Assembly (NCBI RefSeq): GCF_030848575.1
Contig: NZ_JAVDDX010000001.1
Location: 992,001 to 1,056,000, forward strand
From: Haloarcula sp. H-GB4
GTDB lineage: Archaea > Halobacteriota > Halobacteria > Halobacteriales > Haloarculaceae
DNA: 64,000 nucleotides
Reading direction: 5' to 3'
Position numbers and translations under genes: made by a program. A model generated the notes under the pieces. That model made no database searches and was not told where the DNA came from. It saw only the letters and a list, made by a program, of their open reading frames with translations. Below are positions 1-64,000 of the stretch, piece by piece. Within the stretch, counting starts at the first letter, position 1; every line of letters starts with the position of its first letter.

Positions 1-521
1 ACGAGGAGCGAGCCGTCGCCATCGGCTACAACACGTATCTGTATAAGCTCGGGGCCTTCGCCATCAGCGGCTTCTTCGCCGCCGTCGCCGGCGGATTATT
101 CGCCGGCTTCAAGCGGTCGGCCAGCCCGGAGAACTCTTTTTACTTCCTGGTGACCGGCGACGCCCTGCTGGCGAGTATCATCGGCGGGTTCGGCACCCTC
201 GCCGGCTCGCTGTACGGCCACTTGTTCGATGAGACCGTTCGAGAGTTCCTCTCGAAGGCTGGGCAGGGCGGCGGCCTATTGCCCTATCTCCGGGCTCTGC
301 TGGGGCAGGAAACACTTGACACGACGCTGGTCGGGGACACGACTATCGGCGCGCTCATCGACCTGCTGTTGAACGGCCACGCGAGCCTCTACGTCGGTAT
401 CGTGTTCGTGCTGTTCGTGCTCTACGTTCCCGACGGACTGCTGGGGTCGCTACGGGCGCGCGTCGGCGGGACGTTCGCCGAGGCGCTGCCGGCGAAACTC
501 TGGGGTGAGTCCGACCAATGA
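1..521 (+). CDS. livM: Branched-chain amino acid-type ABC transporter permease LivM, C-terminal part
   Basis: The window opens inside this gene. The frame is open from base 3 to a TGA at 519-521 and gives about 172 residues. The visible part has hydrophobic segments and the LivM signature G-Y-N-T-Y-L-Y-K near the start, with an A-I-S-G-F-F-A-A-V-A-G-G membrane helix and the conserved L-L-A-S-I-I-G-G-F-G-T-L-A-G loop. LivM proteins are inner-membrane subunits of importers for branched-chain amino acids, amides, urea or short organic acids. The following hydrolase and acyl-CoA ligase suggest that this copy may serve an acid that is activated to a CoA thioester (inference). A second complete LivKHMGF set lies at 31373-36311. 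The 5' end is outside the window. Confidence 0.9.
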   Translation, partial: EERAVAIGYNTYLYKLGAFAISGFFAAVAGGLFAGFKRSASPENSFYFLVTGDALLASIIGGFGTLAGSLYGHLFDETVREFLSKAGQGGGLLPYLRALLGQETLDTTLVGDTTIGALIDLLLNGHASLYVGIVFVLFVLYVPDGLLGSLRARVGGTFAEALPAKLWGESDQ

Positions 522-714
522 AATCCGTAAAAACGACCATCGAACCGCCTGACAGAACGACGACTTGGGCGTGGAGTGGCCGATCACTGCCCGGCTACCC
601 GACAGAGGCGTATCGACGGCGAAACGATGCACCACGCGACCATCCGAACTCAGAGCCAGAGCAATGAACGCGGAACCGGACTACTTGAAGGATATTCAAC
701 CAGAACCAGTCAGT

Positions 715-1518
715 ATGCAATACGCAACCAACGACGGCGTCTCGCTTGCCTACGAGCGCGAGGGGCCCCCGGACGCCGAAACAGTCGTCTTCGTCGAGGG
801 CATCGGCTACGGCCGCTGGATGTGGCTGTGGCAACAGGAGGCGCGCGTCGAGGAATACGAGACCATCGTCTGGGACAACCGTGGTACCGGGGACTCCGAC
901 GAACCCGCGGGTCCGTACACGATGAGCCAGATGGCGAGTGACCTCGAAGCCGTGCTCGACGACGCCGGCGTCGAACAGGCCCACGTCGTCGGGGCCAGCA
1001 TGGGCGGGATGATCGCCCAGCAGTACGCCCTAGAGTACGACCGGGCCCAGTCGCTGACGCTCATGTGTACCTCACCGGGCGGCCCCGAAGCGGCTCCAGT
1101 CCCAGAGGAGACACAACAGCGGATGTTCGCCGTCCCCGATGACCTCGACGAGCGCGAACTCCGGCGGTACAAGATGCAGCCGGCGCTCTCAGGTTCGTTC
1201 ATGGATGCCCACGAAGACCTCATCGAGCGCATCATCGACTGGCGCATCGACAGCGACGCCAGCGACCACGCTCTCGAATGGCAGGGTGCGGCGGTCCAGG
1301 CGTTCGACGCGTCGGACTGCCTCGGTGAAATCACAGTTCCGGCCCTCGTCATCCACGGGACCGCCGACGAGGTGGTCCCCTACGAGAACGGAGAATTGCT
1401 GGCACGCGGGCTCCCGAACGCCGACTTCATTACCGTCCACGGCGGCCCCCACCTGCTGTTCATCGAGGAGTACGATCGCGTCAACACACAGATCCGGGAG
1501 TTCATCGACGATGTCTGA
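715..1518 (+). CDS. Alpha/beta-fold hydrolase
   Basis: This is a 267-residue alpha/beta hydrolase from the ATG at 715. An in-frame ATG at 664 would add 17 residues of low-complexity leader. I prefer 715 because M-Q-Y-A-T-N-D-G-V-S-L-A-Y is the usual first strand of the family. The nucleophile elbow G-A-S-M-G-G (Ser about residue 99) is present, preceded by the W-D-N-R-G-T-G-D-S-D oxyanion/HGG region. A late Asp (H-G-T-A-D-E-V-V-P) and His (G-G-P-H-L-L-F) complete the triad. The substrate is unknown. Its TGA overlaps the ATG of the acyl-CoA ligase (ATG at 1511), so the two are probably translated together. Esterase, thioesterase or lactonase roles all fit. Confidence 0.88.
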   Translation: MQYATNDGVSLAYEREGPPDAETVVFVEGIGYGRWMWLWQQEARVEEYETIVWDNRGTGDSDEPAGPYTMSQMASDLEAVLDDAGVEQAHVVGASMGGMIAQQYALEYDRAQSLTLMCTSPGGPEAAPVPEETQQRMFAVPDDLDERELRRYKMQPALSGSFMDAHEDLIERIIDWRIDSDASDHALEWQGAAVQAFDASDCLGEITVPALVIHGTADEVVPYENGELLARGLPNADFITVHGGPHLLFIEEYDRVNTQIREFIDDV

Positions 1519-3145
1519 GGGCACGCCACAGGACTGGGTCGGTGCCTGGAGCGAGCGCCGGGCCGCGCTCACGCCGGACCGCGAGGGACTGGTGGACGCG
1601 ACGACCGGCGAGCGGTTCACGTACGCCGAACTGGACCGGCGAGCGAATCGGACCGTTCGCTTGCTCCGGCGGTACGGCGTCGGCAACCGCGGCGAGGCCG
1701 CCGGCACCGTTGCCATCGTCTCGCGGAACCGTCCCGCCGTCGTCGACCTGTTTTTCGCCACCGCAAAAACCGGGGGCCGACTGGCCCCGCTGTCCCATCG
1801 ACTTGCGCCCCCGGAACTCGCTGAACTCCTCGACCGCGTGGGCCCGGAAGTCCTCGTTGTCGAGGCACCCTTCACCGAGACTGTCTCGACTGCTCTGGAG
1901 ACAGCAGATGCGACGGCTCCCCAACTTATCCATCTCGAAACCGCCACCAACGACGCGTCCTCGGCTGCCACGCTCGACAGCACGCCCTACGCTTCGGCCC
2001 TCCCCGAGGACGACACACCTGTCGAGACGGCGACAACGGCCCCGGAAGACACGCATCTCCTCCTGCACACTGGCGGGTCGACGGGGACACCCAAGGAGAC
2101 GGAACTAACCCACCGGGGCATCGTCTGGAATTCCCTGAACACGATTACGGCCTGGGGACTGCGCGAGGACGACGTGACGCCCATGGTGTTCCCGATGTTC
2201 CACACCGGGGGCTGGAACGTCCTCACCGTCCCGCTGTGGCATATGGGTGGGACAGTGGTCATCGCCCGCGAGTTTGATCCTGGCGACGTACTGGGGACCA
2301 TCGACGTAGAGGGTGGGACCGTCCTCGTCGCCGTCCCGGCAATCCTGCGGATGATGACCGACCACGACCGCTGGGCGGAGACGGACCTCTCGTCGCTCCG
2401 CTTCGCCAAATCCGGCGGCGGCCCCTGCCGCAAGAGTGTGATGGAGACGTGGTGGGACCGTGGCGTCGACCTCTCACAGGGGTACGGCCTCACCGAGTGC
2501 GGGCCGAACAACTTCGCGATGCCCGAGGACTGGCCCCACAAGAAGGCCGATTCCGTCGGCAAGCCGGTTCTGCATGTTGACGCCAGAATCGTCGACCCCG
2601 AAGATAGCGACGACGGAGGCGACCCCACCGGTTCACGGGACTCGGTCGACCCCGGTACCGTCGGCGAACTCCAGTTGCGCTCGCCCCACGCCGCGACGGG
2701 CTACCTCGACAACCCCGAGGCCACCACTGAGACATTTGGCGACGGCTGGGTGTCGACCGGGGACCTCGCTCGCGTTGACGCGGACGGCTACTACTACATC
2801 GAGGGTCGCACCAAGCACATGTTCGTTAGCGGCGGCGAGAACGTCTTTCCAGCGGAGGTCGAGGACGCTATCGCCGACCATTCCTCGGTCGGCGAAGTCG
2901 TGGTGATTCCGGTCCCCGACGACAAGTGGGGGCAGGTCGGAAAGGCCGTCATCGAGCCCGCGACCAGTGCCACAACCGACGGCGCTGGCGACCAGCCGTT
3001 GACGCTCGACGACCTCCGAGTGTTCCTCGACGACCGTCTAGCGCGGTACAAACACCCCCGCGATATCGCGTTCGTCGAGGCGATGCCGACCAGCGGCCCG
3101 GACAAGATTGATCGGGATGCAGTTTCGGACCGCTTCGGTGCGTAA
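1511..3145 (+). CDS. AMP-forming acyl-CoA synthetase (class I adenylate-forming ligase)
   Basis: This is a 544-residue ligase that would activate a carboxylic acid to acyl-AMP and then acyl-CoA. The ATP-binding loop T-G-G-S-T-G-T-P-K is present (the usual S/T-S/T-G rich loop). So are the A5 motif Q-G-Y-G-L-T-E-C, the A7-A8 hinge S-T-G-D-L...G-R-T-K and the C-terminal catalytic Lys in G-P-D-K-I-D-R. The start at 1511 overlaps the end of the hydrolase by 8 bp. A longer frame upstream is only the shadow of that gene. The length is normal for medium-chain or aromatic acyl-CoA ligases. The exact substrate cannot be read from sequence. Position after a LivM permease and a hydrolase suggests an uptake-and-activation operon (inference). 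Confidence 0.9.
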   Translation: MSEGTPQDWVGAWSERRAALTPDREGLVDATTGERFTYAELDRRANRTVRLLRRYGVGNRGEAAGTVAIVSRNRPAVVDLFFATAKTGGRLAPLSHRLAPPELAELLDRVGPEVLVVEAPFTETVSTALETADATAPQLIHLETATNDASSAATLDSTPYASALPEDDTPVETATTAPEDTHLLLHTGGSTGTPKETELTHRGIVWNSLNTITAWGLREDDVTPMVFPMFHTGGWNVLTVPLWHMGGTVVIAREFDPGDVLGTIDVEGGTVLVAVPAILRMMTDHDRWAETDLSSLRFAKSGGGPCRKSVMETWWDRGVDLSQGYGLTECGPNNFAMPEDWPHKKADSVGKPVLHVDARIVDPEDSDDGGDPTGSRDSVDPGTVGELQLRSPHAATGYLDNPEATTETFGDGWVSTGDLARVDADGYYYIEGRTKHMFVSGGENVFPAEVEDAIADHSSVGEVVVIPVPDDKWGQVGKAVIEPATSATTDGAGDQPLTLDDLRVFLDDRLARYKHPRDIAFVEAMPTSGPDKIDRDAVSDRFGA

Positions 3146-3199
3146 TGTATCACTGCAGGCGTAGCTTCAAGAGGGGTGATGCAGTTCTATTTACACAAG

Positions 3200-5071
3200 A
3201 TGGCTGACACATATGCGACCGCGGATTCGATACACGTGTTGCAGGTCGACGACACACCGCTACTCGACGAGACTGTCGAGTTCCCGGATAATCGGGACCC
3301 GGACTCGCTGACACTGACGACGACTGCCCGGGCTGGCAGTGCGCTCGAACGGCTCGAAGACACGGCTATCGATGGCATCGTCGCCGCGGACAACCTCCCG
3401 GACCGGTCCGGCCGTGAATTCGCTAACACGGTCCACGAGCGGGACAGCAATGTCCCGGTGTTGCTGCTGACCGAGTCGGACTCCGTTGCCAGCGACGCAA
3501 TCTCCAACGGAGTCACCGACGTTTTCAGAAGAGACACAGCCGTTGACTGTAGCGACCTCCTCGCCAATCGGGTTCGGTTGCTCGTTGAACATCACCGGTC
3601 AACAGAACTCGCGAATCGGACCAGACAGCGACTCACAGAACTGGCAGAACAGTCGAATGAACTGTTATGGGTGTTCTCCGGGGACTGGACCGAGATACAG
3701 TTCGTTAATTCGGCATACGAAACGCTCTACGGCCGCTCCGTCGAGTCGCTGCAAACCGACCCCGCGGGGTTCATGACGGCGATTCATCCCACGGATCAGG
3801 ATAGAGTCGTCCAGTCGATGCAGCGCGTCTCAGCCGGCGAATCCGTCGACCTCGAATTCCGAATTACCAGACCGGATGGCGAACAGCGCTGGGTGCGTGC
3901 CGAGGCACAACCCATTGTTGAGGATGGGACGGTCGCCAGAATCGTCGGCGCCTCCCGTGACATCACCGAGCGGAAGCGACGCGAATCGAAACATGTTACA
4001 GAAATTGACCGCCCTGACGCACCGGTTGATGCAGTGCCGGATCTGTTCTATGAACTCGATGAGAACGGCGATCTGGCTGGCTGGAACGATGCGCTGGCGG
4101 CAGCCACCGGGTACGCAGACGCTGATCTCGCGCCGATGGCGCTGACAGCACTCTTCGCCCCATCAGATCGTGAAACCGTTCGACAGGGTATCGAGACCGC
4201 TTTTGAGGCGGGTGAAACGTCGTTCGAAGCCGATCTGCTGACTGCCGATGGCACGACAGTTCCATACGAATTCACCGGGGGCCGGATAACGGCTGCTGAC
4301 GGCTCGACAGCCGGCGTGGCCGGTATCGGACGTGATGTCTCCGATCGCGAAAGCCGCCAACAGGCCCTTGAACAGCAAAACAAGCGCCTTGGAGAGTTTG
4401 CCAGCGTCGTCAGTCACGACCTCCGGAACCCGCTGGATGTTGCCCGGGGCCAGCTAGAACTCGCACGGATGGAACAGGATAGTGAGCATCTCGACGCGGT
4501 CAAGCGAGCTCACGGCCGTATTGGACAGCTCATCGACGACCTCCTGACGCTGGCCCAGAACGGCGAGACAGCGCTCGACAGCGAGCCGGTGCCACTCCAG
4601 ACAGTCGCTGAGCAGTGCTGGCAAACTGTCGAGACCGGTGACGCAACACTGGAACTACAGACCTCGGCTGTGGTCCGGGCGGACCCCAGCCGGCTGCGAC
4701 AACTGTTCGAGAACCTGATCCGCAACAGTGTGGAACATGGACAGACGCCAGACACCGAGAGACAGGAAGACGCCGGCGAACAGCGTGCGACAACCTCGAT
4801 ATCACAGTCGCAGGGAGCAACCGCTGACCTGACGTTCACTGTCGGCGAACTGGACGACGGCTTCTACGTCGCCGACGACGGCGTCGGGATTCCGGCCGAC
4901 GAGCGCGACACGGTGTTCGAGGGCGGCTACTCGCTGGCTTCGGGTCCCGGGTTCGGCCTCCGAATCGTCGATGAGATCGTCGATACCCACGGCTGGTCGA
5001 TAACGGTCACGGAAAGCGACGCCGGCGGTGCTCGCTTCGAGGTCACCGGCGTCGAGTTCGGTGCGGCGTAA
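3200..5071 (+). CDS. PAS-domain histidine kinase with degenerate N-terminal receiver domain
   Basis: This is a 623-residue soluble sensor kinase from the ATG at 3200 (an ATG at 3179 is also possible). The order is receiver-like domain (about 10-125), PAS (about 150-270, ending D-I-T-E-R-K-R), second PAS (about 275-390, ending D-V-S-D-R-E-S), HisKA and HATPase. The phosphoacceptor His is residue 406 in S-H-D-L-R-N-P-L. The N box is N-L-I-R-N-S-V-E-H-G, and the G boxes are D-D-G-V-G-I-P and G-P-G-F-G-L-R-I-V. The receiver keeps the V-D-D acidic pair, but at the phosphoacceptor position it reads I-V-A-A-D-N-L-P with Ala63 where Asp belongs. It is probably not phosphorylated there. No transmembrane segment is visible, so it senses a cytoplasmic signal. 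The partner regulator is not adjacent. Confidence 0.92.
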   Translation: MADTYATADSIHVLQVDDTPLLDETVEFPDNRDPDSLTLTTTARAGSALERLEDTAIDGIVAADNLPDRSGREFANTVHERDSNVPVLLLTESDSVASDAISNGVTDVFRRDTAVDCSDLLANRVRLLVEHHRSTELANRTRQRLTELAEQSNELLWVFSGDWTEIQFVNSAYETLYGRSVESLQTDPAGFMTAIHPTDQDRVVQSMQRVSAGESVDLEFRITRPDGEQRWVRAEAQPIVEDGTVARIVGASRDITERKRRESKHVTEIDRPDAPVDAVPDLFYELDENGDLAGWNDALAAATGYADADLAPMALTALFAPSDRETVRQGIETAFEAGETSFEADLLTADGTTVPYEFTGGRITAADGSTAGVAGIGRDVSDRESRQQALEQQNKRLGEFASVVSHDLRNPLDVARGQLELARMEQDSEHLDAVKRAHGRIGQLIDDLLTLAQNGETALDSEPVPLQTVAEQCWQTVETGDATLELQTSAVVRADPSRLRQLFENLIRNSVEHGQTPDTERQEDAGEQRATTSISQSQGATADLTFTVGELDDGFYVADDGVGIPADERDTVFEGGYSLASGPGFGLRIVDEIVDTHGWSITVTESDAGGARFEVTGVEFGAA

Positions 5072-5151
5072 CTGTGCCGCCGTGAGTACTATCGGGTGAC
5101 CACCACGTCACCCGGTGCCGCCCCAGTCAACACCAACGATGGGGCCGAGCC

Positions 5152-6402
5152 TTACGCTTCGTCGAAGACGGTGTCGCCCTCGACAACGTGCTCTTCGACA
5201 ACGTCGAGATCGAGCGTCAGCCCGAGGCCCGGCTCTTCCGGAATCTCGATGTAGCCGTCCTCGATGACGGTCTCCTCGACCAGATCGTCCCACCAGCCGA
5301 GTTCGTAGGAGTGGTACTCGACAGCCAGTGAGTTCGGGACGGCAGCCCCGACGTGTGCGCTCGCCATCGTCGCCACCGGTGAGGACACGTTGTGCATCGC
5401 GACCGGGATGTAGTACTGGTTCGCCACGTCGGCGACCTTGCGCGTCTCGCGCATCCCACCGACTTTCGGCATATCCGGCGCGATCATGTCGACAGCTTGG
5501 TTCTGGATGAGTCGGCGTTCCTCGGTGACACGATAGCGGTTCTCGCCCACAGTGATCGGCGTCGTCGTGGACTTGGTGACTTCTTCCTGGACCTCGATGT
5601 TTTCTGGCGGAACGGGGTCTTCGAGCCACCAGACATCGTACTCCTCGATGGCATCGGCAAGACGCTTGCCTGAGCTACCCGAGAACGTCCAGTGACAATC
5701 GAAGGCCACGTCAGCCTCGTCTTTGACCTCTTCGGTGACTTTCTCGACAATCTCGGCCTTGTGGCGGATTTCGCCCGGACGGAGGTGACGGTTCGCGCGG
5801 TCCTTTTCCAAGCCGCTCGGCACGTCAAGGTCGAACTTAAGCGCATCGTAGCCCAGTTCGTCAACGACGCGGCGAGCCTCCTCGGCACAGGCCTCGGGGT
5901 CGGCCTCTTCCTCGGTGTGGCAGTCACAGTACACGCGCATCTCGTCACGATACTTCCCACCGAGCAACTGGTAGGCCGGCACTTCGAGGATCTTGCCCGC
6001 GAGGTCGTGCAGTGCGACCTCGATACCCGCAATAGCTGTCACGGTGACACCCTCGACGCTCCCTTCGCCACTCATCTTCTGGATGAGGTGTTCGTACAGG
6101 CGGTCGATGTCCAGCGGGTTCTCGCCGACGACGAACGGCTTCATCCGCTCGATGAGTTCCGGGACGCCCGCGCCCCAGTAGGCCTCGCCCGTGCCGACGA
6201 TGCCTGCGTCGGTGTAGATTCGAACGAGCGTCCACGGGAAGTTCCCGTCGACCATCGTCGTCTGAACGTCGGTGATCTCCACGTCGCGACCGCCGCCGCG
6301 CTTGGCGGTGACACCCATTGTCTCCGCAGAGAGCTCCCGCATCGTGTACTCTGCGTTCGGGTCGTGCAGGTCAGCGTAGTCTACGTCGTTTGCCTTTCCC
6401 AT
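5152..6402 (-). CDS. Sugar-acid dehydratase of the enolase superfamily (gluconate/galactonate/xylonate dehydratase type)
   Basis: This is a 416-residue member of the mandelate racemase/muconate lactonizing subgroup, which removes water from an aldonic acid to give a 2-keto-3-deoxy sugar acid. The start is the ATG at 6402 (M-G-K-A-N-D-V), since the 43-codon upstream extension is not protein-like. The N-terminal capping domain precedes the barrel. The barrel shows the general base strand A-L-K-F-D, the metal ligand strands F-D-C-H-W-T-F, W-W-L-E-D-P and V-G-E-N-R-Y, and the late M-I-A-P-D and A-M-H-N-V-S-S-P. In haloarchaea such enzymes feed the semi-phosphorylative Entner-Doudoroff route or pentose oxidation. 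I cannot choose between gluconate, galactonate and xylonate from sequence alone. No sugar transporter or kinase lies beside it. Confidence 0.85.
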   Translation of the reverse strand: MGKANDVDYADLHDPNAEYTMRELSAETMGVTAKRGGGRDVEITDVQTTMVDGNFPWTLVRIYTDAGIVGTGEAYWGAGVPELIERMKPFVVGENPLDIDRLYEHLIQKMSGEGSVEGVTVTAIAGIEVALHDLAGKILEVPAYQLLGGKYRDEMRVYCDCHTEEEADPEACAEEARRVVDELGYDALKFDLDVPSGLEKDRANRHLRPGEIRHKAEIVEKVTEEVKDEADVAFDCHWTFSGSSGKRLADAIEEYDVWWLEDPVPPENIEVQEEVTKSTTTPITVGENRYRVTEERRLIQNQAVDMIAPDMPKVGGMRETRKVADVANQYYIPVAMHNVSSPVATMASAHVGAAVPNSLAVEYHSYELGWWDDLVEETVIEDGYIEIPEEPGLGLTLDLDVVEEHVVEGDTVFDEA

Positions 6403-6505
6403 ACCCCCGCTTGCTAGTGGCGTCACAAAAGTGTAGAGGAAATCGTCCCACGTAGTCGACCGTGGCAAATACCGGCGAATAGCGCCTACGGCATCCCGCA
6501 GAACG

Positions 6506-7966
6506 TTACATCCCGTCCGCGTCCTGTGCAACGGTCAAGTCGAACGGCGTGTCGGCCGGCTCGTCGTCCGGCGAGAGATACCCCGCTGCAAAGCCGGTGT
6601 AGCCCGTTTCGCTCGCGAGTCCCAGGTCGTACTCCGCGACGACGTCCCCGTCGTTCTCGGGCGTGGCGCTGCGAACCTCAACGGTGTACTCGTTCGCCGG
6701 CACTTCGACGCTGCCGAACTCCCTGAAATCCACGGCGTCGAACAGCACGTCGCCGCTCGATTTGACCGTCACGTCGACCTGTGGAGCGTCGGGTGACAGG
6801 TGAACTAAACGGAGCCGGGCCGTCCCGTTGTTGGGCGCCGCGGTGGTGTCTTCTAGGACGAGCGGCTCGAACGGCTTACCGGCCTCGTCGCCGATTTCGC
6901 CGGCTGCGGCGACAGTGTACGCCTGCCCACTCTCGACGGGCACGCCGCCCTCGAACACCGACGCGTCCGGGTCGCCGGCAGCGGTTATCTGGACCGCTCG
7001 CGCGCCAGCGGGGATGTCCAGATACTCACTGACCGCACCGAAAGGCACATCTTCGAGGACCTTATCGCCCTCTACGTAGACGTCCACGTTTGGGGCGTTC
7101 GGTGACATGTGTGCCACCCGAACGCTTGCTGGTTCGGATTCGGTTTCAGTCTCCATACCGTCGCCGGCCGTGTCCTGCGTCACGAGCAGGTCGAACGGCG
7201 TGTCGGCCGGCTCGTCATCCGGCGAGAGATAGCCCGCCGCGAAGGCGGTGTACACTTCGCCCCCGGCCAGGCTCACGTCGAACTCCGCAACGACATCGCC
7301 GTCGTTGCTTTCCGTGTCACCCCGGACCTGAAGCGTGTAATCGCCTGCGGGTGCTTCGACGTAGCCGGAGCCGCCGTATTCCACGCCGTCGTACAGCGTG
7401 TCGCCGTTCGATGCGAGGGTCACGTCAACGGCCGGCGCGTCGGGCGAGGCGTGGACCAGACGGACGCGTGCGGTATCGCCGCCGGGGTCGCTGTTGTCGT
7501 CCTCCAGTACGAGCGGTTCGAACGCCTGGTCGGCGTCGTCGCCGATTTCACCGATTGCCGCGATAGTGTACTCGGTGTCCGCTTCCACTGGGACGGATCC
7601 CGAAAACACCGACGTGTCCGGGTCGCCAGCGGCGGTAATCTCGACCGACCGCTCTCCCGCGCGCACGTCCAAATACTCACTGACCGCACCGAAGGGCACG
7701 TCTTCGAGGACTGCATCGCCCTCCACGTAGACGTCCACGTTCGGGGCGTTCGGCGACATGTGTGCCACCCGGACCGCCGCCATTCCCGGGTCGGTTTCCG
7801 CTTCGGTCTGCGCATCTGTGTCGGTCTCCATCGGCGTGTCCATGCCGCTGTCCGTCTCGGTCGGCTCGGCACCGCCGCCACCGTCGCCGCTACAGCCGGC
7901 GAGACCGACTGTCACACCGGTTCCGATACCGAACAAAATCCGTCGTCGAGTCGTGTCTGGTGTCAT
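6506..7966 (-). CDS. Secreted lipoprotein with tandem DUF4397 repeats
   Basis: This is a 486-residue exported protein. The N-terminus has R-R-R-I-L-F-G-I-G-T-G-V-T-V-G followed by lipobox L-A-G-C, so it is a Tat-type lipoprotein anchored at about Cys25. A Gly/Glu/Thr-rich linker follows. The rest is four DUF4397 units of about 100 residues. The odd units begin V-R-V-A-H-M-S-P-N-A-P-N-V-D-V-Y-V, and the even ones R-L-V-H-x-S-P-D-A-P-x-V-D-V. Units 1-2 and 3-4 form a recent duplication with a 651-bp period that is still nearly identical in DNA. DUF4397 domains are extracellular beta-sandwiches of unknown binding function. It is transcribed toward the dehydratase, with about 100 bp between the two. 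Confidence 0.92.
   Translation of the reverse strand: MTPDTTRRRILFGIGTGVTVGLAGCSGDGGGGAEPTETDSGMDTPMETDTDAQTEAETDPGMAAVRVAHMSPNAPNVDVYVEGDAVLEDVPFGAVSEYLDVRAGERSVEITAAGDPDTSVFSGSVPVEADTEYTIAAIGEIGDDADQAFEPLVLEDDNSDPGGDTARVRLVHASPDAPAVDVTLASNGDTLYDGVEYGGSGYVEAPAGDYTLQVRGDTESNDGDVVAEFDVSLAGGEVYTAFAAGYLSPDDEPADTPFDLLVTQDTAGDGMETETESEPASVRVAHMSPNAPNVDVYVEGDKVLEDVPFGAVSEYLDIPAGARAVQITAAGDPDASVFEGGVPVESGQAYTVAAAGEIGDEAGKPFEPLVLEDTTAAPNNGTARLRLVHLSPDAPQVDVTVKSSGDVLFDAVDFREFGSVEVPANEYTVEVRSATPENDGDVVAEYDLGLASETGYTGFAAGYLSPDDEPADTPFDLTVAQDADGM
7021..7130 (-). repeat. Long direct repeat within the DUF4397 gene, copy A
   Basis: This segment matches 7672-7781 with only a handful of substitutions. The offset is 651 bp (217 codons), so the repeat keeps the reading frame. 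It encodes the start of an odd DUF4397 unit (the H-M-S-P-N-A-P-N-V-D-V-Y-V region). The homology continues at lower identity across the whole 650-bp unit. Confidence 0.85.
7672..7781 (-). repeat. Long direct repeat within the DUF4397 gene, copy B
   Basis: This is the partner of 7021-7130. Together they mark an internal tandem duplication of a two-domain unit. The high nucleotide identity points to recent duplication or gene conversion. Confidence 0.85.
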
Positions 7967-8281
7967 ACATCACTTGCTCAGTTTGTCAGATAAATAGTAC
8001 ATTTCGTGAGTCTCTCTCAATTCTCACTCAAATTCTCCTAGAGGGTTTGAAACCGCCTATCTCTTCTGATTCGTCGAAACTGTTTTATCCACTATTCTCA
8101 GAACTGTAACGCATGGAGAATAGGTTTGACACGCTGAAGTCGGGGGTGGTTCCGGACCCCGAGTGGGAGCGTGGTACCCTGCGATCGCGAGCCTCCACCG
8201 GTGTGCCCCATCGAAGCCGACTCGCACGTCTAGCCCGTATGTCGGTGGATTCTTGCCATCCGGACCGGAAATGTGACCAGA
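7967..8281. other. Divergent intergenic region
   Basis: This 315-bp region lies between the lipoprotein (leftward) and the winged-helix gene (rightward). It is AT-richer near 7985-8110. A TATA-like element T-T-T-T-A-T-C-C lies at 8083-8090 on the plus strand and would place a transcription start near 8112. That would leave about 170 nt of leader before the winged-helix start. I see no convincing gene here. The frame opening at 8113 runs through the winged-helix gene in another phase and has no recognisable product. Confidence 0.5.
8083..8090 (+). promoter_or_regulatory. Putative TATA element
   Basis: The octamer ttttatcc in an AT-rich stretch is a plausible archaeal TATA box for rightward transcription of the winged-helix/membrane protein pair. 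A start about 25 bp downstream would fall near 8112, so the transcript would have an untranslated leader of about 170 nt. Confidence 0.35.
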
Positions 8282-8560
8282 ATGGAGACGGTCCTCTGGC
8301 AAACGCTGGCAGGTACTCGCGGAGGACCCAACCGTGCCCGTGTTTTACGCGCGCTGGCCGACCAGCCGCGAAACGCCAACCAGCTCGCCGATGATCTCGA
8401 TCTGGCATACAACACAATCCGGTACCATCTCGATGTGCTCAAAGAGAACGGGGTCATCACCAGTAGCGATGCCGACTACGGCGTTATCTATCTCCCAAGC
8501 GAACGTGCGAGAACCCACTGGGACACGGTCGAGCGAATCCTCAGACAGGTGGACGACTGA
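8282..8560 (+). CDS. Winged helix-turn-helix DNA-binding protein (ArsR-like)
   Basis: This is a 92-residue one-domain regulator from the ATG at 8282 (a GTG lies 9 bp upstream). The helix-turn-helix reads R-A-R-V-L-R-A-L-A-D-Q-P-R-N-A-N-Q-L-A, followed by the recognition helix A-Y-N-T-I-R-Y-H-L-D-V-L and a wing containing G-V-I. There are no metal-binding cysteines, so it is not a classical metal sensor. It precedes a small membrane protein by about 60 bp. Haloarchaea often pair such one-domain regulators with a small membrane protein, which suggests the latter may control or be controlled by it (inference). Confidence 0.85.
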   Translation: METVLWQTLAGTRGGPNRARVLRALADQPRNANQLADDLDLAYNTIRYHLDVLKENGVITSSDADYGVIYLPSERARTHWDTVERILRQVDD

Positions 8561-8623
8561 TATGCACACGACACGACACTGCCAACGACCAGCGGGAGCG
8601 AACCGACCACAGGAGCCCACAGC

Positions 8624-8905
8624 ATGAGTCTCGTGTTGAACGGGGCCCGTATCGCCGCCGCGGCCAACATCCTGCTTCTGGGCGTCCTTATTACTATTTG
8701 GGTGCAGACCTACCGCGAAATCCGTGCCCCGCTGACGCTGGGTTCCATCGTGTTCGCGTCGTTCCTGCTCGCGGAGAACGCCGTTGCTCTGTACTTCTAT
8801 TTCACGGCCCCGGCGATGCCTGCGGTAGCTGTTCAGGTGATGATGGTGCTCCAGATGCTCGAAACGCTTGGAATCGGTGTGTTGACGTACTTCACCTGGA
8901 AGTGA
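8624..8905 (+). CDS. Small membrane protein with three predicted helices
   Basis: This is a 93-residue hydrophobic protein. Helices lie at about residues 8-27, 37-58 and 66-90, with only a short loop (W-V-Q-T-Y-R-E-I-R-A-P) between the first two. The last residues are T-Y-F-T-W-K. It belongs to the class of haloarchaeal small membrane proteins found downstream of winged-helix regulators. No function is known to me. It is probably co-transcribed with the gene at 8282. Confidence 0.75.
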   Translation: MSLVLNGARIAAAANILLLGVLITIWVQTYREIRAPLTLGSIVFASFLLAENAVALYFYFTAPAMPAVAVQVMMVLQMLETLGIGVLTYFTWK

Positions 8906-9140
8906 CGCCAGGCGTCACCCACCAACCGCCTGTCTGAACTACGTCGTTACCGACTATGTCTCCACCGCTCTCGTGACAATTTCGCCTTAGGATATCGCAA
9001 TGCCTGTCCGCCACAGTTCAGCTAGAAAGTGACAGGAATATGAATTGTATGCAAGTAACCCGAATCTACCGTGGCTGGACACAGTGAGGGTGAAAGGGTT
9101 GCACTACTCCCTTGCTGGTTTCATCACGCTTTAGAGAAAG

Positions 9141-9211
9141 TGGGACCGCCGAGATTCGAACTCAGGTCCGACGCACCCCATGCGCCGAGGATACCGCTAC
9201 CCCACGGTCCC
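9141..9211 (-). tRNA. tRNA-Pro (anticodon GGG)
   Basis: Read on the minus strand, a 7-bp acceptor stem GGGACCG/CGGUCCC encloses a D arm (GGGU/AUCC), an anticodon stem GGCGC/GCGUC with loop AUGGGGU, and a T arm CUGAG/CUCGG with loop UUCGAAU. The anticodon at loop positions 3-5 is GGG, which reads CCC/CCU proline codons. The discriminator base is A, and CCA is not encoded, as is usual in haloarchaea. There is no intron. A short C/T-rich stretch follows the 3' end on the minus strand. Confidence 0.93.
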
Positions 9212-9305
9212 GCACTCTGGGAGAGGGGGGTGTTTTAATTAAGGGCTTCGCTTTGGTGACGAGAGTGGCAGCCCGTAACGGGGAGACACCGCTGGCGTGG
9301 TTCCT

Positions 9306-10391
9306 TCATTCGGCAACTTCGATACCAGGGCTTTCGATGGTGACGTCGGTAAGTGACCAGCCATCAGTCGCAGACCGAGCGTCGACACCAATAGCATCCC
9401 TTTGAGCAGTCACAGAGATAGTCGACTCAGAGATGGTCCACGGTGCGTTGGTGTTGACGGCGTGGATTCCCTGCTGCTGGCTCTCGATGGTCGTATTCTG
9501 GATAGTCCATGCACCGGCCGTTCGAGCGGCGAAGACACCGACATCTCGGGTCTCAATCGATGCATCTTCCAGCGTCCACGCGCCGGTTGAAAAAGCAGTT
9601 ACGAGGCCGGTGTCGCTCCGGCGGACCGTCAGGTCAGTCACCGTCCAGTTGCCGCCACTGTCGATAGCTTTGACGCCAGTGTTGCTTCGGCGGACCTCCG
9701 TGTTCCGGACCGTCCAGTCACCAGTTGTCCCGGAGGCGTCGACGCCGTCTGCGCCGGACCGATCGACGACGACCGCGGCGACCGTCCAGTCGCCAGAGGA
9801 CTTGCGGACGTCGACGCCGTCACCGCCAACTTCGACAAAGCGGGTATTGCGGATCGTCCAGTCGCCGCTGGTGCCGCGGGCGAACACGCCGCTGTAGGTC
9901 GTGCTGGCGACGGCGGCGTCTTCGATAGTCCAGTTTCCGGTCGTATTCGGTGCGTAGACCCCGACATCGGCAGCGATAACGGTTGTGTCAGTGACCGTCC
10001 AGTCACCGCTGGTTCCGTTGGCGGCGACGCCAAAGCGGTAGTTCCGCACGGTGAATCCGGTGATGTTCGCTTCGGCTGTGCCAGCCACCGTAACGCCGGT
10101 TCCGTTGACGAACCGCGAACCGTCCAGTATCGCCCGGCCGGGTGCGACGAGGGTAATACTCTCGTTGATTCGGACTTCTTCCCGGTAGGTGCCCGGCCGG
10201 ACCTCGACGGTGTCACCGCTGTCGGCAGCGTTCACAGCGGCCTGTATCGACTGGTAGTCGGCACTCCCGCCTTTATCGACGGTCAGTGTGTCCTGCGCCG
10301 TCTGTGTTCCGGCCACGCTCGCCGGTATCATAGTGAGGGTCAGCACTACCGACAGAAAGAGCGCAAGTAGTGTCGTACGCGTGTCGTCCAT
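9306..10391 (-). CDS. Secreted right-handed beta-helix repeat protein
   Basis: This is a 361-residue protein with a Sec-type signal peptide (hydrophobic residues about 8-27, likely cleavage after A-S-V-A-G). The V-D-K-G-G-S-A-D-Y-Q-S-I-Q-A-A-V segment is the usual N-cap of pectin-lyase/NosD-like folds. About ten coils follow, each carrying a G-x-W-T-V/I-x-x-T-x-V/I core at a spacing of roughly 28 residues. The regular coil repeat is visible in the DNA as recurring gtccagtcg/acc words. There are no catalytic residues typical of polysaccharide lyases, so a structural or adhesive role is as likely as an enzymatic one. It stands alone between the tRNA and the XPB gene. Confidence 0.85.
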   Translation of the reverse strand: MDDTRTTLLALFLSVVLTLTMIPASVAGTQTAQDTLTVDKGGSADYQSIQAAVNAADSGDTVEVRPGTYREEVRINESITLVAPGRAILDGSRFVNGTGVTVAGTAEANITGFTVRNYRFGVAANGTSGDWTVTDTTVIAADVGVYAPNTTGNWTIEDAAVASTTYSGVFARGTSGDWTIRNTRFVEVGGDGVDVRKSSGDWTVAAVVVDRSGADGVDASGTTGDWTVRNTEVRRSNTGVKAIDSGGNWTVTDLTVRRSDTGLVTAFSTGAWTLEDASIETRDVGVFAARTAGAWTIQNTTIESQQQGIHAVNTNAPWTISESTISVTAQRDAIGVDARSATDGWSLTDVTIESPGIEVAE

Positions 10392-10497
10392 AGTTGGAGT
10401 AATAGGGGGTGAATAGATGTAAACTGTATTGTTCTTTCACCCGCTGTCGACGTAACACTACGCTGAAGACGGGAATCCAGGCGACACACGCAGCGGC

Positions 10498-11877
10498 GTG
10501 GCCCGCGAAAGCGTTATCGGCCGGACCGGCGAACCCCGGAGTGTGCTGGAGTTGACGTACGAGTCGGGGACCATTCGCGTGTCGGGGGACCCACCGTCGG
10601 ACCTGCCCGGCGTCGAGTACGACCGGCGTTCACAGACAGGGCGGGCGCCGGCCTACCGGTACGCCGACATCCGGAGCGTGCTCGAGGATCGTGAACTGGC
10701 GTATGAGGAGCGCGTCTTCTCGCTCCCGTCGCTGGCGCTTTCGACGGCGTATGACCTCCGAAAGTACCAGCAAGCGGCACTGGACGCCTGGCGTGAAGCT
10801 GAGGACAGAGGCTGTCTCGAACTACCGACAGGGAGTGGCAAGACCGTCATCGGCATCGCGGCCATGGTCGCGCTGGGGGCGCCAACCCTGGTCGTCGTCC
10901 CGACCATCGACCTGCTGGAACAGTGGCAGCGCGAGCTACAACGGGAGTTCGACCAGCCGGTCGGCCGCATGGGCGGGGGCGAACAGCGCGTCGAGGATAT
11001 CACTGTGTCGACGTACGACTCGGCATACCTGCGGGCCGACGAACTCGGGGACCGCTTCGGGCTCGTCGTCTTCGACGAGGTCCACCACCTCGGCGGGGAG
11101 GGGTATCAGGATATCGCTCGATTGCTCGCTGCGCCGGCGCGGCTCGGACTGACAGCGACGTTCGAGCGGCCGGACGGAGCCCACGAGGTCATAGAGGACC
11201 TCGTCGGACCGCTCGTCCAGCGAGTCAGTGTCGACGACCTGGCGGGCGAGCACCTCGCGGACTACGATATCAAGCGACTCGAAGTCTCACTCACGCCGGA
11301 CGAACGGGACCGCTACGAGGAGTATCAGGGGACGTTCACCGACTACCTCAAGCAATCCAACATCCAACTCCGATCCGGCAGCGACTATCAGGAACTCGTG
11401 AAGCGGTCCGGCAACGACCCGGCGGCTCGCGAGGCGCTGCTCGCGAAACAGCGCGCCCGCGAGGTGATGATGAATGCCAAGCGGAAGGTCGACCGGCTGG
11501 CGACGATTCTGGACCGCCACCGCGAGGACCGGATCATCGTCTTCACCGCCCACACCGACCTCGTGTATCGCCTCTCCGAGCGGTTTCTCATTCCGGCGAT
11601 AACGCACGAGACTGGCGCGAGCGAGCGTCGGGAGATACTAGAGCGGTTCCGTGACGGGACGTACTCCCGGGTCGTGACCGCGAACGTCCTTGACGAGGGA
11701 GTGGACGTGCCTGACGCGAACGTCGCCGTCGTCCTCTCGGGGAGCGGCTCAGAGCGGGAGTTTACCCAGCGACTTGGCCGTATTCTCCGACCGAAAGCCG
11801 ACGGCGGACGGGCACTGCTGTACGAACTCGTGACAGAGGAAACCGCCGAAGAGCGGGTCGCCAGGCGACGCAGGTAG
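10498..11877 (+). CDS. rad25: XPB/Rad25-family DNA helicase
   Basis: This is a 459-residue SF2 helicase. An N-terminal damage-recognition-like region (1-85) precedes the motor. Motif I is L-P-T-G-S-G-K-T and motif II is D-E-V-H-H, the XPB-type form of the DEAH box. Motif III is T-A-T and motif VI is Q-R-L-G-R-I-L-R. An R-E-D-like region and an inserted helical thumb (about 265-330) separate the two RecA domains, as in archaeal XPB. It starts at a GTG (10498) because no ATG gives a full N-terminus. Archaeal XPB works with the nuclease Bax1 to unwind and cut DNA in repair. Here Bax1 (13363) is separated from it by one membrane-protein gene on the same strand. Confidence 0.92.
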   Translation: MARESVIGRTGEPRSVLELTYESGTIRVSGDPPSDLPGVEYDRRSQTGRAPAYRYADIRSVLEDRELAYEERVFSLPSLALSTAYDLRKYQQAALDAWREAEDRGCLELPTGSGKTVIGIAAMVALGAPTLVVVPTIDLLEQWQRELQREFDQPVGRMGGGEQRVEDITVSTYDSAYLRADELGDRFGLVVFDEVHHLGGEGYQDIARLLAAPARLGLTATFERPDGAHEVIEDLVGPLVQRVSVDDLAGEHLADYDIKRLEVSLTPDERDRYEEYQGTFTDYLKQSNIQLRSGSDYQELVKRSGNDPAAREALLAKQRAREVMMNAKRKVDRLATILDRHREDRIIVFTAHTDLVYRLSERFLIPAITHETGASERREILERFRDGTYSRVVTANVLDEGVDVPDANVAVVLSGSGSEREFTQRLGRILRPKADGGRALLYELVTEETAEERVARRRR

Positions 11878-12013
11878 CGGGCGATATGTCGTTGCCCAGG
11901 CACTCCCAACGCTAACCGGACTTACCACCTTGATAACTATGGCTCTCTCCGGCGAGAAGCAGAGAAATGCTCGATGCTAATCGCCAGTGTTGCGGGTCGC
12001 GAGGTGCGTCCGA

Positions 12014-13285
12014 GTGCGGTTGATACACATCCGTGTTCCCGACGCTGTCCTCAACAGCGTCTGCGGCGTGCTGGACGACCGTGATATCAGCTATGTTCAG
12101 ACCAAGGAGACGAGCGACGACGAGACGGCGTGGCTGTTGCAGTTTCCGCTCCCGCCGGAGGCCGTCGACGAGGTGCTCGACGATCTCGAAGCGACCGGGC
12201 TCGATGCCGACCGGTACACTGTCGTCGGGAACGCCGAGACTGCCCGGCCGGACCAGTCAAACTCTGCCCGCCGCCACGAGGACCGCATCTCCCACGACGA
12301 ACTCCGCGGTCGCGCGGTCGGCATGAACCCCGGACAAGGGACTTACTATGGAATGACGGTCCTGAGTGCAATCGTCGCGACGGCGGGTCTGCTTCTTGAC
12401 TCTCCAGCTATCGTCGTTGGCTCGATGGTCATTGCGCCACAGGTCGGTTCCGCACTCATCGCCAGCGTCGGGACGACGCTCAGCGACCGCCGGCTCATCG
12501 CCGAGGGCGTCCGCGACCAGTTGCTCGGGCTCGCTGTCGCCATCGGGAGCGCGGCCCTGTTCGGACTGTTCATCCGGTACAGCGGGTTTGTCCCCGGACA
12601 GCTCCGTGTCACGACAGTCCAGCAGATCGCCCAGCGCATTTCGCCGGGCTTTCTGTCGCTTGCGGTCGGACTCTGTGCTGGAGCCGCTGGGGCGTTCGGA
12701 CTGGCGACGGCACTACCGGTCTCACTAGTTGGTGTGATGATCGCTGCTGCGCTCATCCCCGCCGCTGCGGCCATCGGGGTCGGTATCGCCTGGGGACTGC
12801 CGGCCGTCGCACTCGGGGCGGGTATCCTCCTGCTGGTCAACGTCGCGTCAATCAACCTTACCGGCGTTCTTGTCCTCTGGGGACTCGGATTCCGTCCGCT
12901 GAACTGGGCGGCCGACCGCTCGCCGACAGAGACGATCCGGACGTACGCGCCGACCGTTTTCGCTGTTCTGGCGCTGCTGGTCGCGTTTGCCGGCGCCGGG
13001 ACGGTCACCGCCCAACAGATGCAGGTCGAAACGTCGGTAAACGACGCTGTTACCGAAGTGCTGTCCGACGAATCATACGAGCGGCTCCGATTACAGTCGG
13101 TCCAGACCCGGTTCGGCGGCGTCTCAGTGTACCGGCTGGACCGGGTGGTCACCGTCGCGGTCAGTCGGCCCGCCGACCGGCCGTATCCGGCTCTTGTCTC
13201 CGACCTCGAACGTGCCGTCGGCCGGTCGATCGCGGACGATGCAACTGTCGAAGTCACCTTTGAGGACAGACATCCGGCGGAATGA
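12014..13285 (+). CDS. DUF389 family multi-pass membrane protein
   Basis: This is a 423-residue protein beginning at the GTG at 12014 (V-R-L-I-H-I-R-V-P). Alternative upstream codons give a less natural N-terminus. A soluble N-terminal ACT-like part (1-110) is followed by about six hydrophobic helices. The family signature S-P-A-I-V-V-G-S-M-V-I-A-P is present, as is N-V-A-S-I-N-L-T-G, and a soluble C-terminal domain follows (about 345-423). The family function is unknown, with transport or sensing suggested. It ends at 13285 and lies between the two repair genes XPB and Bax1 in the same direction, so it may share their transcript. Confidence 0.88.
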   Translation: MRLIHIRVPDAVLNSVCGVLDDRDISYVQTKETSDDETAWLLQFPLPPEAVDEVLDDLEATGLDADRYTVVGNAETARPDQSNSARRHEDRISHDELRGRAVGMNPGQGTYYGMTVLSAIVATAGLLLDSPAIVVGSMVIAPQVGSALIASVGTTLSDRRLIAEGVRDQLLGLAVAIGSAALFGLFIRYSGFVPGQLRVTTVQQIAQRISPGFLSLAVGLCAGAAGAFGLATALPVSLVGVMIAAALIPAAAAIGVGIAWGLPAVALGAGILLLVNVASINLTGVLVLWGLGFRPLNWAADRSPTETIRTYAPTVFAVLALLVAFAGAGTVTAQQMQVETSVNDAVTEVLSDESYERLRLQSVQTRFGGVSVYRLDRVVTVAVSRPADRPYPALVSDLERAVGRSIADDATVEVTFEDRHPAE

Positions 13286-13362
13286 TGCCGGCTGCGACGG
13301 GCGTCTCTGCGGGGGCGTCGTCACTCCCCGTGTTTTTGTCGCTCCGTGGCGGAGGGACGCGT

Positions 13363-14931
13363 GTGCTGACGAAAGACCTCCTGCGGGTGTCCCGCGCGGG
13401 CGGTGGTTATCACCTGCAGTTCGCCGACGCCGACGCGGAGCAACTGGCGGCCCGCGTACTCGGTATCTATCAGGGCCACATCGGCGAGTCCCGCGAGACG
13501 CTGGAGACGGCACTCGCGGATGTCGAACGGGAGGCCGACGATTTCAAGCTGGTCCGCGGGCTGGCGAAACTCGTCGAACGGGAAGCAACATTTGAGACGC
13601 ACGCCCCGATCGACCCTGTTCGTGCCCGTCGTCGGGTGTTCGAAGCCGCTGCAGACGTTGGCGTCGTGACCGAAGCCGAGCGCCAGCAGGCACTCGCCGA
13701 AGCGGCTGACCACTTCGGCACGGATGCCGCATCGCTGGCCGACACGCTGTACGCCGACCGGGGCTCTCGGCAGGTCCTCACGGAGGTGGACTCTCGCTGG
13801 GGGCCGGCCGAACTTCGGACCCAGTACAATCTCTCGCTGGCGCAAACGGCGCTGTTCGACGCGACAGAGGTGCGAGTCCGTTCCTCCGATCCGAAGGCGC
13901 TCGTCTCGGCGGTCAAACGCCTCCGGCTGATGTACGAGATCCGTCGGACAGGGAACGGTCGGGAAGTCGTCGTTACAGGACCGGACGCGCTGTTCTCGAA
14001 CACGCGCCGGTACGGGACCCGCTTCGCGCGCCTCCTGCGAACGGTCGCGACCGCAAACGAGTGGGAGCTGACGGCAACCATCGACGACCGGGGCACCGAG
14101 CGGGAACTCACCCTTTCAGATGGAGATGTCTCCGTTCCCGGTGTCGAGCCCGTAACAGAGGTCAGCTACGACAGCGGCGTCGAAGCCGACTTCGCCGGCC
14201 GGTTCGCCGCACTGGACCTCGACTGGGACCTGATACGCGAACCGGAGCCGTTACGCGCCGGCGAACACGTCGTCATTCCGGACTTCGCATTCGAGTGGCG
14301 ACCCGGCACTGACACCGGGGTGCGGGATACCGGTCGCAGTACGGGTGGTTCGGACGTGACCGACGGCGACACACCCTTCCGCGTCTTCTTCGAAATCATG
14401 GGGTTCTGGACGCCGGAGTACGTCGAGAAAAAACTTGCCCGTCTTGACGCACTGGAGGAGATCGAGATGCTGGTCGCAGTCGACGAATCGCTTGGCGTCG
14501 GCGAGGAAATCGAGGCAACGGATAATCGGGCAATTCCGTACTCCGGCACGGTCAGAGTAAAAGATGTGCGAGACGCCCTGCGACCCTACGAGGAGCGACT
14601 CGTGCATGAGAGCGTTGCAGAGATATCCGACGAACTGCGGCCGGTTGCCGACGTTATCTCACTCGCCGACCTCGCCGCGGAGCACGGTGTTAGCGAGGGT
14701 GCGCTGGAAGATGTGGTCTTTCCGGCTCACGAGCGCGTCGGCCGCACACTCGTTGACCCCACCGTACTGGACGAACTGGCCGAGGAAATCGAACCCGGAA
14801 TGGCATACGAGACGGCGACCGATCGACTCTCGGCGTACGGGGTTGCGGACGACAGCGCTGCGCTCGCGCGCCTTGGCTACCGCGTCGCCTGGGAAGGACT
14901 GGGTGAGGGGACAATCCAGCCACGGGAATGA
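13363..14931 (+). CDS. bax1: Bax1 nuclease, partner of XPB (DUF790)
   Basis: This is a 522-residue protein. I start it at the GTG at 13363 because L-T-K-D-L-L-R-V is the family's conserved beginning. The frame remains open upstream to 13282 without family similarity. The fold is an N-terminal NTD-like region, a central domain and a PD-(D/E)XK-like nuclease region. The conserved stretch V-I-P-D-F-A-F-E-W then F-F-E-I-M-G-F-W-T-P-E-Y contains the Asp and Glu of the active site. The segment T-P-E-Y-V-E-K-K-L-A-R-L follows. Bax1 binds archaeal XPB and incises DNA 3' of a bubble. The DUF389 gene between it and XPB is unusual, since I expect the two to be direct neighbours. Confidence 0.87.
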   Translation: MLTKDLLRVSRAGGGYHLQFADADAEQLAARVLGIYQGHIGESRETLETALADVEREADDFKLVRGLAKLVEREATFETHAPIDPVRARRRVFEAAADVGVVTEAERQQALAEAADHFGTDAASLADTLYADRGSRQVLTEVDSRWGPAELRTQYNLSLAQTALFDATEVRVRSSDPKALVSAVKRLRLMYEIRRTGNGREVVVTGPDALFSNTRRYGTRFARLLRTVATANEWELTATIDDRGTERELTLSDGDVSVPGVEPVTEVSYDSGVEADFAGRFAALDLDWDLIREPEPLRAGEHVVIPDFAFEWRPGTDTGVRDTGRSTGGSDVTDGDTPFRVFFEIMGFWTPEYVEKKLARLDALEEIEMLVAVDESLGVGEEIEATDNRAIPYSGTVRVKDVRDALRPYEERLVHESVAEISDELRPVADVISLADLAAEHGVSEGALEDVVFPAHERVGRTLVDPTVLDELAEEIEPGMAYETATDRLSAYGVADDSAALARLGYRVAWEGLGEGTIQPRE

Positions 14932-15007
14932 GTGGTCTGTGAGAAACGGTGGGGACTCCGCTCTCAGGTACAGCATCTCACATCGCTATCAAAGGAGCAA
15001 TCGTTGT

Positions 15008-16231
15008 TCAGGTCGCTTCGTCACGTCGCTTCTCAGAAGGCTGTCGCCGCCACTGTGGCGTTTCGAGGAGGAGTCGGAGCGGCCAAATGACGTAGTACAG
15101 CGGATGCAGCGGGCCGGGGAGCGGGCGAAACTGGTACTCCGAGTAGGTCGGGTGAAGTGACGAATGTAACAGCAGGAGCGGCAACAGCGCTGTCATCGAA
15201 TCGCTGGCAGCCAGATAAAACCGAGCGGCTTCGAACTGTGTGGGCGCCTCTGGCGTCCCAGCGGCCAGCGACTCAACGACGGTTTCGGCTAATTCGGACA
15301 CGCGGCTGTCCGTACGAAGGCGGTCCAGTAGCGGCGCTGGGAGGGTGTACCCGAAGACAGCACGGGCAAGCGCGGCCCCAAGCAGTAGATTACGCTCGAC
15401 GCCAGTTTTTTGCGCCCGAGCGAGGACGTGTGACCAGTCGGCGTCTGTCGACTCCAGTGCCGCAACGAAATCACAGAGCCACTTCAGGAGATACCAGCGG
15501 TGCTTGGTTCCGTGGAACGCTAACACGAGCAGCCGATCTGGCTGTGCAAGTGCTGGAAGCGGTTGGCCGCCGACCGCTATGGTGTCGCGGCGGTCCCAGA
15601 GTTCACTGAACGGGATGGAGAACGGTCGCTCGGCATCGCCCACGCGCCAGCGAAGTTCCACGTCGAACTCCGGACCACGCATCTCGTACTCGTGAACGAT
15701 TGCCTTCGTCACAGGACCGCCTAACAGCGCGGCGTCATCCAACCGCGGCGTGCCCCCGCGCCACTCATATCCTCGTCCTTCGAGAATATCCGCAGCGGCG
15801 GGGATATCTTCTGGGTGGACGAGCAGATCTAGATCGTTGTACTCACGCACCGTTGCGTCGTCGTAAGCGGCGGCGGACAGCGCCGGCCCCTTGAACGGTA
15901 TCGCACGGACACCACGCTTCTCAAAACTCTCGATTATCTCCTGTAACTCGGTCGTAAACGCGAGATTCCGCATCCGTTTTCCCTGTACGATGCTGCTAAG
16001 TCGTGTCAACACGGCCGCTGGCACGGTGAACTCATCATCACTCTCGCGTGCCATCGCTTCCAGTCCCTCATAGAGGAGTTGCACAACACCGTGATACTGG
16101 GCGAGTGCAACGACGCGGTCCCAGTCTGGCGTCCCATCCACCGCGGGAGGATCGGGGGAAGCGTCGGTGACGACTGCGGTACGAGCACAATCGACGACCA
16201 CCTGAAGTTCGGGTTCAGCCTCCGTCAGCAT
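15008..16231 (-). CDS. Nucleotidyltransferase family protein of the RiPP cluster (lasso NT type)
   Basis: This is a 407-residue protein of the uncharacterised nucleotidyltransferase group (NTP_transf_5). The active-site core is F-K-G-P-A-L-S (Lys114) followed by Y-N-D-L-D-L-L-V, with the D-x-D pair at 133 and 135. A helical C-terminal half contains F-H-G-T-K-H-R-W-Y-L-L-K-W-L-C-D-F. In paeninodin-type lasso clusters the equivalent NT gene works with the peptide kinase to add further phosphate groups to the C-terminal Ser. Its ATG overlaps the end of the kinase gene by 7 bp, so both are surely co-translated. It is the last gene of the leftward cluster. Confidence 0.85.
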   Translation of the reverse strand: MLTEAEPELQVVVDCARTAVVTDASPDPPAVDGTPDWDRVVALAQYHGVVQLLYEGLEAMARESDDEFTVPAAVLTRLSSIVQGKRMRNLAFTTELQEIIESFEKRGVRAIPFKGPALSAAAYDDATVREYNDLDLLVHPEDIPAAADILEGRGYEWRGGTPRLDDAALLGGPVTKAIVHEYEMRGPEFDVELRWRVGDAERPFSIPFSELWDRRDTIAVGGQPLPALAQPDRLLVLAFHGTKHRWYLLKWLCDFVAALESTDADWSHVLARAQKTGVERNLLLGAALARAVFGYTLPAPLLDRLRTDSRVSELAETVVESLAAGTPEAPTQFEAARFYLAASDSMTALLPLLLLHSSLHPTYSEYQFRPLPGPLHPLYYVIWPLRLLLETPQWRRQPSEKRRDEAT

Positions 16232-17139
16232 GAGTCACTCTTGAGATCAGACTGAATCCGGGCTGCGACATCCGGAATCGCATCGAGATTTCGCGGTCGG
16301 CGAAGCCGTTTTATATCAGTCATCTCGACAATCTCTCCGCAGGTGCTGAAATTGGACGCGGCCTGGCCGTCGGCTTCCAGCGCGCCCAGCGTGTATGTAT
16401 TATCCACGAGCGCCATGACCTGCTCGTCCGGCCTGACTGCGTCCACCTCGATTGTCTCGCCGTCTTCGAGCAGGTAAATCCGTTCTAGCGGCACCGGGGT
16501 CGCGGGCTGGTCGTGCCTGAGCCCATAGAAGTGCCGAGGGCGACCGCTGTGGACCTGTTCCGGCGGCTCGACCGGAGGATCAAACACCTCGACCGCCTCC
16601 GGATCGAGTTTCATCGATGGGTAGCCACTTCGGACGACTGGTCCCGCATCGTCCAGCGCTATCGCAGCTACGTCATCGCTCAGGACACGATGTCCGTCGA
16701 GCAGGCAGGCCATCGCAGTTGTCGTTTTTCCGACTCCCGACTCCCCAACGAACGCCACTGCGCGCCCGTCGATGCTGACGGTACTGGCGTGCAGCACGAA
16801 GTAGCCCCGTTGATCCAGCAGGTGGTTCAACGCTGGGCCGACCAGTACGTGGCGGAGGACTTCGCCTGGCACGTCCGAGGCCGGGTCTACAGCGATGGAT
16901 TTCCCGTCGAGAATTCTGACCGTTGCGGCATCGTACAGAAGGTAGTATTCGCGCTCGGTTACCGCGTGAAAGGTTGACCCGGACGCAGCCGATAGTGGGC
17001 GGGGAATCCGTTCCTCAGTGATAGTGACATCAGCCTGCCCGTCAGGCGCTGTCTCAACGGGCGGAAGCTCCGGTACGTCGAAGGCCGAGCGGACTGTCAG
17101 CCCAAAGGCTTCGTACGTGGCTGTGTTTGCTGTCGCCAT
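16225..17139 (-). CDS. HPr kinase-like peptide serine kinase of the RiPP cluster (lasso K type)
   Basis: This is a 304-residue kinase from the ATG at 17139, preceded on its strand by a G-rich GGGGAGG stretch. The N-terminal Y-E-A-F-G-L-T-V-R-S matches the start of the lasso-cluster kinases. The Walker A loop is G-E-S-G-V-G-K-T-T (132-140), L-H-A-S-T lies just before it, and the HprK-type acidic pair is L-S-D-D-V (Asp155/156). Homologues in paeninodin-type clusters phosphorylate the hydroxyl of a C-terminal Ser on the precursor peptide. The precursor found immediately upstream (17374-17472) does end in Ser. It has no HPr substrate nearby and no PTS genes, so a sugar-regulation role is unlikely. 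Confidence 0.87.
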   Translation of the reverse strand: MATANTATYEAFGLTVRSAFDVPELPPVETAPDGQADVTITEERIPRPLSAASGSTFHAVTEREYYLLYDAATVRILDGKSIAVDPASDVPGEVLRHVLVGPALNHLLDQRGYFVLHASTVSIDGRAVAFVGESGVGKTTTAMACLLDGHRVLSDDVAAIALDDAGPVVRSGYPSMKLDPEAVEVFDPPVEPPEQVHSGRPRHFYGLRHDQPATPVPLERIYLLEDGETIEVDAVRPDEQVMALVDNTYTLGALEADGQAASNFSTCGEIVEMTDIKRLRRPRNLDAIPDVAARIQSDLKSDSC

Positions 17140-17373
17140 CCGACTAGTGTCCTCCCCGCATAGTTGTCCATCGATTCCGTCTGTGGTGAGACACACCCCA
17201 GCTACGACACCCCTGGTTCATACCAGACCGCTTGACTGCTGTGGTGGATAAGAATGGACTCTCTACTCCCAGTACACAACCACGAAACCGTCGCAATGTA
17301 TCCACTGAATAGTGCCAGTATCGAGTACTGATAAAAAGAGGAGTCCGCTAGATGTGTGAACAGACTGTGGACG

Positions 17374-17472
17374 CTAGCTCCACTTCCCGTATCCGTCGTC
17401 GTGATCCCACCAGTTCGTCTTTTCTTCGACAGTTCCGTACGTTTCGACCGACGGCGTTTCGTATTCCTTCAT
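17374..17472 (-). CDS. RiPP precursor peptide with lasso-type leader (32 residues)
   Basis: This small gene was found by reading the gap between the B2 and kinase genes. It runs ATG 17472 to TAG 17374 and has GGAGGT five bases before the start codon. The leader has Tyr4, Pro7, Val9, Gly13 and Thr19. That matches the lasso leader pattern Y-xx-P-x-L...G with Thr at position -2, and the spacing is the same as I recall for the lariatin leader. This predicts cleavage after Asn20 and a 12-residue core WWDHDDGYGKWS. The core has Asp at 3, 5 and 6 but none at 7-9, where a lasso ring would close. If cleavage were one or two residues earlier, Asp would fall at 7 or 8. The final Ser32 is the expected kinase target. 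It has no homologue that I can recall. Confidence 0.8.
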   Translation of the reverse strand: MKEYETPSVETYGTVEEKTNWWDHDDGYGKWS

Positions 17473-17477
17473 TGGTT

Positions 17478-17483
17478 ACCTCC
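17478..17483 (-). promoter_or_regulatory. Strong ribosome binding site of the precursor peptide
   Basis: The minus strand reads GGAGGT followed by aacca and ATG. This is a near-perfect anti-SD match with 5-nt spacing. It supports the 32-codon frame as a translated gene, since most haloarchaeal genes lack such a clear site. Confidence 0.8.
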
Positions 17484-17494
17484 ACATCTGCTTT

Positions 17495-17535
17495 CAGGCA
17501 TATATGTATTTGTTATATTATCTATTACTGCTGAA
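17495..17535 (-). promoter_or_regulatory. AT-rich promoter region of the precursor gene
   Basis: The minus strand carries the runs ataatataac and acatatatg in the 90-bp gap after the B2 stop. These are by far the most AT-rich bases of the cluster. A TATA box here would allow the precursor to be transcribed separately and more strongly than B1/B2. The exact TATA cannot be fixed from sequence. Confidence 0.4.
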
Positions 17536-17564
17536 TTTCAACAGAATAGGGTGTTTACTATCCG

Positions 17565-18002
17565 TTAGTCGCGTACTTCGCGTTCCGTGAGTGGTCGGAA
17601 ACGCCCAAAGTCGTCGACATCCCCGATAAGGACATCACCGTTTGACTCGACCCAAGCATGAGCCTCAAACGTATCGGACTGTGTATCCACACCGAAGCGG
17701 AGACAATGTGGCGAATCACTCGCCTTCAGCAATGTACTCCCAGTGAGTGCCCGCTCAAGACAATCATAGGTGCCCGGAAGACACGATCCAGCTGTCGAAA
17801 CCGCCCAGCGTACTGACTCTGGTGATCCAGACTGTCGATGACACGGGAAGAACTGGGAGACTGTGCCGAAACAGCACTCTGCATCCTCCAGCCCGGCGAC
17901 TGTAAGCAGTACTTTGCTCGCAATGATCAGTACCACTGCTTCACAGAGCAATAGCTTCTGCGCCCGTGACAACGCCCTGAACTCACGGAGTCGGGTTCGC
18001 AT
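17565..18002 (-). CDS. Lasso peptide B2-type leader peptidase (transglutaminase-like)
   Basis: This is a 145-residue protein from the ATG at 18002. The larger frame that opens at 18251 only runs through the B1 gene. The N-terminus R-T-R-L-R-E-F-R-A-L-S-R-A-Q-K-L-L-L and a hydrophobic helix (20-37) are typical of B2 proteins. The catalytic Cys81 is in C-L-E-R-A-L, His115 is in A-H-A-W-V-E and Asp128 is in L-I-G-D. B2 cuts the leader from the precursor once B1 has delivered it. It overlaps the end of B1 by 20 bp, so B1 and B2 are translated together, and the precursor gene follows 92 bp downstream. Confidence 0.9.
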   Translation of the reverse strand: MRTRLREFRALSRAQKLLLCEAVVLIIASKVLLTVAGLEDAECCFGTVSQFFPCHRQSGSPESVRWAVSTAGSCLPGTYDCLERALTGSTLLKASDSPHCLRFGVDTQSDTFEAHAWVESNGDVLIGDVDDFGRFRPLTEREVRD

Positions 18003-18279
18003 CGACCTTGATGAGTTGCTCCGCGGCAAGCGTTTCCAGAAAGCGTTCCACATCATTTGCGGCCCGGTTCCTGTCGACATCGTACTCTTTGACCAGCGCC
18101 GAGACGACTGCCGCTGGTTCTGTCGGTTCCTGAATTCGGTCCCAGATGTCCGGGCCGACCCCTGACAGGCCCTGGTACCGTCCCGTCTCGTTGTTGAGCA
18201 ACACGATTTCGCCGTCGATAGTCGTGGTGACGCAGTCGTCAGTTGCGACAACAGTCGATCCGGAATCTATCGCGACCAT
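17983..18279 (-). CDS. PqqD-like leader-binding protein (RRE domain, lasso B1 type)
   Basis: This is a 98-residue single-domain protein. The pattern of three beta strands and helices is visible: V-A-T-D-D-C-V-T-T-T-I-D-G-E-I-V-L-L-N followed by Y-Q-G-L-S-G-V-G-P-D-I-W-D-R-I. It ends with a helical bundle containing V-V-S-A-L-V-K-E-Y-D-V-D. This is the PqqD fold, which binds RiPP leader peptides through strand pairing. It is the first gene of the leftward operon B1-B2-precursor-K-NT. The ABC exporter is divergent, and the two starts are about 150 bp apart. Confidence 0.9.
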   Translation of the reverse strand: MVAIDSGSTVVATDDCVTTTIDGEIVLLNNETGRYQGLSGVGPDIWDRIQEPTEPAAVVSALVKEYDVDRNRAANDVERFLETLAAEQLIKVDANPTP

Positions 18280-18427
18280 ATGGATATCGGCGATACTCGC
18301 ACTATTTGTTATGGCCTCTTTTCGCCTCCATGGTGACTCTGGCTGCCGTTAGACGTGCCCTTCGCTCCCAAACGACCCGGCCGTAGTAAGCCGGTAACTA
18401 TGCCGCATAGAAACCGCATCCTGAACA
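18280..18427. promoter_or_regulatory. Divergent promoter region of the RiPP cluster
   Basis: The 148-bp gap between the B1 start (leftward) and the exporter start (rightward) must hold both promoters. I see no strong TATA box. On the minus strand tagtgcgagt and on the plus strand gtagtaagccgg are weak candidates. No regulator gene lies in the cluster. Confidence 0.35.
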
Positions 18428-20236
18428 ATGGCTACGACTCCTTCCGTCAGTGAAAAATACGCATCGTTGCGCCGCGTAGCGTTGTACCGGCCGGCACTGA
18501 CGGGGAGTATCGTCGCTGCCAGCCTCTTCGTGATGCTACTGGAGGGTGTTGGCCTCTCGTTCCTGTTTCCGATACTCGACGCCGCACAGGCTGGGCAGGG
18601 TCTCCCGCTTCAGGCGGACGGCGTCACCGGCCAATTCCTTTCCGCGTACGCCGCTGCGGGACTCCCGCTCACACTCGAATTTTTGCTGTCCGGTCTCGCG
18701 TTCGTGATGGTTGTCCGATATACAGCGTCGTTTACCGTGAAATGGCTCGCGGCGAAGCTCACACAGACGTACGAACGTGACCTCAAAGACCTGGCCTACG
18801 AACTGGCAATGGGCGCGTCAGTCGGCTACTACGACGACAAAGGGTCCGATGACATCATAAACACGATTCTGACACAGACCCGGTACGCCGGCCGTGTCAT
18901 CGGCCGGATAATCCAGTTCTTCCAGCAGGGAATCCTCTGTCTGGTGTATATCGGAATCGCACTGGCTATCGCTCCGGTGCTAGCAGTCGGTGCGGCTGTC
19001 GCCCTCGGCGGTGTCACGGCAATCATCAGATACGGCATCGAGCCCGGGTACGCTGTTGGCGACCGTGTGGCGACGGCAAACGAACAGCTGCAGGAGACAA
19101 CACAGGCGGGGACGCAAGGTATCCGTGACGTGAAGCTGTTTGGTATGCACGACGGACTGCTTGCTGAGTTCCGGTCCACACTCGACCGGTACACCTCTAC
19201 TAGCGTTGCCGTCCGCCGGAACCAGGTTGCAATCGGAAGCCTCTATCGCCTCTCGGTCTCGCTGCTCCTGTTTGGGCTCGTCTACGTCGCCATCAGTTTT
19301 CGGGCGCTATCTATCGCGGAACTCGGCGTGTTCCTGTTCGCGATGCTCCGACTCGCCCCCCGGCTGAGTTCGCTCAACTCTACCATCTACGCTATCGAGG
19401 GAGAGCTCCCACATCTGGTCCGAACCCACCAGTTCATCGACCGCCTCGAAGCCCAGCAGGAGCCAACTGGCGGGCAGTCGGTCCCAGACCGAATTGGGGA
19501 AATCGCGTTCGAGAACGTCTCGTTCGCCTACGAGGACGAGCCAGTGCTTGCGGACTTCTCGATGGCTGTCGAGCGAGGGGAGTTCGTCGGCATCGTCGGG
19601 GAGTCCGGTGGCGGCAAATCAACAGTTGTCTCGCTGCTCACGCGACTCTATACCCCGGATAGTGGTGATATCCTGGCGAACGGGACGCCGATTTCGGCCT
19701 ATGCCCTTGAGGAATGGCGTGACGCTGTTGCGATGGTTCGACAGGACCCCCACATCTTCAACGATACGTTGCGGTACAACCTCACTGCCGGCCGCGATAT
19801 CTCCGATGAGACGCTCTACGAAGTCGCTGAGAAGGCACTCGTTCTCGAGTTTCTCGATGACCTTCCACAGGGGCTCGACACGGTGTTAGGCGACGATGGC
19901 GTGAAACTCTCCGGCGGACAGCGTCAGCGCGTCGCACTGGCCCGGGCGCTCCTGACCGACGCGGAGGTGCTTGTACTCGATGAAGCCACTAGCGACCTCG
20001 ACTCAAATCTGGAACGGCAAATCCATCGTACTGTCGAGACGCTTGACGGGGACCAGACTGTGATCGCAATCGCCCACCGTCTCTCGACAGTCTCGAACGC
20101 CGACCGAATCTACACTGTTGAGGACGGGCAGGTCACAGAACAGGGTAGCCACGCCGAACTGCTTGACGGCGACGGGACATACGCGGAGCTGTACGCGATG
20201 CAGGGAACGGCAGCCACACAGTCTTCCAGTGGCTAA
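18428..20236 (+). CDS. ABC transporter, fused membrane and ATPase domains (RiPP exporter, lasso D type)
   Basis: This is a 602-residue half-transporter. The membrane domain (about 25-320) has six helices, and the ATPase occupies about 350-590. Walker A is G-E-S-G-G-G-K-S-T, the signature is L-S-G-G-Q-R-Q-R, Walker B is V-L-V-L-D-E-A-T, and the H-loop is I-A-I-A-H-R-L-S. There is no N-terminal C39 peptidase domain, which agrees with leader removal by B1/B2 rather than by the exporter. It resembles McjD-type exporters. It is divergent from the biosynthesis genes and is the only transport gene of the cluster. Given the location, it likely exports the mature peptide and gives self-protection (inference). 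Confidence 0.88.
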   Translation: MATTPSVSEKYASLRRVALYRPALTGSIVAASLFVMLLEGVGLSFLFPILDAAQAGQGLPLQADGVTGQFLSAYAAAGLPLTLEFLLSGLAFVMVVRYTASFTVKWLAAKLTQTYERDLKDLAYELAMGASVGYYDDKGSDDIINTILTQTRYAGRVIGRIIQFFQQGILCLVYIGIALAIAPVLAVGAAVALGGVTAIIRYGIEPGYAVGDRVATANEQLQETTQAGTQGIRDVKLFGMHDGLLAEFRSTLDRYTSTSVAVRRNQVAIGSLYRLSVSLLLFGLVYVAISFRALSIAELGVFLFAMLRLAPRLSSLNSTIYAIEGELPHLVRTHQFIDRLEAQQEPTGGQSVPDRIGEIAFENVSFAYEDEPVLADFSMAVERGEFVGIVGESGGGKSTVVSLLTRLYTPDSGDILANGTPISAYALEEWRDAVAMVRQDPHIFNDTLRYNLTAGRDISDETLYEVAEKALVLEFLDDLPQGLDTVLGDDGVKLSGGQRQRVALARALLTDAEVLVLDEATSDLDSNLERQIHRTVETLDGDQTVIAIAHRLSTVSNADRIYTVEDGQVTEQGSHAELLDGDGTYAELYAMQGTAATQSSSG

Positions 20237-20268
20237 CTGGTTCTCAGTGGGACGGGTGGGTCGTCGGG

Positions 20269-20769
20269 TTAGACTTCTCGCCGGCGCCCTTTCGGCACCT
20301 GTGACCTGAGTTCGCCGTAGACGTACAGGCCGACGCCAACCGGTTCAGCCGCACCAGCAAGGTCGTGAGTGACGACGAGATACCCCCAGTCACCGTCCCA
20401 GTCGAGTTCTTGATCCTCGCCGGCCACGAACGCCCGGGCGGTGTCCTCATCGAGGTGGATGACGTTCTGGCTGGCGTACTCGCCGAACCGCTGGACGGCT
20501 TCCAGCGTCGGCTTCCAGTGTTCCTGACGCGTTCGCAGGAACGTCATTCCCAAGCCCTCGATGTCCACCGGCGACGGCGGGCTGCCCTGATACAGCCATA
20601 GTTTGCCAGCACCGCGCTCCCAGAAGGTGTACCCCTCGAAGGTCTCCGGCGGGACGCCAAAGCGTTCAGCCCAGAAGCCGAGCACTTCCTGTCGGGTCGC
20701 TCGCTCGGGGTCTTCACGCGCTTCGTCCGTCTCTGGGAGTCGCGTGAACTCAGTGCTCTGGTTGCTCAT
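20269..20769 (-). CDS. Small RNA-binding-like companion of the m5C methyltransferase
   Basis: This is a 166-residue acidic protein whose ATG at 20769 overlaps the TGA of the methyltransferase gene by 4 bp, so the two are translationally coupled. Features include F-W-E-R-G-A-G-K-L-W-L and V-G-V-G-L-Y-V-Y-G-E-L-R-S-Q-V-P-K-G-R-R. The latter resembles the PUA-like C-terminal region found fused to RsmF-type methyltransferases in bacteria. It probably helps the methyltransferase bind its RNA (inference from coupling and similarity). I do not know a characterised homologue. Confidence 0.75.
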   Translation of the reverse strand: MSNQSTEFTRLPETDEAREDPERATRQEVLGFWAERFGVPPETFEGYTFWERGAGKLWLYQGSPPSPVDIEGLGMTFLRTRQEHWKPTLEAVQRFGEYASQNVIHLDEDTARAFVAGEDQELDWDGDWGYLVVTHDLAGAAEPVGVGLYVYGELRSQVPKGRRREV

Positions 20770-21677
20770 TCCGCGGGCACCTCCAGTTTCGCACAGAAGA
20801 ACCCGCCCGTGTCGTTGTGGTGCGGGTAGATGCGCTTAGCGCTGGTTACGCTGGGGTCGAAGCTCTCGTCTTCCCACTCGGTGATCCCCGGTGCATGATC
20901 GAGCGGGAGGTCGTAGTCCACGATTTCACAGGCGACCTCGTCGAGCACGTAGTCCAGCACGGCCTCGTTTTCTTCCGGGGCGAACGTGCAGGTGGAGTAG
21001 ACGACGGTCCCCCCGGGCTCAGTCACCTCGACGGCGCGTTTGAGGATGCCCTTCTGGACGCCGGAGATACCCTCGACGTGCGAGAGCGACCAGTCCTCCA
21101 GCGTGTCGGGGTTCTTTCGGATAGTCCCCTCACAGGAACAGGGGACGTCGACGAGCGCCCGGTCGTACCCCTTGCCGCCGAAGGGCTTGAGCGAGTGGTT
21201 GCGGCCGTCCTCGTGGGTGACGGCAACCGTCGTCGCCCCCAGTCGCTCGGTGTTGGTCCGCAACGCCGAAATCCGCCCGAGGTTGTTGTCGGTTGCGACG
21301 ACTTCACCGGTATCCTCCATCAGCGCGGCGAGCTGGGTCGTCTTGCTCCCCGGTGCCGCACAGGCGTCCCAGACCCGCTCGCCGGGCTGGGGGTCCAGTA
21401 CGGTCGCCGGAATCACGGACACCTCCTCCTGCCCGTGAATCCAGCCGTGGAAGTACGGCCAGTTCGCGCCGGGGGAGTCCTCGGGCAGGACGAACAGGCC
21501 GTCGTGCCAGTCGACGGGGTCGTAGGCGATGTCTGCATCCGCAAGCGCCGTCCGGACCCGCTCGACGGTGGCTTTGATCGTGTTGACCCTGACAGCCGAC
21601 GGCAGCGGGCGTTCACATGCGTCGATGAACGCCTCGAAGTCGTCGATGATGGGTCGGTAGCGGTCGAGTGGTTCCAT
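20766..21677 (-). CDS. RNA (cytosine-C5) methyltransferase, NOL1/NOP2/Sun family
   Basis: This is a 303-residue S-adenosylmethionine-dependent enzyme from the ATG at 21677. The SAM-binding motif is D-A-C-A-A-P-G-S-K-T-T. Motif IV is D-V-P-C-S-C-E-G, and motif VI is Y-S-T-C-T-F, supplying the two Cys residues used for release and catalysis. The N-terminus R-V-N-T-I-K-A-T is the family's RNA-binding start. It methylates cytosines in tRNA or rRNA, and position specificity is not predictable here. The stop overlaps the start of the downstream small protein. It diverges from the PAC2 operon at 21765, about 90 bp away. Confidence 0.92.
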   Translation of the reverse strand: MEPLDRYRPIIDDFEAFIDACERPLPSAVRVNTIKATVERVRTALADADIAYDPVDWHDGLFVLPEDSPGANWPYFHGWIHGQEEVSVIPATVLDPQPGERVWDACAAPGSKTTQLAALMEDTGEVVATDNNLGRISALRTNTERLGATTVAVTHEDGRNHSLKPFGGKGYDRALVDVPCSCEGTIRKNPDTLEDWSLSHVEGISGVQKGILKRAVEVTEPGGTVVYSTCTFAPEENEAVLDYVLDEVACEIVDYDLPLDHAPGITEWEDESFDPSVTSAKRIYPHHNDTGGFFCAKLEVPAE

Positions 21678-21764
21678 TGTCCGGCGTTCGCTGGCGGTCG
21701 GTTTGTGGGTTTCGAACGGCACCGGCCCATGGCTTTCAAGCCGTCGGCGGACGATATCTGAGGT

Positions 21765-22502
21765 ATGGCACACATACAGGTCCACCGCGACGACATTTCC
21801 CTCGACTCACCCACACTGATCGAGGGACTCCCAGGGGTCGGACTCGTCGGCAAGATAGCCGCTGACCATCTTGTTGATGTCTATGACATGGAGTACTACG
21901 CGTCGGCCCACTGCGAAGGGTTGCCAGAAATCGCCGTGTACGGAACGGACGACCCAGAGGTTCGCCCGCCGGTCCGGCTGTACGCGGACGAGGATCGCGA
22001 CCTGCTCGTCCTCCAGAGCGACGCACCGATTTCCCCATCCGGTGCGACGGAGTTCGCCGGCTGTATGGTCAGCTGGTTCGAGTCCAGCGATGCGACGCCG
22101 GTCTACCTCAGCGGCCGTCCTGCTGAGAAAGACGGGGTTCCAGACGTGTACGGCATCTCGACGGGCGACGGGGCGGCAATGCTTGCGGAGGCGGACGTAA
22201 ATCCGCCCTCGGAGAACGGCGCAATCACTGGGCCGACCGGCGCACTAGTCCATGAATCGCAGCGAACCGGGCTGACGAGCGTCGGACTTATCGTCGAAGC
22301 CGACCAGCAGTTCCCCGACCCGGAAGCGGCGCGGGCGCTCCTGCAGACGGGTATCAGTCCGCTCACTGACTTCGAGATCGACACCGAGGCTCTGGTCGAG
22401 CAGGCCGAGGAAATCGGTCGAGCCAAGGCGCAACTCGCACAGCAGCTGCAGGAGAATCAAGAGGAGAGCACGAGCGCACGGCCGCTTGGGATGTATCAGT
22501 AA
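21765..22502 (+). CDS. PAC2 family proteasome-assembly-chaperone-like protein
   Basis: This is a 245-residue soluble protein. The family signature L-I-E-G-L-P-G-V-G-L-V-G-K-I-A-A-D-H-L is at residues 18-36. The G-A-L-V-H-E segment and a C-terminal helix rich in Glu and Gln follow. Archaeal PAC2 proteins are ATP-grasp-superfamily-like proteins thought to aid 20S proteasome assembly. The stop codon overlaps the ATG of the SppA gene (TAATG), so the two form an operon. Confidence 0.9.
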   Translation: MAHIQVHRDDISLDSPTLIEGLPGVGLVGKIAADHLVDVYDMEYYASAHCEGLPEIAVYGTDDPEVRPPVRLYADEDRDLLVLQSDAPISPSGATEFAGCMVSWFESSDATPVYLSGRPAEKDGVPDVYGISTGDGAAMLAEADVNPPSENGAITGPTGALVHESQRTGLTSVGLIVEADQQFPDPEAARALLQTGISPLTDFEIDTEALVEQAEEIGRAKAQLAQQLQENQEESTSARPLGMYQ

Positions 22503-23497
22503 TGGCGGGCGCAGACGACATCGTTCGCGGGTTACTGGTCATAGCTATCGTCGGTATCGGGACGATCTTGGGGTGGGTGCTGTTTGTCAGGACGCCCGAC
22601 AATCTTGCCCAGTTACTTGGCGTCCTGCTGGTCATCGCTGTCGCCGTCGCGACCGCCCGTATCGGCAGCAACATCGCCGGCTCTCTCCTCCCGGCACACA
22701 ACGTCGCGGAAGTCGCCGTCGAAGGGCCGATCAGTCGTGACGGCGGTGGTGGCATCACCAGTCCGCCAGTCGGTGCGTCGGCCCACAATATCGTCGAACA
22801 GATCGAACGCGCTGATTCCGACCGGGGCTCGGAGGCACTGCTTCTGAAGCTGAACACCCCGGGTGGCGAAATCGTCCCCAGCGAGGACATCCGAATCGCC
22901 GCCGAGCAGTTCGACGGGCCGACCATCGCCTACGCGACGGACGTCTGTGCCAGCGGCGGCTACGATATCGCCGCCGGCTGCGACGAACTGTGGGCGCGTG
23001 AGGGCTCTATCGTCGGCTCAATCGGCGTCGTCGGCTCACGGGTCAACGCCAAGGAACTGGCCGACCGCCTGGGCCTCTCCTACGAGCAGTTCACCGCCGG
23101 TGAGTACAAGGACGCCGGCGTCCCGCTGAAGGAAATGTCCGAAGACGAGCGCGAGTACCTGCAGGGCATCGTCGACGACTACTACGACCAGTTCATCGAC
23201 ACCGTGGCCGAAGGCCGCGAGATGGACGCCGAGACGCTCAAAGACACCGAAGCGCGAATCTTCCTCGGCGACGAGGCAGAAGAACGTGGGCTCGTCGACC
23301 GTCTCGGGACGCGTGACGACGTTGAGGCGAGTCTGGAGCAACGGCTGGGTGAGGACGTGACGATCAATGAATACGAGCCCGAGCGCGGATTGACGGGCAA
23401 GCTCCGCGGGGGCGCACAGCAGGTCGCGTTCGCGCTGGGAGCGGGTATCGCCGGCGTCGCTGACGGCGATATCGAGGGCCTCTCCTTCCGGCGATAG
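22502..23497 (+). CDS. sppA: Signal peptide peptidase SppA (S49 peptidase)
   Basis: This is a 331-residue membrane protease with two N-terminal helices (about 8-27 and 35-58). The catalytic Ser is in C-A-S-G-G-Y-D-I-A, and the Lys is in E-Y-K-D-A-G. The extended strand L-K-L-N-T-P-G-G-E-I-V is present. SppA degrades cleaved signal peptides at the membrane. Its length is that of the short, single-domain archaeal form. It is coupled to the upstream PAC2 gene by a 1-bp overlap. Confidence 0.92.
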   Translation: MAGADDIVRGLLVIAIVGIGTILGWVLFVRTPDNLAQLLGVLLVIAVAVATARIGSNIAGSLLPAHNVAEVAVEGPISRDGGGGITSPPVGASAHNIVEQIERADSDRGSEALLLKLNTPGGEIVPSEDIRIAAEQFDGPTIAYATDVCASGGYDIAAGCDELWAREGSIVGSIGVVGSRVNAKELADRLGLSYEQFTAGEYKDAGVPLKEMSEDEREYLQGIVDDYYDQFIDTVAEGREMDAETLKDTEARIFLGDEAEERGLVDRLGTRDDVEASLEQRLGEDVTINEYEPERGLTGKLRGGAQQVAFALGAGIAGVADGDIEGLSFRR

Positions 23498-23506
23498 CTC
23501 GGGAGG

Positions 23507-23515
23507 TTTTTTATC
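23507..23515 (+). promoter_or_regulatory. TATA element for the DUF373 gene
   Basis: The run ttttttatc lies about 25 bp before the GTG start at 23538, which fits a leaderless transcript. It overlaps no coding sequence. Confidence 0.5.
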
Positions 23516-23537
23516 CGGGGACCGCCTTCGCCGTAGT

Positions 23538-24659
23538 GTGACCACGCTGGTGGTGTGTATCGACAGGGACAGTCCGGCCACAGCCGCGTGTCCCGTTGTC
23601 GGCCGCGACGCCGTCGAGTCACTCATCACACAGACGGGGGTCGTTGACCCGGAAGATAGTCGGGTCAACTGCCTCCTCGAAGGACTCGCAGTCGCGGATG
23701 AACTCGATGCTGAGGGGTCCGAGCCGGTCCTCGCCGTCGTCGGCGGCGGGAGCGACAGCGTCGGCTCGGATCGGGAGATCGCCAGCCAGATCGACAGTCT
23801 GGTCGCCGAGCACGACCCGGGCTCCGCGGTCGTCGTCGTCGACAGCGCCGACGACGAGCGGCTGGTCCCCATCATCGAGAGCCGCGTTCGGGTCGATGCC
23901 GTCGACCGCGTTGTCGTCCGCCAGGCCCGCGATATTGAATCGACGTACTACCTGCTCAAGCAGTTCCTGGCCGACGAGGAACTGCGCAAGACGGTGCTGG
24001 TCCCCGTCGGCATCATCATGCTCGCGTTCCCGCTGTTGCTCGTCGTCACCAGCCCGACCATCGCCGTCGGCGCTATCGCGGCCGCCATCGGCGTGTTCCT
24101 CATCTACAAGGGACTGGGTATCGACGCGTACCTCTCGCAACTTCCCAGCCAGACCCGGGAAGCGCTGTACTCGGGACAGGTGTCGCTCGTGACCTACGTC
24201 GTCGCCGCCGGCCTCTCGCTCGTCGGAGTTTTCGCCGGTGTGCTGGGCGTTTCTGCGGTCGGTGATATCAGTCCCTTCCTGCTTGCAAACCGCTTTGCCT
24301 TCGCGTCCGTGCCGTGGCTGACCGGCGCGGCGTTGGCCGCTTCGCTTGGCCGCCTGCTGGACGAACTCATCCAGCAAGAGGGGGTTCGGAGCGCGTACGT
24401 GAACCTCCCGTTCGGTGCGGTCGCTGTCGGGCTCGTCGTTCGCGGCTTTTCTGCGTACTTCCTCGAACGCGGTGGCGTGTTTGAGCCGTTTCAGGTGCCG
24501 GAGACGAACCTCGGCATCGTACAGATTCAGGGGTTCTTGCTGGATGCAGGGACCCGCCTCGCGCTGTTCATCCTTGCAGGCATCCTCATCAGCCTCGTTG
24601 GCGTCAGGGTGGCGACCTACGTCAGCCACACCGATATCGAAGACGAACTGGTGGAATAG
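23538..24659 (+). CDS. DUF373 family membrane protein
   Basis: This is a 373-residue protein starting at a GTG. The cytoplasmic N-terminal domain (1-150) begins T-T-L-V-V-C-I-D-R-D-S-P and has a Rossmann-like strand pattern. About six helices follow from residue 155. The conserved D-I-E-S-T-Y-Y-L-L-K-Q-F-L precedes the membrane part. The family is widespread in archaea and has no known function. A TATA-like run 25 bp before the start indicates its own promoter. Confidence 0.85.
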   Translation: MTTLVVCIDRDSPATAACPVVGRDAVESLITQTGVVDPEDSRVNCLLEGLAVADELDAEGSEPVLAVVGGGSDSVGSDREIASQIDSLVAEHDPGSAVVVVDSADDERLVPIIESRVRVDAVDRVVVRQARDIESTYYLLKQFLADEELRKTVLVPVGIIMLAFPLLLVVTSPTIAVGAIAAAIGVFLIYKGLGIDAYLSQLPSQTREALYSGQVSLVTYVVAAGLSLVGVFAGVLGVSAVGDISPFLLANRFAFASVPWLTGAALAASLGRLLDELIQQEGVRSAYVNLPFGAVAVGLVVRGFSAYFLERGGVFEPFQVPETNLGIVQIQGFLLDAGTRLALFILAGILISLVGVRVATYVSHTDIEDELVE

Positions 24660-24694
24660 ACAGCGATTTACGCCGCCGACAGCTATCAGCAGCC

Positions 24695-25414
24695 ATGACA
24701 GACGGCGCGTGGGTTTCGTTGTTTTCCGGCGGTAAAGACTCCTCGTGGGCGCTGTACCGGGCACTGGAACGGGGCCACCCCGTCGAGCGCCTAGTGACGG
24801 TCCACCCGGAGGGCGACTCATACATGTACCACGTTCCGGCGACCCGGTTAGCCCGCTTAGCTGCCGAGAGCATCGGCATCCAACTGGTCGAAGTCGAACC
24901 TGATGACTTCGGAGCCGACGACGTGCCTGACTCGGGCGAGCAGGGCGATGCCGAACTCGAACCGCTGGAAGCAGCACTGCGAGAACTCGACGACGAGCTG
25001 GACGGCGGTATCACCGGCGTCACTGCCGGGGCCGTCGAAAGCGAGTACCAGACGACCCGCATCGAATCGATGGCCGACCGCCTCGAAGCCAACGTATTCG
25101 CGCCGCTGTGGCAGGAGAACCCCCGCGACCTCGCCGACGCGATGCTGGACGCCGGCTTCGAGATACAGATTATCCGCGTTGCCGCCTACGGCCTTGACGA
25201 GTCCTGGCTGGGTCGCACGCTCGACGCCGACGCGCTCGACGAACTGGAGGCACTCAACGACGAGTACGGCGTTCACATCCTCGGGGAAGGCGGCGAGTTC
25301 GAAACGCTCGTCACTGACGGCCCGCACATGGACCGCCGGATCGAAATTGAGTACGAGACGCAGTGGGACGGCAGTCGCGGGTCAGTGCAGATCGAAGACG
25401 CGTGGTTGGCGTAA
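24695..25414 (+). CDS. dph6: Diphthine-ammonia ligase-like protein (Dph6 family)
   Basis: This is a 239-residue ATP-PPase with the PP-loop F-S-G-G-K-D-S-S-W-A near the N-terminus. The second motif P-L-W-Q-E-N-P and the E-G-G-E-F-E-T segment are typical of Dph6. Dph6 amidates diphthine on elongation factor 2, the last step of diphthamide synthesis. The region at residues 65-110 is very acidic, as in other haloarchaeal copies. It follows the DUF373 gene by 35 bp and has no other diphthamide gene beside it. Confidence 0.88.
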   Translation: MTDGAWVSLFSGGKDSSWALYRALERGHPVERLVTVHPEGDSYMYHVPATRLARLAAESIGIQLVEVEPDDFGADDVPDSGEQGDAELEPLEAALRELDDELDGGITGVTAGAVESEYQTTRIESMADRLEANVFAPLWQENPRDLADAMLDAGFEIQIIRVAAYGLDESWLGRTLDADALDELEALNDEYGVHILGEGGEFETLVTDGPHMDRRIEIEYETQWDGSRGSVQIEDAWLA

Positions 25415-25442
25415 TCAGGAAAGACAGAACGGCTGGGTGGGG

Positions 25443-26411
25443 CTAATTTCCGTCGGTCAACTGCGTGTGCGCGCCGATGAGTGCGCCGGCGAGGTCTAGA
25501 CGCTCGACCTGTGTATCCCGGTCGATAATCGACTGGCGGATGTCCGAATCGAGGATAGTTGTATCCGGAAACACGATGGTGCCGTCGAGACTGGAGTTGA
25601 CGACCTCGGCTCCCGAGAGGACGTGGACGTTCTCGCCAAGCGTGGTGTTCTCGATGGTAGCGTCTTCCGCGACGACGTTGTCCCCGTCGAGTTCCCATGC
25701 GACGGCTTCCAGATAGCTTTCGGGCGTCCCGATGTCATACCAGGCGTCGTCGAAGGTGAACGCACGGACAGGCCCGTCCTCGACGAGCCACTGGATGAAC
25801 CAGCCGGGTTCGTCGGGATTGTTCCCGTCTTCGAGATACTCGTCGAAGCGGATCGCATCGGCCGGGAACGCATAGCAGGCAATCGAGACGAGTGTGCTGT
25901 TGGGGTCGTCGGGCTTCTCCTGGAAATCCGTGACCTCCTCGCCGTCGAGTTCGATGAGGCCGTAGGAGCTAGCCTTTTCCAGGGACCCGACATCGTAGGC
26001 GGCGAGCGTGGGGTCGTCGTACTGTTCGAAGTAGTCGATAAACTCGGCGATGTCGAAGCTGATGAGATTGTCGCCAGCGATGACGAGAAGGTCTTCGTCG
26101 CCGAGTCCTTCTCGGTCGACTAGCTGGGCGAGCGCACCGACGACGCCGAACTTCTCGTCTTCCTCGGCAGTTTCCTCGACGGTCAGAGACGCTTTCTCGA
26201 AGCGACTCGCGGCGATGTGGTCCCGAAAGTCATCGGCAAAGCGCTGGTTCGTACTGACAAACACGTCCGTGATGCGATCGTCCTCCTCCAGCTCGCTGAG
26301 AATCCGGTCGATGACAGTCGTTTCACCGACAGGGAGCAGCATCTTGGGCCGGTGCTTGGTGACAGGCCAGAGCCGGGTGGCGTACCCGCCTGCAAGGACA
26401 ATCGCTTTCAT
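25443..26411 (-). CDS. Sugar-phosphate nucleotidyltransferase (NDP-sugar pyrophosphorylase)
   Basis: This is a 322-residue enzyme from the ATG at 26411. The N-terminal signature is V-L-A-G-G-Y-A-T-R-L-W-P-V-T, with the sugar-phosphate loop R-P-K-M-L-L-P-V-G. The Mg-binding I-A-G-D-N-L-I and F-Q-E-K-P are also present. A short left-handed beta-helix tail (E-N-T-T-L-G-E-N-V, V-N-S-S-L-D-G-T) follows. It would make a nucleotide sugar, for glycoproteins or glycolipids. Whether the nucleotide is UDP, GDP or dTDP cannot be told. No glycosyltransferase lies nearby. Confidence 0.87.
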   Translation of the reverse strand: MKAIVLAGGYATRLWPVTKHRPKMLLPVGETTVIDRILSELEEDDRITDVFVSTNQRFADDFRDHIAASRFEKASLTVEETAEEDEKFGVVGALAQLVDREGLGDEDLLVIAGDNLISFDIAEFIDYFEQYDDPTLAAYDVGSLEKASSYGLIELDGEEVTDFQEKPDDPNSTLVSIACYAFPADAIRFDEYLEDGNNPDEPGWFIQWLVEDGPVRAFTFDDAWYDIGTPESYLEAVAWELDGDNVVAEDATIENTTLGENVHVLSGAEVVNSSLDGTIVFPDTTILDSDIRQSIIDRDTQVERLDLAGALIGAHTQLTDGN

Positions 26412-26495
26412 GTCCAGAAGCAGACAACCAGAATACAAGTTCTTTTTCATCGGCTGGACCACGGCACTTATCGGTGACCCGGAGTACAACCTCGT

Positions 26496-27143
26496 ATGAC
26501 TGACGACGCTGACGGCCCTGAGACTGGGGTGGGAGATGCGAACCTCACGGAAAAGATCAACCAGACGAACGTCGACGAGCGTATTTCGAGTCTGGAAGCG
26601 GCCTACGACGAGGTACCGGTCATCGAGGAGACCTTCGAGCTATCGCCCGACGAATACGCTGACGTGTTCACTGCGACACGCGGGACGGGCTACTCCGGGA
26701 ACAGCGTCGTGTTCGTCACCCGTGGCGGCTCCGATTTCCCAGAGCTGAGCGATCAGATACCCGATCAGGCGGCCGGCGACACCCGTGACCGGGTCTTGCT
26801 GGTGCTTGGGCGCGGCGCTGATATGTGGGCGCTGCCGGGCGGCGGCAAGGGCGACGAGTACGAGTCGGTGCAAGGGACTGCCGTGCGCCGTGTCAACGAA
26901 CAGACTGGTATCCGCTGTACAGTCACCGGCGTCGCGGAGGTCGTTCACTCGAAGTACTATCCCGACACCGACGCGCAGGGGTCGGTGCACACGCTGGACA
27001 TCTACCTCGAAGCTGAGTACAAGAAGGGAAGTCTCGATGTGGACGAATCGGAACTCGTCGGTGCGGCGTGGTTCGCGGAGCCGCCCGAGCGGCTAACTCC
27101 CGGTGCCGAAGAACAGTTTGCGGCCTTCCTCGACGACGAGTGA
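26496..27143 (+). CDS. Nudix-domain protein with degenerate Nudix box
   Basis: This is a 215-residue protein. The first 60 residues are an acidic helix-rich region. The Nudix domain follows, with A-L-P-G-G-G-K-G-D-E-Y-E leading into the box (117-139). The box has the conserved Gly117, Glu123, Arg131, Glu135 and Gly138, but the second residue of the R-E pair is Arg132 and the last Glu of the E-E pair is Gln136. Both positions normally hold metal-binding glutamates, so hydrolysis may be lost or altered. It starts 85 bp from the divergent nucleotidyltransferase. A ligand-binding or regulatory role is possible. Confidence 0.85.
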   Translation: MTDDADGPETGVGDANLTEKINQTNVDERISSLEAAYDEVPVIEETFELSPDEYADVFTATRGTGYSGNSVVFVTRGGSDFPELSDQIPDQAAGDTRDRVLLVLGRGADMWALPGGGKGDEYESVQGTAVRRVNEQTGIRCTVTGVAEVVHSKYYPDTDAQGSVHTLDIYLEAEYKKGSLDVDESELVGAAWFAEPPERLTPGAEEQFAAFLDDE

Positions 27144-27168
27144 GTCCGGGACCGGGACGGGCTCTTGG

Positions 27169-27558
27169 TTAGTGCTCGACTAACTCAATGAGCACCCCAC
27201 CGGTCGTCTTCGGATGGAGAAACGCCACGTCGTGACCCCACGCGCCCGACCGTGGCTCCTCGTCGATGAGATCGATACCACAGTCGCTGACTGTCTCTAG
27301 CGCGGTGGCGATGTCGTCTGTCTCTAGAGCCACGTGATGGATACCCGGCCCGTTGCTGTCGAGGTATCTAGGAATCGCGCCGTCGGCATCCGGCAGCGGT
27401 TCTAGCAGTTCGAAGTACCCGTTGCCCATCTCCAGAAACGTCACCTGCAGACCGTCGAACGTCTCCTCATGGACGACCGGTGTTTCGAAGGCGTCGGCGA
27501 ACAGTTCCGAGAGCGGGTCGGCGTCGTCCGTCGCAATGCCGGCGTGGTCGAATTGCAT
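27169..27558 (-). CDS. mce: Methylmalonyl-CoA epimerase
   Basis: This is a 129-residue enzyme of the glyoxalase/vicinal-oxygen-chelate fold. Metal ligands are recognisable as F-D-H-A-G-I, G-I-H-H-V-A-L and V-L-I-E-L-V, and the active-site Glu lies in G-N-G-Y-F-E-L-L-E. It interconverts the 2S and 2R forms of methylmalonyl-CoA. It lies just downstream of the mutase gene, about 80 bp away, in the same direction. Together they form the propionyl-CoA to succinyl-CoA route (the methylaspartate cycle also uses these enzymes in Haloarcula). Confidence 0.93.
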   Translation of the reverse strand: MQFDHAGIATDDADPLSELFADAFETPVVHEETFDGLQVTFLEMGNGYFELLEPLPDADGAIPRYLDSNGPGIHHVALETDDIATALETVSDCGIDLIDEEPRSGAWGHDVAFLHPKTTGGVLIELVEH

Positions 27559-27641
27559 GGACGACCGTACACCGGGATGGATTATAATTCTGGGAGCATG
27601 GGCAGCTGGAAAACAGGCTGTGGTCCGCGTTTCAACCGACC

Positions 27642-29324
27642 TTACATCGACGACCCGGGCTGGTACTCGCCGAACACGTCCCGGAGTACGTCACACACCT
27701 CGCCGGTCGTGGCGTACACCTTCACGGCGTCGATGATATAGGGCATGACGTTCTCGTCACCCTCGGCGGCCTGTCGGAGCGCGTCGAGTTTCGCTTCGAC
27801 GGCCGCCTCGTCACGCTCTTCCCGAACTGTGGCGACGTTGTCCTGCTGGGCCTGTTCGACGGCCTCGTCGACCTCTTCGATATCCTGCTCACCCTCTTCT
27901 TCGACCTGATACTCGTTGACGCCGACGATGATGCGCTCGCCCGCCTCCTGTTCACGCTGGCGTTCGAAGGCTACGTCCTGAATCTGGCGCTGGACCCATT
28001 GCTCCTCGATGGAGCGGCGCATCCCGCCGCGTTCGTCGACCTCCTCGATGAGTTCGCGGGCCTCCGCTTCGAGTTCGTCGGTCAGCGACTCGACGTAGTA
28101 GCTCCCGGCCAGCGGGTCGATGGTGTCCGCCGCACCGGACTCGTGGGCGAGAATCTGCTGGGTGCGCAGTGCTGTCCGGACGGACTGCTCGGTCGGCAGG
28201 CCGATGGCCTCGTCCTTGCCGTTGGTGTGGAGGCTCTGGGTTCCGCCCAGAACGGCCGCCAGCGCCTGGTAGGACACACGGACGACGTTGTTCTCGATCT
28301 GCTGGGCGGTCAGTGTCGAGCCAGCGGTCTGGGTGTGGAACTTCAGTTGCTTGGATTTGGGGTTCTGGGCGTCGAAACGCTCGTCCATAATTTTCGCCCA
28401 GAGGCGACGTGCGGCCCGGAACTTCGCCACCTCCTCGAAGATATTGTTGTAGGAGGCAAAGAAAAAGGATAGCTGCGGGGCGAACTCGTCCACATCCAGC
28501 CCGGCCTCGATAGCGGCCTCAACGTACTCGATACCGTCACCGAGGGTGAACGCGATCTCCTGGGCGGCCGTCGAGCCGGCCTCGCGGATGTGATACCCCG
28601 AGATAGAGATGGTGTTGAATTTCGGCGTCTCAGCGGCACAAAACTCGAAAATGTCGGTGATGAGCCGCATCGAGGGCTCCGGCGGGTAGATGAACGTGTT
28701 CCGGGCGATATACTCCTTGAGTACGTCGTTCTGGATGGTCCCGCGGAGTTCCTCGCGGTCGACGCCCTGCTTGTCGCCGACAGCGATGTACATCGCCAGC
28801 AGCACCGAGGCAGGGGCGTTGATGGTCATGCTCGTCGAGACTTCGTCCAGCGGGATGCCGTCGAACACGGTCTCCATGTCATCAAGCGAGTCGATGGCGA
28901 CGCCGGTTTTGCCAACCTCGCCGGCGGCCATCGCGTGGTTGGAGTCATACCCCATCTGCGTGGGGAGGTCAAACGCCATCGACAGCCCGGTCTGGCCCTG
29001 GTCGAGCAGGTAATTGAACCGCTCGTTGGTCTCCGTCGCGGTCCCCATCCCGGCGTACTGGCGCATCGTCCAGAGTCGGCCCCGATAGCCGGTCGGATAC
29101 ACGCCGCGGGTATACGGTTCCTGACCGGGGAACCCCAGATCCTCCTCGTAGTCGAGATCGGAGATATCTTCCGGGGTGTACAGGCGGTCTACCTCGTGTC
29201 CTTCGGTATCCGTGGTGAACGTCTCCTTGCGTTCGCCAAAGCGGTCGACGGTGGGCTGGACGTCGTCTTCCTCCCACTGAGCCTTCGACTCCCGTATCTC
29301 CTCCAGCTCGTCGGGGTCAAACAT
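27642..29324 (-). CDS. mcmA: Methylmalonyl-CoA mutase, catalytic (large) subunit
   Basis: This is a 560-residue subunit from the ATG at 29324. It has the TIM barrel of the substrate-binding domain: [17 protein letters not shown], then [13 protein letters not shown], then [11 protein letters not shown] and [10 protein letters not shown]. The cobalamin-binding domain with its D-x-H-x-x-G motif is absent, as expected for the split archaeal form. The small subunit is not in the window. It converts (R)-methylmalonyl-CoA to succinyl-CoA using adenosylcobalamin. Confidence 0.94.
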
Positions 29325-29424
29325 GGACGGATTGTCGGACGGCGGAGGCTTAAGGGTTCTTAAATCCTTCACGATTTGTAATACGAAGCCTGTGGTAATC
29401 CACGGCGTGCTGTTCCGAGGTGGG

Positions 29425-29430
29425 TTTATA
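29425..29430 (+). promoter_or_regulatory. TATA box of the FKBP gene
   Basis: The hexamer tttata begins 29 bp before the ATG at 29454. This is the spacing expected of a leaderless haloarchaeal transcript. Confidence 0.55.
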
Positions 29431-29453
29431 TCGTCGCATTCTACCGAGGACGT

Positions 29454-29927
29454 ATGCCAATCGAACCGGGTGACGGCGTTACCATCGAGTACGTCGGTCG
29501 CTTTGAGGACGGGACCACCTTCGATACGTCACGTCCCGAAGTAGCAAGAGAGCACGGACTGATCGAGGCACAGGGCGTCGATGCGAGCGAGTACGCACCG
29601 CTTTCCTTTACTGTCGGTGGAGGAGAGATCATTGAGGGAATCGACGAGGCGCTCGTCGGCATGGCCGCGGGCGAGGAGGCCACTGTCACGGTGCCCCCAG
29701 CCAAAGCCTACGGCGAGTTCCAGACTGACCGAATCCGCGAATACGACCCCGAAACGTTCGAGAGCATGGTGGGAAAAGAGCCGGAAGTCGGAACCCACGT
29801 CGAGGCTGAAAACGGACTTCATGGGGACGTAACTGCTGTCCGAGACGACGCCGTTGAGGTCGACTTTAACCACGAACTGGCCGGCAAGACGCTCGTGTTC
29901 GATATCGAAGTCGTCGACGTCAGATAA
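29454..29927 (+). CDS. FKBP-type peptidyl-prolyl cis-trans isomerase (SlyD-like)
   Basis: This is a 157-residue protein. The FKBP domain starts [18 protein letters not shown]. An insert-in-flap region (about 70-125) follows the G-I-D-E-A-L-V-G-M core, as in archaeal FKBPs and SlyD. It ends V-F-D-I-E-V-V-D-V. It assists protein folding in the cytoplasm. There is no His-rich tail, so nickel binding as in bacterial SlyD is unlikely. Confidence 0.92.
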
Positions 29928-29949
29928 TCAGTCCGTCGTCGTCGGATAA

Positions 29950-30534
29950 TCAGTCGCCCGTGTCATACTTGTAGGTCGCTTCGTCGGGGTCAATGCCGAA
30001 GTCTTCAGGACCCTCTTCTGGCTCGGGTTCCTCGGACTCGCCGGCGCTGGCCTGCTTGAACCGATTGCGGAGGTGGCCGGGCACCTCGAAGCGGTCGACA
30101 GCCACCCGAAGGGGCACCGCGTCTGGCTGGATGTTCTCCTGTTTGGTCGCGAGCCGGTCCCGGAGCGAGTCGGGGAGTTGCGCCGGTTCGATGCGCTCGA
30201 AGCCAAACTTCGCGAGGAACTCCGAGGCGTTCGTCAGCGAGTAGACGGTGTCAAACCCCTCGTCACCAGCGTATTCGACCAGTCGCTCGATGACGTGTGC
30301 GCCGACGCCCTGATTGCGCCATTCGGGCAGGACGCCGATACTGGTCAGTTCACAGACAGACACCTCGTCGCTCTTGTGGATACGGATGCGGCCGAATCCC
30401 GCCTTCTCGTGACTTTCCTCGTCGATAGCGACGACGTAGTCCCGGGATCTAAAAGCCGTCTCGTCCAGCCCCATCTCTTCAATACGGTCGAGCAACCAGA
30501 CTTCCTCGCGGTTTTTCGCATCCCGGACGTACAT
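29950..30534 (-). CDS. GNAT family N-acetyltransferase
   Basis: This is a 194-residue protein. The acetyl-CoA loop is W-R-N-Q-G-V-G-A-H-V (residues 71-80, the Q/R-x-x-G-x-G/A pattern). The preceding strand is L-T-S-I-G-V-L-P. The F-L-A-K-F-G-F-E-R-I motif B end is present. The C-terminal 50 residues form an acidic tail rich in Glu and Pro (E-S-E-E-P-E-P-E-E-G-P-E). The substrate is unknown. Confidence 0.87.
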   Translation of the reverse strand: MYVRDAKNREEVWLLDRIEEMGLDETAFRSRDYVVAIDEESHEKAGFGRIRIHKSDEVSVCELTSIGVLPEWRNQGVGAHVIERLVEYAGDEGFDTVYSLTNASEFLAKFGFERIEPAQLPDSLRDRLATKQENIQPDAVPLRVAVDRFEVPGHLRNRFKQASAGESEEPEPEEGPEDFGIDPDEATYKYDTGD

Positions 30535-30641
30535 ACCACAAAGTTAACTGCCTCAGTCAAAAGGGTTTGCGGCGTGATTGAGACGGGAGACGACCCAGCG
30601 GAGAGGCAATCACTAAGACAGTTCCACATGATTGATTGTTC

Positions 30642-31346
30642 ATGATATCGCTCGAGATGGACATGGTCCAGTACGACTGTCCGTACATCGACACAACACG
30701 GGACTACGAGGTGTCGTTTCTGGCCAAGCAGTGGGATTTCCACCCTGTCGAGCGGGAGCTGGAGACGCGGATCATGGTCAACGGCGCAGATCGTGAGGAA
30801 TTAGATCGCGGGCTGAACGCACTGGAGACACACGACCACATGGAGTCCTATCAGCTTCTCCGCCGGAAGGGCGACTTGGCGCTCATCCGTTCACGCATTG
30901 ACGAGACGAACGCGATGAGCGTCATCCGCGACCACAGCGGCTACATTACCGGACCGTTCCGAATCCGAGACGGATCGGAAATCTGGCACGTCGGCTTCGA
31001 TACTGAACGCGTCGCGGAGGGAACCCTGTCGGAACTAGAACGGGACAACGACTACACGATCCGGTCCCGGGAATCGGTCGACCTGGAGGACTACTACGAC
31101 CTGCTACAGAACATCAACTCGGCGAAGCGGCTGGTTGACGGCTGTCGGGAACTCTCGGAGGTGGAACGAGACACGCTGGAGAAGGCCGTCGAAGGCGGTT
31201 ATTTCGACACGCCGCGCGACGCAACTTTGTCATCGCTTGCCGAGGAGTTCGACGTGTCGAAGATGGCCATTTCGAAGAACCTTCGGCGCAGTCAGCGGAA
31301 GATACTCGATCGCGTCACGACAGCGATGAACGATGTGACCGAGTGA
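30642..31346 (+). CDS. HTH-10 (bacterio-opsin activator-type) transcription regulator
   Basis: This is a 234-residue protein from the ATG at 30642, with a further possible start at 30657. The N-terminal 150 residues form a ligand-binding-like domain without a known fold. The C-terminal HTH-10 domain includes L-S-E-V-E-R-D-T-L-E-K-A-V-E-G-G-Y-F-D-T-P-R, then L-A-E-E-F-D-V-S-K-M-A-I-S-K-N-L-R-R-S. This domain is typical of the Bat family. There is no PAS or GAF sensor. The neighbouring ABC transporter converges on it, so it is not clearly the regulator of that operon. Confidence 0.87.
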   Translation: MISLEMDMVQYDCPYIDTTRDYEVSFLAKQWDFHPVERELETRIMVNGADREELDRGLNALETHDHMESYQLLRRKGDLALIRSRIDETNAMSVIRDHSGYITGPFRIRDGSEIWHVGFDTERVAEGTLSELERDNDYTIRSRESVDLEDYYDLLQNINSAKRLVDGCRELSEVERDTLEKAVEGGYFDTPRDATLSSLAEEFDVSKMAISKNLRRSQRKILDRVTTAMNDVTE

Positions 31347-31372
31347 GAGCGGCGGTGGGGCTGTGTGTGCTG

Positions 31373-32110
31373 CTACTCCGCTCCGCTACCCTGCATCAGC
31401 TTCTGGATGTCTTCGTCCGCTGCCAGCTCCTCCGGATCACCGCTGGCGACGATATCCCCGCGCTCAATGACGTAGAGGCGGTCAACGACCTCAGGGACGT
31501 GCGTGACGTTCGATTCAGCGACGAGAACCGCAATCCCGCGGTCGTTGATGGCCCGGATATGGCGCTTGAGGTTTTCGACGACGACTGGAGCTAATCCCTC
31601 CAGCGGTTCATCGAGGATGAGCAAATCAGGCTGGAGTGCGAGCGCCCGCCCGATGGCGACCATCTTTGCCTGGCCGCCACTGAGGTTCTGGACCTTCGCG
31701 TCCCGGCGGTCATCGAGTTCGGTCAGTACGTCGTAGACACTCTCGATGACCGCGTCCTCGTCATCGATACCGCGAGCAGGCCCGCTGGTCCAGATCGGGA
31801 GTCGGAAGTTCTCGTCGACGGTCATTCCGGTGAACAGCTTCCGGTCTTCGGGCTGGTAGCCGATGCCCCGCTTGGGAATCAGCTCCGAACGGATGCTGGT
31901 CAGCTCCTCGCCGCGGAACGTGACTGAGCCGCTCCAGACCGGTGTCAGGCCCATGATGCCGCGGAAGGTACTCGTCTTGCCAGCCCCGTTGCGGCCGACC
32001 AGCCCGACCGCCTCCCCGGCGTTCACGTCGAGGTCGACGTTCTCGGTCACCTGAAACCCCTCGACGGCAGCATTGAGGCCGCGAACGGACAGCAGCGCGT
32101 CGTTACTCAT
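31373..32110 (-). CDS. livF: Branched-chain amino acid-type ABC transporter ATPase LivF
   Basis: This is a 245-residue ATPase from the ATG at 32110. Walker A is G-R-N-G-A-G-K-T-S, the signature is N-L-S-G-G-Q-A-K-M, Walker B is L-L-I-L-D-E-P-L-E-G-L-A-P and the H-loop residue is in V-A-E-S-N, where the usual His is Asn, as is often seen in LivF. The E-G-L-A-P after Walker B is the LivF hallmark. It overlaps the LivG gene by 8 bp and ends the leftward LivKHMGF operon. Confidence 0.93.
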   Translation of the reverse strand: MSNDALLSVRGLNAAVEGFQVTENVDLDVNAGEAVGLVGRNGAGKTSTFRGIMGLTPVWSGSVTFRGEELTSIRSELIPKRGIGYQPEDRKLFTGMTVDENFRLPIWTSGPARGIDDEDAVIESVYDVLTELDDRRDAKVQNLSGGQAKMVAIGRALALQPDLLILDEPLEGLAPVVVENLKRHIRAINDRGIAVLVAESNVTHVPEVVDRLYVIERGDIVASGDPEELAADEDIQKLMQGSGAE

Positions 32111-32858
32111 CCTCGCCCACCCCCAGCAGGAGCCGTCGAAGTTCGTCGTCGGTTTCGAGCATCGTTGGCGGACCGACCCCGTGGACAGTCCCCTGATGAA
32201 GCGCGACGACGCGGTCGGCGTACTCCGTGACGATATCCATGTCGTGTTCAATGGTGACTGTCGTGACGCCTTCGGCCCGGCCGACCTCAACAATCGTCTC
32301 GATGACGTACTCCTTTTCCCGGGTCGACACCCCGGAGGTCGGTTCGTCGAGCAGGAGGTAGTCCGGGTCGAGGCCGAAGGACATCGCCACGTCGAGCAGT
32401 TTTCGGTCACCGTGGGGGAGCTCCTCGGCGACGGTGTCGGCCGCGTCTCCGAGCCGGAACTTTTCGAGCAGTTCCTCGACCTGCGACTCGACCTCCTCGT
32501 GGCCGTCGGCCATCGAGAACAGGCTCCAGGTCTTGCCCTGTTCGGTCAACACGACCGTCCGGAGGTTCTCTCGGACCGTCATCTCCTCGAACACCTTGAC
32601 GACCTGAAAGCTCCGGGCGATGCCGGCGTCGACACGACCGTTTGCCGACATGCCGGTGATATCGTCGCCGTCGAGGACGATGGACCCCTCGTCCGGTGAG
32701 AGAAAGCCGGTAAGGAGGTTGACGAACGTCGTCTTCCCGGCCCCGTTCGGACCGACGATGAAGACGAGTTCGCCCTCGTCCTTACCGAATTCGAGCGTGA
32801 TGTCGTCAGTTGCGACCAGTTCACCGAAGGACTTCCGCAGATTGCGTGCTTCGAGCAT
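32103..32858 (-). CDS. livG: Branched-chain amino acid-type ABC transporter ATPase LivG
   Basis: This is a 251-residue ATPase with Walker A G-P-N-G-A-G-K-T-T, Walker B Y-L-L-L-D-E-P-T-S-G-V and H-loop I-E-H-D-M-D-I-V. The signature is E-L-P-H-G-D-R-K-L, a variant with His-Gly-Asp that is common in LivG proteins. The LivG-type F-Q-V-V-K-V-F Q-loop follows the R-S motif. It pairs with LivF as the motor of the importer. Only 1 bp separates its ATG from the LivM stop. Confidence 0.93.
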   Translation of the reverse strand: MLEARNLRKSFGELVATDDITLEFGKDEGELVFIVGPNGAGKTTFVNLLTGFLSPDEGSIVLDGDDITGMSANGRVDAGIARSFQVVKVFEEMTVRENLRTVVLTEQGKTWSLFSMADGHEEVESQVEELLEKFRLGDAADTVAEELPHGDRKLLDVAMSFGLDPDYLLLDEPTSGVSTREKEYVIETIVEVGRAEGVTTVTIEHDMDIVTEYADRVVALHQGTVHGVGPPTMLETDDELRRLLLGVGEDE

Positions 32859-32859
32859 A

Positions 32860-34011
32860 TCAGTCGACTCCGAAGAGGATTATCCGCAGGCTGGTCAGCG
32901 CCTCTGTCACCTTCCGTTCTATCGACTGCGCGGCGGTCCGGCCCCACGTCGACAGGACGGACGGTTCCCGGCGCAGTTCACTGAGCCGCGTGTTGACGAT
33001 GCCGCCGGACCGGAGCGACCCGACGATGCCCCGCGGGAAGCCGTACACGAGTATCAGGAGCACCATGCCGGTCAGGAACTCGTAGTACTGGGTCACGTCC
33101 TGACCAACGTCCTGCAGGAAGACGAGGACGACACCGCCGATGAGCGGGCCGACCAGCGTCCGGAACCCGCCCAGAATCGCCATGAACAGGATGTCGCCCG
33201 ACCGGAGGAAGAACAGCGTCCCCTCAGGGCGGACGTACTGGCGGACGACGGCGTACAGCCCGCCCGCGACGCCGCCGTAGATGCCCGAGATGACGAACGC
33301 GGCCCAGACGTACCGCCGGACCGGCAGACCGATGAACCGCGCCCGGGTCCGTTCCTGCCCGATGGCGTCCAGGGCGTTGCGGAACGGTGACTGCGTGATG
33401 CGGTACATCACGAACAGCCCGATGAGGATGACGACCACCGTCAGGTAGTACGTCAGGATCTGGTACACATCGGGGCTGAACGCGGTCCCGAACAGGAGCG
33501 GCTGGTTCGCCGGCCCCGGCCGAATCGGGAGCCCGTCGCTCCCGCCGAGGGCACTCTGGCCGAGTGCGATGGCGTACAGGAGTTGGCCGAAGGCCAGCGT
33601 CAGGAGGGCGAAGTACAGCCCGGTGTGTCGCAGCGACAACACCCCGATGATGGCCGCCATCACCGTCGCGGCGGCAATGGCTCCGAGCAACAGCAGCCCG
33701 ACGCTCTGGACACCGGCGTAGCGCGCGAGGACCGCGGTCGCGTACGCGCCGGTGCCGAAGAAGGCCGCGTGGCCGAACGAGGTGAGCTTCGTGTGCCGAA
33801 GCAGGAGGTTCAGCCCGACCGCCGCAAAGCCAAACAGCAGGCCCTGATGGATGACGCTGAGCTGGAGGCTATCTGAGAGGCTCGCGATGTCGGGAATGAC
33901 GAACAGGAACACGACCCCCAAGACGAGGAAGGCTGCTTCTCGTCGCGTTACTTCGACTCCGAGGAAGCGATACGCCGGCGTTCCGTCGCGGTCGACGCGC
34001 TCCGGCATCAC
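32860..34011 (-). CDS. livM: Branched-chain amino acid-type ABC transporter permease LivM
   Basis: This is a 383-residue membrane protein with about ten hydrophobic segments. The conserved LivM region G-F-A-A-V-G-L-N-L-L-L-R-H-T is present, as is S-F-G-H-A-A-F-F-G-T-G-A-Y. The EAA-like loop R-A-R-F-I-G-L-P-V-R-R-Y lies near residue 220. The C-terminus is a cytoplasmic tail. It overlaps the LivH stop by 4 bp. Confidence 0.92.
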   Translation of the reverse strand: MMPERVDRDGTPAYRFLGVEVTRREAAFLVLGVVFLFVIPDIASLSDSLQLSVIHQGLLFGFAAVGLNLLLRHTKLTSFGHAAFFGTGAYATAVLARYAGVQSVGLLLLGAIAAATVMAAIIGVLSLRHTGLYFALLTLAFGQLLYAIALGQSALGGSDGLPIRPGPANQPLLFGTAFSPDVYQILTYYLTVVVILIGLFVMYRITQSPFRNALDAIGQERTRARFIGLPVRRYVWAAFVISGIYGGVAGGLYAVVRQYVRPEGTLFFLRSGDILFMAILGGFRTLVGPLIGGVVLVFLQDVGQDVTQYYEFLTGMVLLILVYGFPRGIVGSLRSGGIVNTRLSELRREPSVLSTWGRTAAQSIERKVTEALTSLRIILFGVD

Positions 34012-34952
34012 GCTGTCTCACCCCATGTTCCGAACAGCCCTTCGGGCTTGACCAGCAGGATGAGCGCCATGATGGCGAACGGGGCCGCGATCTCGCCCGG
34101 CGGGTAGAGTGTAATCATCCAGCTCCGGATAATGCCGACCAGGAGTGCGCCGACGAACGCCCCGCGGAGGCTGCCGAGGCCGCCGATGACGATGACGACG
34201 AAGGACAGCACCAGTGGATTGGTGCCCATCTCCAGGGTCGCCGATGTCGGCGGCACTGCCACCGCACCGGCGAACCCGGCGAGGAACGCGCCCAGCGCGA
34301 ACACGAGTGTGAACACGCGGTCAGTGCTGACGCCGATCGCAGTCGCCATCTCGCGGTCGATGGCCGTCGCGCGGATGATTCGGCCGGTCTTCGTGCGCTC
34401 GAAGAACCAGAACAGGCCCACGACGACGACCGACCCGACGAGGATGACAAACACGTTGTAGGTCGGGTAGTTCAGCCCGACGAGTTCGCTCGTCGGAATC
34501 GCGTTGATGGCGCTGTAGACGGCGTCGGTCCGGATCGAACTGTCCCCCCAGATGAACTTCTTCACGTCGAGGAGGATGAGCAAGAGGGCGAAGGTCAGCA
34601 CCAGCTGGTACACCTGGTCGCGGTCGTAAATCTGGCGCAGGAACACCGCTTCAAAGAGCGTTCCCACGGGAAGGAGGATGGCTGCCGTCACCAGCACGGC
34701 CGCAAGAACCGCGAGTATGAACACGGCGGTACCGACGACGCCGCCCCCTGGTGGGCCGATGACGCCAATGATGAACCCGAACACGCCGATGGCGGTGTAC
34801 GCGCCCAGCGAGAACAGTTCCCCGTGAGCGAGGTTCAGGACGTCCAGAATGCCCAGGATGACAGTCAGTCCAGAGGCGATCATGAACAGGATGAACCCGA
34901 ATTGGATGCCGTTGAGCGTCTGGACGAGCGCAGCTGTGGGTGTTACGGCCAT
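34008..34952 (-). CDS. livH: Branched-chain amino acid-type ABC transporter permease LivH
   Basis: This is a 314-residue membrane protein. The LivH start is V-Q-T-L-N-G-I-Q-F-G-F-I-L-F-M-I-A-S-G-L, with the segment L-N-L-A-H-G-E-L-F-S-L-G-A-Y following. The EAA loop is around T-A-I-D-R-E-M-A-T-A-I-G-V, and the late G-G-L-G-S-L-R-G-A-F-V-G-A is conserved. It forms the translocation pore with LivM. It starts 9 bp after the substrate-binding-protein gene stop. Confidence 0.92.
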   Translation of the reverse strand: MAVTPTAALVQTLNGIQFGFILFMIASGLTVILGILDVLNLAHGELFSLGAYTAIGVFGFIIGVIGPPGGGVVGTAVFILAVLAAVLVTAAILLPVGTLFEAVFLRQIYDRDQVYQLVLTFALLLILLDVKKFIWGDSSIRTDAVYSAINAIPTSELVGLNYPTYNVFVILVGSVVVVGLFWFFERTKTGRIIRATAIDREMATAIGVSTDRVFTLVFALGAFLAGFAGAVAVPPTSATLEMGTNPLVLSFVVIVIGGLGSLRGAFVGALLVGIIRSWMITLYPPGEIAAPFAIMALILLVKPEGLFGTWGETA

Positions 34953-34961
34953 GGCTCGGTA

Positions 34962-36311
34962 TCAGGCGCTCCAGCTATCCAGCCAGTCGCTCCCGGTGAC
35001 GCCCGGCGGTGGTGCTGTCTCGGTGGCGGCGTAAGTGTTCACGTCCTCAAGTCTGGCCGCGCCGAGGTCGTCGTCGTACACCATCTGCCCGGCAAAGGAG
35101 TTCGACGCGCCCTGATGGTCCTCGGCGATGTTGTGGTAGCCGGCCGGGGTGAAGAAGCCGTGTCCCTCCAGAACCTGCGCGATCTGCTCCTGAGTTGGGT
35201 ATGTACCCAGCAGGTCGATGGCCTTTTCGACGGCCGTCGCCCAGGCGGTGACCGCCCCGTACCCGCTCATGTAGTGTGCCGTCGGAACTGTCACGCCATC
35301 CTGCTGTCTCGCGGCGTCGAACAGCTCGCGGCCGGGCTGCCAGTTTCCGGGTGCCGGCAGGCCCCAGTAGTAGTTCCGCGACCCGGAGTAGATGTCCGTC
35401 CCAGCCAGTGCATCGCCCGGCACATCGCCGGCCGCGCTGTACAGCGTCGTGCCGAACACCGTCGTGTTCTCGAACATGTCGTTGGCGTTCGCCTGTCTAA
35501 CGAACGTCGTCACGTCGCCGCCCCACAGACTGGAGAAGGTCACGTCCGGCTCCTCGTTGTTGATCGAGGTGATGTGATTCGCCATGTCGCTAGCTCCGAG
35601 TTCCGGGAACCCCTCGTAGACGACTTCGGCGTCCGTGAGTTTCTGGATGGCCTGCGTGAACACCCGCATCTCGTCCTCGCCGAAGGAATAGCCGGGGTTG
35701 ACTCCGGCGACAGTCGAGATGTTGTCCGCGCCGATGCGCTCGACGGCCTCTCGGGCCATCGTCACCACTTCCATAATGTCGTAGTTCTGGAAGCGGAAGG
35801 AGTAGGTCGGGTCGGGGACGGTTTCCTCGTAGAGCGTCGTCACCGTCCCGTCGGTGCTGACGTTGATGATTTCGTTTTTCTCAACCTCGGGGGCGATCTG
35901 GCTGTGGGTCCCGCTGGAAATCGGGCCGAACGTCACCTCTTTCCCCTCCTCTATGAACTGATTATAGCTGTCGAGCGGATTCGACCCCTCGTTGACGACA
36001 TCCAGTTCGATCTCTCGTTGCCCACCGATACCGCCCGCTTCGTTGATGCGCTGGACGGCGAGTTCGGCCCCACGCTGGGCCTGAATTCCGAGTACGCCCG
36101 GTGCGCCCCGCGTGAAGGTCAACAGTCCGGCCTGTATCGGTTCGTCGGAAATCTCACCGCCGGACTGCCCGCCCTGGTCTGCCGCCTCGCCGTCGCTCAG
36201 CAGCGTTGAGCAGCCAGCGAGCGCTGCGGCGACGGCTGAGCCGCCGACGGCGGAGAGCAGTTTTCGCCTGCCGATGCCACCAGTGTCATGGTCCGTTGTC
36301 GTTTGTTCCAT
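34962..36311 (-). CDS. livK: Branched-chain amino acid-type ABC transporter substrate-binding lipoprotein LivK
   Basis: This is a 449-residue exported protein from the ATG at 36311. The leader has twin arginines G-R-R-K-L-L-S-A-V-G-G and lipobox L-A-G-C, so it is a Tat lipoprotein. The type-1 periplasmic-binding fold is recognisable from I-Q-A-G-L-L-T-F, G-A-E-L-A-V-Q-R-I-N-E-A-G-G and I-G-G-Q-R-E-I-E-L. It binds the imported ligand outside the membrane. The ligand may be an amino acid, an amide or a short acid. The gene is the first of the operon and is divergent from the SDR gene. Confidence 0.9.
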   Translation of the reverse strand: MEQTTTDHDTGGIGRRKLLSAVGGSAVAAALAGCSTLLSDGEAADQGGQSGGEISDEPIQAGLLTFTRGAPGVLGIQAQRGAELAVQRINEAGGIGGQREIELDVVNEGSNPLDSYNQFIEEGKEVTFGPISSGTHSQIAPEVEKNEIINVSTDGTVTTLYEETVPDPTYSFRFQNYDIMEVVTMAREAVERIGADNISTVAGVNPGYSFGEDEMRVFTQAIQKLTDAEVVYEGFPELGASDMANHITSINNEEPDVTFSSLWGGDVTTFVRQANANDMFENTTVFGTTLYSAAGDVPGDALAGTDIYSGSRNYYWGLPAPGNWQPGRELFDAARQQDGVTVPTAHYMSGYGAVTAWATAVEKAIDLLGTYPTQEQIAQVLEGHGFFTPAGYHNIAEDHQGASNSFAGQMVYDDDLGAARLEDVNTYAATETAPPPGVTGSDWLDSWSA

Positions 36312-36508
36312 AGGTGTGTCCCAATACGCCCCGGACAAGCCCGGGCTGTCTGGTCACGCGGTGTGTGCCACGCTCACAGGGATGACTGAGTCTTCCGACG
36401 TAACCCACGAATAACGGGAGGTTTACACGTAAACCACGTCGCCGGTGAGACAGCGGAACAGCGTTCTCACGCCGGGCTGCGACAGCACCACAGCAGTCAG
36501 TCGGGTAT

Positions 36509-36551
36509 ACATGTCAACCCGCCCCTATTCGGACATGTCTAAAGAACATGT
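36509..36551. promoter_or_regulatory. Three ACATGT palindromes upstream of the SDR gene
   Basis: The palindrome acatgt occurs at 36509-36514, 36533-36538 and 36546-36551, just before the ATG at 36558. Three copies in 43 bp would be rare by chance in GC-rich DNA. They may form an operator for a dimeric regulator. They also lie between two divergent genes and so could act on both. A regulator is not identified. Confidence 0.45.
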
Positions 36552-36557
36552 GACTGA

Positions 36558-37427
36558 ATGGCATCCAGCACCTCTCACGAACGGCTCGAAGTCGAGCCAA
36601 TCGACGAATCTTCGATCCTATTCGTTGACGACGACCACTACACGAGCAACACTGTCTGTCTGGTGACCGGCGGCGGGTCGGGCATCGGCCGGGCGACGGC
36701 GCTGGCGATGGCCGCCAACGGGGTGACCGCCGTCGCTACCGATATCGACGACGAGGGGCTCGACGAAGTCGCGACGACTGCGACGGACCTCGACCTCGAT
36801 GGAACCGTCGAGACAGCGACCGGCGACCTCGCGAACGACGCGGACATCGAGTCCATCGTCGAGACCGCGGCCTCTCACGGCACGGTTCGCTATCTTGCCA
36901 ACATCGCCGGCCTCCAGCACATCGACGCCATCGAGGACTTCCCCATGGAGAAGTACGACCAGATGCACGACGTGATGTTGCGCGCGCCGCTTGCCCTCTC
37001 GAAGCGCGTCATCCCGCACATCCGCGGCACCGACGACGGCGTGGGTGCCATCGGGAACATGGCGTCGGTCCACGGCCACTACGTCACCTCGGATAAGGTG
37101 GCCTACAACGTCTCGAAGTTCGGCCTGCGGGGGCTGACACAGTCTATCGCCGCCGAGGGCGGTGACGGCCTCCGTGGGTTCTCCATTAGCACGGGCTACG
37201 TCAAGACGCCGCTAGTCGTTGACCAGATTCCCGACACCGCTGAGCAGCGGGGCATCAGCGTCGACGAGGTCATCGACGACGTGATGCTGAGCCAGGCCCG
37301 GGTCAAGGAGATGATGGACCCCATCGACGTGGCGAACCTCTTCGTATTCGGCTTCTCGACACACGCCGACCATCTCAACGGCGGAGACCTGCTGTTCGAC
37401 GGCGGCATGACAAAAACGTACGAGTGA
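36558..37427 (+). CDS. Short-chain dehydrogenase/reductase, 3-hydroxybutyrate dehydrogenase-like
   Basis: This is a 289-residue enzyme. The NAD-binding loop is T-G-G-G-S-G-I-G-R-A, D61 follows the strand in A-T-D-I-D-D, and the catalytic set is Ser in N-M-A-S-V-H-G plus Y-N-V-S-K. The C-terminus ends in G-G-D-L-L-F-D-G-G-M-T, typical of the hydroxybutyrate dehydrogenase branch. An unusual 30-residue N-terminal extension precedes the Rossmann fold. Beside a CoA ligase and a Liv transporter it could oxidise a 3-hydroxy acid taken up by that system (inference). Confidence 0.85.
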   Translation: MASSTSHERLEVEPIDESSILFVDDDHYTSNTVCLVTGGGSGIGRATALAMAANGVTAVATDIDDEGLDEVATTATDLDLDGTVETATGDLANDADIESIVETAASHGTVRYLANIAGLQHIDAIEDFPMEKYDQMHDVMLRAPLALSKRVIPHIRGTDDGVGAIGNMASVHGHYVTSDKVAYNVSKFGLRGLTQSIAAEGGDGLRGFSISTGYVKTPLVVDQIPDTAEQRGISVDEVIDDVMLSQARVKEMMDPIDVANLFVFGFSTHADHLNGGDLLFDGGMTKTYE

Positions 37428-37532
37428 GACAGTGGCGTGAGGCGATGAGCTGCCAATGCGCCACACACAGACGGCGCGGAACCAAGCTCCCCGACCGGCA
37501 CACGCGTCTGGCGTCCCGGGCGGCGGTACGGG

Positions 37533-37538
37533 TTTATA
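37533..37538 (+). promoter_or_regulatory. TATA box of the acetyl-CoA synthetase-like gene
   Basis: The hexamer tttata begins 39 bp before the ATG at 37572, in the middle of a GC-rich gap. It would give a short leader of about 10 nt. Confidence 0.5.
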
Positions 37539-37571
37539 CCAGACAGACAAACACTACGGAACACTGACGCA

Positions 37572-39593
37572 ATGAGCGAACAAGACCACGTAGACTCCAT
37601 CGTCCACGAACCGAGCCACGCGTTCGTCGAGTCGACGAACGTCTGGGAGTTCATGCAGGAATACGATATCGACAACTACGACGAACTCATCGAGCGAACG
37701 ACCACCGACCTGCCCGAAGAACCCGACTCGGGTGTCGAGTGGTTCTGGGACCTGCTCCCGGAGTACCTCGACATCGAGTTCTTCGAAGAATACGATCAGG
37801 TCCGGGACAATAGTGAGGGGCCGCAGTTCACCGACTGGTACGACGGCGGGACAATCAACGCTGCCCACAACGTCCTGGACCGTCATGCAGCACGGGACAG
37901 CCCAACCCGGAACACGGTCGCGCTCATCTGGGAGGGCGAGCCCGGCGACGTGCGGGAGGTTACGTACCACGAACTGAACCGGCAGGCCAGCAAGGTAGCG
38001 AACTATCTGGAATCCGTCGGCGTCGGCACCGGCGACACCGTCGGGCTGTACATGCCGATGGTCCCCGAAGTCGCATCGATCCTGTACGGCTGTCTCAAGG
38101 TCGGCGCGATCGCCGTGCCGATCTTCTCCGGGTTCGGCGTCGACGCGACAGCGACCCGTATCGCGGACGCCGAATGTTCTGTCCTGTTCACCGGCGACGG
38201 CTTCTACCGGCGGGGCTCCGGGGTCCACCTCAAGGGAAGCGCCGATGAGGCAATCAAGCAAGCCGGCGAGGAACTCGGGACGACACCGGTCGAACATACT
38301 GTCGTCTACGACCGTCTCGGCATCGCCGACGACCCCGACGAAACGATTCGCTGGACCCGCCGCGACGAGTGGTGGGACGAGGCTATCGAGACCGCCGACG
38401 ACGAGTACGCGGCTAAGGAACTCCCAAGCAATCAGGAGTCGATGCTCCTGTACTCCTCCGGGACGACCGGGAAACCGAAGGGCATCGTCCACACGCACGC
38501 CGGCGCGCTCATGCAGGCAGCCAAGGAGATCTACTTCGGCTTCGACCACAAGCCGAGCGACCGCTTCTTCTGGGTGAGCGACATCGGCTGGATGATGGGG
38601 CCGTGGACGCTGCTGGGGAACCACGCTTTCGGCGGTACCGTCTTCATGTACGAGGGCGCGCCGGACCACCCGGAGCCGGACCGCTTCTGGGAGATGATCG
38701 ACCGCCACGACATCACCACGTTCGGCGTCTCACCGACCGCAATTCGGGCGCTTCGCAAGAAGGGCGACGAGTGGCTGGAGGGGCACGATCTCTCCAGTCT
38801 GCGGCTGCTGGGCTCGACCGGCGAACCCTGGGACCCCGAGAGTTGGCAGTGGTTCTACGAGCACGTCGGGGATGAGGACTGTCCCATCATCAACATTTCC
38901 GGCGGAACCGAGATCATGGGCTGTTTCCTGATGCCGATGCCGATCCAGTCACTCAAGCCCTGCACGCTGGGTGGTCCAGGGCTTGGGATGAATATCGACA
39001 TTGTCGATTCCGATGGCGAATCAATCGCCGACACACACGAGCGCGGCTATCTGGTCGCCAGGGACTCCTGTCCCTCGATGACCCGGTCGCTCTGGTCGGG
39101 TGACGACCGCTACCTGCACGAGTACTGGTCGACCTGGGACAATGTCTGGGACCACGGCGATTGGGCCCAGAAAGACAAGGACGGCCTCTGGTTCCTCCAC
39201 GGCCGGGCCGACGACGTGCTCAACGTCGCCGGGCGGAAGGTCGGGCCGGCAGAGGTTGAGGGCGCGGCAATGGAACACGACGCCGTCAATCAGGCCGCCG
39301 CCGTCGGTGCGCCGGACGACACCACTGGCACTGCCGTCGTCCTCTACACCGTGCTGGAACCCGGCTACGAACCCGACGACGACCTCCGGGACGACATCCG
39401 CGCCGCCGTCGGCGAGGAACTCGGCAAGCCGTTCCGGCCCCGCGAGGTGCTGTTCGTCGACGAGTTCCCGAAGACTCAGAGCGGGAAGATCATCCGCCGA
39501 GCGATTGCCGGCGTCTACCGCGGCGAGGACCTGGGCGATATGTCCAGCATCGAGAACCCCGCAGCGCTGGACGAGGTTCGGGAAGCGTCGTAG
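37572..39593 (+). CDS. AMP-forming acetyl-CoA synthetase-like acyl-CoA ligase
   Basis: This is a 673-residue ligase with the ACS-type N-terminal extension and F-T-D-W-Y-D-G-G-T. The ATP loop is Y-S-S-G-T-T-G-K-P-K-G. The acyl-pocket region V-S-D-I-G-W-M-M-G-P resembles the W-x-x-D-x-G-W motif of acetyl-CoA synthetase. The A7 loop is G-D-W-A-Q-K-D-K-D-G and the A8 hinge is G-R-A-D-D-V-L-N-V-A-G. The C-terminal catalytic Lys is in T-Q-S-G-K-I-I-R-R. Acetate, propionate or acetoacetate are all plausible. The neighbouring hydroxybutyrate-dehydrogenase-like SDR makes short acids likely (inference). Confidence 0.87.
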   Translation: MSEQDHVDSIVHEPSHAFVESTNVWEFMQEYDIDNYDELIERTTTDLPEEPDSGVEWFWDLLPEYLDIEFFEEYDQVRDNSEGPQFTDWYDGGTINAAHNVLDRHAARDSPTRNTVALIWEGEPGDVREVTYHELNRQASKVANYLESVGVGTGDTVGLYMPMVPEVASILYGCLKVGAIAVPIFSGFGVDATATRIADAECSVLFTGDGFYRRGSGVHLKGSADEAIKQAGEELGTTPVEHTVVYDRLGIADDPDETIRWTRRDEWWDEAIETADDEYAAKELPSNQESMLLYSSGTTGKPKGIVHTHAGALMQAAKEIYFGFDHKPSDRFFWVSDIGWMMGPWTLLGNHAFGGTVFMYEGAPDHPEPDRFWEMIDRHDITTFGVSPTAIRALRKKGDEWLEGHDLSSLRLLGSTGEPWDPESWQWFYEHVGDEDCPIINISGGTEIMGCFLMPMPIQSLKPCTLGGPGLGMNIDIVDSDGESIADTHERGYLVARDSCPSMTRSLWSGDDRYLHEYWSTWDNVWDHGDWAQKDKDGLWFLHGRADDVLNVAGRKVGPAEVEGAAMEHDAVNQAAAVGAPDDTTGTAVVLYTVLEPGYEPDDDLRDDIRAAVGEELGKPFRPREVLFVDEFPKTQSGKIIRRAIAGVYRGEDLGDMSSIENPAALDEVREAS

Positions 39594-40790
39594 TCAGCCC
39601 CCAACGGCATCTCCGGCCGGCTTCTCCAGTCGTAGCAGTCCGGGCAGCGCAAGCACCGCGAGAACGATCTCCGTCCCGCCAGCGACGAGGAACGCGATGG
39701 GGTAGCCGAAGGCGCCAGCGACGGTGCCACCGATAAGGATGCCGGCGAGGAAGCCGACGCTGCCGAAGATGTTGAACCCGGCCATTGCAGTGCCGCGCTC
39801 CGTCTCGATGGCGAGGTCCGAAACGAGCGCCATCGTGGCTGGGGCCATCAGTGCGCCGATAACGCCGGTCAGTACCATCCCTGTACCGGCGATGGCCACC
39901 GTCGGAGCCTGTCCAACGCCGATTACCGTGAGCCCGTACAGTACCGACCCGACAACGATAGGAGCAGTTCGACCGATGCGGTCAGAGAGTACGCCAAAGG
40001 GATACTGCAGCAGGGCGAACGGGGCGAAAAACAGTGCCAGCATAACCCCGGTTTCGCCGGGCCCCAGTTCGAACGTTTCCCTGAAATACAGAGTTCCGAC
40101 GAGTGCGAAAAAGCCCGCAGTGAGCCGGTCAATGAACCCGAAGGCGTACGGCACACCGAGCGTTGGCCGCTGTTTGAGCCCGGACACGGTCGCGGCCAGG
40201 CCGGACCGCCCGTCCGACGGTGCGCGGTCGGTCACGAGCAGGGCGGCCACTGCGACAACGAGCGACAGCGTGCTCGCCACGTACAGCGGGAGCGTCGTCT
40301 GGATTTCGTAGAGTTGGCCGCCGAGTGGCGCACCAAGCGCCGTCCCGCTGCCGATAGCGATGCCTGCCGCACCCATGTTCTTGCCGTGGCCGCCGCCGAG
40401 GTCCATCAGCATCGTCATCGCCAGCGAGAACGCGGCGATAGTGGCCCCACCCTGAAGGACCCGCAGGGCCAGCACGCCCGCAAACGGGAGCGAGACAGCG
40501 CCCGGGAGCCACGCGATGAGGGCATACAGAACTGCGCCTGCGCCCGCCCCGCCGGCGATGTACGGTGTACGCCGTCCGGTGGCGTCACTGAGTACGCCCC
40601 ACACGCCGGCGAAAACGACGAACGCCCCGAACTCAGCGGCCAAGAACCACATACTTGCGTTCAGGTCCGTCGTCGCACCCAGCGACCGGACGAGCCTGTC
40701 GACACCCGGATACAGCAAGACCTGCGCCAGTAACACGGCGAAGATAACGCCCGCGAGAACGCCCCGGTCTGTGCGGTCCGTCACAGGCAA
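39594..40790 (-). CDS. Major facilitator superfamily transporter
   Basis: This is a 398-residue protein with about twelve helices. The signature loop G-V-L-S-D-A-T-G-R-R-T-P-Y is between helices 2 and 3, and its repeat G-V-L-S-D-R-I-G-R-T-A-P is between helices 8 and 9. The helix 5 motif G-I-A-I-G-S-G-T-A-L-G-A-P-L-G-G is that of drug-type exporters. It starts with a TTG (40790) or a GTG two codons later. It directly follows the stop of the convergent ligase. The substrate is unknown. Confidence 0.85.
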   Translation of the reverse strand: MPVTDRTDRGVLAGVIFAVLLAQVLLYPGVDRLVRSLGATTDLNASMWFLAAEFGAFVVFAGVWGVLSDATGRRTPYIAGGAGAGAVLYALIAWLPGAVSLPFAGVLALRVLQGGATIAAFSLAMTMLMDLGGGHGKNMGAAGIAIGSGTALGAPLGGQLYEIQTTLPLYVASTLSLVVAVAALLVTDRAPSDGRSGLAATVSGLKQRPTLGVPYAFGFIDRLTAGFFALVGTLYFRETFELGPGETGVMLALFFAPFALLQYPFGVLSDRIGRTAPIVVGSVLYGLTVIGVGQAPTVAIAGTGMVLTGVIGALMAPATMALVSDLAIETERGTAMAGFNIFGSVGFLAGILIGGTVAGAFGYPIAFLVAGGTEIVLAVLALPGLLRLEKPAGDAVGG

Positions 40791-40904
40791 CGCTACAGCG
40801 ACCCGAGAAAAATAGATGTCGGACCCGAATACGGAACGCTGCTCGTAGAACGCTACAATGACCGACGACAGAACAGAGCGTCCGCTAACTCAATCCAATC
40901 TGCC

Positions 40905-41018
40905 TTACTCAGCGCTGTGTGGCGGAACGAAACCGCAGTTCGAACACCCGTTGTGCTTCGTCGTCTGGTAGCTCAATTCCGCCCCACAGTTCGGACAGTT
41001 GTACTGGTCTGAACTCAT
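40905..41018 (-). CDS. 37-residue zinc-ribbon microprotein
   Basis: This is an ATG 41018 to TAA 40905 frame that encodes 37 residues. It has C-P-N-C-G near the start and C-S-N-C-G sixteen residues later, a paired C-x-x-C zinc ribbon. The rest is short and polar. Haloarchaea contain many such C-P-x-C-G microproteins, and some have been tied to swarming and stress responses in Haloferax. Clear composition and the cysteine pattern support a real gene. It lies alone between the MFS exporter and the empty region next to the PAPS-reductase gene. Confidence 0.8.
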   Translation of the reverse strand: MSSDQYNCPNCGAELSYQTTKHNGCSNCGFVPPHSAE

Positions 41019-41484
41019 TCACCTACTGGTATTGTTCGACAGTACCTAAACCTTTTCTCGACAATCGTCCATAACGTTTTTTCGGCCAGTTTATGGGGAG
41101 TAGCGAGGCTTAGGACACACTCTATCAGTTTGTGGGACGGATAATTACATCGTTCAGCAAGGGTGAACAAGAGTCCGTAACGGGTGGCGATCGACGCCTG
41201 TAGACGTTGCCGCGCACGTACCGACAACCGTGTCCACTCTGTGCGTTCGAGCGCACTGGGCCTGCGATTGCTGGCGGCGCAGTCAACATCGACTCCTGTC
41301 GAAGTGTTGGAGAGATACTACGCAGCATCGCTAGCCGGGTCTGGGTTCTGGGAGACAGCTACCGGCGACCGCTCGCTCCGGTCGACAGGCGGATTCGGCG
41401 CGTGCTTACTGTCTGTTTTGGCGAACGCTGCTACTGGATCAACAAGAGAACAACGGCACGGAACCAGCGGCGTTCCGCGTCCGC
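41019..41484. other. 466-bp region without a convincing gene
   Basis: Several frames are open on both strands (for example 41184-41612 and 41207-41494 on the plus strand), but none has a recognisable product or a good start. They run into the gene at 41485. The sequence is GC-rich from 41180 on and may be a decayed gene. No tRNA-like fold, repeat or IS end was seen. Confidence 0.5.
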
Positions 41485-42462
41485 TTACATGTAGCCGAGG
41501 TCGCGCAGGCGCTCCATCAGGTCTTCTTTGTCCTGGGCGCGGCCGGCACGCTCGGTCGTGTTCGCCATGTCCTGCAGCCAGGCGGGTTCTTCGGCGGACT
41601 TGTCGGTGCTGACCTCGCTTCCGAGCGAACGGAATCCGGCGAAGTACTTCGGCGAGACCGGCACGTCTTCCTTCTCGATGCCCTCGGGCAGGTCGTCCTG
41701 ACCCTGCGGGACGTAGCCGTCGTCCGGGTAGCCTTCGACCGTGTCCGGGACAACGAAGTTCCAGAAGGCTTCCCACACGTCGGCTTCCGCAAACTGGAGA
41801 ATCGACTGGATGCGGTCGTGTGGCGGGTAGATGTCCGGGTCGTGACGCGGCGAGAAGAACGTCTCGTCGGCGCGGGACTCCTGCTCGTCCCAGCGGATGC
41901 CGGACAGGATGCCGTCGACGTTGTGCTCCTCGATAGTGTCGTTGAGCGCCACCGTCTTCAGGAGGTGGTTGCCGACGTAGGTGTCAAGCAGGAACGGGAA
42001 CGTGTCCTCCTGGTATTCGAGGATGTTCCGAATGTGATGCTGGTTGTGCTCGGAGAGTTCGTCGACAGGGATGTCGTCACCCGGTTCGAGACCGTTTTCG
42101 TCGACGTAGTTGCCCACGTCCTCGTTACGGGCCCAGATGACATCGAGGTCCCACTCGTCGGCCCAGTGCTCGACGAAGTCGATGAGTTCATCGAAGTGCT
42201 GGTAGTGGTCGATGAAGACGACCGGCGGTACTTCGAGGTCGAAGCGGTCGGCGACTTCCTTGACGAAGTACAGCGTCAACGTCGAGTCCTTACCTCCGGT
42301 CCACATCACGACAGGGTTCTCGTACTCCTCGAGGCCAGTTTTCGTGACCTCGATAGCCTTCTCGATCTTGTGGTTGACAGTCGGGTACTCTTCGGGGTCT
42401 TCGCCTTCCCCGTCAGTGTAATCAACGTCCAGATAGTCCGGGAACTCTGCTGATTCGGACAT
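41485..42462 (-). CDS. Phosphoadenosine phosphosulfate reductase family protein (PP-loop)
   Basis: This is a 325-residue protein from the ATG at 42462. The PP-loop is W-T-G-G-K-D-S-T-L near residue 50. The P-P-V-V-F-I-D-H strand and G-I-R-W-D-E-Q-E-S-R-A-D-E segment match the CysH/CysD superfamily. There is no pair of cysteines of the iron-sulfur APS reductases, and no CysN-like partner. It may act on adenylated sulfate or a different AMP-linked substrate. A TATA-like taattatatc lies at 42472-42481, so it likely has its own promoter. Confidence 0.82.
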   Translation of the reverse strand: MSESAEFPDYLDVDYTDGEGEDPEEYPTVNHKIEKAIEVTKTGLEEYENPVVMWTGGKDSTLTLYFVKEVADRFDLEVPPVVFIDHYQHFDELIDFVEHWADEWDLDVIWARNEDVGNYVDENGLEPGDDIPVDELSEHNQHHIRNILEYQEDTFPFLLDTYVGNHLLKTVALNDTIEEHNVDGILSGIRWDEQESRADETFFSPRHDPDIYPPHDRIQSILQFAEADVWEAFWNFVVPDTVEGYPDDGYVPQGQDDLPEGIEKEDVPVSPKYFAGFRSLGSEVSTDKSAEEPAWLQDMANTTERAGRAQDKEDLMERLRDLGYM

Positions 42463-42471
42463 AGTGTAATG

Positions 42472-42481
42472 AGATATAATT
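42472..42481 (-). promoter_or_regulatory. TATA element of the PAPS-reductase-family gene
   Basis: On the minus strand the sequence is taattatatc, about 10-20 bp before the ATG at 42462, in an AT-rich gap. Position is a little close for a leaderless start, so the real box may be shifted a few bases. Confidence 0.35.
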
Positions 42482-42595
42482 ACGAATGCCAAGTACTTTT
42501 TGGATGATAGACAGGTGTGTGATCCGGTGGCAAATAAAATCACGGACGCCTGTTAGGTCACTCGGGTTTTTTGCTACCGGTACGAAAGGTGTGGT

Positions 42596-43234
42596 ATGAA
42601 CGACCGCCCAAGCCTCCCAGCCCGCCTCTTTCACCGCTGGCTGTTGCGCTATGTTCCTGTAGCCGCGTTGATACTGCTTGGCAGTGTACTGCTCGGGTAC
42701 GGACTCGGCAGTCAGGTCCCCACCGAGTGGCTCCAGAATCCCGGAACGACTGGCGAGAATCCCTTTATTTCGGCAGAGCTAACGACACTCTCGCTGACAA
42801 TTAACAACCTTGGCGCGTTGCTCGTGATGGCACTCGGTGCTATCTCGCTCGGTTCGATGACGGTGCTCTCACTCATCTTGAACGGACTGCTCATCGGAGT
42901 CGTCGTCGGCATCGCACTCAAGCAGGTCTCACCCATCGTCGTTGCCGCGCTCATTGTTCCACATGGCCTTATCGAGATCCCCGCACTGCTCATCGTCGCC
43001 GCCGTCGGGCTCAGGTTTGGGTGGCACACGATTCAGTACATCCGCGGCAGCGTGGACACGCTAGTGACGGAGCAGGACCTCCAAGAAGCCGGATGGTTGC
43101 TCGTGACAGCCGCCGTACTCATCGTCATTGCGGCCTACATTGAGGCGAACCTTACCCTCGAAATCGCCTCGCAGTATACCGACACCGACCTCTCTGGCGT
43201 CGCCGCGGACCGGATAGCGATTGCACCTCGATAG
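42596..43234 (+). CDS. SpoIIM-like (DUF95) integral membrane protein
   Basis: This is a 212-residue protein with about five helices. The family signature N-L-G-A-L-L-V-M-A-L-G-A is followed by L-N-G-L-L-I-G-V-V-V-G and by V-P-H-G-L-I-E-I-P-A-L-L. Related proteins include stage II sporulation protein M of Bacillus. In archaea the function is unknown and membrane organisation or transport is proposed. It ends 26 bp before the convergent DUF502 gene. Confidence 0.85.
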   Translation: MNDRPSLPARLFHRWLLRYVPVAALILLGSVLLGYGLGSQVPTEWLQNPGTTGENPFISAELTTLSLTINNLGALLVMALGAISLGSMTVLSLILNGLLIGVVVGIALKQVSPIVVAALIVPHGLIEIPALLIVAAVGLRFGWHTIQYIRGSVDTLVTEQDLQEAGWLLVTAAVLIVIAAYIEANLTLEIASQYTDTDLSGVAADRIAIAPR

Positions 43235-43260
43235 GGCTGACTCCCGCGCCATCTTCGGTA

Positions 43261-44088
43261 TCACTTCTTCGTGCCGTCACGGCCGAGCGACGATATCGGC
43301 CCGGCGTCCGCCACGTTCTGGATGTCGGCGAGCGACAGGGGCCCCATGCCCTCCGAATTATCCCCTGTCGCGACACCACTGGTCAGAATGCTCTGAACGG
43401 CCTCCTCGACACTCATGTTGACATCGTAGAGGTTCGATTCAGGGATGTAAGTGAGAAAGCCACCGGTGACGGGATTCGGTGCCAGCGGGAGAAACATGGC
43501 GACCATGTTGTCGTGGTCTACACCAGACTCGACCGTCTGGATCGATCTGTTGGTCTGAAAACCCAGAACGTACACTTCGTCGCCGAAACACTCGACCAGT
43601 TTCACGTCCTGGAAGTTCTCGTCGCCATCGCCGACCATCACGTCGCTCATCCGGCGGACGCTCTGATACACCGTCCCAACTGCAGGGATTCGGGTGGCCA
43701 CGAAGTCAAAGAAGTCGACGATCGCCTCTCCGTAGCGGTGGCTCCCGACGCTCCCGACGAACAACACGACGGCCAGCAACACCAGGATAGCGATGAGTTC
43801 GGTGAGAAACTGGACGATGTGCGAGTACACGCCCAGTTCGATCAGCAGGACGACCAGTTGGACGCTCTCGATAGCGTCGATGATTCCCAGCCAGCGCAAC
43901 ACCGCAATCACCGGGTCGAGCGCCTGAACCACGAAATCTAGGACCACAGAGAACACGTATATCGTGACGACGATGGGGACAGTGATCGCCACGCCGGTGA
44001 GTATCGTCTCACGAACGTGGGTATACACCCGACTGTTTTTGTCGCTCGTTGACCCCGCGGCCTCCGTGGCTCCGTCGTCACCAGTCAT
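43261..44088 (-). CDS. DUF502 family membrane protein
   Basis: This is a 275-residue protein with helices at about residues 28-52 and 88-112. The hallmark R-I-P-A-V-G-T-V-Y-Q-S-V-R-R and the D-V-K-L-V-E-C-F motif follow. The soluble remainder has P-L-A-P-N-P-V-T-G-G-F-L. The family has no established role in archaea. Its C-terminus (after about 240) is flexible and poorly conserved. Confidence 0.83.
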   Translation of the reverse strand: MTGDDGATEAAGSTSDKNSRVYTHVRETILTGVAITVPIVVTIYVFSVVLDFVVQALDPVIAVLRWLGIIDAIESVQLVVLLIELGVYSHIVQFLTELIAILVLLAVVLFVGSVGSHRYGEAIVDFFDFVATRIPAVGTVYQSVRRMSDVMVGDGDENFQDVKLVECFGDEVYVLGFQTNRSIQTVESGVDHDNMVAMFLPLAPNPVTGGFLTYIPESNLYDVNMSVEEAVQSILTSGVATGDNSEGMGPLSLADIQNVADAGPISSLGRDGTKK

Positions 44089-44240
44089 ATCTCTCCAGAC
44101 ACGACTGGTAATTCACAGATGGCACGTATTAGTAGCCTGCCTGCAAGTGCCGGTTAAGACCCTGATAAGCGAGCGGTTCAGAGACTCACAGCATCCGCTC
44201 AGACATGAGATAGCAACCGAGAACCGACCGGAGGACAGCC

Positions 44241-44843
44241 TTACGAGATGAACTCGTTGTCGCGCCAGTTGACGCCTTCTTCTTCCTCGCCGTCGCGGGG
44301 TTCCTCTGCAACGTTGATCGCAGCGGGTCGTTCCTCCCCATCGACAATACGAACGGCCGTTAGTTCCTCGTCGATCGCGGCAATCGCCGTCAGCGTGCCC
44401 TTTTCGGCGACTTTCGCGACCTCACACAGGACCTCGAACATCGCGTACTGGAGTGCGGTGTTCTGGAGCACAGTCTCGCGGTCGCCCTTGAAACAGGCGT
44501 ACTCGACGAGTTCGGACTCGATCTCTTCTTCTTCCTCTTCGAGTGCGCCCCACTGGGGGCCACCGCCGGAGCTTCCAGTACTCGCGGCCCCGGGTGGACC
44601 CATCTCGTCGGGGTCCTCCTCGTACACCCGGTTCTCCGTGACGCTAGCCTTGAGCTGGGCCGTCGGGGTGTACTTGCTCATGGAGTCGTCCTTGGCGACG
44701 GCGCTGACGATGAGTGTATTATTTCGACGGGTGATGTCGATGTCAGCGATTTCAGGTGGAAGATCCGGATCTTCGAAGAAATCGTATGCGTCTTCCAGTG
44801 GCAGTTCAAGTGTCGAGTGAAGTCTGTATACGCGGCTGGTCAT
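44241..44843 (-). CDS. Haloarchaeal protein of unknown function
   Basis: This is a 200-residue very acidic protein from the ATG at 44843. It starts S-R-V-Y-R-L-H-S-T-L-E-L-P and has a Gly/Ser-rich linker near residues 84-95. A run of seven Glu (E-E-E-E-E) lies in the middle, and the part after it is helical (V-L-Q-N-T-A-L-Q-Y-A-M-F-E-V-L-C). The tail has E-E-E-E-G-V-N-W. I do not recognise a family with known function. The AT-rich 195-bp gap upstream suggests its own promoter. Confidence 0.75.
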   Translation of the reverse strand: MTSRVYRLHSTLELPLEDAYDFFEDPDLPPEIADIDITRRNNTLIVSAVAKDDSMSKYTPTAQLKASVTENRVYEEDPDEMGPPGAASTGSSGGGPQWGALEEEEEEIESELVEYACFKGDRETVLQNTALQYAMFEVLCEVAKVAEKGTLTAIAAIDEELTAVRIVDGEERPAAINVAEEPRDGEEEEGVNWRDNEFIS

Positions 44844-45038
44844 GGTTGGGGAAGCGTGTATCAGTCGTCGAAGGCCGTCCGCTGACGCTGTAGTCACTAC
44901 TCTATAGGGGCCACTTGCTTATATGACCTGTCCTTCATTCGCGGTTCCACCGCTCTATATCAGGCCATATCTGAGTGGTATGTTAAAGGTATTTACAGAC
45001 CTTCTAGCAGGTCATATGTTAGTAGTATCCAGTGCCTA

Positions 45039-45371
45039 CTAGTCGTCCGCAGGTGTGGGGTCGCCGTCTTCCGGGCTGACATCCCCTTCAATACTAGGCG
45101 GGTACTTCCCGCGGTCGAGTTTCAGGTCCGACTGCGGTCGCGCCATACAGGTAAGTGCGTAGTTCTCCCGTTCCCGGTCGGTCAGTCCACGGGCGGCAGG
45201 CTGGGTAACCGACCCCTCGACGATTTCCGCCGAACAGGCCAAGCACATCCCCACGCGGCAGGAGTACTCCTGTGCGATACCCTCCTCGATACACCGCGAG
45301 AGAATCGTCTCCTTCTCGGAGACGGTGATCTCCTCGCCCGTCCCCACAAATGTCACCGTATGCTCGGTCAT
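45039..45371 (-). CDS. Plant-type [2Fe-2S] ferredoxin
   Basis: This is a 110-residue protein from the ATG at 45371. The cluster ligands are C-R-V-G-M-C-L-A-C (C-x4-C-x2-C) and a distant Cys in L-T-C-M-A-R-P, the standard plant-type pattern. The tail after residue 85 is acidic (D-V-S-P-E-D-G-D-P). It would carry single electrons in the cytoplasm. It diverges from the geranylgeranyl-reductase-like gene at 45557, and the two may share a redox role (inference). Confidence 0.93.
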   Translation of the reverse strand: MTEHTVTFVGTGEEITVSEKETILSRCIEEGIAQEYSCRVGMCLACSAEIVEGSVTQPAARGLTDRERENYALTCMARPQSDLKLDRGKYPPSIEGDVSPEDGDPTPADD

Positions 45372-45556
45372 GCTCGGCCATTTGATACCCCCCAGCAAAA
45401 CTCTTTATCACCGCTGTCACGGAGCGAAACGGACTGCTGTCCGTCAATGCTGTACCAAGCACCCGCAGTCGGCCGTTCAGCGCGAGAGATAGTTCCAGCA
45501 GTCCGTCTGAAACCCGTAGCGGAATAATTTTCTCTCTCCGGGCAGGACGGGAGTGC

Positions 45557-46975
45557 ATGACCACACACCAGGACGGCAACGCCGACGGTGCGTCGGCGAC
45601 GGCACGGACCGTGTCCGTGGACGTTGTCGTCGTCGGGGCCGGGACATCCGGCTGTTACGCCGCTGCGACCGTCGCGGATGCGGGCTACGACGTCGTCGTC
45701 GTGGAGCGCAAAGACGAGACCGAGGCAGGCCATATCGCCTGCGGGGACGCGCTGAAAGGAGCCAGCGACTTCCCCGATGCGATTCCGAAGTCCCAGCTCG
45801 AACCGGCGTTTACCAATACGGATGTCGACCACGGCCGGTTCGAGATCCCACAGGAGGACACCGTTCTCGAAATCCCCGTGCCGGGTGAACTCGCCGTCAT
45901 CGACCGCTGGGAGTATGGTCGCTGTCTCATCGAGGGCGCAAACGACAGCGGTGTGGAGTTCCACTACGACACGGTCGTTCAGGACGTGCTGCAAGACGAC
46001 AGCGGCCGTGTGACCGGCGTGAAAGCCATGCGGAAAGGCGATCCTGTCACGTACGAAGGAGACATGGTCATCGACGGAGCCGGCGCGCTGTCGATCCTGC
46101 AGGACAAGACCGACCTCGAAGCCGCGACCTTCGATACGAACGTCCAGTACTCGCAGTTTTGCTCGGCATACCGCGAGATAATCGAAGTCGACGAACCGGT
46201 CGAATGGGACGACGCGCTCGTGTTCAAACCGACCGAGCGCTCTGCCGGCTACCTCTGGTACTTCCCGCGCACGGACACCGAAATCAATGCCGGTCTCGGC
46301 TTCCAGATGAACGAGGAGCCGATGGAACTGGTCGACGACCTCAAACGCGATCTGCAGGGCCGAAGCGAGTTTGAGGGCGCGGAGGTACAGGACAAACTCG
46401 GCGCTGCACTGCCGACGCGCCGGCCGTACGATTCTGCTGTTGCGCCCGGATTCATGGCTGTCGGCGACGCTGCCGGGCACGTCAACCCGACAACCGGTGG
46501 CGGAATCGCCGGGGCGGCCTACGCCGGGACCTATGCCGCTGAGCAGGCCATCGAGGCTATCGAATCCGGCCGGACAGACGACGAAGCCGCACTCTGGGAG
46601 TACAACGAGCGCGTGATGGACCACTTTGGCGCCCGATACGCGGCACTTGACGTATACAACATCTTCACCACCGCCTACGACGTCGATGACCTGATGGCGC
46701 TGCTGGCCGCGCTCCCCGGCGAAAAGCTCGCCGAAGCGCTGTACGGCGGCTCAACCAGCATCGGACTTGGACTCAAACTCAAGATGGCCGTCAAGAGCAT
46801 CGGCCACCTCGGGACTATTCGGGACCTCTACCAGACGAAAAAGGCTGCCGACCGGCTGCTGGAGCACTACGAATCCTACCCCAGCAACCGTAGCGGCTTC
46901 GAGGCTTGGCAACGCGAGCGCGATTCGATTATGGACGACATCTACGAAGTCACTGGCGCAGAACCCAAGTACTGA
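45557..46975 (+). CDS. FAD-dependent oxidoreductase of the geranylgeranyl reductase family
   Basis: This is a 472-residue flavoprotein. The N-terminal dinucleotide loop is V-V-G-A-G-T-S-G-C-Y-A-A, and the second FAD site is F-M-A-V-G-D-A-A-G-H-V-N-P. The C-terminal T-G-G-G-I-A-G-A motif is typical of geranylgeranyl reductases that saturate archaeal lipid side chains. A short helical tail ends the protein. A ferredoxin gene (45371) is divergent, and reduced ferredoxin is an electron donor for some members of this family. Confidence 0.88.
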   Translation: MTTHQDGNADGASATARTVSVDVVVVGAGTSGCYAAATVADAGYDVVVVERKDETEAGHIACGDALKGASDFPDAIPKSQLEPAFTNTDVDHGRFEIPQEDTVLEIPVPGELAVIDRWEYGRCLIEGANDSGVEFHYDTVVQDVLQDDSGRVTGVKAMRKGDPVTYEGDMVIDGAGALSILQDKTDLEAATFDTNVQYSQFCSAYREIIEVDEPVEWDDALVFKPTERSAGYLWYFPRTDTEINAGLGFQMNEEPMELVDDLKRDLQGRSEFEGAEVQDKLGAALPTRRPYDSAVAPGFMAVGDAAGHVNPTTGGGIAGAAYAGTYAAEQAIEAIESGRTDDEAALWEYNERVMDHFGARYAALDVYNIFTTAYDVDDLMALLAALPGEKLAEALYGGSTSIGLGLKLKMAVKSIGHLGTIRDLYQTKKAADRLLEHYESYPSNRSGFEAWQRERDSIMDDIYEVTGAEPKY

Positions 46976-47217
46976 CTCGGCGGTTCGTTGCGTTTTTCGG
47001 TTGAGGCTGATATACTGGTACGGCTTGTCAGCGGCAGATCTGTCTTTGTTGATATTAATCTGGATAGTGGTTGATTAATTCGTGAACTATAGTTTTGAAC
47101 AACAAGTTTTATTATCTAACAACATGATATCAAAATGAAGTCACACTGGGATCGGTCGACCGGGGGGTCACCGAGACGGAGACAGCGTGTCAACCGTCAC
47201 CCAAGTGGGGGTCAATC

Positions 47218-47679
47218 ATGCTAGCACGCAGATTCAAATCCGACGATAGTGCAGTCTCACCAGTTGTAGGTGTCATTCTAATGGTTGCAATAACAGTGCT
47301 GCTGGCGGCGACAGCAGCGACGTTCTTCCTCGATTTTGGCTCGGGGAGTCTCGGTCAAAACGCGCCACAGGCGGCGTTTACATTCGAGTACGAATCTGGA
47401 AGTTCCGATAGCCTGACAATCGAGCACCGGAGCGGTGACTCGATTCAGGCTGGGAACCTGTACATCACCGTCAACGGGGCTAGCGGTGCTTCAGGCGTCA
47501 ACGGTCAGCACGATTTCACAAGCATCGGTGGCGCGCCGGCGGCCGGTTCGAAAATCACGGCCGGGTCACGAGTGACGTTTTCGAAGGCGTCTGACCTCTC
47601 AGATGCGGCAGTCACGCTGAACTGGCAGTCACCGGACAGCAGCAAATCTATTCAGCTTGCCAGCTGGGACGCGCCGTAG
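47218..47679 (+). CDS. Archaeal type IV pilin-like protein
   Basis: This is a 153-residue protein with a class III signal sequence: D-D-S-A-V-S-P-V-V-G-V-I-L-M-V-A-I-T-V followed by a hydrophobic helix. A prepilin peptidase would cut just before the S-P-V-V stretch. The exported domain is Ser/Gly-rich and has no cysteines. An AT-rich promoter region (tttattatct near 47108) lies upstream. It is a lone pilin, as is usual in haloarchaea, where many pilins share one assembly system. Confidence 0.92.
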   Translation: MLARRFKSDDSAVSPVVGVILMVAITVLLAATAATFFLDFGSGSLGQNAPQAAFTFEYESGSSDSLTIEHRSGDSIQAGNLYITVNGASGASGVNGQHDFTSIGGAPAAGSKITAGSRVTFSKASDLSDAAVTLNWQSPDSSKSIQLASWDAP

Positions 47680-47684
47680 CGCGT

Positions 47685-48956
47685 TCACTCGCTCAGTTGG
47701 CTGATCGCTTCGGTGACGACATCGATGCCGATAGTCAGTGAATCCTCATCGACATCGAACAGGGGCGTGTGGTGGCCGCCGGGGTGGTCGGTCCCGATAC
47801 CGACAAACGTCGCCGTTCCGCCGTGGTTCTGGACGCGGTCCATCAGGTAGGTCGCGTCCTCGCTTCCGCCGAGATCATCCGTCCGGAGACGACTGGTGAC
47901 GCCGGAAACGGAGTCTGCCGCATCGTACACCACACTCGCGAGCGAATCGTCGCTCACCGCACTCGGCGCTTCTGCGGTTGTCTCGATATCGACCCCACAG
48001 TCGTGCATCTCGGCCGCGGATGACATGACGGCATCCGCCCGCTCGCTCATATATTCCTTGAGTGGCGTCGTTTCGCCGCGGACCTCACCTTCTAGCGTCG
48101 CTTCTCCGGGGACGATATTCGTCGCTGTGCCGCCCTCAACAACCCCGGCGTTGACACGCGTTGCGCCGTCACCGTGTCGGCGGATCGCGTGGAGGTTCTG
48201 GACGGCGGTCGCCAGCGCCTGCACAGCGTCCCGTCCCTGTGCCGGATGCCCGCCGGCATGCGCTGTCTCACCGGTGAAGGTCGCTCTGAACTGCCGAACG
48301 GCGAGGAAGCCCCTGACGCCAGCGACGATTTCACCGGTCGGATGGTCGAGACCGATGTGTATCGCCAGCAAGTGGTCCACGTCGTCCAGATGACCGCTTT
48401 CGGCGACAGCCTTCCCGCCGCCAATGACCTCTTCGGCCGGCTGGAAGACGAATTTGAACGTTCCCCTGAAATCGCTCTTTTTGACTGCCTCAAGCACGCC
48501 AAGACCAATCGTCGCGTGGGCGTCGTGTCCGCAGGCGTGCATGTACCCCTCGTTCGTTGAACGGAACCCCTCTGTCGCCGGGGCGTGTGCCACGCTGTCT
48601 GCCTCCGTTATCGGCAGCGCATCGATATCGACTCTGAGCGCGACGGTCGGTCCCTCGCCCTGTTCGAGCACAGCGAGGGCCCCAGTGAATCCCCCGGCGG
48701 CGGCCTCCAGCACGTCCTCGCGGGCACCGGCATCACGGGCCTTCTGTTGCCAGTCTTCAAGTTCATCGTCGTTGGGGACTGCCATCCGCGCATCGCCGTC
48801 CACGACATCCCGGCCGGTATACAACTGGTCGACGCCGATTCGCTCTATTTCGTCAACGATGCGACTAGTGGTGTAGAATTCCCGCCACGCGGGTTCGGGA
48901 TAGCTGTGTAGGTCGCGCCGGACGGACCTGAGCCGCTCCTGTTGGGCTTCGTTCAT
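47685..48956 (-). CDS. M20 family amidohydrolase (N-acyl-amino-acid or hippurate hydrolase type)
   Basis: This is a 423-residue metalloenzyme from the ATG at 48956. The metal site is Y-M-H-A-C-G-H-D-A-H, the catalytic acids are in Q-P-A-E-E-V, and the second metal ligand His is in A-I-H-I-G-L-D-H. The dimerisation domain follows T-A-H-A-G-G-H. The C-terminus has G-T-D-H-P-G-G-H-H-T-P-L, another metal-ligand His. It would hydrolyse an amide bond of an N-acylated amino acid. The stop is only 5 bp after the convergent pilin stop. Confidence 0.9.
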   Translation of the reverse strand: MNEAQQERLRSVRRDLHSYPEPAWREFYTTSRIVDEIERIGVDQLYTGRDVVDGDARMAVPNDDELEDWQQKARDAGAREDVLEAAAGGFTGALAVLEQGEGPTVALRVDIDALPITEADSVAHAPATEGFRSTNEGYMHACGHDAHATIGLGVLEAVKKSDFRGTFKFVFQPAEEVIGGGKAVAESGHLDDVDHLLAIHIGLDHPTGEIVAGVRGFLAVRQFRATFTGETAHAGGHPAQGRDAVQALATAVQNLHAIRRHGDGATRVNAGVVEGGTATNIVPGEATLEGEVRGETTPLKEYMSERADAVMSSAAEMHDCGVDIETTAEAPSAVSDDSLASVVYDAADSVSGVTSRLRTDDLGGSEDATYLMDRVQNHGGTATFVGIGTDHPGGHHTPLFDVDEDSLTIGIDVVTEAISQLSE

Positions 48957-49011
48957 GCCGGCAAAACGGGTCACAGTTACTTATAAGAACCCACAGGAAT
49001 GGACGACGGCT

Positions 49012-49344
49012 CTACGAACCGCTGCCGACCTGCGTCCGCTGTTCGACGCCGGCCTCCACGTGGATGGCGTTCGGGAAGGTTCGCTGGGTAACGTTCCGGG
49101 CGAACTCCTCGTACCCGACAATCTCTATCGTCCGGGTGTAGACGGTGTGGGTCCAAGGGTCGAAGCGGCCACCGTCTGGCCCCAGCGATTTCGATTGTGG
49201 AATCCGCAATTCCTGTGGTTGCTTTGGATGCGGTCCCTTGAGCTCAACCCCCTTCTGCTCGGCGCTCTGTTTGATCTCTGTGACAGTGTCTTCGAGGCGG
49301 TGTCGGTCCCCGCTGGTGAACGTCAGCGTCGTAACGAAGGGCAT
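49012..49344 (-). CDS. Ribosomal protein uS10-family paralogue
   Basis: This is a 110-residue protein from the ATG at 49344 (28 extra codons upstream are open but not S10-like). The fold matches uS10: K-G-V-E-L-K-G-P-H-P-K-Q-P-Q-E-L-R-I-P near the tip loop, then F-D-P-W-T-H-T-V-Y-T-R-T and the C-terminal F-P-N-A-I-H-V-E-A. The ribosomal gene is normally in the elongation-factor operon, so this is likely a second copy or a specialised paralogue. It lacks ribosomal neighbours. Confidence 0.82.
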   Translation of the reverse strand: MPFVTTLTFTSGDRHRLEDTVTEIKQSAEQKGVELKGPHPKQPQELRIPQSKSLGPDGGRFDPWTHTVYTRTIEIVGYEEFARNVTQRTFPNAIHVEAGVEQRTQVGSGS

Positions 49345-49439
49345 CTGTAGACGAACACTCAGCCGCGAGTGACAAAAGGCCATCTGTTTCCGTTGTGTCT
49401 CCGATATTCTCTTAAGTAGCGGTGTCATAAAATCGGATA

Positions 49440-49868
49440 ATGATAGAGGCCACGAGCGCGGGAGCCATCCTCTTTCGCGATACGCGTGGCCGGCGGGAGT
49501 ACCTCCTGCTCAAGAGCCGACCCGGCGATTGGGAGTTCCCCAAGGGCGGCGTCGAGGGCGAGGAAGAACTCCAGCAGACCGCCATACGCGAAGTGAAAGA
49601 GGAGGCCGGTATCGGCGATTTCCGGCTTTTAGACGGGTTCCGCGAAGACTACGACTATGTGTTCGAGGCGAACGGCAACACCATCCACAAGACGGTCCAC
49701 CTGTTCGTCGCGAAATCGTTCGAAGCGTCAGCTGAACTGTCCACAGAACACCGCGACCTGCAGTGGCGCGACTACGAGCAGGCCATCAACACGGTCACGC
49801 AGGACGGCCCCCGCGAGATACTCGAACAGGCAGACGAGTTCCTCGACGACCGAGAGAACGAGGAGTAG
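49440..49868 (+). CDS. Nudix hydrolase (diadenosine tetraphosphatase-like)
   Basis: This is a 142-residue protein. The complete Nudix box G-G-V-E-G-E-E-E-L-Q-Q-T-A-I-R-E-V-K-E-E is present with its A-G-I end. The beta strand W-E-F-P-K-G leads into it, as in bis(5'-nucleosyl)-tetraphosphatases. It would cleave nucleoside diphosphate-X compounds such as Ap4A. The start codon is only 11 bp from the upstream 49428-frame end, but the S10-like gene is on the other strand. Confidence 0.9.
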   Translation: MIEATSAGAILFRDTRGRREYLLLKSRPGDWEFPKGGVEGEEELQQTAIREVKEEAGIGDFRLLDGFREDYDYVFEANGNTIHKTVHLFVAKSFEASAELSTEHRDLQWRDYEQAINTVTQDGPREILEQADEFLDDRENEE

Positions 49869-50197
49869 AGACGCGCGGACGGGACTCGGCCGTACTCATG
49901 CGCACTGAGGAGGCGCCCTAGTTAGCAATGGCTCTACTTCGCTCGATAACTGAGTCAGGTGAGTTCTCTGAAGAACGCAAATAGTCTAAAATGAATAAGA
50001 GATGACAGTACAGAACTACTTTCGGTGGTAGAGTGCTCCACTAACTGCCTTTATATATGATCTGAGCTCCATTTCCCCGATACCAGTCGGTGTTAGCTTA
50101 CTTTCTACCCAGTATGGATTATATAAATTATATCTCCTCCAATACTAACAGCATTTTTAAGTAGGATAAGGTTACAGTTTGCAAAGAGGCATCCAAA
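49869..50197. other. AT-rich intergenic region
   Basis: This 329-bp gap lies between the Nudix gene and the DUF4013 gene. It is the most AT-rich of the gaps from 50000 on, with tttatatat and attatataaattat stretches near 50050 and 50118. These are candidate promoter elements for the membrane protein at 50198. I see no small gene with a ribosome binding site. Confidence 0.5.
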
Positions 50198-50890
50198 ATG
50201 TTAGAAGACGGACTATCGTACCCAATGCAAGGCGACAGTTGGATAGCACAGATGTTGATCGGCGGCGTACTGCTGGTGTTCTTTTTCTTGTTGATTCCGG
50301 TATTTGCATTCAATGGATACTTGCTTCGGGTGATCGGAACGACCGTTGAGGGTGAATCCGAGCCACCCGCCTGGGACGACTGGGGTGAACTCATCATCGA
50401 CGGAATCAAGTTCAGTATCGTCGGTCTCGTGTACTCTATCGTTCCTGTAGCGGTCATTTTCGGTATCGGCAGCGTCCTCCTTGGACTGGGTGGCGCTGCT
50501 GGCGAATCTGGCGGCGGAATCATTGCCGGCTTCGGATTCATGACAATTCTCCTTCTGATTCCGGTAATGTTCCTCGTGTACTACATTGTCCCAGCAGCGC
50601 TCGCCAATATGGCGGTTGAAGGCAGCCTCGGCGCTGCGTTCGACTTCTCGCTGCTGAAAAACGTCGTCCTCACGAGCGACTACTTCATTGCAGTCCTGAT
50701 GCCGATTGTTGTCGGCATCATCACGAACATCATTAGCAATATTCTGGCGGTTACTGTCATTGGGCTCGTTCTCGTTCCGTTTGTCACCTACTACGGGCAG
50801 GTCGCCGTCTTCCGCATGTTCGGAACGGCATTCGCAAGCCAGACAAGCAAAAACGCACAGCAGGTAACAGGCACGACCACCTCAGCCTAA
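50198..50890 (+). CDS. DUF4013 family membrane protein
   Basis: This is a 230-residue protein with five to six helices. The family start L-E-D-G-L-S-Y-P is followed by a helix of about 20 residues and then F-N-G-Y-L-L-R-V. The W-D-D-W-G-E-L loop follows, then F-D-F-S-L-L and the final membrane hairpin. The function is unknown. The upstream gap is AT-rich and gives it an own promoter. Confidence 0.83.
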   Translation: MLEDGLSYPMQGDSWIAQMLIGGVLLVFFFLLIPVFAFNGYLLRVIGTTVEGESEPPAWDDWGELIIDGIKFSIVGLVYSIVPVAVIFGIGSVLLGLGGAAGESGGGIIAGFGFMTILLLIPVMFLVYYIVPAALANMAVEGSLGAAFDFSLLKNVVLTSDYFIAVLMPIVVGIITNIISNILAVTVIGLVLVPFVTYYGQVAVFRMFGTAFASQTSKNAQQVTGTTTSA

Positions 50891-50930
50891 CCCAGCAGTT
50901 CTTACGCGGCCGGCTATTTCTTCGAGACAC

Positions 50931-51977
50931 GTGACATTGAGTGGCGGAGCCGACCCAGACTCCGAGTTCGCCTTCGAACTGTCTGTCTGTCAGTGGGCCG
51001 AGCGAGCGTGGTCGCCATCTGACGACGCGGCGGTGCTGGTCGCCAGACAGTTCGGGACAAAACACCGCCGCTGGGATACGATTGTACTGGAATGCGATCC
51101 CGACGGGCTCCGGGAACGGGCGAAATTTGGGACAGAGTCGTTCGATTCGGACCACCTACACGTTCTGCAGAACGTGCCGGCCGATTGGACCTACTATCGC
51201 GATGCGCTCCCTGACCCGGGCTACCCGTGGCGGTACGTCCGAGAGTCGATTCACGAGGCGGCTGACCGCGATGCCATCGAAACCCGCAAGCGCGGCAATC
51301 GGATCGAAATCCGTCAGGTGCGTCCCTATCCGGACTGGCTCCGTCGGGTCATCGCAATCGAGAACAAGCCCGACCTGACGGCAAGTGCCGCCAGAAATCT
51401 CGTCCCACAACTGGAGCGGGACATCGCGCTTTCGCTGGCCGACGAGGTGTGGGTCGCGACGGCGGCGACTGACGAGCGAGTAGAGCCGATTCTGCTGGCG
51501 GACCTGCCCGCAGCCGCCGGTGTGTTGACAGTCGACCCTAAATCCGGCACGGCTGAGGCGGTCTGGCAACCACGGTCGCTGTCGGTCGACGAACCCGGAA
51601 CGCGAATTCTGGACCGACCGGACGACGACATCAGCGTCGCCCGGTTCGAGTACGTGGACACTGACTGGAAACAGGAGCGGCGTCTCGCTATCGCTGAGCG
51701 GGCGTACGCTCGTGGGTGGCGCGCTTACGCGGACACGATGCGTCCCGACTGCCGACACTTCCAGCTCACTGCCGACAAGACTGGCGTGTATCCACACTGC
51801 GCCGCGAAAGAGTGTCTCCCGACGGCAGCAGAGTGTCGGGGACAGTGTCCGTCCTACGAGCCGGAACCGCCGGCGTGGCGGTCGATGGACTGGCCGCTCG
51901 ACGGCGGGCCGGGCAAGGCAATAAAGCGGTTATTAGCGCGGCGACGACGCCGCCAGCGGCTGGGACTGTCAGAGTAA
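50931..51977 (+). CDS. DUF5787 family protein, candidate Fe-S PD-(D/E)XK nuclease
   Basis: This is a 348-residue protein. The pattern of conserved residues fits a Cas4/AddB-like nuclease: Cys20 in L-S-V-C-Q-W, Asp49 in R-W-D-T-I-V-L-E, E144-N-K146 in I-A-I-E-N-K-P-D and a following helix with Q-L-E-R-D. The C-terminal part has C290-x4-C295-x6-C302-x3-C306, which with Cys20 could hold a 4Fe-4S cluster. The C-terminus is a basic tail. The call as a nuclease is my inference from the residue pattern; the family is annotated as a DUF. It sits 41 bp after the DUF4013 gene. Confidence 0.7.
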   Translation: MTLSGGADPDSEFAFELSVCQWAERAWSPSDDAAVLVARQFGTKHRRWDTIVLECDPDGLRERAKFGTESFDSDHLHVLQNVPADWTYYRDALPDPGYPWRYVRESIHEAADRDAIETRKRGNRIEIRQVRPYPDWLRRVIAIENKPDLTASAARNLVPQLERDIALSLADEVWVATAATDERVEPILLADLPAAAGVLTVDPKSGTAEAVWQPRSLSVDEPGTRILDRPDDDISVARFEYVDTDWKQERRLAIAERAYARGWRAYADTMRPDCRHFQLTADKTGVYPHCAAKECLPTAAECRGQCPSYEPEPPAWRSMDWPLDGGPGKAIKRLLARRRRRQRLGLSE

Positions 51978-52000
51978 CCGACCGACACCGCGGTCCGACC

Positions 52001-52480
52001 TCACTCCTCAGACAGTTCGATATCTAGCTCGTCGTGCGGAACGGCCAGCCTGAACGTCGGGACGGTCTTCTCGACTGTCTCCACGATACCCTTGTCTGCG
52101 AGGCTCCGGAGCGCAGAGCGAACGTCGTCGGTGTCGCGGTTCTCACCGACCTCGCGGAGGGCGTGTAACACGGCGACGACGCTCTGGCTCTCCTCGTCCG
52201 GACCGGCGATCACGTCGACGATAGCCTGCTGGAGCGGGGTGACTGTCACTGTCTGTATCCGTTCGGAGTCTTCCCCGTCGATAAGCGTCGTCGCCTCCGG
52301 CGTCGCACAGATGAGGCTGTTGTCGTTGCGGTAGTAGTGCTCCTTGAGTTCGGATTCGAGGTACTGGTGTACCTCGCTCCCGCTGTCCATGTCCCAGCGC
52401 TCCTGTAACTCGCCGTTTTTCGTCGGCTGGAGTTCGACGATGTCGGCAAGCCGTTCGCGGGCCTCCTCCGAGAGGGTCAT
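52001..52480 (-). CDS. DUF5797 family winged-helix-like protein
   Basis: This is a 159-residue protein. A first domain starts L-S-E-E-A-R-E-R-L-A-D-I-V-E-L-Q-P-T-K-N-G-E-L-Q in short helices, and a second ends with helix and strand parts R-S-A-L-R-S-L-A-D-K-G-I-V-E-T. Both resemble winged helix-turn-helix domains. It probably acts in gene control, though no DNA site is known. It converges with the DUF5787 gene, with about 20 bp between their stops. Confidence 0.75.
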   Translation of the reverse strand: MTLSEEARERLADIVELQPTKNGELQERWDMDSGSEVHQYLESELKEHYYRNDNSLICATPEATTLIDGEDSERIQTVTVTPLQQAIVDVIAGPDEESQSVVAVLHALREVGENRDTDDVRSALRSLADKGIVETVEKTVPTFRLAVPHDELDIELSEE

Positions 52481-52532
52481 GGCCCGTCGGTACGACGACC
52501 ACGTATTTCGGTGTTCTGAATCCGGGTAGGGC

Positions 52533-53768
52533 TCACTCGTGTCTGAGTGCGTCGATTGGGTCGACCCGTGCCGCCCGCCACGCCGGGTAGAGCCCGGCGA
52601 CGACGCCGACCAGCACGCCGACGCCGACCGCTAGCGCCATCCACAGTGGCGCAAGCGAGAACGTCACTTCGGCATACCGGGTCGCCCCGTAGCCGACGAG
52701 CAGTCCGAGCGGCACGCCGAGCAGCGAGCCAATCGTCCCGAGCAGTGCGGCCTCGACGAGGAACACCTGCATCACGTCGCGGTTGCGCGCACCGACAGCT
52801 TTCATAATGCCGATTTCGCGGGTCCGCTCGGTGACGCTGACGAGCATCACGTTAGCGATGCCGATAGCGCCGACGACGAGTGCGATGACGGCGATGCCGG
52901 TAACAAAGCGCGTGATGCGCTCGATGACATCGCTGATTTCCTCGACGAAGTCATTCCCGGACCGAGCGACCAGGTCCGTGTCGTCGGCTGAGAGTGACCG
53001 CGCGTCGGACTCACCGGAGAGGTACGTTTGAATTGCCGACTGCGTCTCTGGAATCTCTCGCGGGTCGACGACGAGCGTCACCTGCGGGTACGCGCGTTGC
53101 CGCACGCCCGCCGACGGGCTCTCAACGACCGACTCATAGAAGGAGTCGATAGGAACGTACACCCGGGGCTGACGGGCAAACTCGCTAACCGGGACTTCCC
53201 CCCGGGTCCCGTTCACGACGCCGACCACGGTAACGTTTCGCTCGCTCCCGTCAGGCATCGTCATCGTGAGCCGTTCGCCGGCCGTGAGGTTCTCTGCGAA
53301 CGACCCGGCCATGCGCTCGTTGACGACGACGGCATCCTCCTCGGTTTCGAAGGAGCGCCCCTCGACGAGGACCCCCGACGTGAAACTGGCCGGCCGCGTC
53401 GCCGTGACTTGCTGTCTAGCAAGTGTTTGATTCCCGTGCTGTACCGACTGCGTTTGGACGATACCACGTGGGAGCACTGCCTGTACCCCAGCAATGCCCT
53501 CTAGCTCCTGAATGTCGTACTCGGTAAACACCGGCTGGAGGGTCCGGTCGAAGTCATCGTCGCCTGATGGGGTTCCGAACACGTAGATGTTGCCTGCGTT
53601 CGACGTCTCGATGTCGCCGACGATTTCTGCCTCGACGCTGGCTCCGAACGTAGCGAAGGTGATGACCGACGCGATACCGATGACGACGCCAACAACCGTC
53701 AGCGCCGACCGGAGCTTGTGTGCTCTGATAGACCGAAGCGTGATGCGCACGCTCTCGCCGGTGTCCAT
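52533..53768 (-). CDS. ABC transporter permease, MacB/FtsX type
   Basis: This is a 411-residue membrane protein. One N-terminal helix (about 20-42) is followed by a large external MacB-like domain (45-270). The FtsX-type permease follows with three helices at about 285-310, 335-365 and 375-400. Key segments are R-T-R-E-I-G-I-M-K-A-V-G-A-R-N and the final P-A-W-R-A-A-R-V-D-P-I. It works with the ATPase next door (53768) and shares one base of overlap with it. Such haloarchaeal pairs may move lipoproteins or antimicrobial molecules. Confidence 0.9.
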   Translation of the reverse strand: MDTGESVRITLRSIRAHKLRSALTVVGVVIGIASVITFATFGASVEAEIVGDIETSNAGNIYVFGTPSGDDDFDRTLQPVFTEYDIQELEGIAGVQAVLPRGIVQTQSVQHGNQTLARQQVTATRPASFTSGVLVEGRSFETEEDAVVVNERMAGSFAENLTAGERLTMTMPDGSERNVTVVGVVNGTRGEVPVSEFARQPRVYVPIDSFYESVVESPSAGVRQRAYPQVTLVVDPREIPETQSAIQTYLSGESDARSLSADDTDLVARSGNDFVEEISDVIERITRFVTGIAVIALVVGAIGIANVMLVSVTERTREIGIMKAVGARNRDVMQVFLVEAALLGTIGSLLGVPLGLLVGYGATRYAEVTFSLAPLWMALAVGVGVLVGVVAGLYPAWRAARVDPIDALRHE

Positions 53769-54517
53769 CAGTCCTGCCCCCCGGAGACGTCCTCGACGGA
53801 CTGGATATGGCCGTCTTCGACGTGGATGATTCGCTCCGCCTGCTCGGCGACGTGGCGTTCGTGGGTCACCAGCAGGAACGTGTTGCCCGCCGCGTGGAGG
53901 TCGTCGAACAGGTCGAGTATCTGTGCCCCGGTGTCCGTGTCAACGTTGCCGGTGGGCTCGTCGGCGAGAATCAACGCCGGGTCGGTCGACAGCGCACGGG
54001 CGATGGCGACCCGCTGGCGCTGGCCGCCGCTGAGTTCCGAGGGGACGTGGTCGGTGCGGTCCCCGAGTCCAACCTCAGAGAGGAGCGACCTCGCCCGCTC
54101 GCGGCGACGACTGCGGTCCCAGCCGTCGAAGACGAGCGGCAGGGCGACGTTTTCCACCGCGGAGAGTCGCGGCATGAGATTGAACGTCTGGAAGACAAAG
54201 CCGACCTCGGTGCCGCGAATGTCAGCCCGTTCGGCCTCGCTGGCCGCCGAAACGTCCTGTCCGTTGACCACGACCTGCCCCGACGACGGCGTGTCCAGCC
54301 CGCCGATGAGGTTCAACAGGGTGCTCTTTCCAGAGCCGCTTGGCCCCATGACCGCCGTGTACGACCCCGTCGACAGGTCAAGACTCACGTCGTCCAGCGC
54401 CGTCACCGTCCCGCCGAGGTCGTACTGCTTGCTGACGCCATCGACGCGGACGGTCGTGTTCGCTGACTCGCTCACGGCCACGCGTAGGGACTGGACGGCA
54501 ATGAGGGGTTCGACCAC
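53768..54517 (-). CDS. ABC transporter ATPase, MacB/LolD type
   Basis: This is an up to 249-residue ATPase. I list the ATG at 54517, but a GTG at 54481 or 54475 gives a more usual start (S-E-S-A-N-T-T). Walker A is G-P-S-G-S-G-K-S-T, the signature is L-S-G-G-Q-R-Q-R and Walker B is L-I-L-A-D-E-P-T-G. The Q-loop F-V-F-Q-T-F-N-L-M-P is typical of the LolD/MacB branch. It precedes the permease in one operon. It is divergent from the LolA-like gene at 54591, about 75 bp apart. Confidence 0.9.
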   Translation of the reverse strand: MVEPLIAVQSLRVAVSESANTTVRVDGVSKQYDLGGTVTALDDVSLDLSTGSYTAVMGPSGSGKSTLLNLIGGLDTPSSGQVVVNGQDVSAASEAERADIRGTEVGFVFQTFNLMPRLSAVENVALPLVFDGWDRSRRRERARSLLSEVGLGDRTDHVPSELSGGQRQRVAIARALSTDPALILADEPTGNVDTDTGAQILDLFDDLHAAGNTFLLVTHERHVAEQAERIIHVEDGHIQSVEDVSGGQD

Positions 54518-54590
54518 AGTCAGACTCAGCGATAGTCGATGTACTGTGAGAGGAGCAACCCACTTACCACTCCAGTACTAAACGTGGCTA

Positions 54591-55610
54591 ATGACAGCCG
54601 ATACCGGACGGAGACTGGCTATCGTCGCTGTGTTTGTCACCATCGGACTGCTGGCCGCGGGGGCAGTCGCCGGCGTTTCCGGCCTTGAGCAGATGGGGCA
54701 GCCATCCGGCGACGACGTGCTCGACGAGACCGAGCAGCGCTACGACGCGGCTGAGACAATTACCGGGACCGCGACAGTGACCGTCACGAACGACTCGGCA
54801 TCGAAGACTGCGACGGTGGAGTACGCCGCCGCTGAGCCGAACAAGACGTGGGCCGCCGTCACGAGTGAGAACCGGTCCTATGAGATGGGGACGAACGGGA
54901 CCGTCGTCTGGGCGGTCGGCGAGAATCAGTCGTACGGCCGCGAACTGCCCGAGGAGGCCGGGGCGATGAACGACACCACCGACCCGGTTCCCGAAGAGAA
55001 CGTCACCGCGACGCTCCGCGGAACCGCTGAGGTCAACGGTGAGTCGACGTATGTTCTCGATCTTGAACCGACCAACCAGAGCATCGACGCGCCGAACACG
55101 ACGCTGTGGGTCAATACTGAGGACTACCGCGTCCACAAGATGACCACTGACGACGGGACGAACCGAACGGAACTCATCGTCGAGGAGACGAACTTCAACG
55201 TCAGCATCGACGACAGCCAGTTCGCCCCGCCGGCTGACCGGGTCGCCGTTACAACTGTCGAAACGTACGACACCTACAACGCGGCCCAGTCCGCGACAGA
55301 CTTGGACCTGCCGGCGTACGAGAACGGGACTTTCGAGGAAGCCCGGTACATCAGCCGGCCCGAGAGTACGGCCGTCGCTCAGCAGTACGACGCTGATGGC
55401 GAGAACGTGACGGTTCTGACCGCGACCGGCGCATCGAGCTATCTGGACGATGCGGAGAACGGAACGGCAGTGCAGGTGAACGGCCAGAACGCGACCGCAA
55501 TCGAGCGCGACGACAGAGCTGTGGTCTACTGGACCGAAGACGATGTCACGACCGGCGTGGTTATCGAGGGGACGACCGATGAGGCCGTCGCCGTCGCTGA
55601 AGAACTGTAG
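54591..55610 (+). CDS. LolA-like exported protein
   Basis: This is a 339-residue exported protein with a hydrophobic N-terminal segment (about 9-28) and no cysteine lipobox. The LolA-like domain runs over about 40-215, with T-V-E-Y-A-A-A-E-P-N-K and V-W-A-V-G-E-N. It is rich in N-x-T/S sites, as in surface glycoproteins. A second domain (about 220-339) resembles DUF4367-like C-terminal domains with G-V-V-I-E-G-T. It probably carries or binds a lipid at the outer face of the membrane. Its neighbour is the divergent MacB-type ABC pair, so they may work together (inference). Confidence 0.78.
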   Translation: MTADTGRRLAIVAVFVTIGLLAAGAVAGVSGLEQMGQPSGDDVLDETEQRYDAAETITGTATVTVTNDSASKTATVEYAAAEPNKTWAAVTSENRSYEMGTNGTVVWAVGENQSYGRELPEEAGAMNDTTDPVPEENVTATLRGTAEVNGESTYVLDLEPTNQSIDAPNTTLWVNTEDYRVHKMTTDDGTNRTELIVEETNFNVSIDDSQFAPPADRVAVTTVETYDTYNAAQSATDLDLPAYENGTFEEARYISRPESTAVAQQYDADGENVTVLTATGASSYLDDAENGTAVQVNGQNATAIERDDRAVVYWTEDDVTTGVVIEGTTDEAVAVAEEL

Positions 55611-55634
55611 CGACGCCCGCTAACTGTCTATATT

Positions 55635-56099
55635 CTACACCTCTTCCAGCGTCGCCTTGACTGACGCCCAGTGGCTCCCTTTCCAGAAGTGCTGCCCGCA
55701 GTCGGTACAGCGCCAGACCCGCTCATCACCTGCACTTGGTGCGTACTCCGGCGTGGGTTCCACCGGATCGACCTCCTCGACCGGCCCGTTGCAGACGCCA
55801 CAGTAGCCCGGCTCGGGAGAGAGTGAGAGCTTGAAGCCGGCGTCGGCGAGTTCTCGCAACTGGTCCGCAATCTCTCGCTCACTGAGGAGCACGCTCTCGG
55901 ATGCGCGGGCGGCGAGGTCGCTGTCCCGAGTAATCACCAACCGGTCCTCACGTTCCGCGAGCGCGAGGAGGTCGTCATCGGCCTCGGCGTCCCGGTCCAG
56001 CGCGTAGGCCGTGTCGTAGCCACACATCCGCAGATAGGTGGCGAGTTTACCGAGCATCGCATCAAGCGCGAGTCGGTCGCTGGGTGTGTTCTCAGGCAT
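55635..56099 (-). CDS. Mut7-C (DUF82) PIN-like nuclease domain protein
   Basis: This is a 154-residue protein. The PIN-like half has L-A-L-D-A-M-L-G-K-L-A-T-Y-L-R-M, D-R-D-A-E-A-D-D and V-I-T-R-D-S-D-L-A-A with conserved Asp residues. The C-terminal zinc ribbon has C-G-V-C-N-G and C-T-D-C-G-Q-H-F. Members are thought to be RNases. The ATG overlaps the PolX stop by 8 bp, so it is the last gene of the DUF5788-PolX-Mut7C operon. Confidence 0.9.
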   Translation of the reverse strand: MPENTPSDRLALDAMLGKLATYLRMCGYDTAYALDRDAEADDDLLALAEREDRLVITRDSDLAARASESVLLSEREIADQLRELADAGFKLSLSPEPGYCGVCNGPVEEVDPVEPTPEYAPSAGDERVWRCTDCGQHFWKGSHWASVKATLEEV

Positions 56100-57828
56100 C
56101 GAGGAACTCTTGGAGGCCCTCGGCGTCGCGGGTGTTCAGTACGTTGTCCGTCTCGGCCCACCCTCGACGCGCCGTGTGGACGCCGTAGCGCAGGAGTTCG
56201 AAGTTACCCGGGCTATGTGCGTCCGTGTTGATGGCGATTGTCGCCCCGGCATCGATGGCCTGCTTGACCGCGCCGCCGCCGAGGTCTAGGCGGGCCGGGT
56301 TGGCGTTTATTTCGAGCGCCGTGTCGTTGTCAGCGGCGGCTTCGGCGAGCCGCTCCACATCCACGTCCAGCCCCTCCCGACGGTTCAGATACCGGCCTGT
56401 CGGATGGCCGATGACGTTCACATCGGGGTGCTGTGCGGCCGAGACGAGGCGATCCGTGCCGTCCCCGTCGAGCGCGGCGTGGGGCGAGGCGACGACCACA
56501 TCCAACTCTGCCAGCAGGTCGTCGGCGACGGAGACACTGCCGTCCGCTGCGATGTTCGCTTCAACGCCGGTGAATACGTTGATGTCGGCGTCTGCGGCGA
56601 CCGATTCGACTTCGGTTAACTGCTCGCGGAGCTTCTCGTCCGGGACGCCGACGCCGCCGACCATCCCCGGCCCGGTGGCGTGGTCCGTGACAGCGATGTA
56701 GTCGTGGCCGAAGTCGGCGGCACCCTCGACCATCTCCGCGAGAGTGTTGCTGCCGTCCGACCAGTTCGTGTGGGTGTGGATGTCGCCGCGGACTTCGCCC
56801 TCGGCGAGAAGGTCCGGGAGCGCCCCATCCGCGGCGGCTTCGACTTCGCCGCGGTTCTCGCGGAGTTCGGGCGGGACCCAGTCCATGCCCAGCGCGTCGT
56901 ACACCGCTTCCTCGGTTTCGCTGGCCACCAGTTCGCCAGCCCGCTGGTCGTCGTCTTCGACGCCCGCGACATCGAAGACACCGTACTCGTTGACTTTCAG
57001 GTCCTGCTCGATAGCGCGGTTTCGGACCGCCACGTTGTGGTCCTTGCTCCCGGTGAAATACTGTAGCGCTGCGCCGAACTCCGATGGGTCGACGATCCGA
57101 AGATCGACCCGAACGTCGTCAGCGTAGGCGCTGGCTTTTGTGTCACCGGACTCGATAATCCGGTCGAGGCCGTCCCAATCGGCGAACCGCTCGACGACGG
57201 TCTCGGGGTCGGTGCTCCCGACGAGTACGTCAACGTCGCCGATGGTCGGTCGCCAGCGGCGAATCGAGCCGCCGAGCGCGCACTCGGCCACGGCGTCACC
57301 GGAAGCCATGTAACTCCGGATCCGGTCACCGTATGGCCGGGCCTCGCCGAGCAACGACCGCTCGTGGGCCTCGCGGGCAAAGTCGATGTTGTCGAGGATG
57401 TTCTGCTCCGTCTTTGCGCCGAAGCCCGACACCGCCTGTATCTCGCCAGCCTCAGCGGCGGCTTCCAGTTCATCAAGGGTGGTGATACCCAGCGCCTCGT
57501 ACAGCGAGCCGACGGATTTCGGCCCCACACCCTCGACCGCTGTGAGGGCGTCCATCTCGACAGGAAGCTCCTCACGGAGTTCTGTCAGCTCCTCGATTTC
57601 GCCAGTCTCGAAGTATTCGACCACCTTCGAAGAAATGGCATCGCCGACGCCGTCTATCTCACCGACGCTGGCTTCGCCCTCGGCGGCCAGCCCCTCGATT
57701 GCGCCGGGGAAGTCCCTGATGTTCTCGGCCGCCCGGCGGTAGGCACGGGGCTTGTACTCGACGCCTTTCGCGTCCAGCAGGTCGGCGAACTCTTCGAGCA
57801 GTGTTGCGATTTCGTCGTTCCGGCTCAT
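56092..57828 (-). CDS. polX: DNA polymerase/3'-5' exonuclease PolX
   Basis: This is a 578-residue enzyme from the ATG at 57828. The polymerase part (1-310) has the helix-hairpin-helix V-E-G-V-G-P-K-S-V and the D-x-D site of G-D-V-D-V-L-V. The C-terminal PHP domain has [11 protein letters not shown] and a final N-T-D-A-H-S, both metal-binding. It fills short gaps in base-excision repair and trims 3' ends. The start is 2 bp before the DUF5788 stop, and the stop overlaps the Mut7-C start. Confidence 0.93.
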
Positions 57829-57829
57829 G

Positions 57830-58282
57830 TTAGTAGCTCCGCCCGGCACGACCCGTGCCGGAGTCCGCATCCTCGTGTCCCAGCGCTTTCTGGAGGAACT
57901 GCATCCAGCGTTTCCTGTCGGCAGTCTCTTGGGCCTGTGCTTCCTGTTCGATGTTCGCCGCACCGAGCTGTTCGAGGGCGTTCAGCGCCCGATCGATACC
58001 GATGATGGCCGTGGCAAGTTCTTCGCCGCGCTCGTAGCTCACTTCGTTGTCCTCAATCCGTTGCTTGCGCTGGAGGCGCTCACGCCGCAGGTTTTTTTTC
58101 GCTTGCTCGACGCGCTCGCGCTCGCCCCGCGGAACTGTCTCCCGACGCTTGATCTCGAAGACGAACGACTGGAGTTCAATCTCCTCGCCCTGGACAGTGA
58201 TTTCATCGGGAATGTCCGCACCGACGGTCGCGCTGTCGCGTTCGATGCGCTCCAGCAACTGTTTGCGCTCGAACTCTTTCAC
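57830..58282 (-). CDS. DUF5788 family protein
   Basis: This is a 150-residue protein. I take the GTG at 58282 as the start, because the upstream 64 codons are low-quality sequence in the divergent promoter region. It begins K-E-F-E-R-K-Q-L-L-E-R-I-E-R-D and contains I-E-L-Q-S-F-V-F-E-I-K-R-R-E-T. The middle is helical and basic with Q-A-K-K-N-L-R-R. An 8-base A run on the coding strand codes for the Lys-Lys part. The function is unknown. It is the first gene of the PolX operon. Confidence 0.72.
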   Translation of the reverse strand: MKEFERKQLLERIERDSATVGADIPDEITVQGEEIELQSFVFEIKRRETVPRGERERVEQAKKNLRRERLQRKQRIEDNEVSYERGEELATAIIGIDRALNALEQLGAANIEQEAQAQETADRKRWMQFLQKALGHEDADSGTGRAGRSY

Positions 58283-58509
58283 TAGCAGCGTATTAGACCG
58301 GGGCTCCCTTACCCGCTTCGCCCATCGGTCACCAAGGCTTGCACGGCGGTGCCTGTTTTTGTTCCACACATGCGTGCCGTTCAGTCTCCGTGTTTCAGGG
58401 CGACTCCGTGAGCGGTCCAGACTGAAACAAAAGGAGGTCGGCGATATCTTTTTCATTGTCTCTGCCGTTCTCACTGTACGAGAGTAATACTGTCCCCCTC
58501 GTTTATTAT

Positions 58510-60588
58510 ATGACCCTAACGTTCGAACCGCTTGACGACCGTCCTGGGCTCGCGGTCATTGACCAGATTGAGCGCCAGCGCTACCGGATACACACGCCGA
58601 CCCCCATCGCGCTCAGGGAGGCGGCGACCGACGTGTTTCAGTATCCCGTCGGGGACGCTGTCCGGATACGGACGCGCGCTATCGAACTGCCGACAGTGGT
58701 CATGGTGTACGTCCGTGATGACGACGGAGCGATAGCCGCCGAGGTTGCGCAGTTCGAGTCTGAGACGCTGCCGGCGGATGACTACGTCCTCGATCCGCTG
58801 ACGCAGATCAAGACGTATATGGGGGTCGAGGACACCGCGATAGAGGTCACCGTCGACTCAGACCGGTCCCGGATCGAGTTCGACGCTCCAACGGACCTGC
58901 TCATCGGCGCTCGCTCCCAGCACGACCGGCCGGCTGCCACGGTCACGACGACCGAGCAGCCGGCTGACGTGATGGCCGCGGTCGAAACCTTCGGGTCAGC
59001 ACTCAAGGCCCACGACCCCGAGCGCTCCTACCCGACGCTCCGCGGCCATCCACCGGCGCTTGAGATCGGTAATCGTCTGGATATCCCAGCGGATATCGAC
59101 AGTCCGGATACCGGTGTCACGCTCGAACTCCCGCCTGATCTCGCATCTATCTTCGTTGCCGCGCCGCTTTCGTACTACCTCGGAGCCTCGCTCGTCCCCG
59201 CATCCGAGCCACAGCTCACGACCGACACAGGATTTACGTACTCGCTGGATACTGCACGAGGGTTCGAATCCGAGGTCGGACGCACGCTCAAGCGTCTCTT
59301 CTTCCTCGATTGTGTCACACGCACTGAGGGGTTCCATCAGATCGACTTGCATGAGCGAGCAGCTATCGAGCCCTACGTCGACCTCGACTTCCAGTCGCTG
59401 TACCAGCAACCACTGGCGGAGCAAGTCGCCACCTATCTGCAGGTCCCGTACGACGTTATTGAGGACCACATTCCGAAGTGGCGGCTGACGACGCACATCG
59501 ACCCGGTGCCGACGAACGCGGAACAGCTCCCGTACGTTGTCGACGACCTCGCCATCGTCCGGACACACCAGCAGCAAGGACTGAATCAGGCAAGCGTTCC
59601 AGCAGAGGCCGAGGCCGAGTTCACCCGCGACGATGTCATCACTCGTGCCGCGAGTTCCGACGCTGGCACCGCCGCAGCCGAAACGGACTATGTCGAGCCA
59701 CAGGCCCACGACTCGCTTGAACAGGCCTGGATCGGGGACAGCATCCCTATCGGTGCGAGCAAGCTGACCAAAGCGGCGTTCGAACACCGACTTGACCGCG
59801 ATACGAACGCCGAGGACATCACGATTCGCGTCGTCCAGAACGACGCCCGGATGGACGAGGAACGAGAGCTCGTCGACGAAGTGTACGGCACCCGCGACGA
59901 CCTGCCGTTCGATGTTACAGTCCACGACAATCTGACGACGGCGGAACTCAGAACAGTCCTCACGACCGACGCGGAGTTCTTCCACTATATCGGCCACACC
60001 GAGCACGACGGCTTCGTCTGCTCCGACGGCAAGCTCGACGTGACGACGGTCGATTCGGTCGGCATCGATACGTTCCTGTTGAACGCCTGCAACTCGTACA
60101 ATCAGGGCCTCGCGCTCGTTGAAAAGGGTGCCATCGCCGGCATCGTTACGCTCAACGAAGTTCTCAACGACGGCGCGGTTCGCATCGGCGAAGCGGTTGC
60201 CCGACTGTTAAACTGTGGGTTCCCACTCCGAGCGGCGCTTACTATCGCACGCGGTGAGAGCATTCTCGGTGGGCAGTATATTGTTGTGGGTGACGGTGGT
60301 GTTACCGTGACGCAGGCAAGAAGTGGGACGCCTAATATGTTAAAAATAAAGCCCAGAGATCAAGTGTACGATGTTACCATGATTACCTATTCGACAGACG
60401 ACAAGGGGATTGGAAGTATCATTATGCCACTCTTGGATGAAATTGATGAATACTTTTTGAGTTCCGGTAGGCTGAAAACGTTTCAGGTCGATGAGGGGAG
60501 CCTGCATGAATTTTTACAGATGCAAGAGGTGCCTGTGAGGATTTCTGGCGAACTATATTGGAGTTCGTCTGTTGAATTAGAACTCTGA
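58510..60588 (+). CDS. CHAT-domain caspase-like protease
   Basis: This is a 692-residue protein from the ATG at 58510. The first 440 residues have no recognised domain. The C-terminal CHAT domain has the His motif F-H-Y-I-G-H-T-E-H-D-G (His496) and the Cys motif L-L-N-A-C-N-S-Y (Cys527), then A-I-A-G-I-V-T-L-N. This is a caspase-fold peptidase dyad. The gene changes to AT-rich codons from about 60318 to the stop, so the last 90 residues may have a separate origin. A 44-residue convergent gene lies 87 bp downstream. Such CHAT proteins often act on a nearby partner. Confidence 0.8.
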   Translation: MTLTFEPLDDRPGLAVIDQIERQRYRIHTPTPIALREAATDVFQYPVGDAVRIRTRAIELPTVVMVYVRDDDGAIAAEVAQFESETLPADDYVLDPLTQIKTYMGVEDTAIEVTVDSDRSRIEFDAPTDLLIGARSQHDRPAATVTTTEQPADVMAAVETFGSALKAHDPERSYPTLRGHPPALEIGNRLDIPADIDSPDTGVTLELPPDLASIFVAAPLSYYLGASLVPASEPQLTTDTGFTYSLDTARGFESEVGRTLKRLFFLDCVTRTEGFHQIDLHERAAIEPYVDLDFQSLYQQPLAEQVATYLQVPYDVIEDHIPKWRLTTHIDPVPTNAEQLPYVVDDLAIVRTHQQQGLNQASVPAEAEAEFTRDDVITRAASSDAGTAAAETDYVEPQAHDSLEQAWIGDSIPIGASKLTKAAFEHRLDRDTNAEDITIRVVQNDARMDEERELVDEVYGTRDDLPFDVTVHDNLTTAELRTVLTTDAEFFHYIGHTEHDGFVCSDGKLDVTTVDSVGIDTFLLNACNSYNQGLALVEKGAIAGIVTLNEVLNDGAVRIGEAVARLLNCGFPLRAALTIARGESILGGQYIVVGDGGVTVTQARSGTPNMLKIKPRDQVYDVTMITYSTDDKGIGSIIMPLLDEIDEYFLSSGRLKTFQVDEGSLHEFLQMQEVPVRISGELYWSSSVELEL

Positions 60589-60675
60589 TTCTGCTTACGT
60601 AACGCTCATACGATATATTCGCGCACTAGTGTGCGGAGTAAAAGCCGGTCGTACCAGATTGCTTTTTGACCGAAC

Positions 60676-60810
60676 TTACGGCCCAAAGTACGTGTTGCTG
60701 TTAGCGGCTGCTGCAGTCCCTGCCTGAGACAGTAGCATCAGGAGGGTGAAGAGTGCGCCGGCCATTTTTGGGTGCTCTGCGAGGTATTCACGCATTGTGG
60801 TATCTGACAT
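60676..60810 (-). CDS. 44-residue haloarchaeal protein with signal-peptide-like helix
   Basis: This frame runs from the ATG at 60810 to the TAA at 60676. The N-terminal T-M-R-E-Y-L-A-E-H-P-K is followed by a hydrophobic helix L-F-T-L-L-M-L-L-S. Then G-T-A-A-A-A leads to a final NSNTYFGP. The A-x-A run is a signal-peptidase-like site, and cleavage would release about eight residues. I recall similar small haloarchaeal proteins ending in G-P that are annotated only as DUFs, but cannot verify this. It is convergent with the CHAT protease gene. An AT-rich promoter-like stretch lies upstream. Confidence 0.75.
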   Translation of the reverse strand: MSDTTMREYLAEHPKMAGALFTLLMLLSQAGTAAAANSNTYFGP

Positions 60811-61220
60811 GATACAATTTGGATGATGGTAGGGAGATAATTAAATTTATTTGAAAAGTACCTACATATTATATATTGTATTAAGCATAGAATAAAAAGA
60901 TAAATCCAGAAATCAACTCACCTAAGGCTTAAATCGCATATTTAGGGGGAAAATTACACGCACGTGCCATGCGTACGTATGAGAATCACTCTAACAACAC
61001 CCCCATCAGTAGCGTTTAGTAGACTGGTATGTAACTAATGAACAGGACTGGGTATTGATGATTGAATGGAAATTGCCTGATTACTATCAGACAGATATAC
61101 GTCTTGTTGGCTCGCTTTCTGAGTCGGACACAGGGGGGTCAATGTCTACAACAATCGCGAGTGGCTCGATGGAATGGATGGGTAACGGGTTCTGTGCTGT
61201 CGACACCACCGGGAGGAAAG
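60811..61220. other. 410-bp AT-rich intergenic region
   Basis: The region lies between the 44-residue gene (leftward) and the response-regulator gene (rightward). The run 60840-60900 is nearly all A/T and probably holds the leftward promoter. The palindromes cacgtg (60962-60967) and gcgtacgt lie at the centre. An open frame from 61062 joins the response-regulator frame but has no ribosome binding site and a poor start. I see no other gene. Confidence 0.5.
61211..61216 (+). promoter_or_regulatory. Ribosome binding site of the response regulator
   Basis: The sequence gggagg is 4 bases before the ATG at 61221. It decides for this start over the longer frame from 61062 and the later ATG at 61356. 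Confidence 0.65.
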
Positions 61221-62165
61221 ATGGCTTCTGAGGAGCAGTGGTGGCTCGGCGACAAGACAGTGGAGCTCCCCAGCACGGCCATCAGTGGAAGCCGACGCGC
61301 GGCAACGCGGCATACACCGCTTCTCCGGACCGAATCAGTGGACCGGCGTGACGAGATGCGGACAGAGGTCCCGATTCCGCTGGCGAAAGTCGAGCAGTCC
61401 CAGCAGTGTACTGTGTTGCACGTCGACGACGATCCACAGGTCGGTGAACTGGTCGAGGTGTATCTCGAACGTATCAATGACGACTTCGATGTCGTGACGA
61501 AGGCCAGCGCTGTCGCCGCGCTTGATTTCCTCCGGACAGAGCAAGTCGACTGTATCGTCAGCGATTACGATATGCCGAACACTGATGGGCTGGAGTTTCT
61601 TGAGCTGGTCCGCAAGCAGTATCAGGACATTCCATTTATTCTGTTCACTGGCAAGGGTAGCGAGGAAATTGCGAGCGAGGCAATTGCGTCGGGCGTTACG
61701 GACTATATGCAGAAGGGAGGCCGGTCAGACACATACGATGTTCTCGCCAACCGAATCGAGAATGCCGTCGAGCAACATCGCACCGAGCAGCGGTTCTGGA
61801 ACGCCCTCTCGTGGTATCAACGGCTCGTCGAACAGGAGCTCGCGGGCGTCTGTATTATTCAGGACGGGACGTTTGTCTACGTGAACCAGAAGCTGGCCGA
61901 CATTTTCGGCTATGACCAGAGTGAACTCATCGACGAATCGCCGGCTCTCCTCACAGCGGAGGGCGACGGCGACAGACTGCCCGAGTCACTTCGAACAGCG
62001 GACTCAGACGAACTGGATACGTTCCATTCGGAGTTTGAGGGCCGACAGGCCGACGGGGAAACGCGTACCATCGAGGTGTCCGGCGGGTCCATTGAGTACG
62101 ATGGCGAACCGGCGTGGATTGGTGTACTTCGGGACGCCGAAAGCAACCCCGACGTTGGCGAGTGA
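61221..62165 (+). CDS. Response regulator with receiver and PAS domains
   Basis: This is a 314-residue protein from the ATG at 61221, preceded by GGGAGG. The receiver (about 62-180) has V-D-D-D-P-Q, the phosphoacceptor Asp in I-V-S-D-Y-D-M-P, and the late Lys in M-Q-K-G-G. A PAS domain (about 195-310) with I-Q-D-G-T-F-V-Y-V-N-Q-K-L follows. There is no DNA-binding or kinase domain, so it is a signal relay of the type common in haloarchaea. No kinase gene lies beside it. Confidence 0.87.
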   Translation: MASEEQWWLGDKTVELPSTAISGSRRAATRHTPLLRTESVDRRDEMRTEVPIPLAKVEQSQQCTVLHVDDDPQVGELVEVYLERINDDFDVVTKASAVAALDFLRTEQVDCIVSDYDMPNTDGLEFLELVRKQYQDIPFILFTGKGSEEIASEAIASGVTDYMQKGGRSDTYDVLANRIENAVEQHRTEQRFWNALSWYQRLVEQELAGVCIIQDGTFVYVNQKLADIFGYDQSELIDESPALLTAEGDGDRLPESLRTADSDELDTFHSEFEGRQADGETRTIEVSGGSIEYDGEPAWIGVLRDAESNPDVGE

Positions 62166-62296
62166 GTCGCCGTTTAGCTGCTGTGTGCCGCCTTTTGATT
62201 CTACTAGCGCAGACATCGCAGTATCACAGCGGTCTGCCAGTGACTGGCCCAGCATAAGCACAATCCCTTTCCACCGCCCACTCCTACCGTAGTACA

Positions 62297-63235
62297 ATGT
62301 CGGAGTGCGATGCCTGTGGAAAGCAGGAGAACATGCCGTACCAGTGTGGGCACTGTGGGGGGACCTACTGTGCGGAACACCGGCTTCCCGAGGCCCACGA
62401 TTGCCCCGGACTGGACAACTGGAGCGATCCGGGCGGCGTGTTCGACAGCGGGTTCGACGAGAGTGTAGATACTGGCCAGACCTCCGGGAGCGGCGGTGTC
62501 GCTGACCGGTTCGGTATCGACACCGGGCCCGGCGGGCCGCTGGCGTACTTTCGGGGGAACGTCACGTACCTGTTCCTGGCGATTATGGGCATCGTGTTCA
62601 TGCTTGAACATGTCGTTCTCTTTTCGCTCGGGGAAGAGGCGTTCCAGACGCTGTTTGTCCTCCGCCCGGACCACCCCGAGTACGTCTGGACTTGGGTTAC
62701 GTCCGTGTTCTCCCATGCCGCCCCCTTTGGATTCTATCACATCTTCGGGAACGGGATCATCATCTACTTCTTCGGCCGGATCGTCGAGCAGCAGATCGGA
62801 TCGAAGAAGTTCGCGATCTTCTTCCTCGTGTCCGGCGCGCTGGCGGGCCTCGGACAGATCGCAATCCAGGCAGTGCAGGGAACGTCTGCTGGTGTCCTTG
62901 GAGCCAGCGGCGCGGCGCTGGCAATCATGGCGTTTCTGACCGTCCTGAAACCCGACCTGCGCGTCTACCTGTACTTCCTGATTCCCGTCCCGATCTGGGC
63001 AATCACCGGCTTCTACTTCCTGTTGAGCATCTTCGGGTCGCTCAATCCGATGGGGGCCGGCCTGCTCGGTGGCAACATCGCGCACCTTGCCCACCTCATC
63101 GGCCTCATCATCGGGCTCTGGTACGGCCAGAAAATCAAGGGACAGACCCGGATGCCCGGCCAGATACAGTTCGGCGGTGGTGGCGGCCCTGGTGGACCGG
63201 GTGGTCCCGGCGGTCCGGGCCGGCGTCGTCCGTGA
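62297..63235 (+). CDS. Rhomboid intramembrane protease with N-terminal AN1 zinc finger
   Basis: This is a 312-residue protein. The first 40 residues hold a zinc-finger of AN1 type: C-D-A-C-G, then C-G-H-C-G-G-T-Y-C, H-R-L-P-E-A-H-D-C. The rhomboid core has six helices. The catalytic Ser is in G-A-S-G-A and the His is in I-A-H-L-A-H. The tail is a repeat of G-G-P-G. It cleaves other membrane proteins within the bilayer. It is followed, at 3 bp, by the endonuclease V gene. Confidence 0.92.
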   Translation: MSECDACGKQENMPYQCGHCGGTYCAEHRLPEAHDCPGLDNWSDPGGVFDSGFDESVDTGQTSGSGGVADRFGIDTGPGGPLAYFRGNVTYLFLAIMGIVFMLEHVVLFSLGEEAFQTLFVLRPDHPEYVWTWVTSVFSHAAPFGFYHIFGNGIIIYFFGRIVEQQIGSKKFAIFFLVSGALAGLGQIAIQAVQGTSAGVLGASGAALAIMAFLTVLKPDLRVYLYFLIPVPIWAITGFYFLLSIFGSLNPMGAGLLGGNIAHLAHLIGLIIGLWYGQKIKGQTRMPGQIQFGGGGGPGGPGGPGGPGRRRP

Positions 63236-63237
63236 CG

Positions 63238-64000
63238 ATGCACCCGGTTCGCCCCGAGTTCGTCCCCGACCCGTCGCTCTCGAAGACTGAGATGGAGGAG
63301 TTGCAACGCGACATCGCGGAAGTCGCGCAGTTCGAGGATGACATGGACGCTTTGCCCGAGGCGATCACGCGCGCCGGAGACGCACCAGACGTCGACCAGG
63401 CGACACTGAGCACCAGCTCCGACGACCGAACGGACCCGCCCCTCATCGCTGGCGTCGATCAGGCGTTCGTTGACGACAAGGCTGTCTCGGCTGTTGTCGT
63501 GCGACAGAACGGCGAGGTCATCGAGCGAGTCAGTGCCGTGAAGCGAACCGAGATTCCGTACATTCCCGGTCTGCTGTCGTTCCGCGAAGGCGGCGCAATC
63601 CTGGCCGCGTTTGCGGAGTTGGAGACCGACCCCGACGTGGTACTCGTCGACGGCAGCGGCCGCATCCACTTCCGGGAAGCCGGGCTGGCGACACACATCG
63701 GCGTCACACTGGACGTGCCGACCATCGGCGTTGCCAAGAGTCTCCTCTGTGGTACGCCGGAGCGGTCCCTCGATGAGACGTATCCAGAAGGAACGCGGAT
63801 TCCGATTGCAGCCGACGACAGCGTCGAGACTTGCCCCGACGGGACAGTCATTGGCCACGCACTCCAGACGCGCCAGTACGACTCACCGAATCGGCACATC
63901 AATCCGCTCATCGTCAGCCCCGGCCATCGCGTCAGCGCACGCACGGCCGCGGATACCGTCGACGCCACTGCCGACGGCTACAAACTCCCCGAGCCGACCC
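63238..64000 (+). CDS. nfi: Endonuclease V, C-terminal end missing
   Basis: This is an endonuclease V gene running to the end of the window (254 residues visible). The catalytic Asp is in A-G-V-D-Q-A-F, with the Y-I-P-G-L-L-S-F-R-E and D-G-S-G-R-I-H-F-R segments of the family. It cuts DNA near deoxyinosine, or in archaea also inosine-containing RNA. The ATG at 63238 follows the rhomboid stop by 2 bp (a GTG at 63232 is possible). It is cut by the window end, shortly before the usual C-terminus. Confidence 0.92.
   Translation, partial: MHPVRPEFVPDPSLSKTEMEELQRDIAEVAQFEDDMDALPEAITRAGDAPDVDQATLSTSSDDRTDPPLIAGVDQAFVDDKAVSAVVVRQNGEVIERVSAVKRTEIPYIPGLLSFREGGAILAAFAELETDPDVVLVDGSGRIHFREAGLATHIGVTLDVPTIGVAKSLLCGTPERSLDETYPEGTRIPIAADDSVETCPDGTVIGHALQTRQYDSPNRHINPLIVSPGHRVSARTAADTVDATADGYKLPEPT

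Follow-up and report, generated by a model that had tools for sequence, protein, structure and literature searches.

Genes for the proteins B1 and B2 are commonly read as the mark of a lasso peptide. In the locus from Haloarcula sp. H-GB4 described here, the RRE protein B1 and the leader peptidase B2 of the lasso peptide class are both present, whereas the asparagine-synthetase-like macrolactam cyclase C is absent. Within a window of 64,000 nucleotides, which is the whole stretch of DNA analysed, we confirm a cyclase-less lasso-type locus at positions 15008-20236. We consider it likely that this locus encodes a functional RiPP pathway, inherited vertically, that uses lasso-peptide parts but no lasso cyclase and makes a linear peptide.

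Although it has no enzyme to close the ring, an archaeal clade has long retained B1, B2, the kinase, the nucleotidyltransferase, and the exporter, and the label "lasso", when given from B1 and B2 alone, may misjudge the product. A linear product would mean that removing the leader and tailoring the peptide are useful without a lasso, and that the linear polyphosphorylated peptides (LPPs) of Bacillota have an archaeal counterpart with a different peptidase. The role of phosphate- or NT-tailored peptides has been described as an open question (PMC13381572). With six genes, a 32-aa precursor, and culturable Haloarcula species, the cluster is a small study system.

The Gene Cluster and Its Proteins

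The initial annotation had placed a lasso-type gene set without a cyclase between 15008 and 20236, and every gene of that set was found there. The order ABC<>B1-B2-A-K-NT is common to all 11 Haloarcula loci, which share a single chromosomal site. No further peptidase gene besides B2 was seen between the genes that flank the cluster.

B1 (17983..18279, minus strand, 98 aa) is a discrete RRE, that is, a PqqD-like leader-binding protein. It matches the PqqD family PF05402 (E 8.7e-19) and, by sequence, solved lasso RREs (TbiB1, 5v1u; E 2.6e-14), while its match to the lasso PqqD model NF033536 (E 5.7e-20, 71 bits) lies under the cut-off of 80. B2 (17565..18002, minus strand, 145 aa), a transglutaminase-like cysteine leader peptidase, reaches 80 bits on the NCBIfam model NF033537 (lasso_biosyn_B2; cut-off 33) and matches PF13471 (E 5.6e-18). 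Cys81, His115, and Asp128 had been singled out in it; in an alignment of 21 relatives, Cys81 and His115 are conserved, but position 128 is occupied by D, E, G, A, Y, or N, and Asp128 was dropped as a catalytic residue. A structural search with the B2 model returned weak cysteine-peptidase or transglutaminase-like matches only, none of them at E<=0.001.

The HprK-like kinase K (16225..17139, minus strand) has 304 aa when read from ATG; an alternative GTG start extends the frame to 17196. It is HPr-kinase-related, under formal cut-offs (PF07475, E 2e-6; HprK structures, E 5e-5), and its H117, K138, D155, and D156, which form the His-Lys-Asp-Asp catalytic motif of the paeninodin-type kinase, are invariant across 17 aligned sequences. 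NT (15008..16231, minus strand, 407 aa) is a PF14907 nucleotidyltransferase (E 1.6e-64, 218 bits) with invariant D133 and D135; the nearest folds to its structure model (pLDDT 83.6) are MenT1, LnuA, ANT(2''), and FKRP. The roles of K and NT are predicted from distant relatives. The divergent exporter D (18428..20236, plus strand, 602 aa), which adjoins B1 in the Haloarcula loci, matches PF00664 and PF00005, and scores under the cut-off on the HepA and MsbA models. It had been called McjD-like; a divergent ABC exporter it is, but that label goes beyond the data, which show a generic MsbA/HepA-type ABC protein.

The Precursor Peptide

The precursor A (17374..17472, minus strand) is a peptide of 32 aa, MKEYETPSVETYGTVEEKTNWWDHDDGYGKWS. 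Its leader, YETPSVETYGTVEEKT, follows the pattern YxxPxVxxYGxVxxxT and matches the lasso type, YxxPx[LV]...T near the cut site; the leader appears to end near YETPSVETYGTVEEKTN, which leaves a core of about WWDHDDGYGKWS. All 32 residues are identical in nine of the 11 Haloarcula genomes, and the other two carry related peptides, one of which differs at the last residue alone. Among ten near-identical copies, every nucleotide difference is synonymous except in the last codon. The dN/dS of the precursor is 0.06 in comparison with H. salina. Because the peptide is so nearly identical across Haloarcula, with differences that are synonymous apart from that codon, the precursor is a real gene.

Absence of a Lasso Cyclase

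The earlier statement that the window encodes no AsnB-type protein was borne out, as no Asn_synthase protein (PF00733) occurs in it. Genome-wide, none of the 11 cluster-bearing Haloarcula genomes reaches the cut-off of the lasso cyclase model NF033535 (525 bits), and two of them (G091 and G198) give no match at E<=0.001. Among 32 Haloarcula genomes, the model is passed in one only (G395), which bears a different, cyclase-containing cluster. The best homologue in the genome of the window is a true AsnB of 637 aa in a glycan locus, with 500 bits for asparagine synthase (cut-off 267) but 206 for lasso cyclase; a genuine haloarchaeal C, for comparison, scores 651 bits on NF033535. A cyclase elsewhere in the genome was thus rejected with PF00733 and NF033535. 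These searches are homology-based, and a non-homologous cyclase acting in trans would escape them.

One rival explanation is ring closure in trans: a housekeeping AsnB-type enzyme, or an unrelated ligase from another locus, would turn the peptide into a macrocycle or lasso. The core does hold Asp residues, which could serve as ring acceptors if the leader were cut earlier than assumed, and short AsnB, LarE-type, and ArgG-type proteins of the Asn_synthase fold are widespread across Haloarcula; in G430, a frameshifted AsnB-type gene lies within the cluster. Dyadobacter B1-B2-K-NT operons likewise have no adjacent cyclase, with AsnB-type genes elsewhere in the genome, but no lasso-type precursor lies nearby and they were not counted as bacterial parallels. 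Against trans closure, the AsnB-type genes do not track the cluster: the AsnB of 630-637 aa is missing from three carriers (G091, G198, and G227) and present in genomes without the cluster (G125 and G271), so that no cyclase elsewhere always accompanies the locus, a case that the initial annotation had named as contrary to its reading. Of these three carriers, two have no AsnB-like protein at all; G227 has a weakly related one of 598 aa. Together with the lack of any carrier that passes the cyclase model and the core comparison below, this makes ring closure in trans improbable.

The core comparison replaces an argument of the initial annotation, in which the missing Asp or Glu at ring positions 7-9 was the second sign of a linear product. 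This rule proved non-diagnostic: counted in the same way, 16 of the 31 cyclase-bearing precursors lack an acidic residue at these positions and four of the eight cyclase-less ones have it, a result that depends on the cut site. The rule fails in cyclase-bearing precursors because the boundary between leader and core varies. The loss of the whole conserved core motif of haloarchaeal lasso precursors is the better argument. The pattern [NDE]Kx[GS]xxxD is found in 28/31 cyclase-bearing precursors vs 0/8 cyclase-less ones, whereas DDG(G)YG occurs in 0/31 and 6/8, respectively.

Proposed Pathway and Modified Residue

As judged from the protein families, a linear product would arise as follows. The 32-aa precursor would bind B1 via its YxxPxV leader; K, and then NT, would decorate the short acidic, aromatic core; B2 would cut off the leader near Thr19-Asn20; and the MsbA-like ABC protein would export a peptide of 12 residues or similar. 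The product is probably linear; where exactly the leader is cut and which residue is modified are likewise our predictions.

Paeninodin-style phosphorylation of the C-terminal Ser is doubtful because two Haloarcula genomes (G091 and G227) have Asp at this position and six of the eight distinct cyclase-less cores contain neither Ser nor Thr. Other ends occur in G430 and G030, and a Ser is present in the core of nine Haloarcula genomes and of G043. The catalytic motif of the kinase is retained even though the C-terminal Ser is not conserved. Tyr is the one hydroxyl residue that all cyclase-less cores share, and it mostly stands within DDG(G)YG.

Another explanation is that the pathway does not end in a free peptide. 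K and NT would instead attach the peptide, as a carrier or tag, to a sugar, a lipid, or an envelope polymer, and the MsbA-like protein would flip the conjugate out. The exporter type would suit this role, as would the NT fold, which resembles not just nucleotidyltransferases but also the ribitol-phosphate transferase FKRP; moreover, PsmN puts hexoses on phospho-Ser (PMC9266682), and capsule loci harbour the LPP clusters (PMC13381572). However, the resemblance to FKRP is weak, and the stretch read shows no glycan genes on the flanks of the Haloarcula cluster. We hold this explanation, too, to have a low probability.

Under our preferred reading of an exported linear peptide, the core hardly changes across some ten species, which suggests, speculatively, that the peptide has a fixed physiological role, as a signal or as a ligand of metals or the envelope, and is not an antibiotic. 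A bolder proposal, which we regard as rather unlikely in its entirety, is that these very short linear peptides, made with a lasso RRE and B2 and without a cyclase, constitute an archaeal class of RiPPs not described before, in which the kinase would have shifted from Ser to Tyr, NT would add a nucleotidyl or sugar-phosphate group, and the conserved role would be signalling or metal binding, not killing.

A Single Cyclase-Less Clade

Fifteen cyclase-less haloarchaeal loci form one clade spanning two families in separate trees of K, B2, B1, and NT (UFB/SH-aLRT support of 100/99, 99/97, 100/98, and 100/99, respectively), and nearly all haloarchaeal lasso clusters outside it have a cyclase close by. 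The loss of C is conserved across relatives; it is a lineage trait, ancestral to the clade. The cluster is present in 11 of the 32 Haloarcula genomes. A plasmid search with B2 gave matches limited to the B2 genes of Halopiger and Antarctobacter. A decaying lasso cluster, which lost its cyclase by accident and whose remainder is drifting, would fit the 21 genomes of the genus that lack the cluster and the retention of NT alone in G230, but it is very improbable and was rejected: in Haloarcula, the precursor hardly varies and is under selection, and the cluster is therefore not decaying; the other genes are under purifying selection (dN/dS 0.07-0.29); the catalytic residues of K are kept; the loss goes back to the ancestor of a deep clade; and the absences resemble deletion of the whole locus, not stepwise decay.

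The initial interpretation stands as to the genome-wide, clade-conserved absence of the cyclase, but not as to the ring positions, and phosphorylation at the C-terminal Ser is doubtful.

Comparison with Known Systems

The closest archaeal relatives are the cyclase-bearing haloarchaeal lasso clusters (for example L041, L049, and L140), with homologous B1 and B2, usually K and the ABC protein, often NT, and the same leader type; in these, however, C adjoins B2 or lies within a few kb, and the [NDE]Kx[GS]xxxD cores have GS[IV] tails. Paeninodin and pseudomycoidin clusters (A, B1, B2, C, K, N, D) share all genes but C, the kinase motif, and the adjacency of NT and K, whereas the present locus differs in its lack of C, its non-conserved C-terminal Ser, and a core without the haloarchaeal lasso precursor pattern.

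For the LPPs (lppABKSDN; Popov et al. 2026), known from Bacillota only, a linear product without a macrolactam cyclase has been proposed; the core studied has 45 aa and variable C termini and is phosphorylated on Ser3 (PMC13381572). Both systems have an RRE protein, an HprK-like kinase, an NTP transferase, an MsbA-like exporter, and a YxxPxV-type leader, and neither has a cyclase. LPP clusters, in contrast, use a SipW-like (SpI) signal peptidase in place of the B2 cysteine peptidase and the leader YxxPxVLxHQxIxFETxxS in place of YxxPxVETYG[ST]VEE, while the haloarchaeal core is an acidic/aromatic one of 8-17 aa, nearly invariant in Haloarcula. The cluster can be regarded as a new, archaeal, and B2-dependent variant of the LPP linear-peptide idea. 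A Haloarcula draft-genome paper lists a RiPP region with lasso-type B1, B2, and kinase genes in one strain; the passage on this region gives no precursor and comments neither on the lack of a cyclase, nor on how conserved that lack is, nor on a linear product (PMC10093198).

Promoter-Like Elements

A promoter-like element, (T)ATAACAAATA, lies 5' of the precursor gene (17507..17516, minus strand), and a second copy of ATAACAAATA lies 5' of B1 (18303..18312, minus strand). The sequence ATAACAAAT occurs twice in the window vs 0.03 expected occurrences. The element 5' of A is kept in the 11 Haloarcula loci and partly in G043, and the ATAACA core 5' of B1 is present in most other Haloarcula loci read.

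Gene content of the cluster

All six genes named in the initial annotation are found in the window, at positions 15008-20236. B1 is a discrete RRE that matches PF05402 and, at the sequence level, the solved TbiB1, and B2 exceeds the cut-off of the NCBI lasso_biosyn_B2 model (80 bits vs 33). Asp128 of B2, listed in the initial annotation, is variable among relatives. K is an HprK-like protein whose His-Lys-Asp-Asp kinase motif (described in PMC9266682) is invariant at each of its four positions in the alignment. NT belongs to the PF14907 family, and its predicted structure (pLDDT 83.6) resembles the nucleotidyltransferases MenT1, LnuA and ANT(2''), as well as FKRP. The exporter is an ABC protein of the MsbA/HepA type, and the precursor, MKEYETPSVETYGTVEEKTNWWDHDDGYGKWS, carries a perfect lasso-type leader.

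The element ATAACAAAT lies 5' of both B1 and the precursor; it occurs twice in 64 kb, against 0.03 copies expected, and is absent elsewhere in the window. Its two copies (ATAACAAATA, minus strand, 17507-17516 and 18303-18312), upstream of the precursor and B1, respectively, are kept in related loci and may represent a TATA box variant or a regulator site. They are consistent with shared promoters for B1 and the precursor.

Absence of the cyclase

Four proteins in the window's genome match PF00733: a 637-aa AsnB inside a glycosyltransferase locus, a short AsnB-like protein, and LarE and ArgG, the latter two assigned by match range and neighbourhood. The 637-aa protein scores 500 bits with the asparagine synthase model (cut-off 267) vs 206 bits with the lasso cyclase model (NF033535; cut-off 525), on which a genuine haloarchaeal cyclase reaches 651 bits. 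AsnB proteins of 630-637 aa do not track the cluster, being present in the cluster-free genomes G125 and G271 and missing from three carriers. The lasso cyclase model is over cut-off in none of the 11 Haloarcula genomes with the window-type cluster, two of which (G091 and G198) give zero matches, and among 32 Haloarcula genomes it is exceeded only in G395, whose cluster is separate and cyclase-bearing. That locus (L140) contains two opposed cyclases and two precursors, making G395 a useful contrast strain within the genus.

B2 was found in 32/392 genomes of the order and 23/146 of the family. Cyclase status was assigned per locus by comparing PF00733 matches with annotated neighbourhoods, leaving out three marginal B2 matches below the cut-off (G129, G175 and G261). 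The cyclase-less group comprises the 11 Haloarcula loci, G043, G430, G434 and the MAG G030. For G030 and G434 the absence is less certain, since both assemblies are incomplete and place the cluster close to the end of a contig; no precursor was found in G434. Outside this group, the cyclase adjoins B2 or lies at most a few kb away, with one doubtful case (G003), in which the order is B1-NT-B2 and the closest PF00733 match is ~20 kb off. Maximum-likelihood trees built separately for K, B2, B1 and NT each recover the cyclase-less group as monophyletic (UFB/SH-aLRT 100/99, 99/97, 100/98 and 100/99, respectively; K and NT, not available in G434, were analyzed without it). Cyclase absence is a property of a clade, not an accident.

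In Haloarcula, the cluster has a constant pair of flanking genes at every occurrence, and in some species that have no part of the locus ~0.5 kb separates the homologues of these flanking genes. In G230 (L131 3157-5022), NT alone is left at the usual chromosomal site, its reading frame open and the remaining genes gone. The cyclase-less cluster of G430 (L137 9958-12901) has three paralogous precursors, two with ..GYDDGYGDNGGGG.., and beside them a frameshifted, Cys2-bearing AsnB-type gene; this may be a pseudogene, an amidotransferase that the cluster has captured, or the result of a sequencing error.

Precursor peptides

The precursors divide along the same line as cyclase presence. The eight-residue ring pattern [NDE]Kx[GS]xxxD occurs in 28/31 precursors beside cyclase genes and a GS[IVLTD] end in 26/31, each in 0/8 distinct cyclase-less precursors, while DDG(G)YG occurs in 6/8 of the latter vs 0/31; the sequences are related, hence these counts are not independent. 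The lack of Asp/Glu at core positions 7-9, on which the initial annotation had relied, is not diagnostic, as the same counting fails 16/31 cyclase-bearing precursors and passes 4/8 cyclase-less ones. Haloarcula precursors are nearly invariant: across ten copies, the sole amino-acid change is final Ser to Asp and other differences are synonymous. In the comparison with H. salina, dN/dS = 0.06. Such conservation suggests that the peptide has a fixed role and is not part of an arms race. L041 (14192-14338, ..RHFSRVDGNSGTTGN..) and L046 (5912-6046, ..NHFSAVDGNSGTTGN..) hold another type of haloarchaeal precursor, next to which a second cyclase lies together with a divergent kinase; this is possibly a second archaeal lasso family.

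Phosphorylation of a C-terminal Ser is not a conserved feature of cyclase-less cores, in which Tyr is the sole hydroxyl residue common to all eight. Because LppK of the Bacillota system left a Ser-to-Tyr variant unphosphorylated (PMC13381572), Tyr is no more than a possible acceptor.

Proposed mechanism and related systems

Among open-licence papers, the nearest described system is the family of linear polyphosphorylated peptides (LPP) of Bacillota (PMC13381572), which shares with the window cluster the RRE, HprK, NTP transferase, MsbA-like exporter and lack of a cyclase, but uses a SipW-like peptidase and another leader. Since neither the LPP-defining SpI peptidase and leader motif nor the lasso-defining cyclase was found in the window cluster, we place it among the cyclase-less lasso-type RiPPs as a new variant, LPP-like in working and built from lasso parts. 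A passage of a Haloarcula draft-genome paper mentions B1, B2 and a kinase in one strain without discussing the missing cyclase (PMC10093198).

In the best-supported mechanism, the leader would be bound by B1, the core decorated by K and NT and released by B2, and a linear peptide exported by the ABC protein. Every enzymatic step is carried over from characterised relatives; the cluster itself provides gene content, conservation and cyclase absence only. We infer, as initially proposed, that the product is linear.

Compact B1-B2-K-NT operons in Dyadobacter (L108 9701-12489, L090, L093, L099, L102 and L111), lying between housekeeping genes (flanks read in L108 only), are a possible bacterial parallel; neither a cyclase nor a lasso-type precursor is nearby, and AsnB-type genes occur elsewhere in the genome. 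In the Spirosoma loci L095 and L106, B1 and B2 are paired, and neither a cyclase nor a kinase nor a recognisable precursor lies within ~10 kb; L107 and L112 contain B2 alone.
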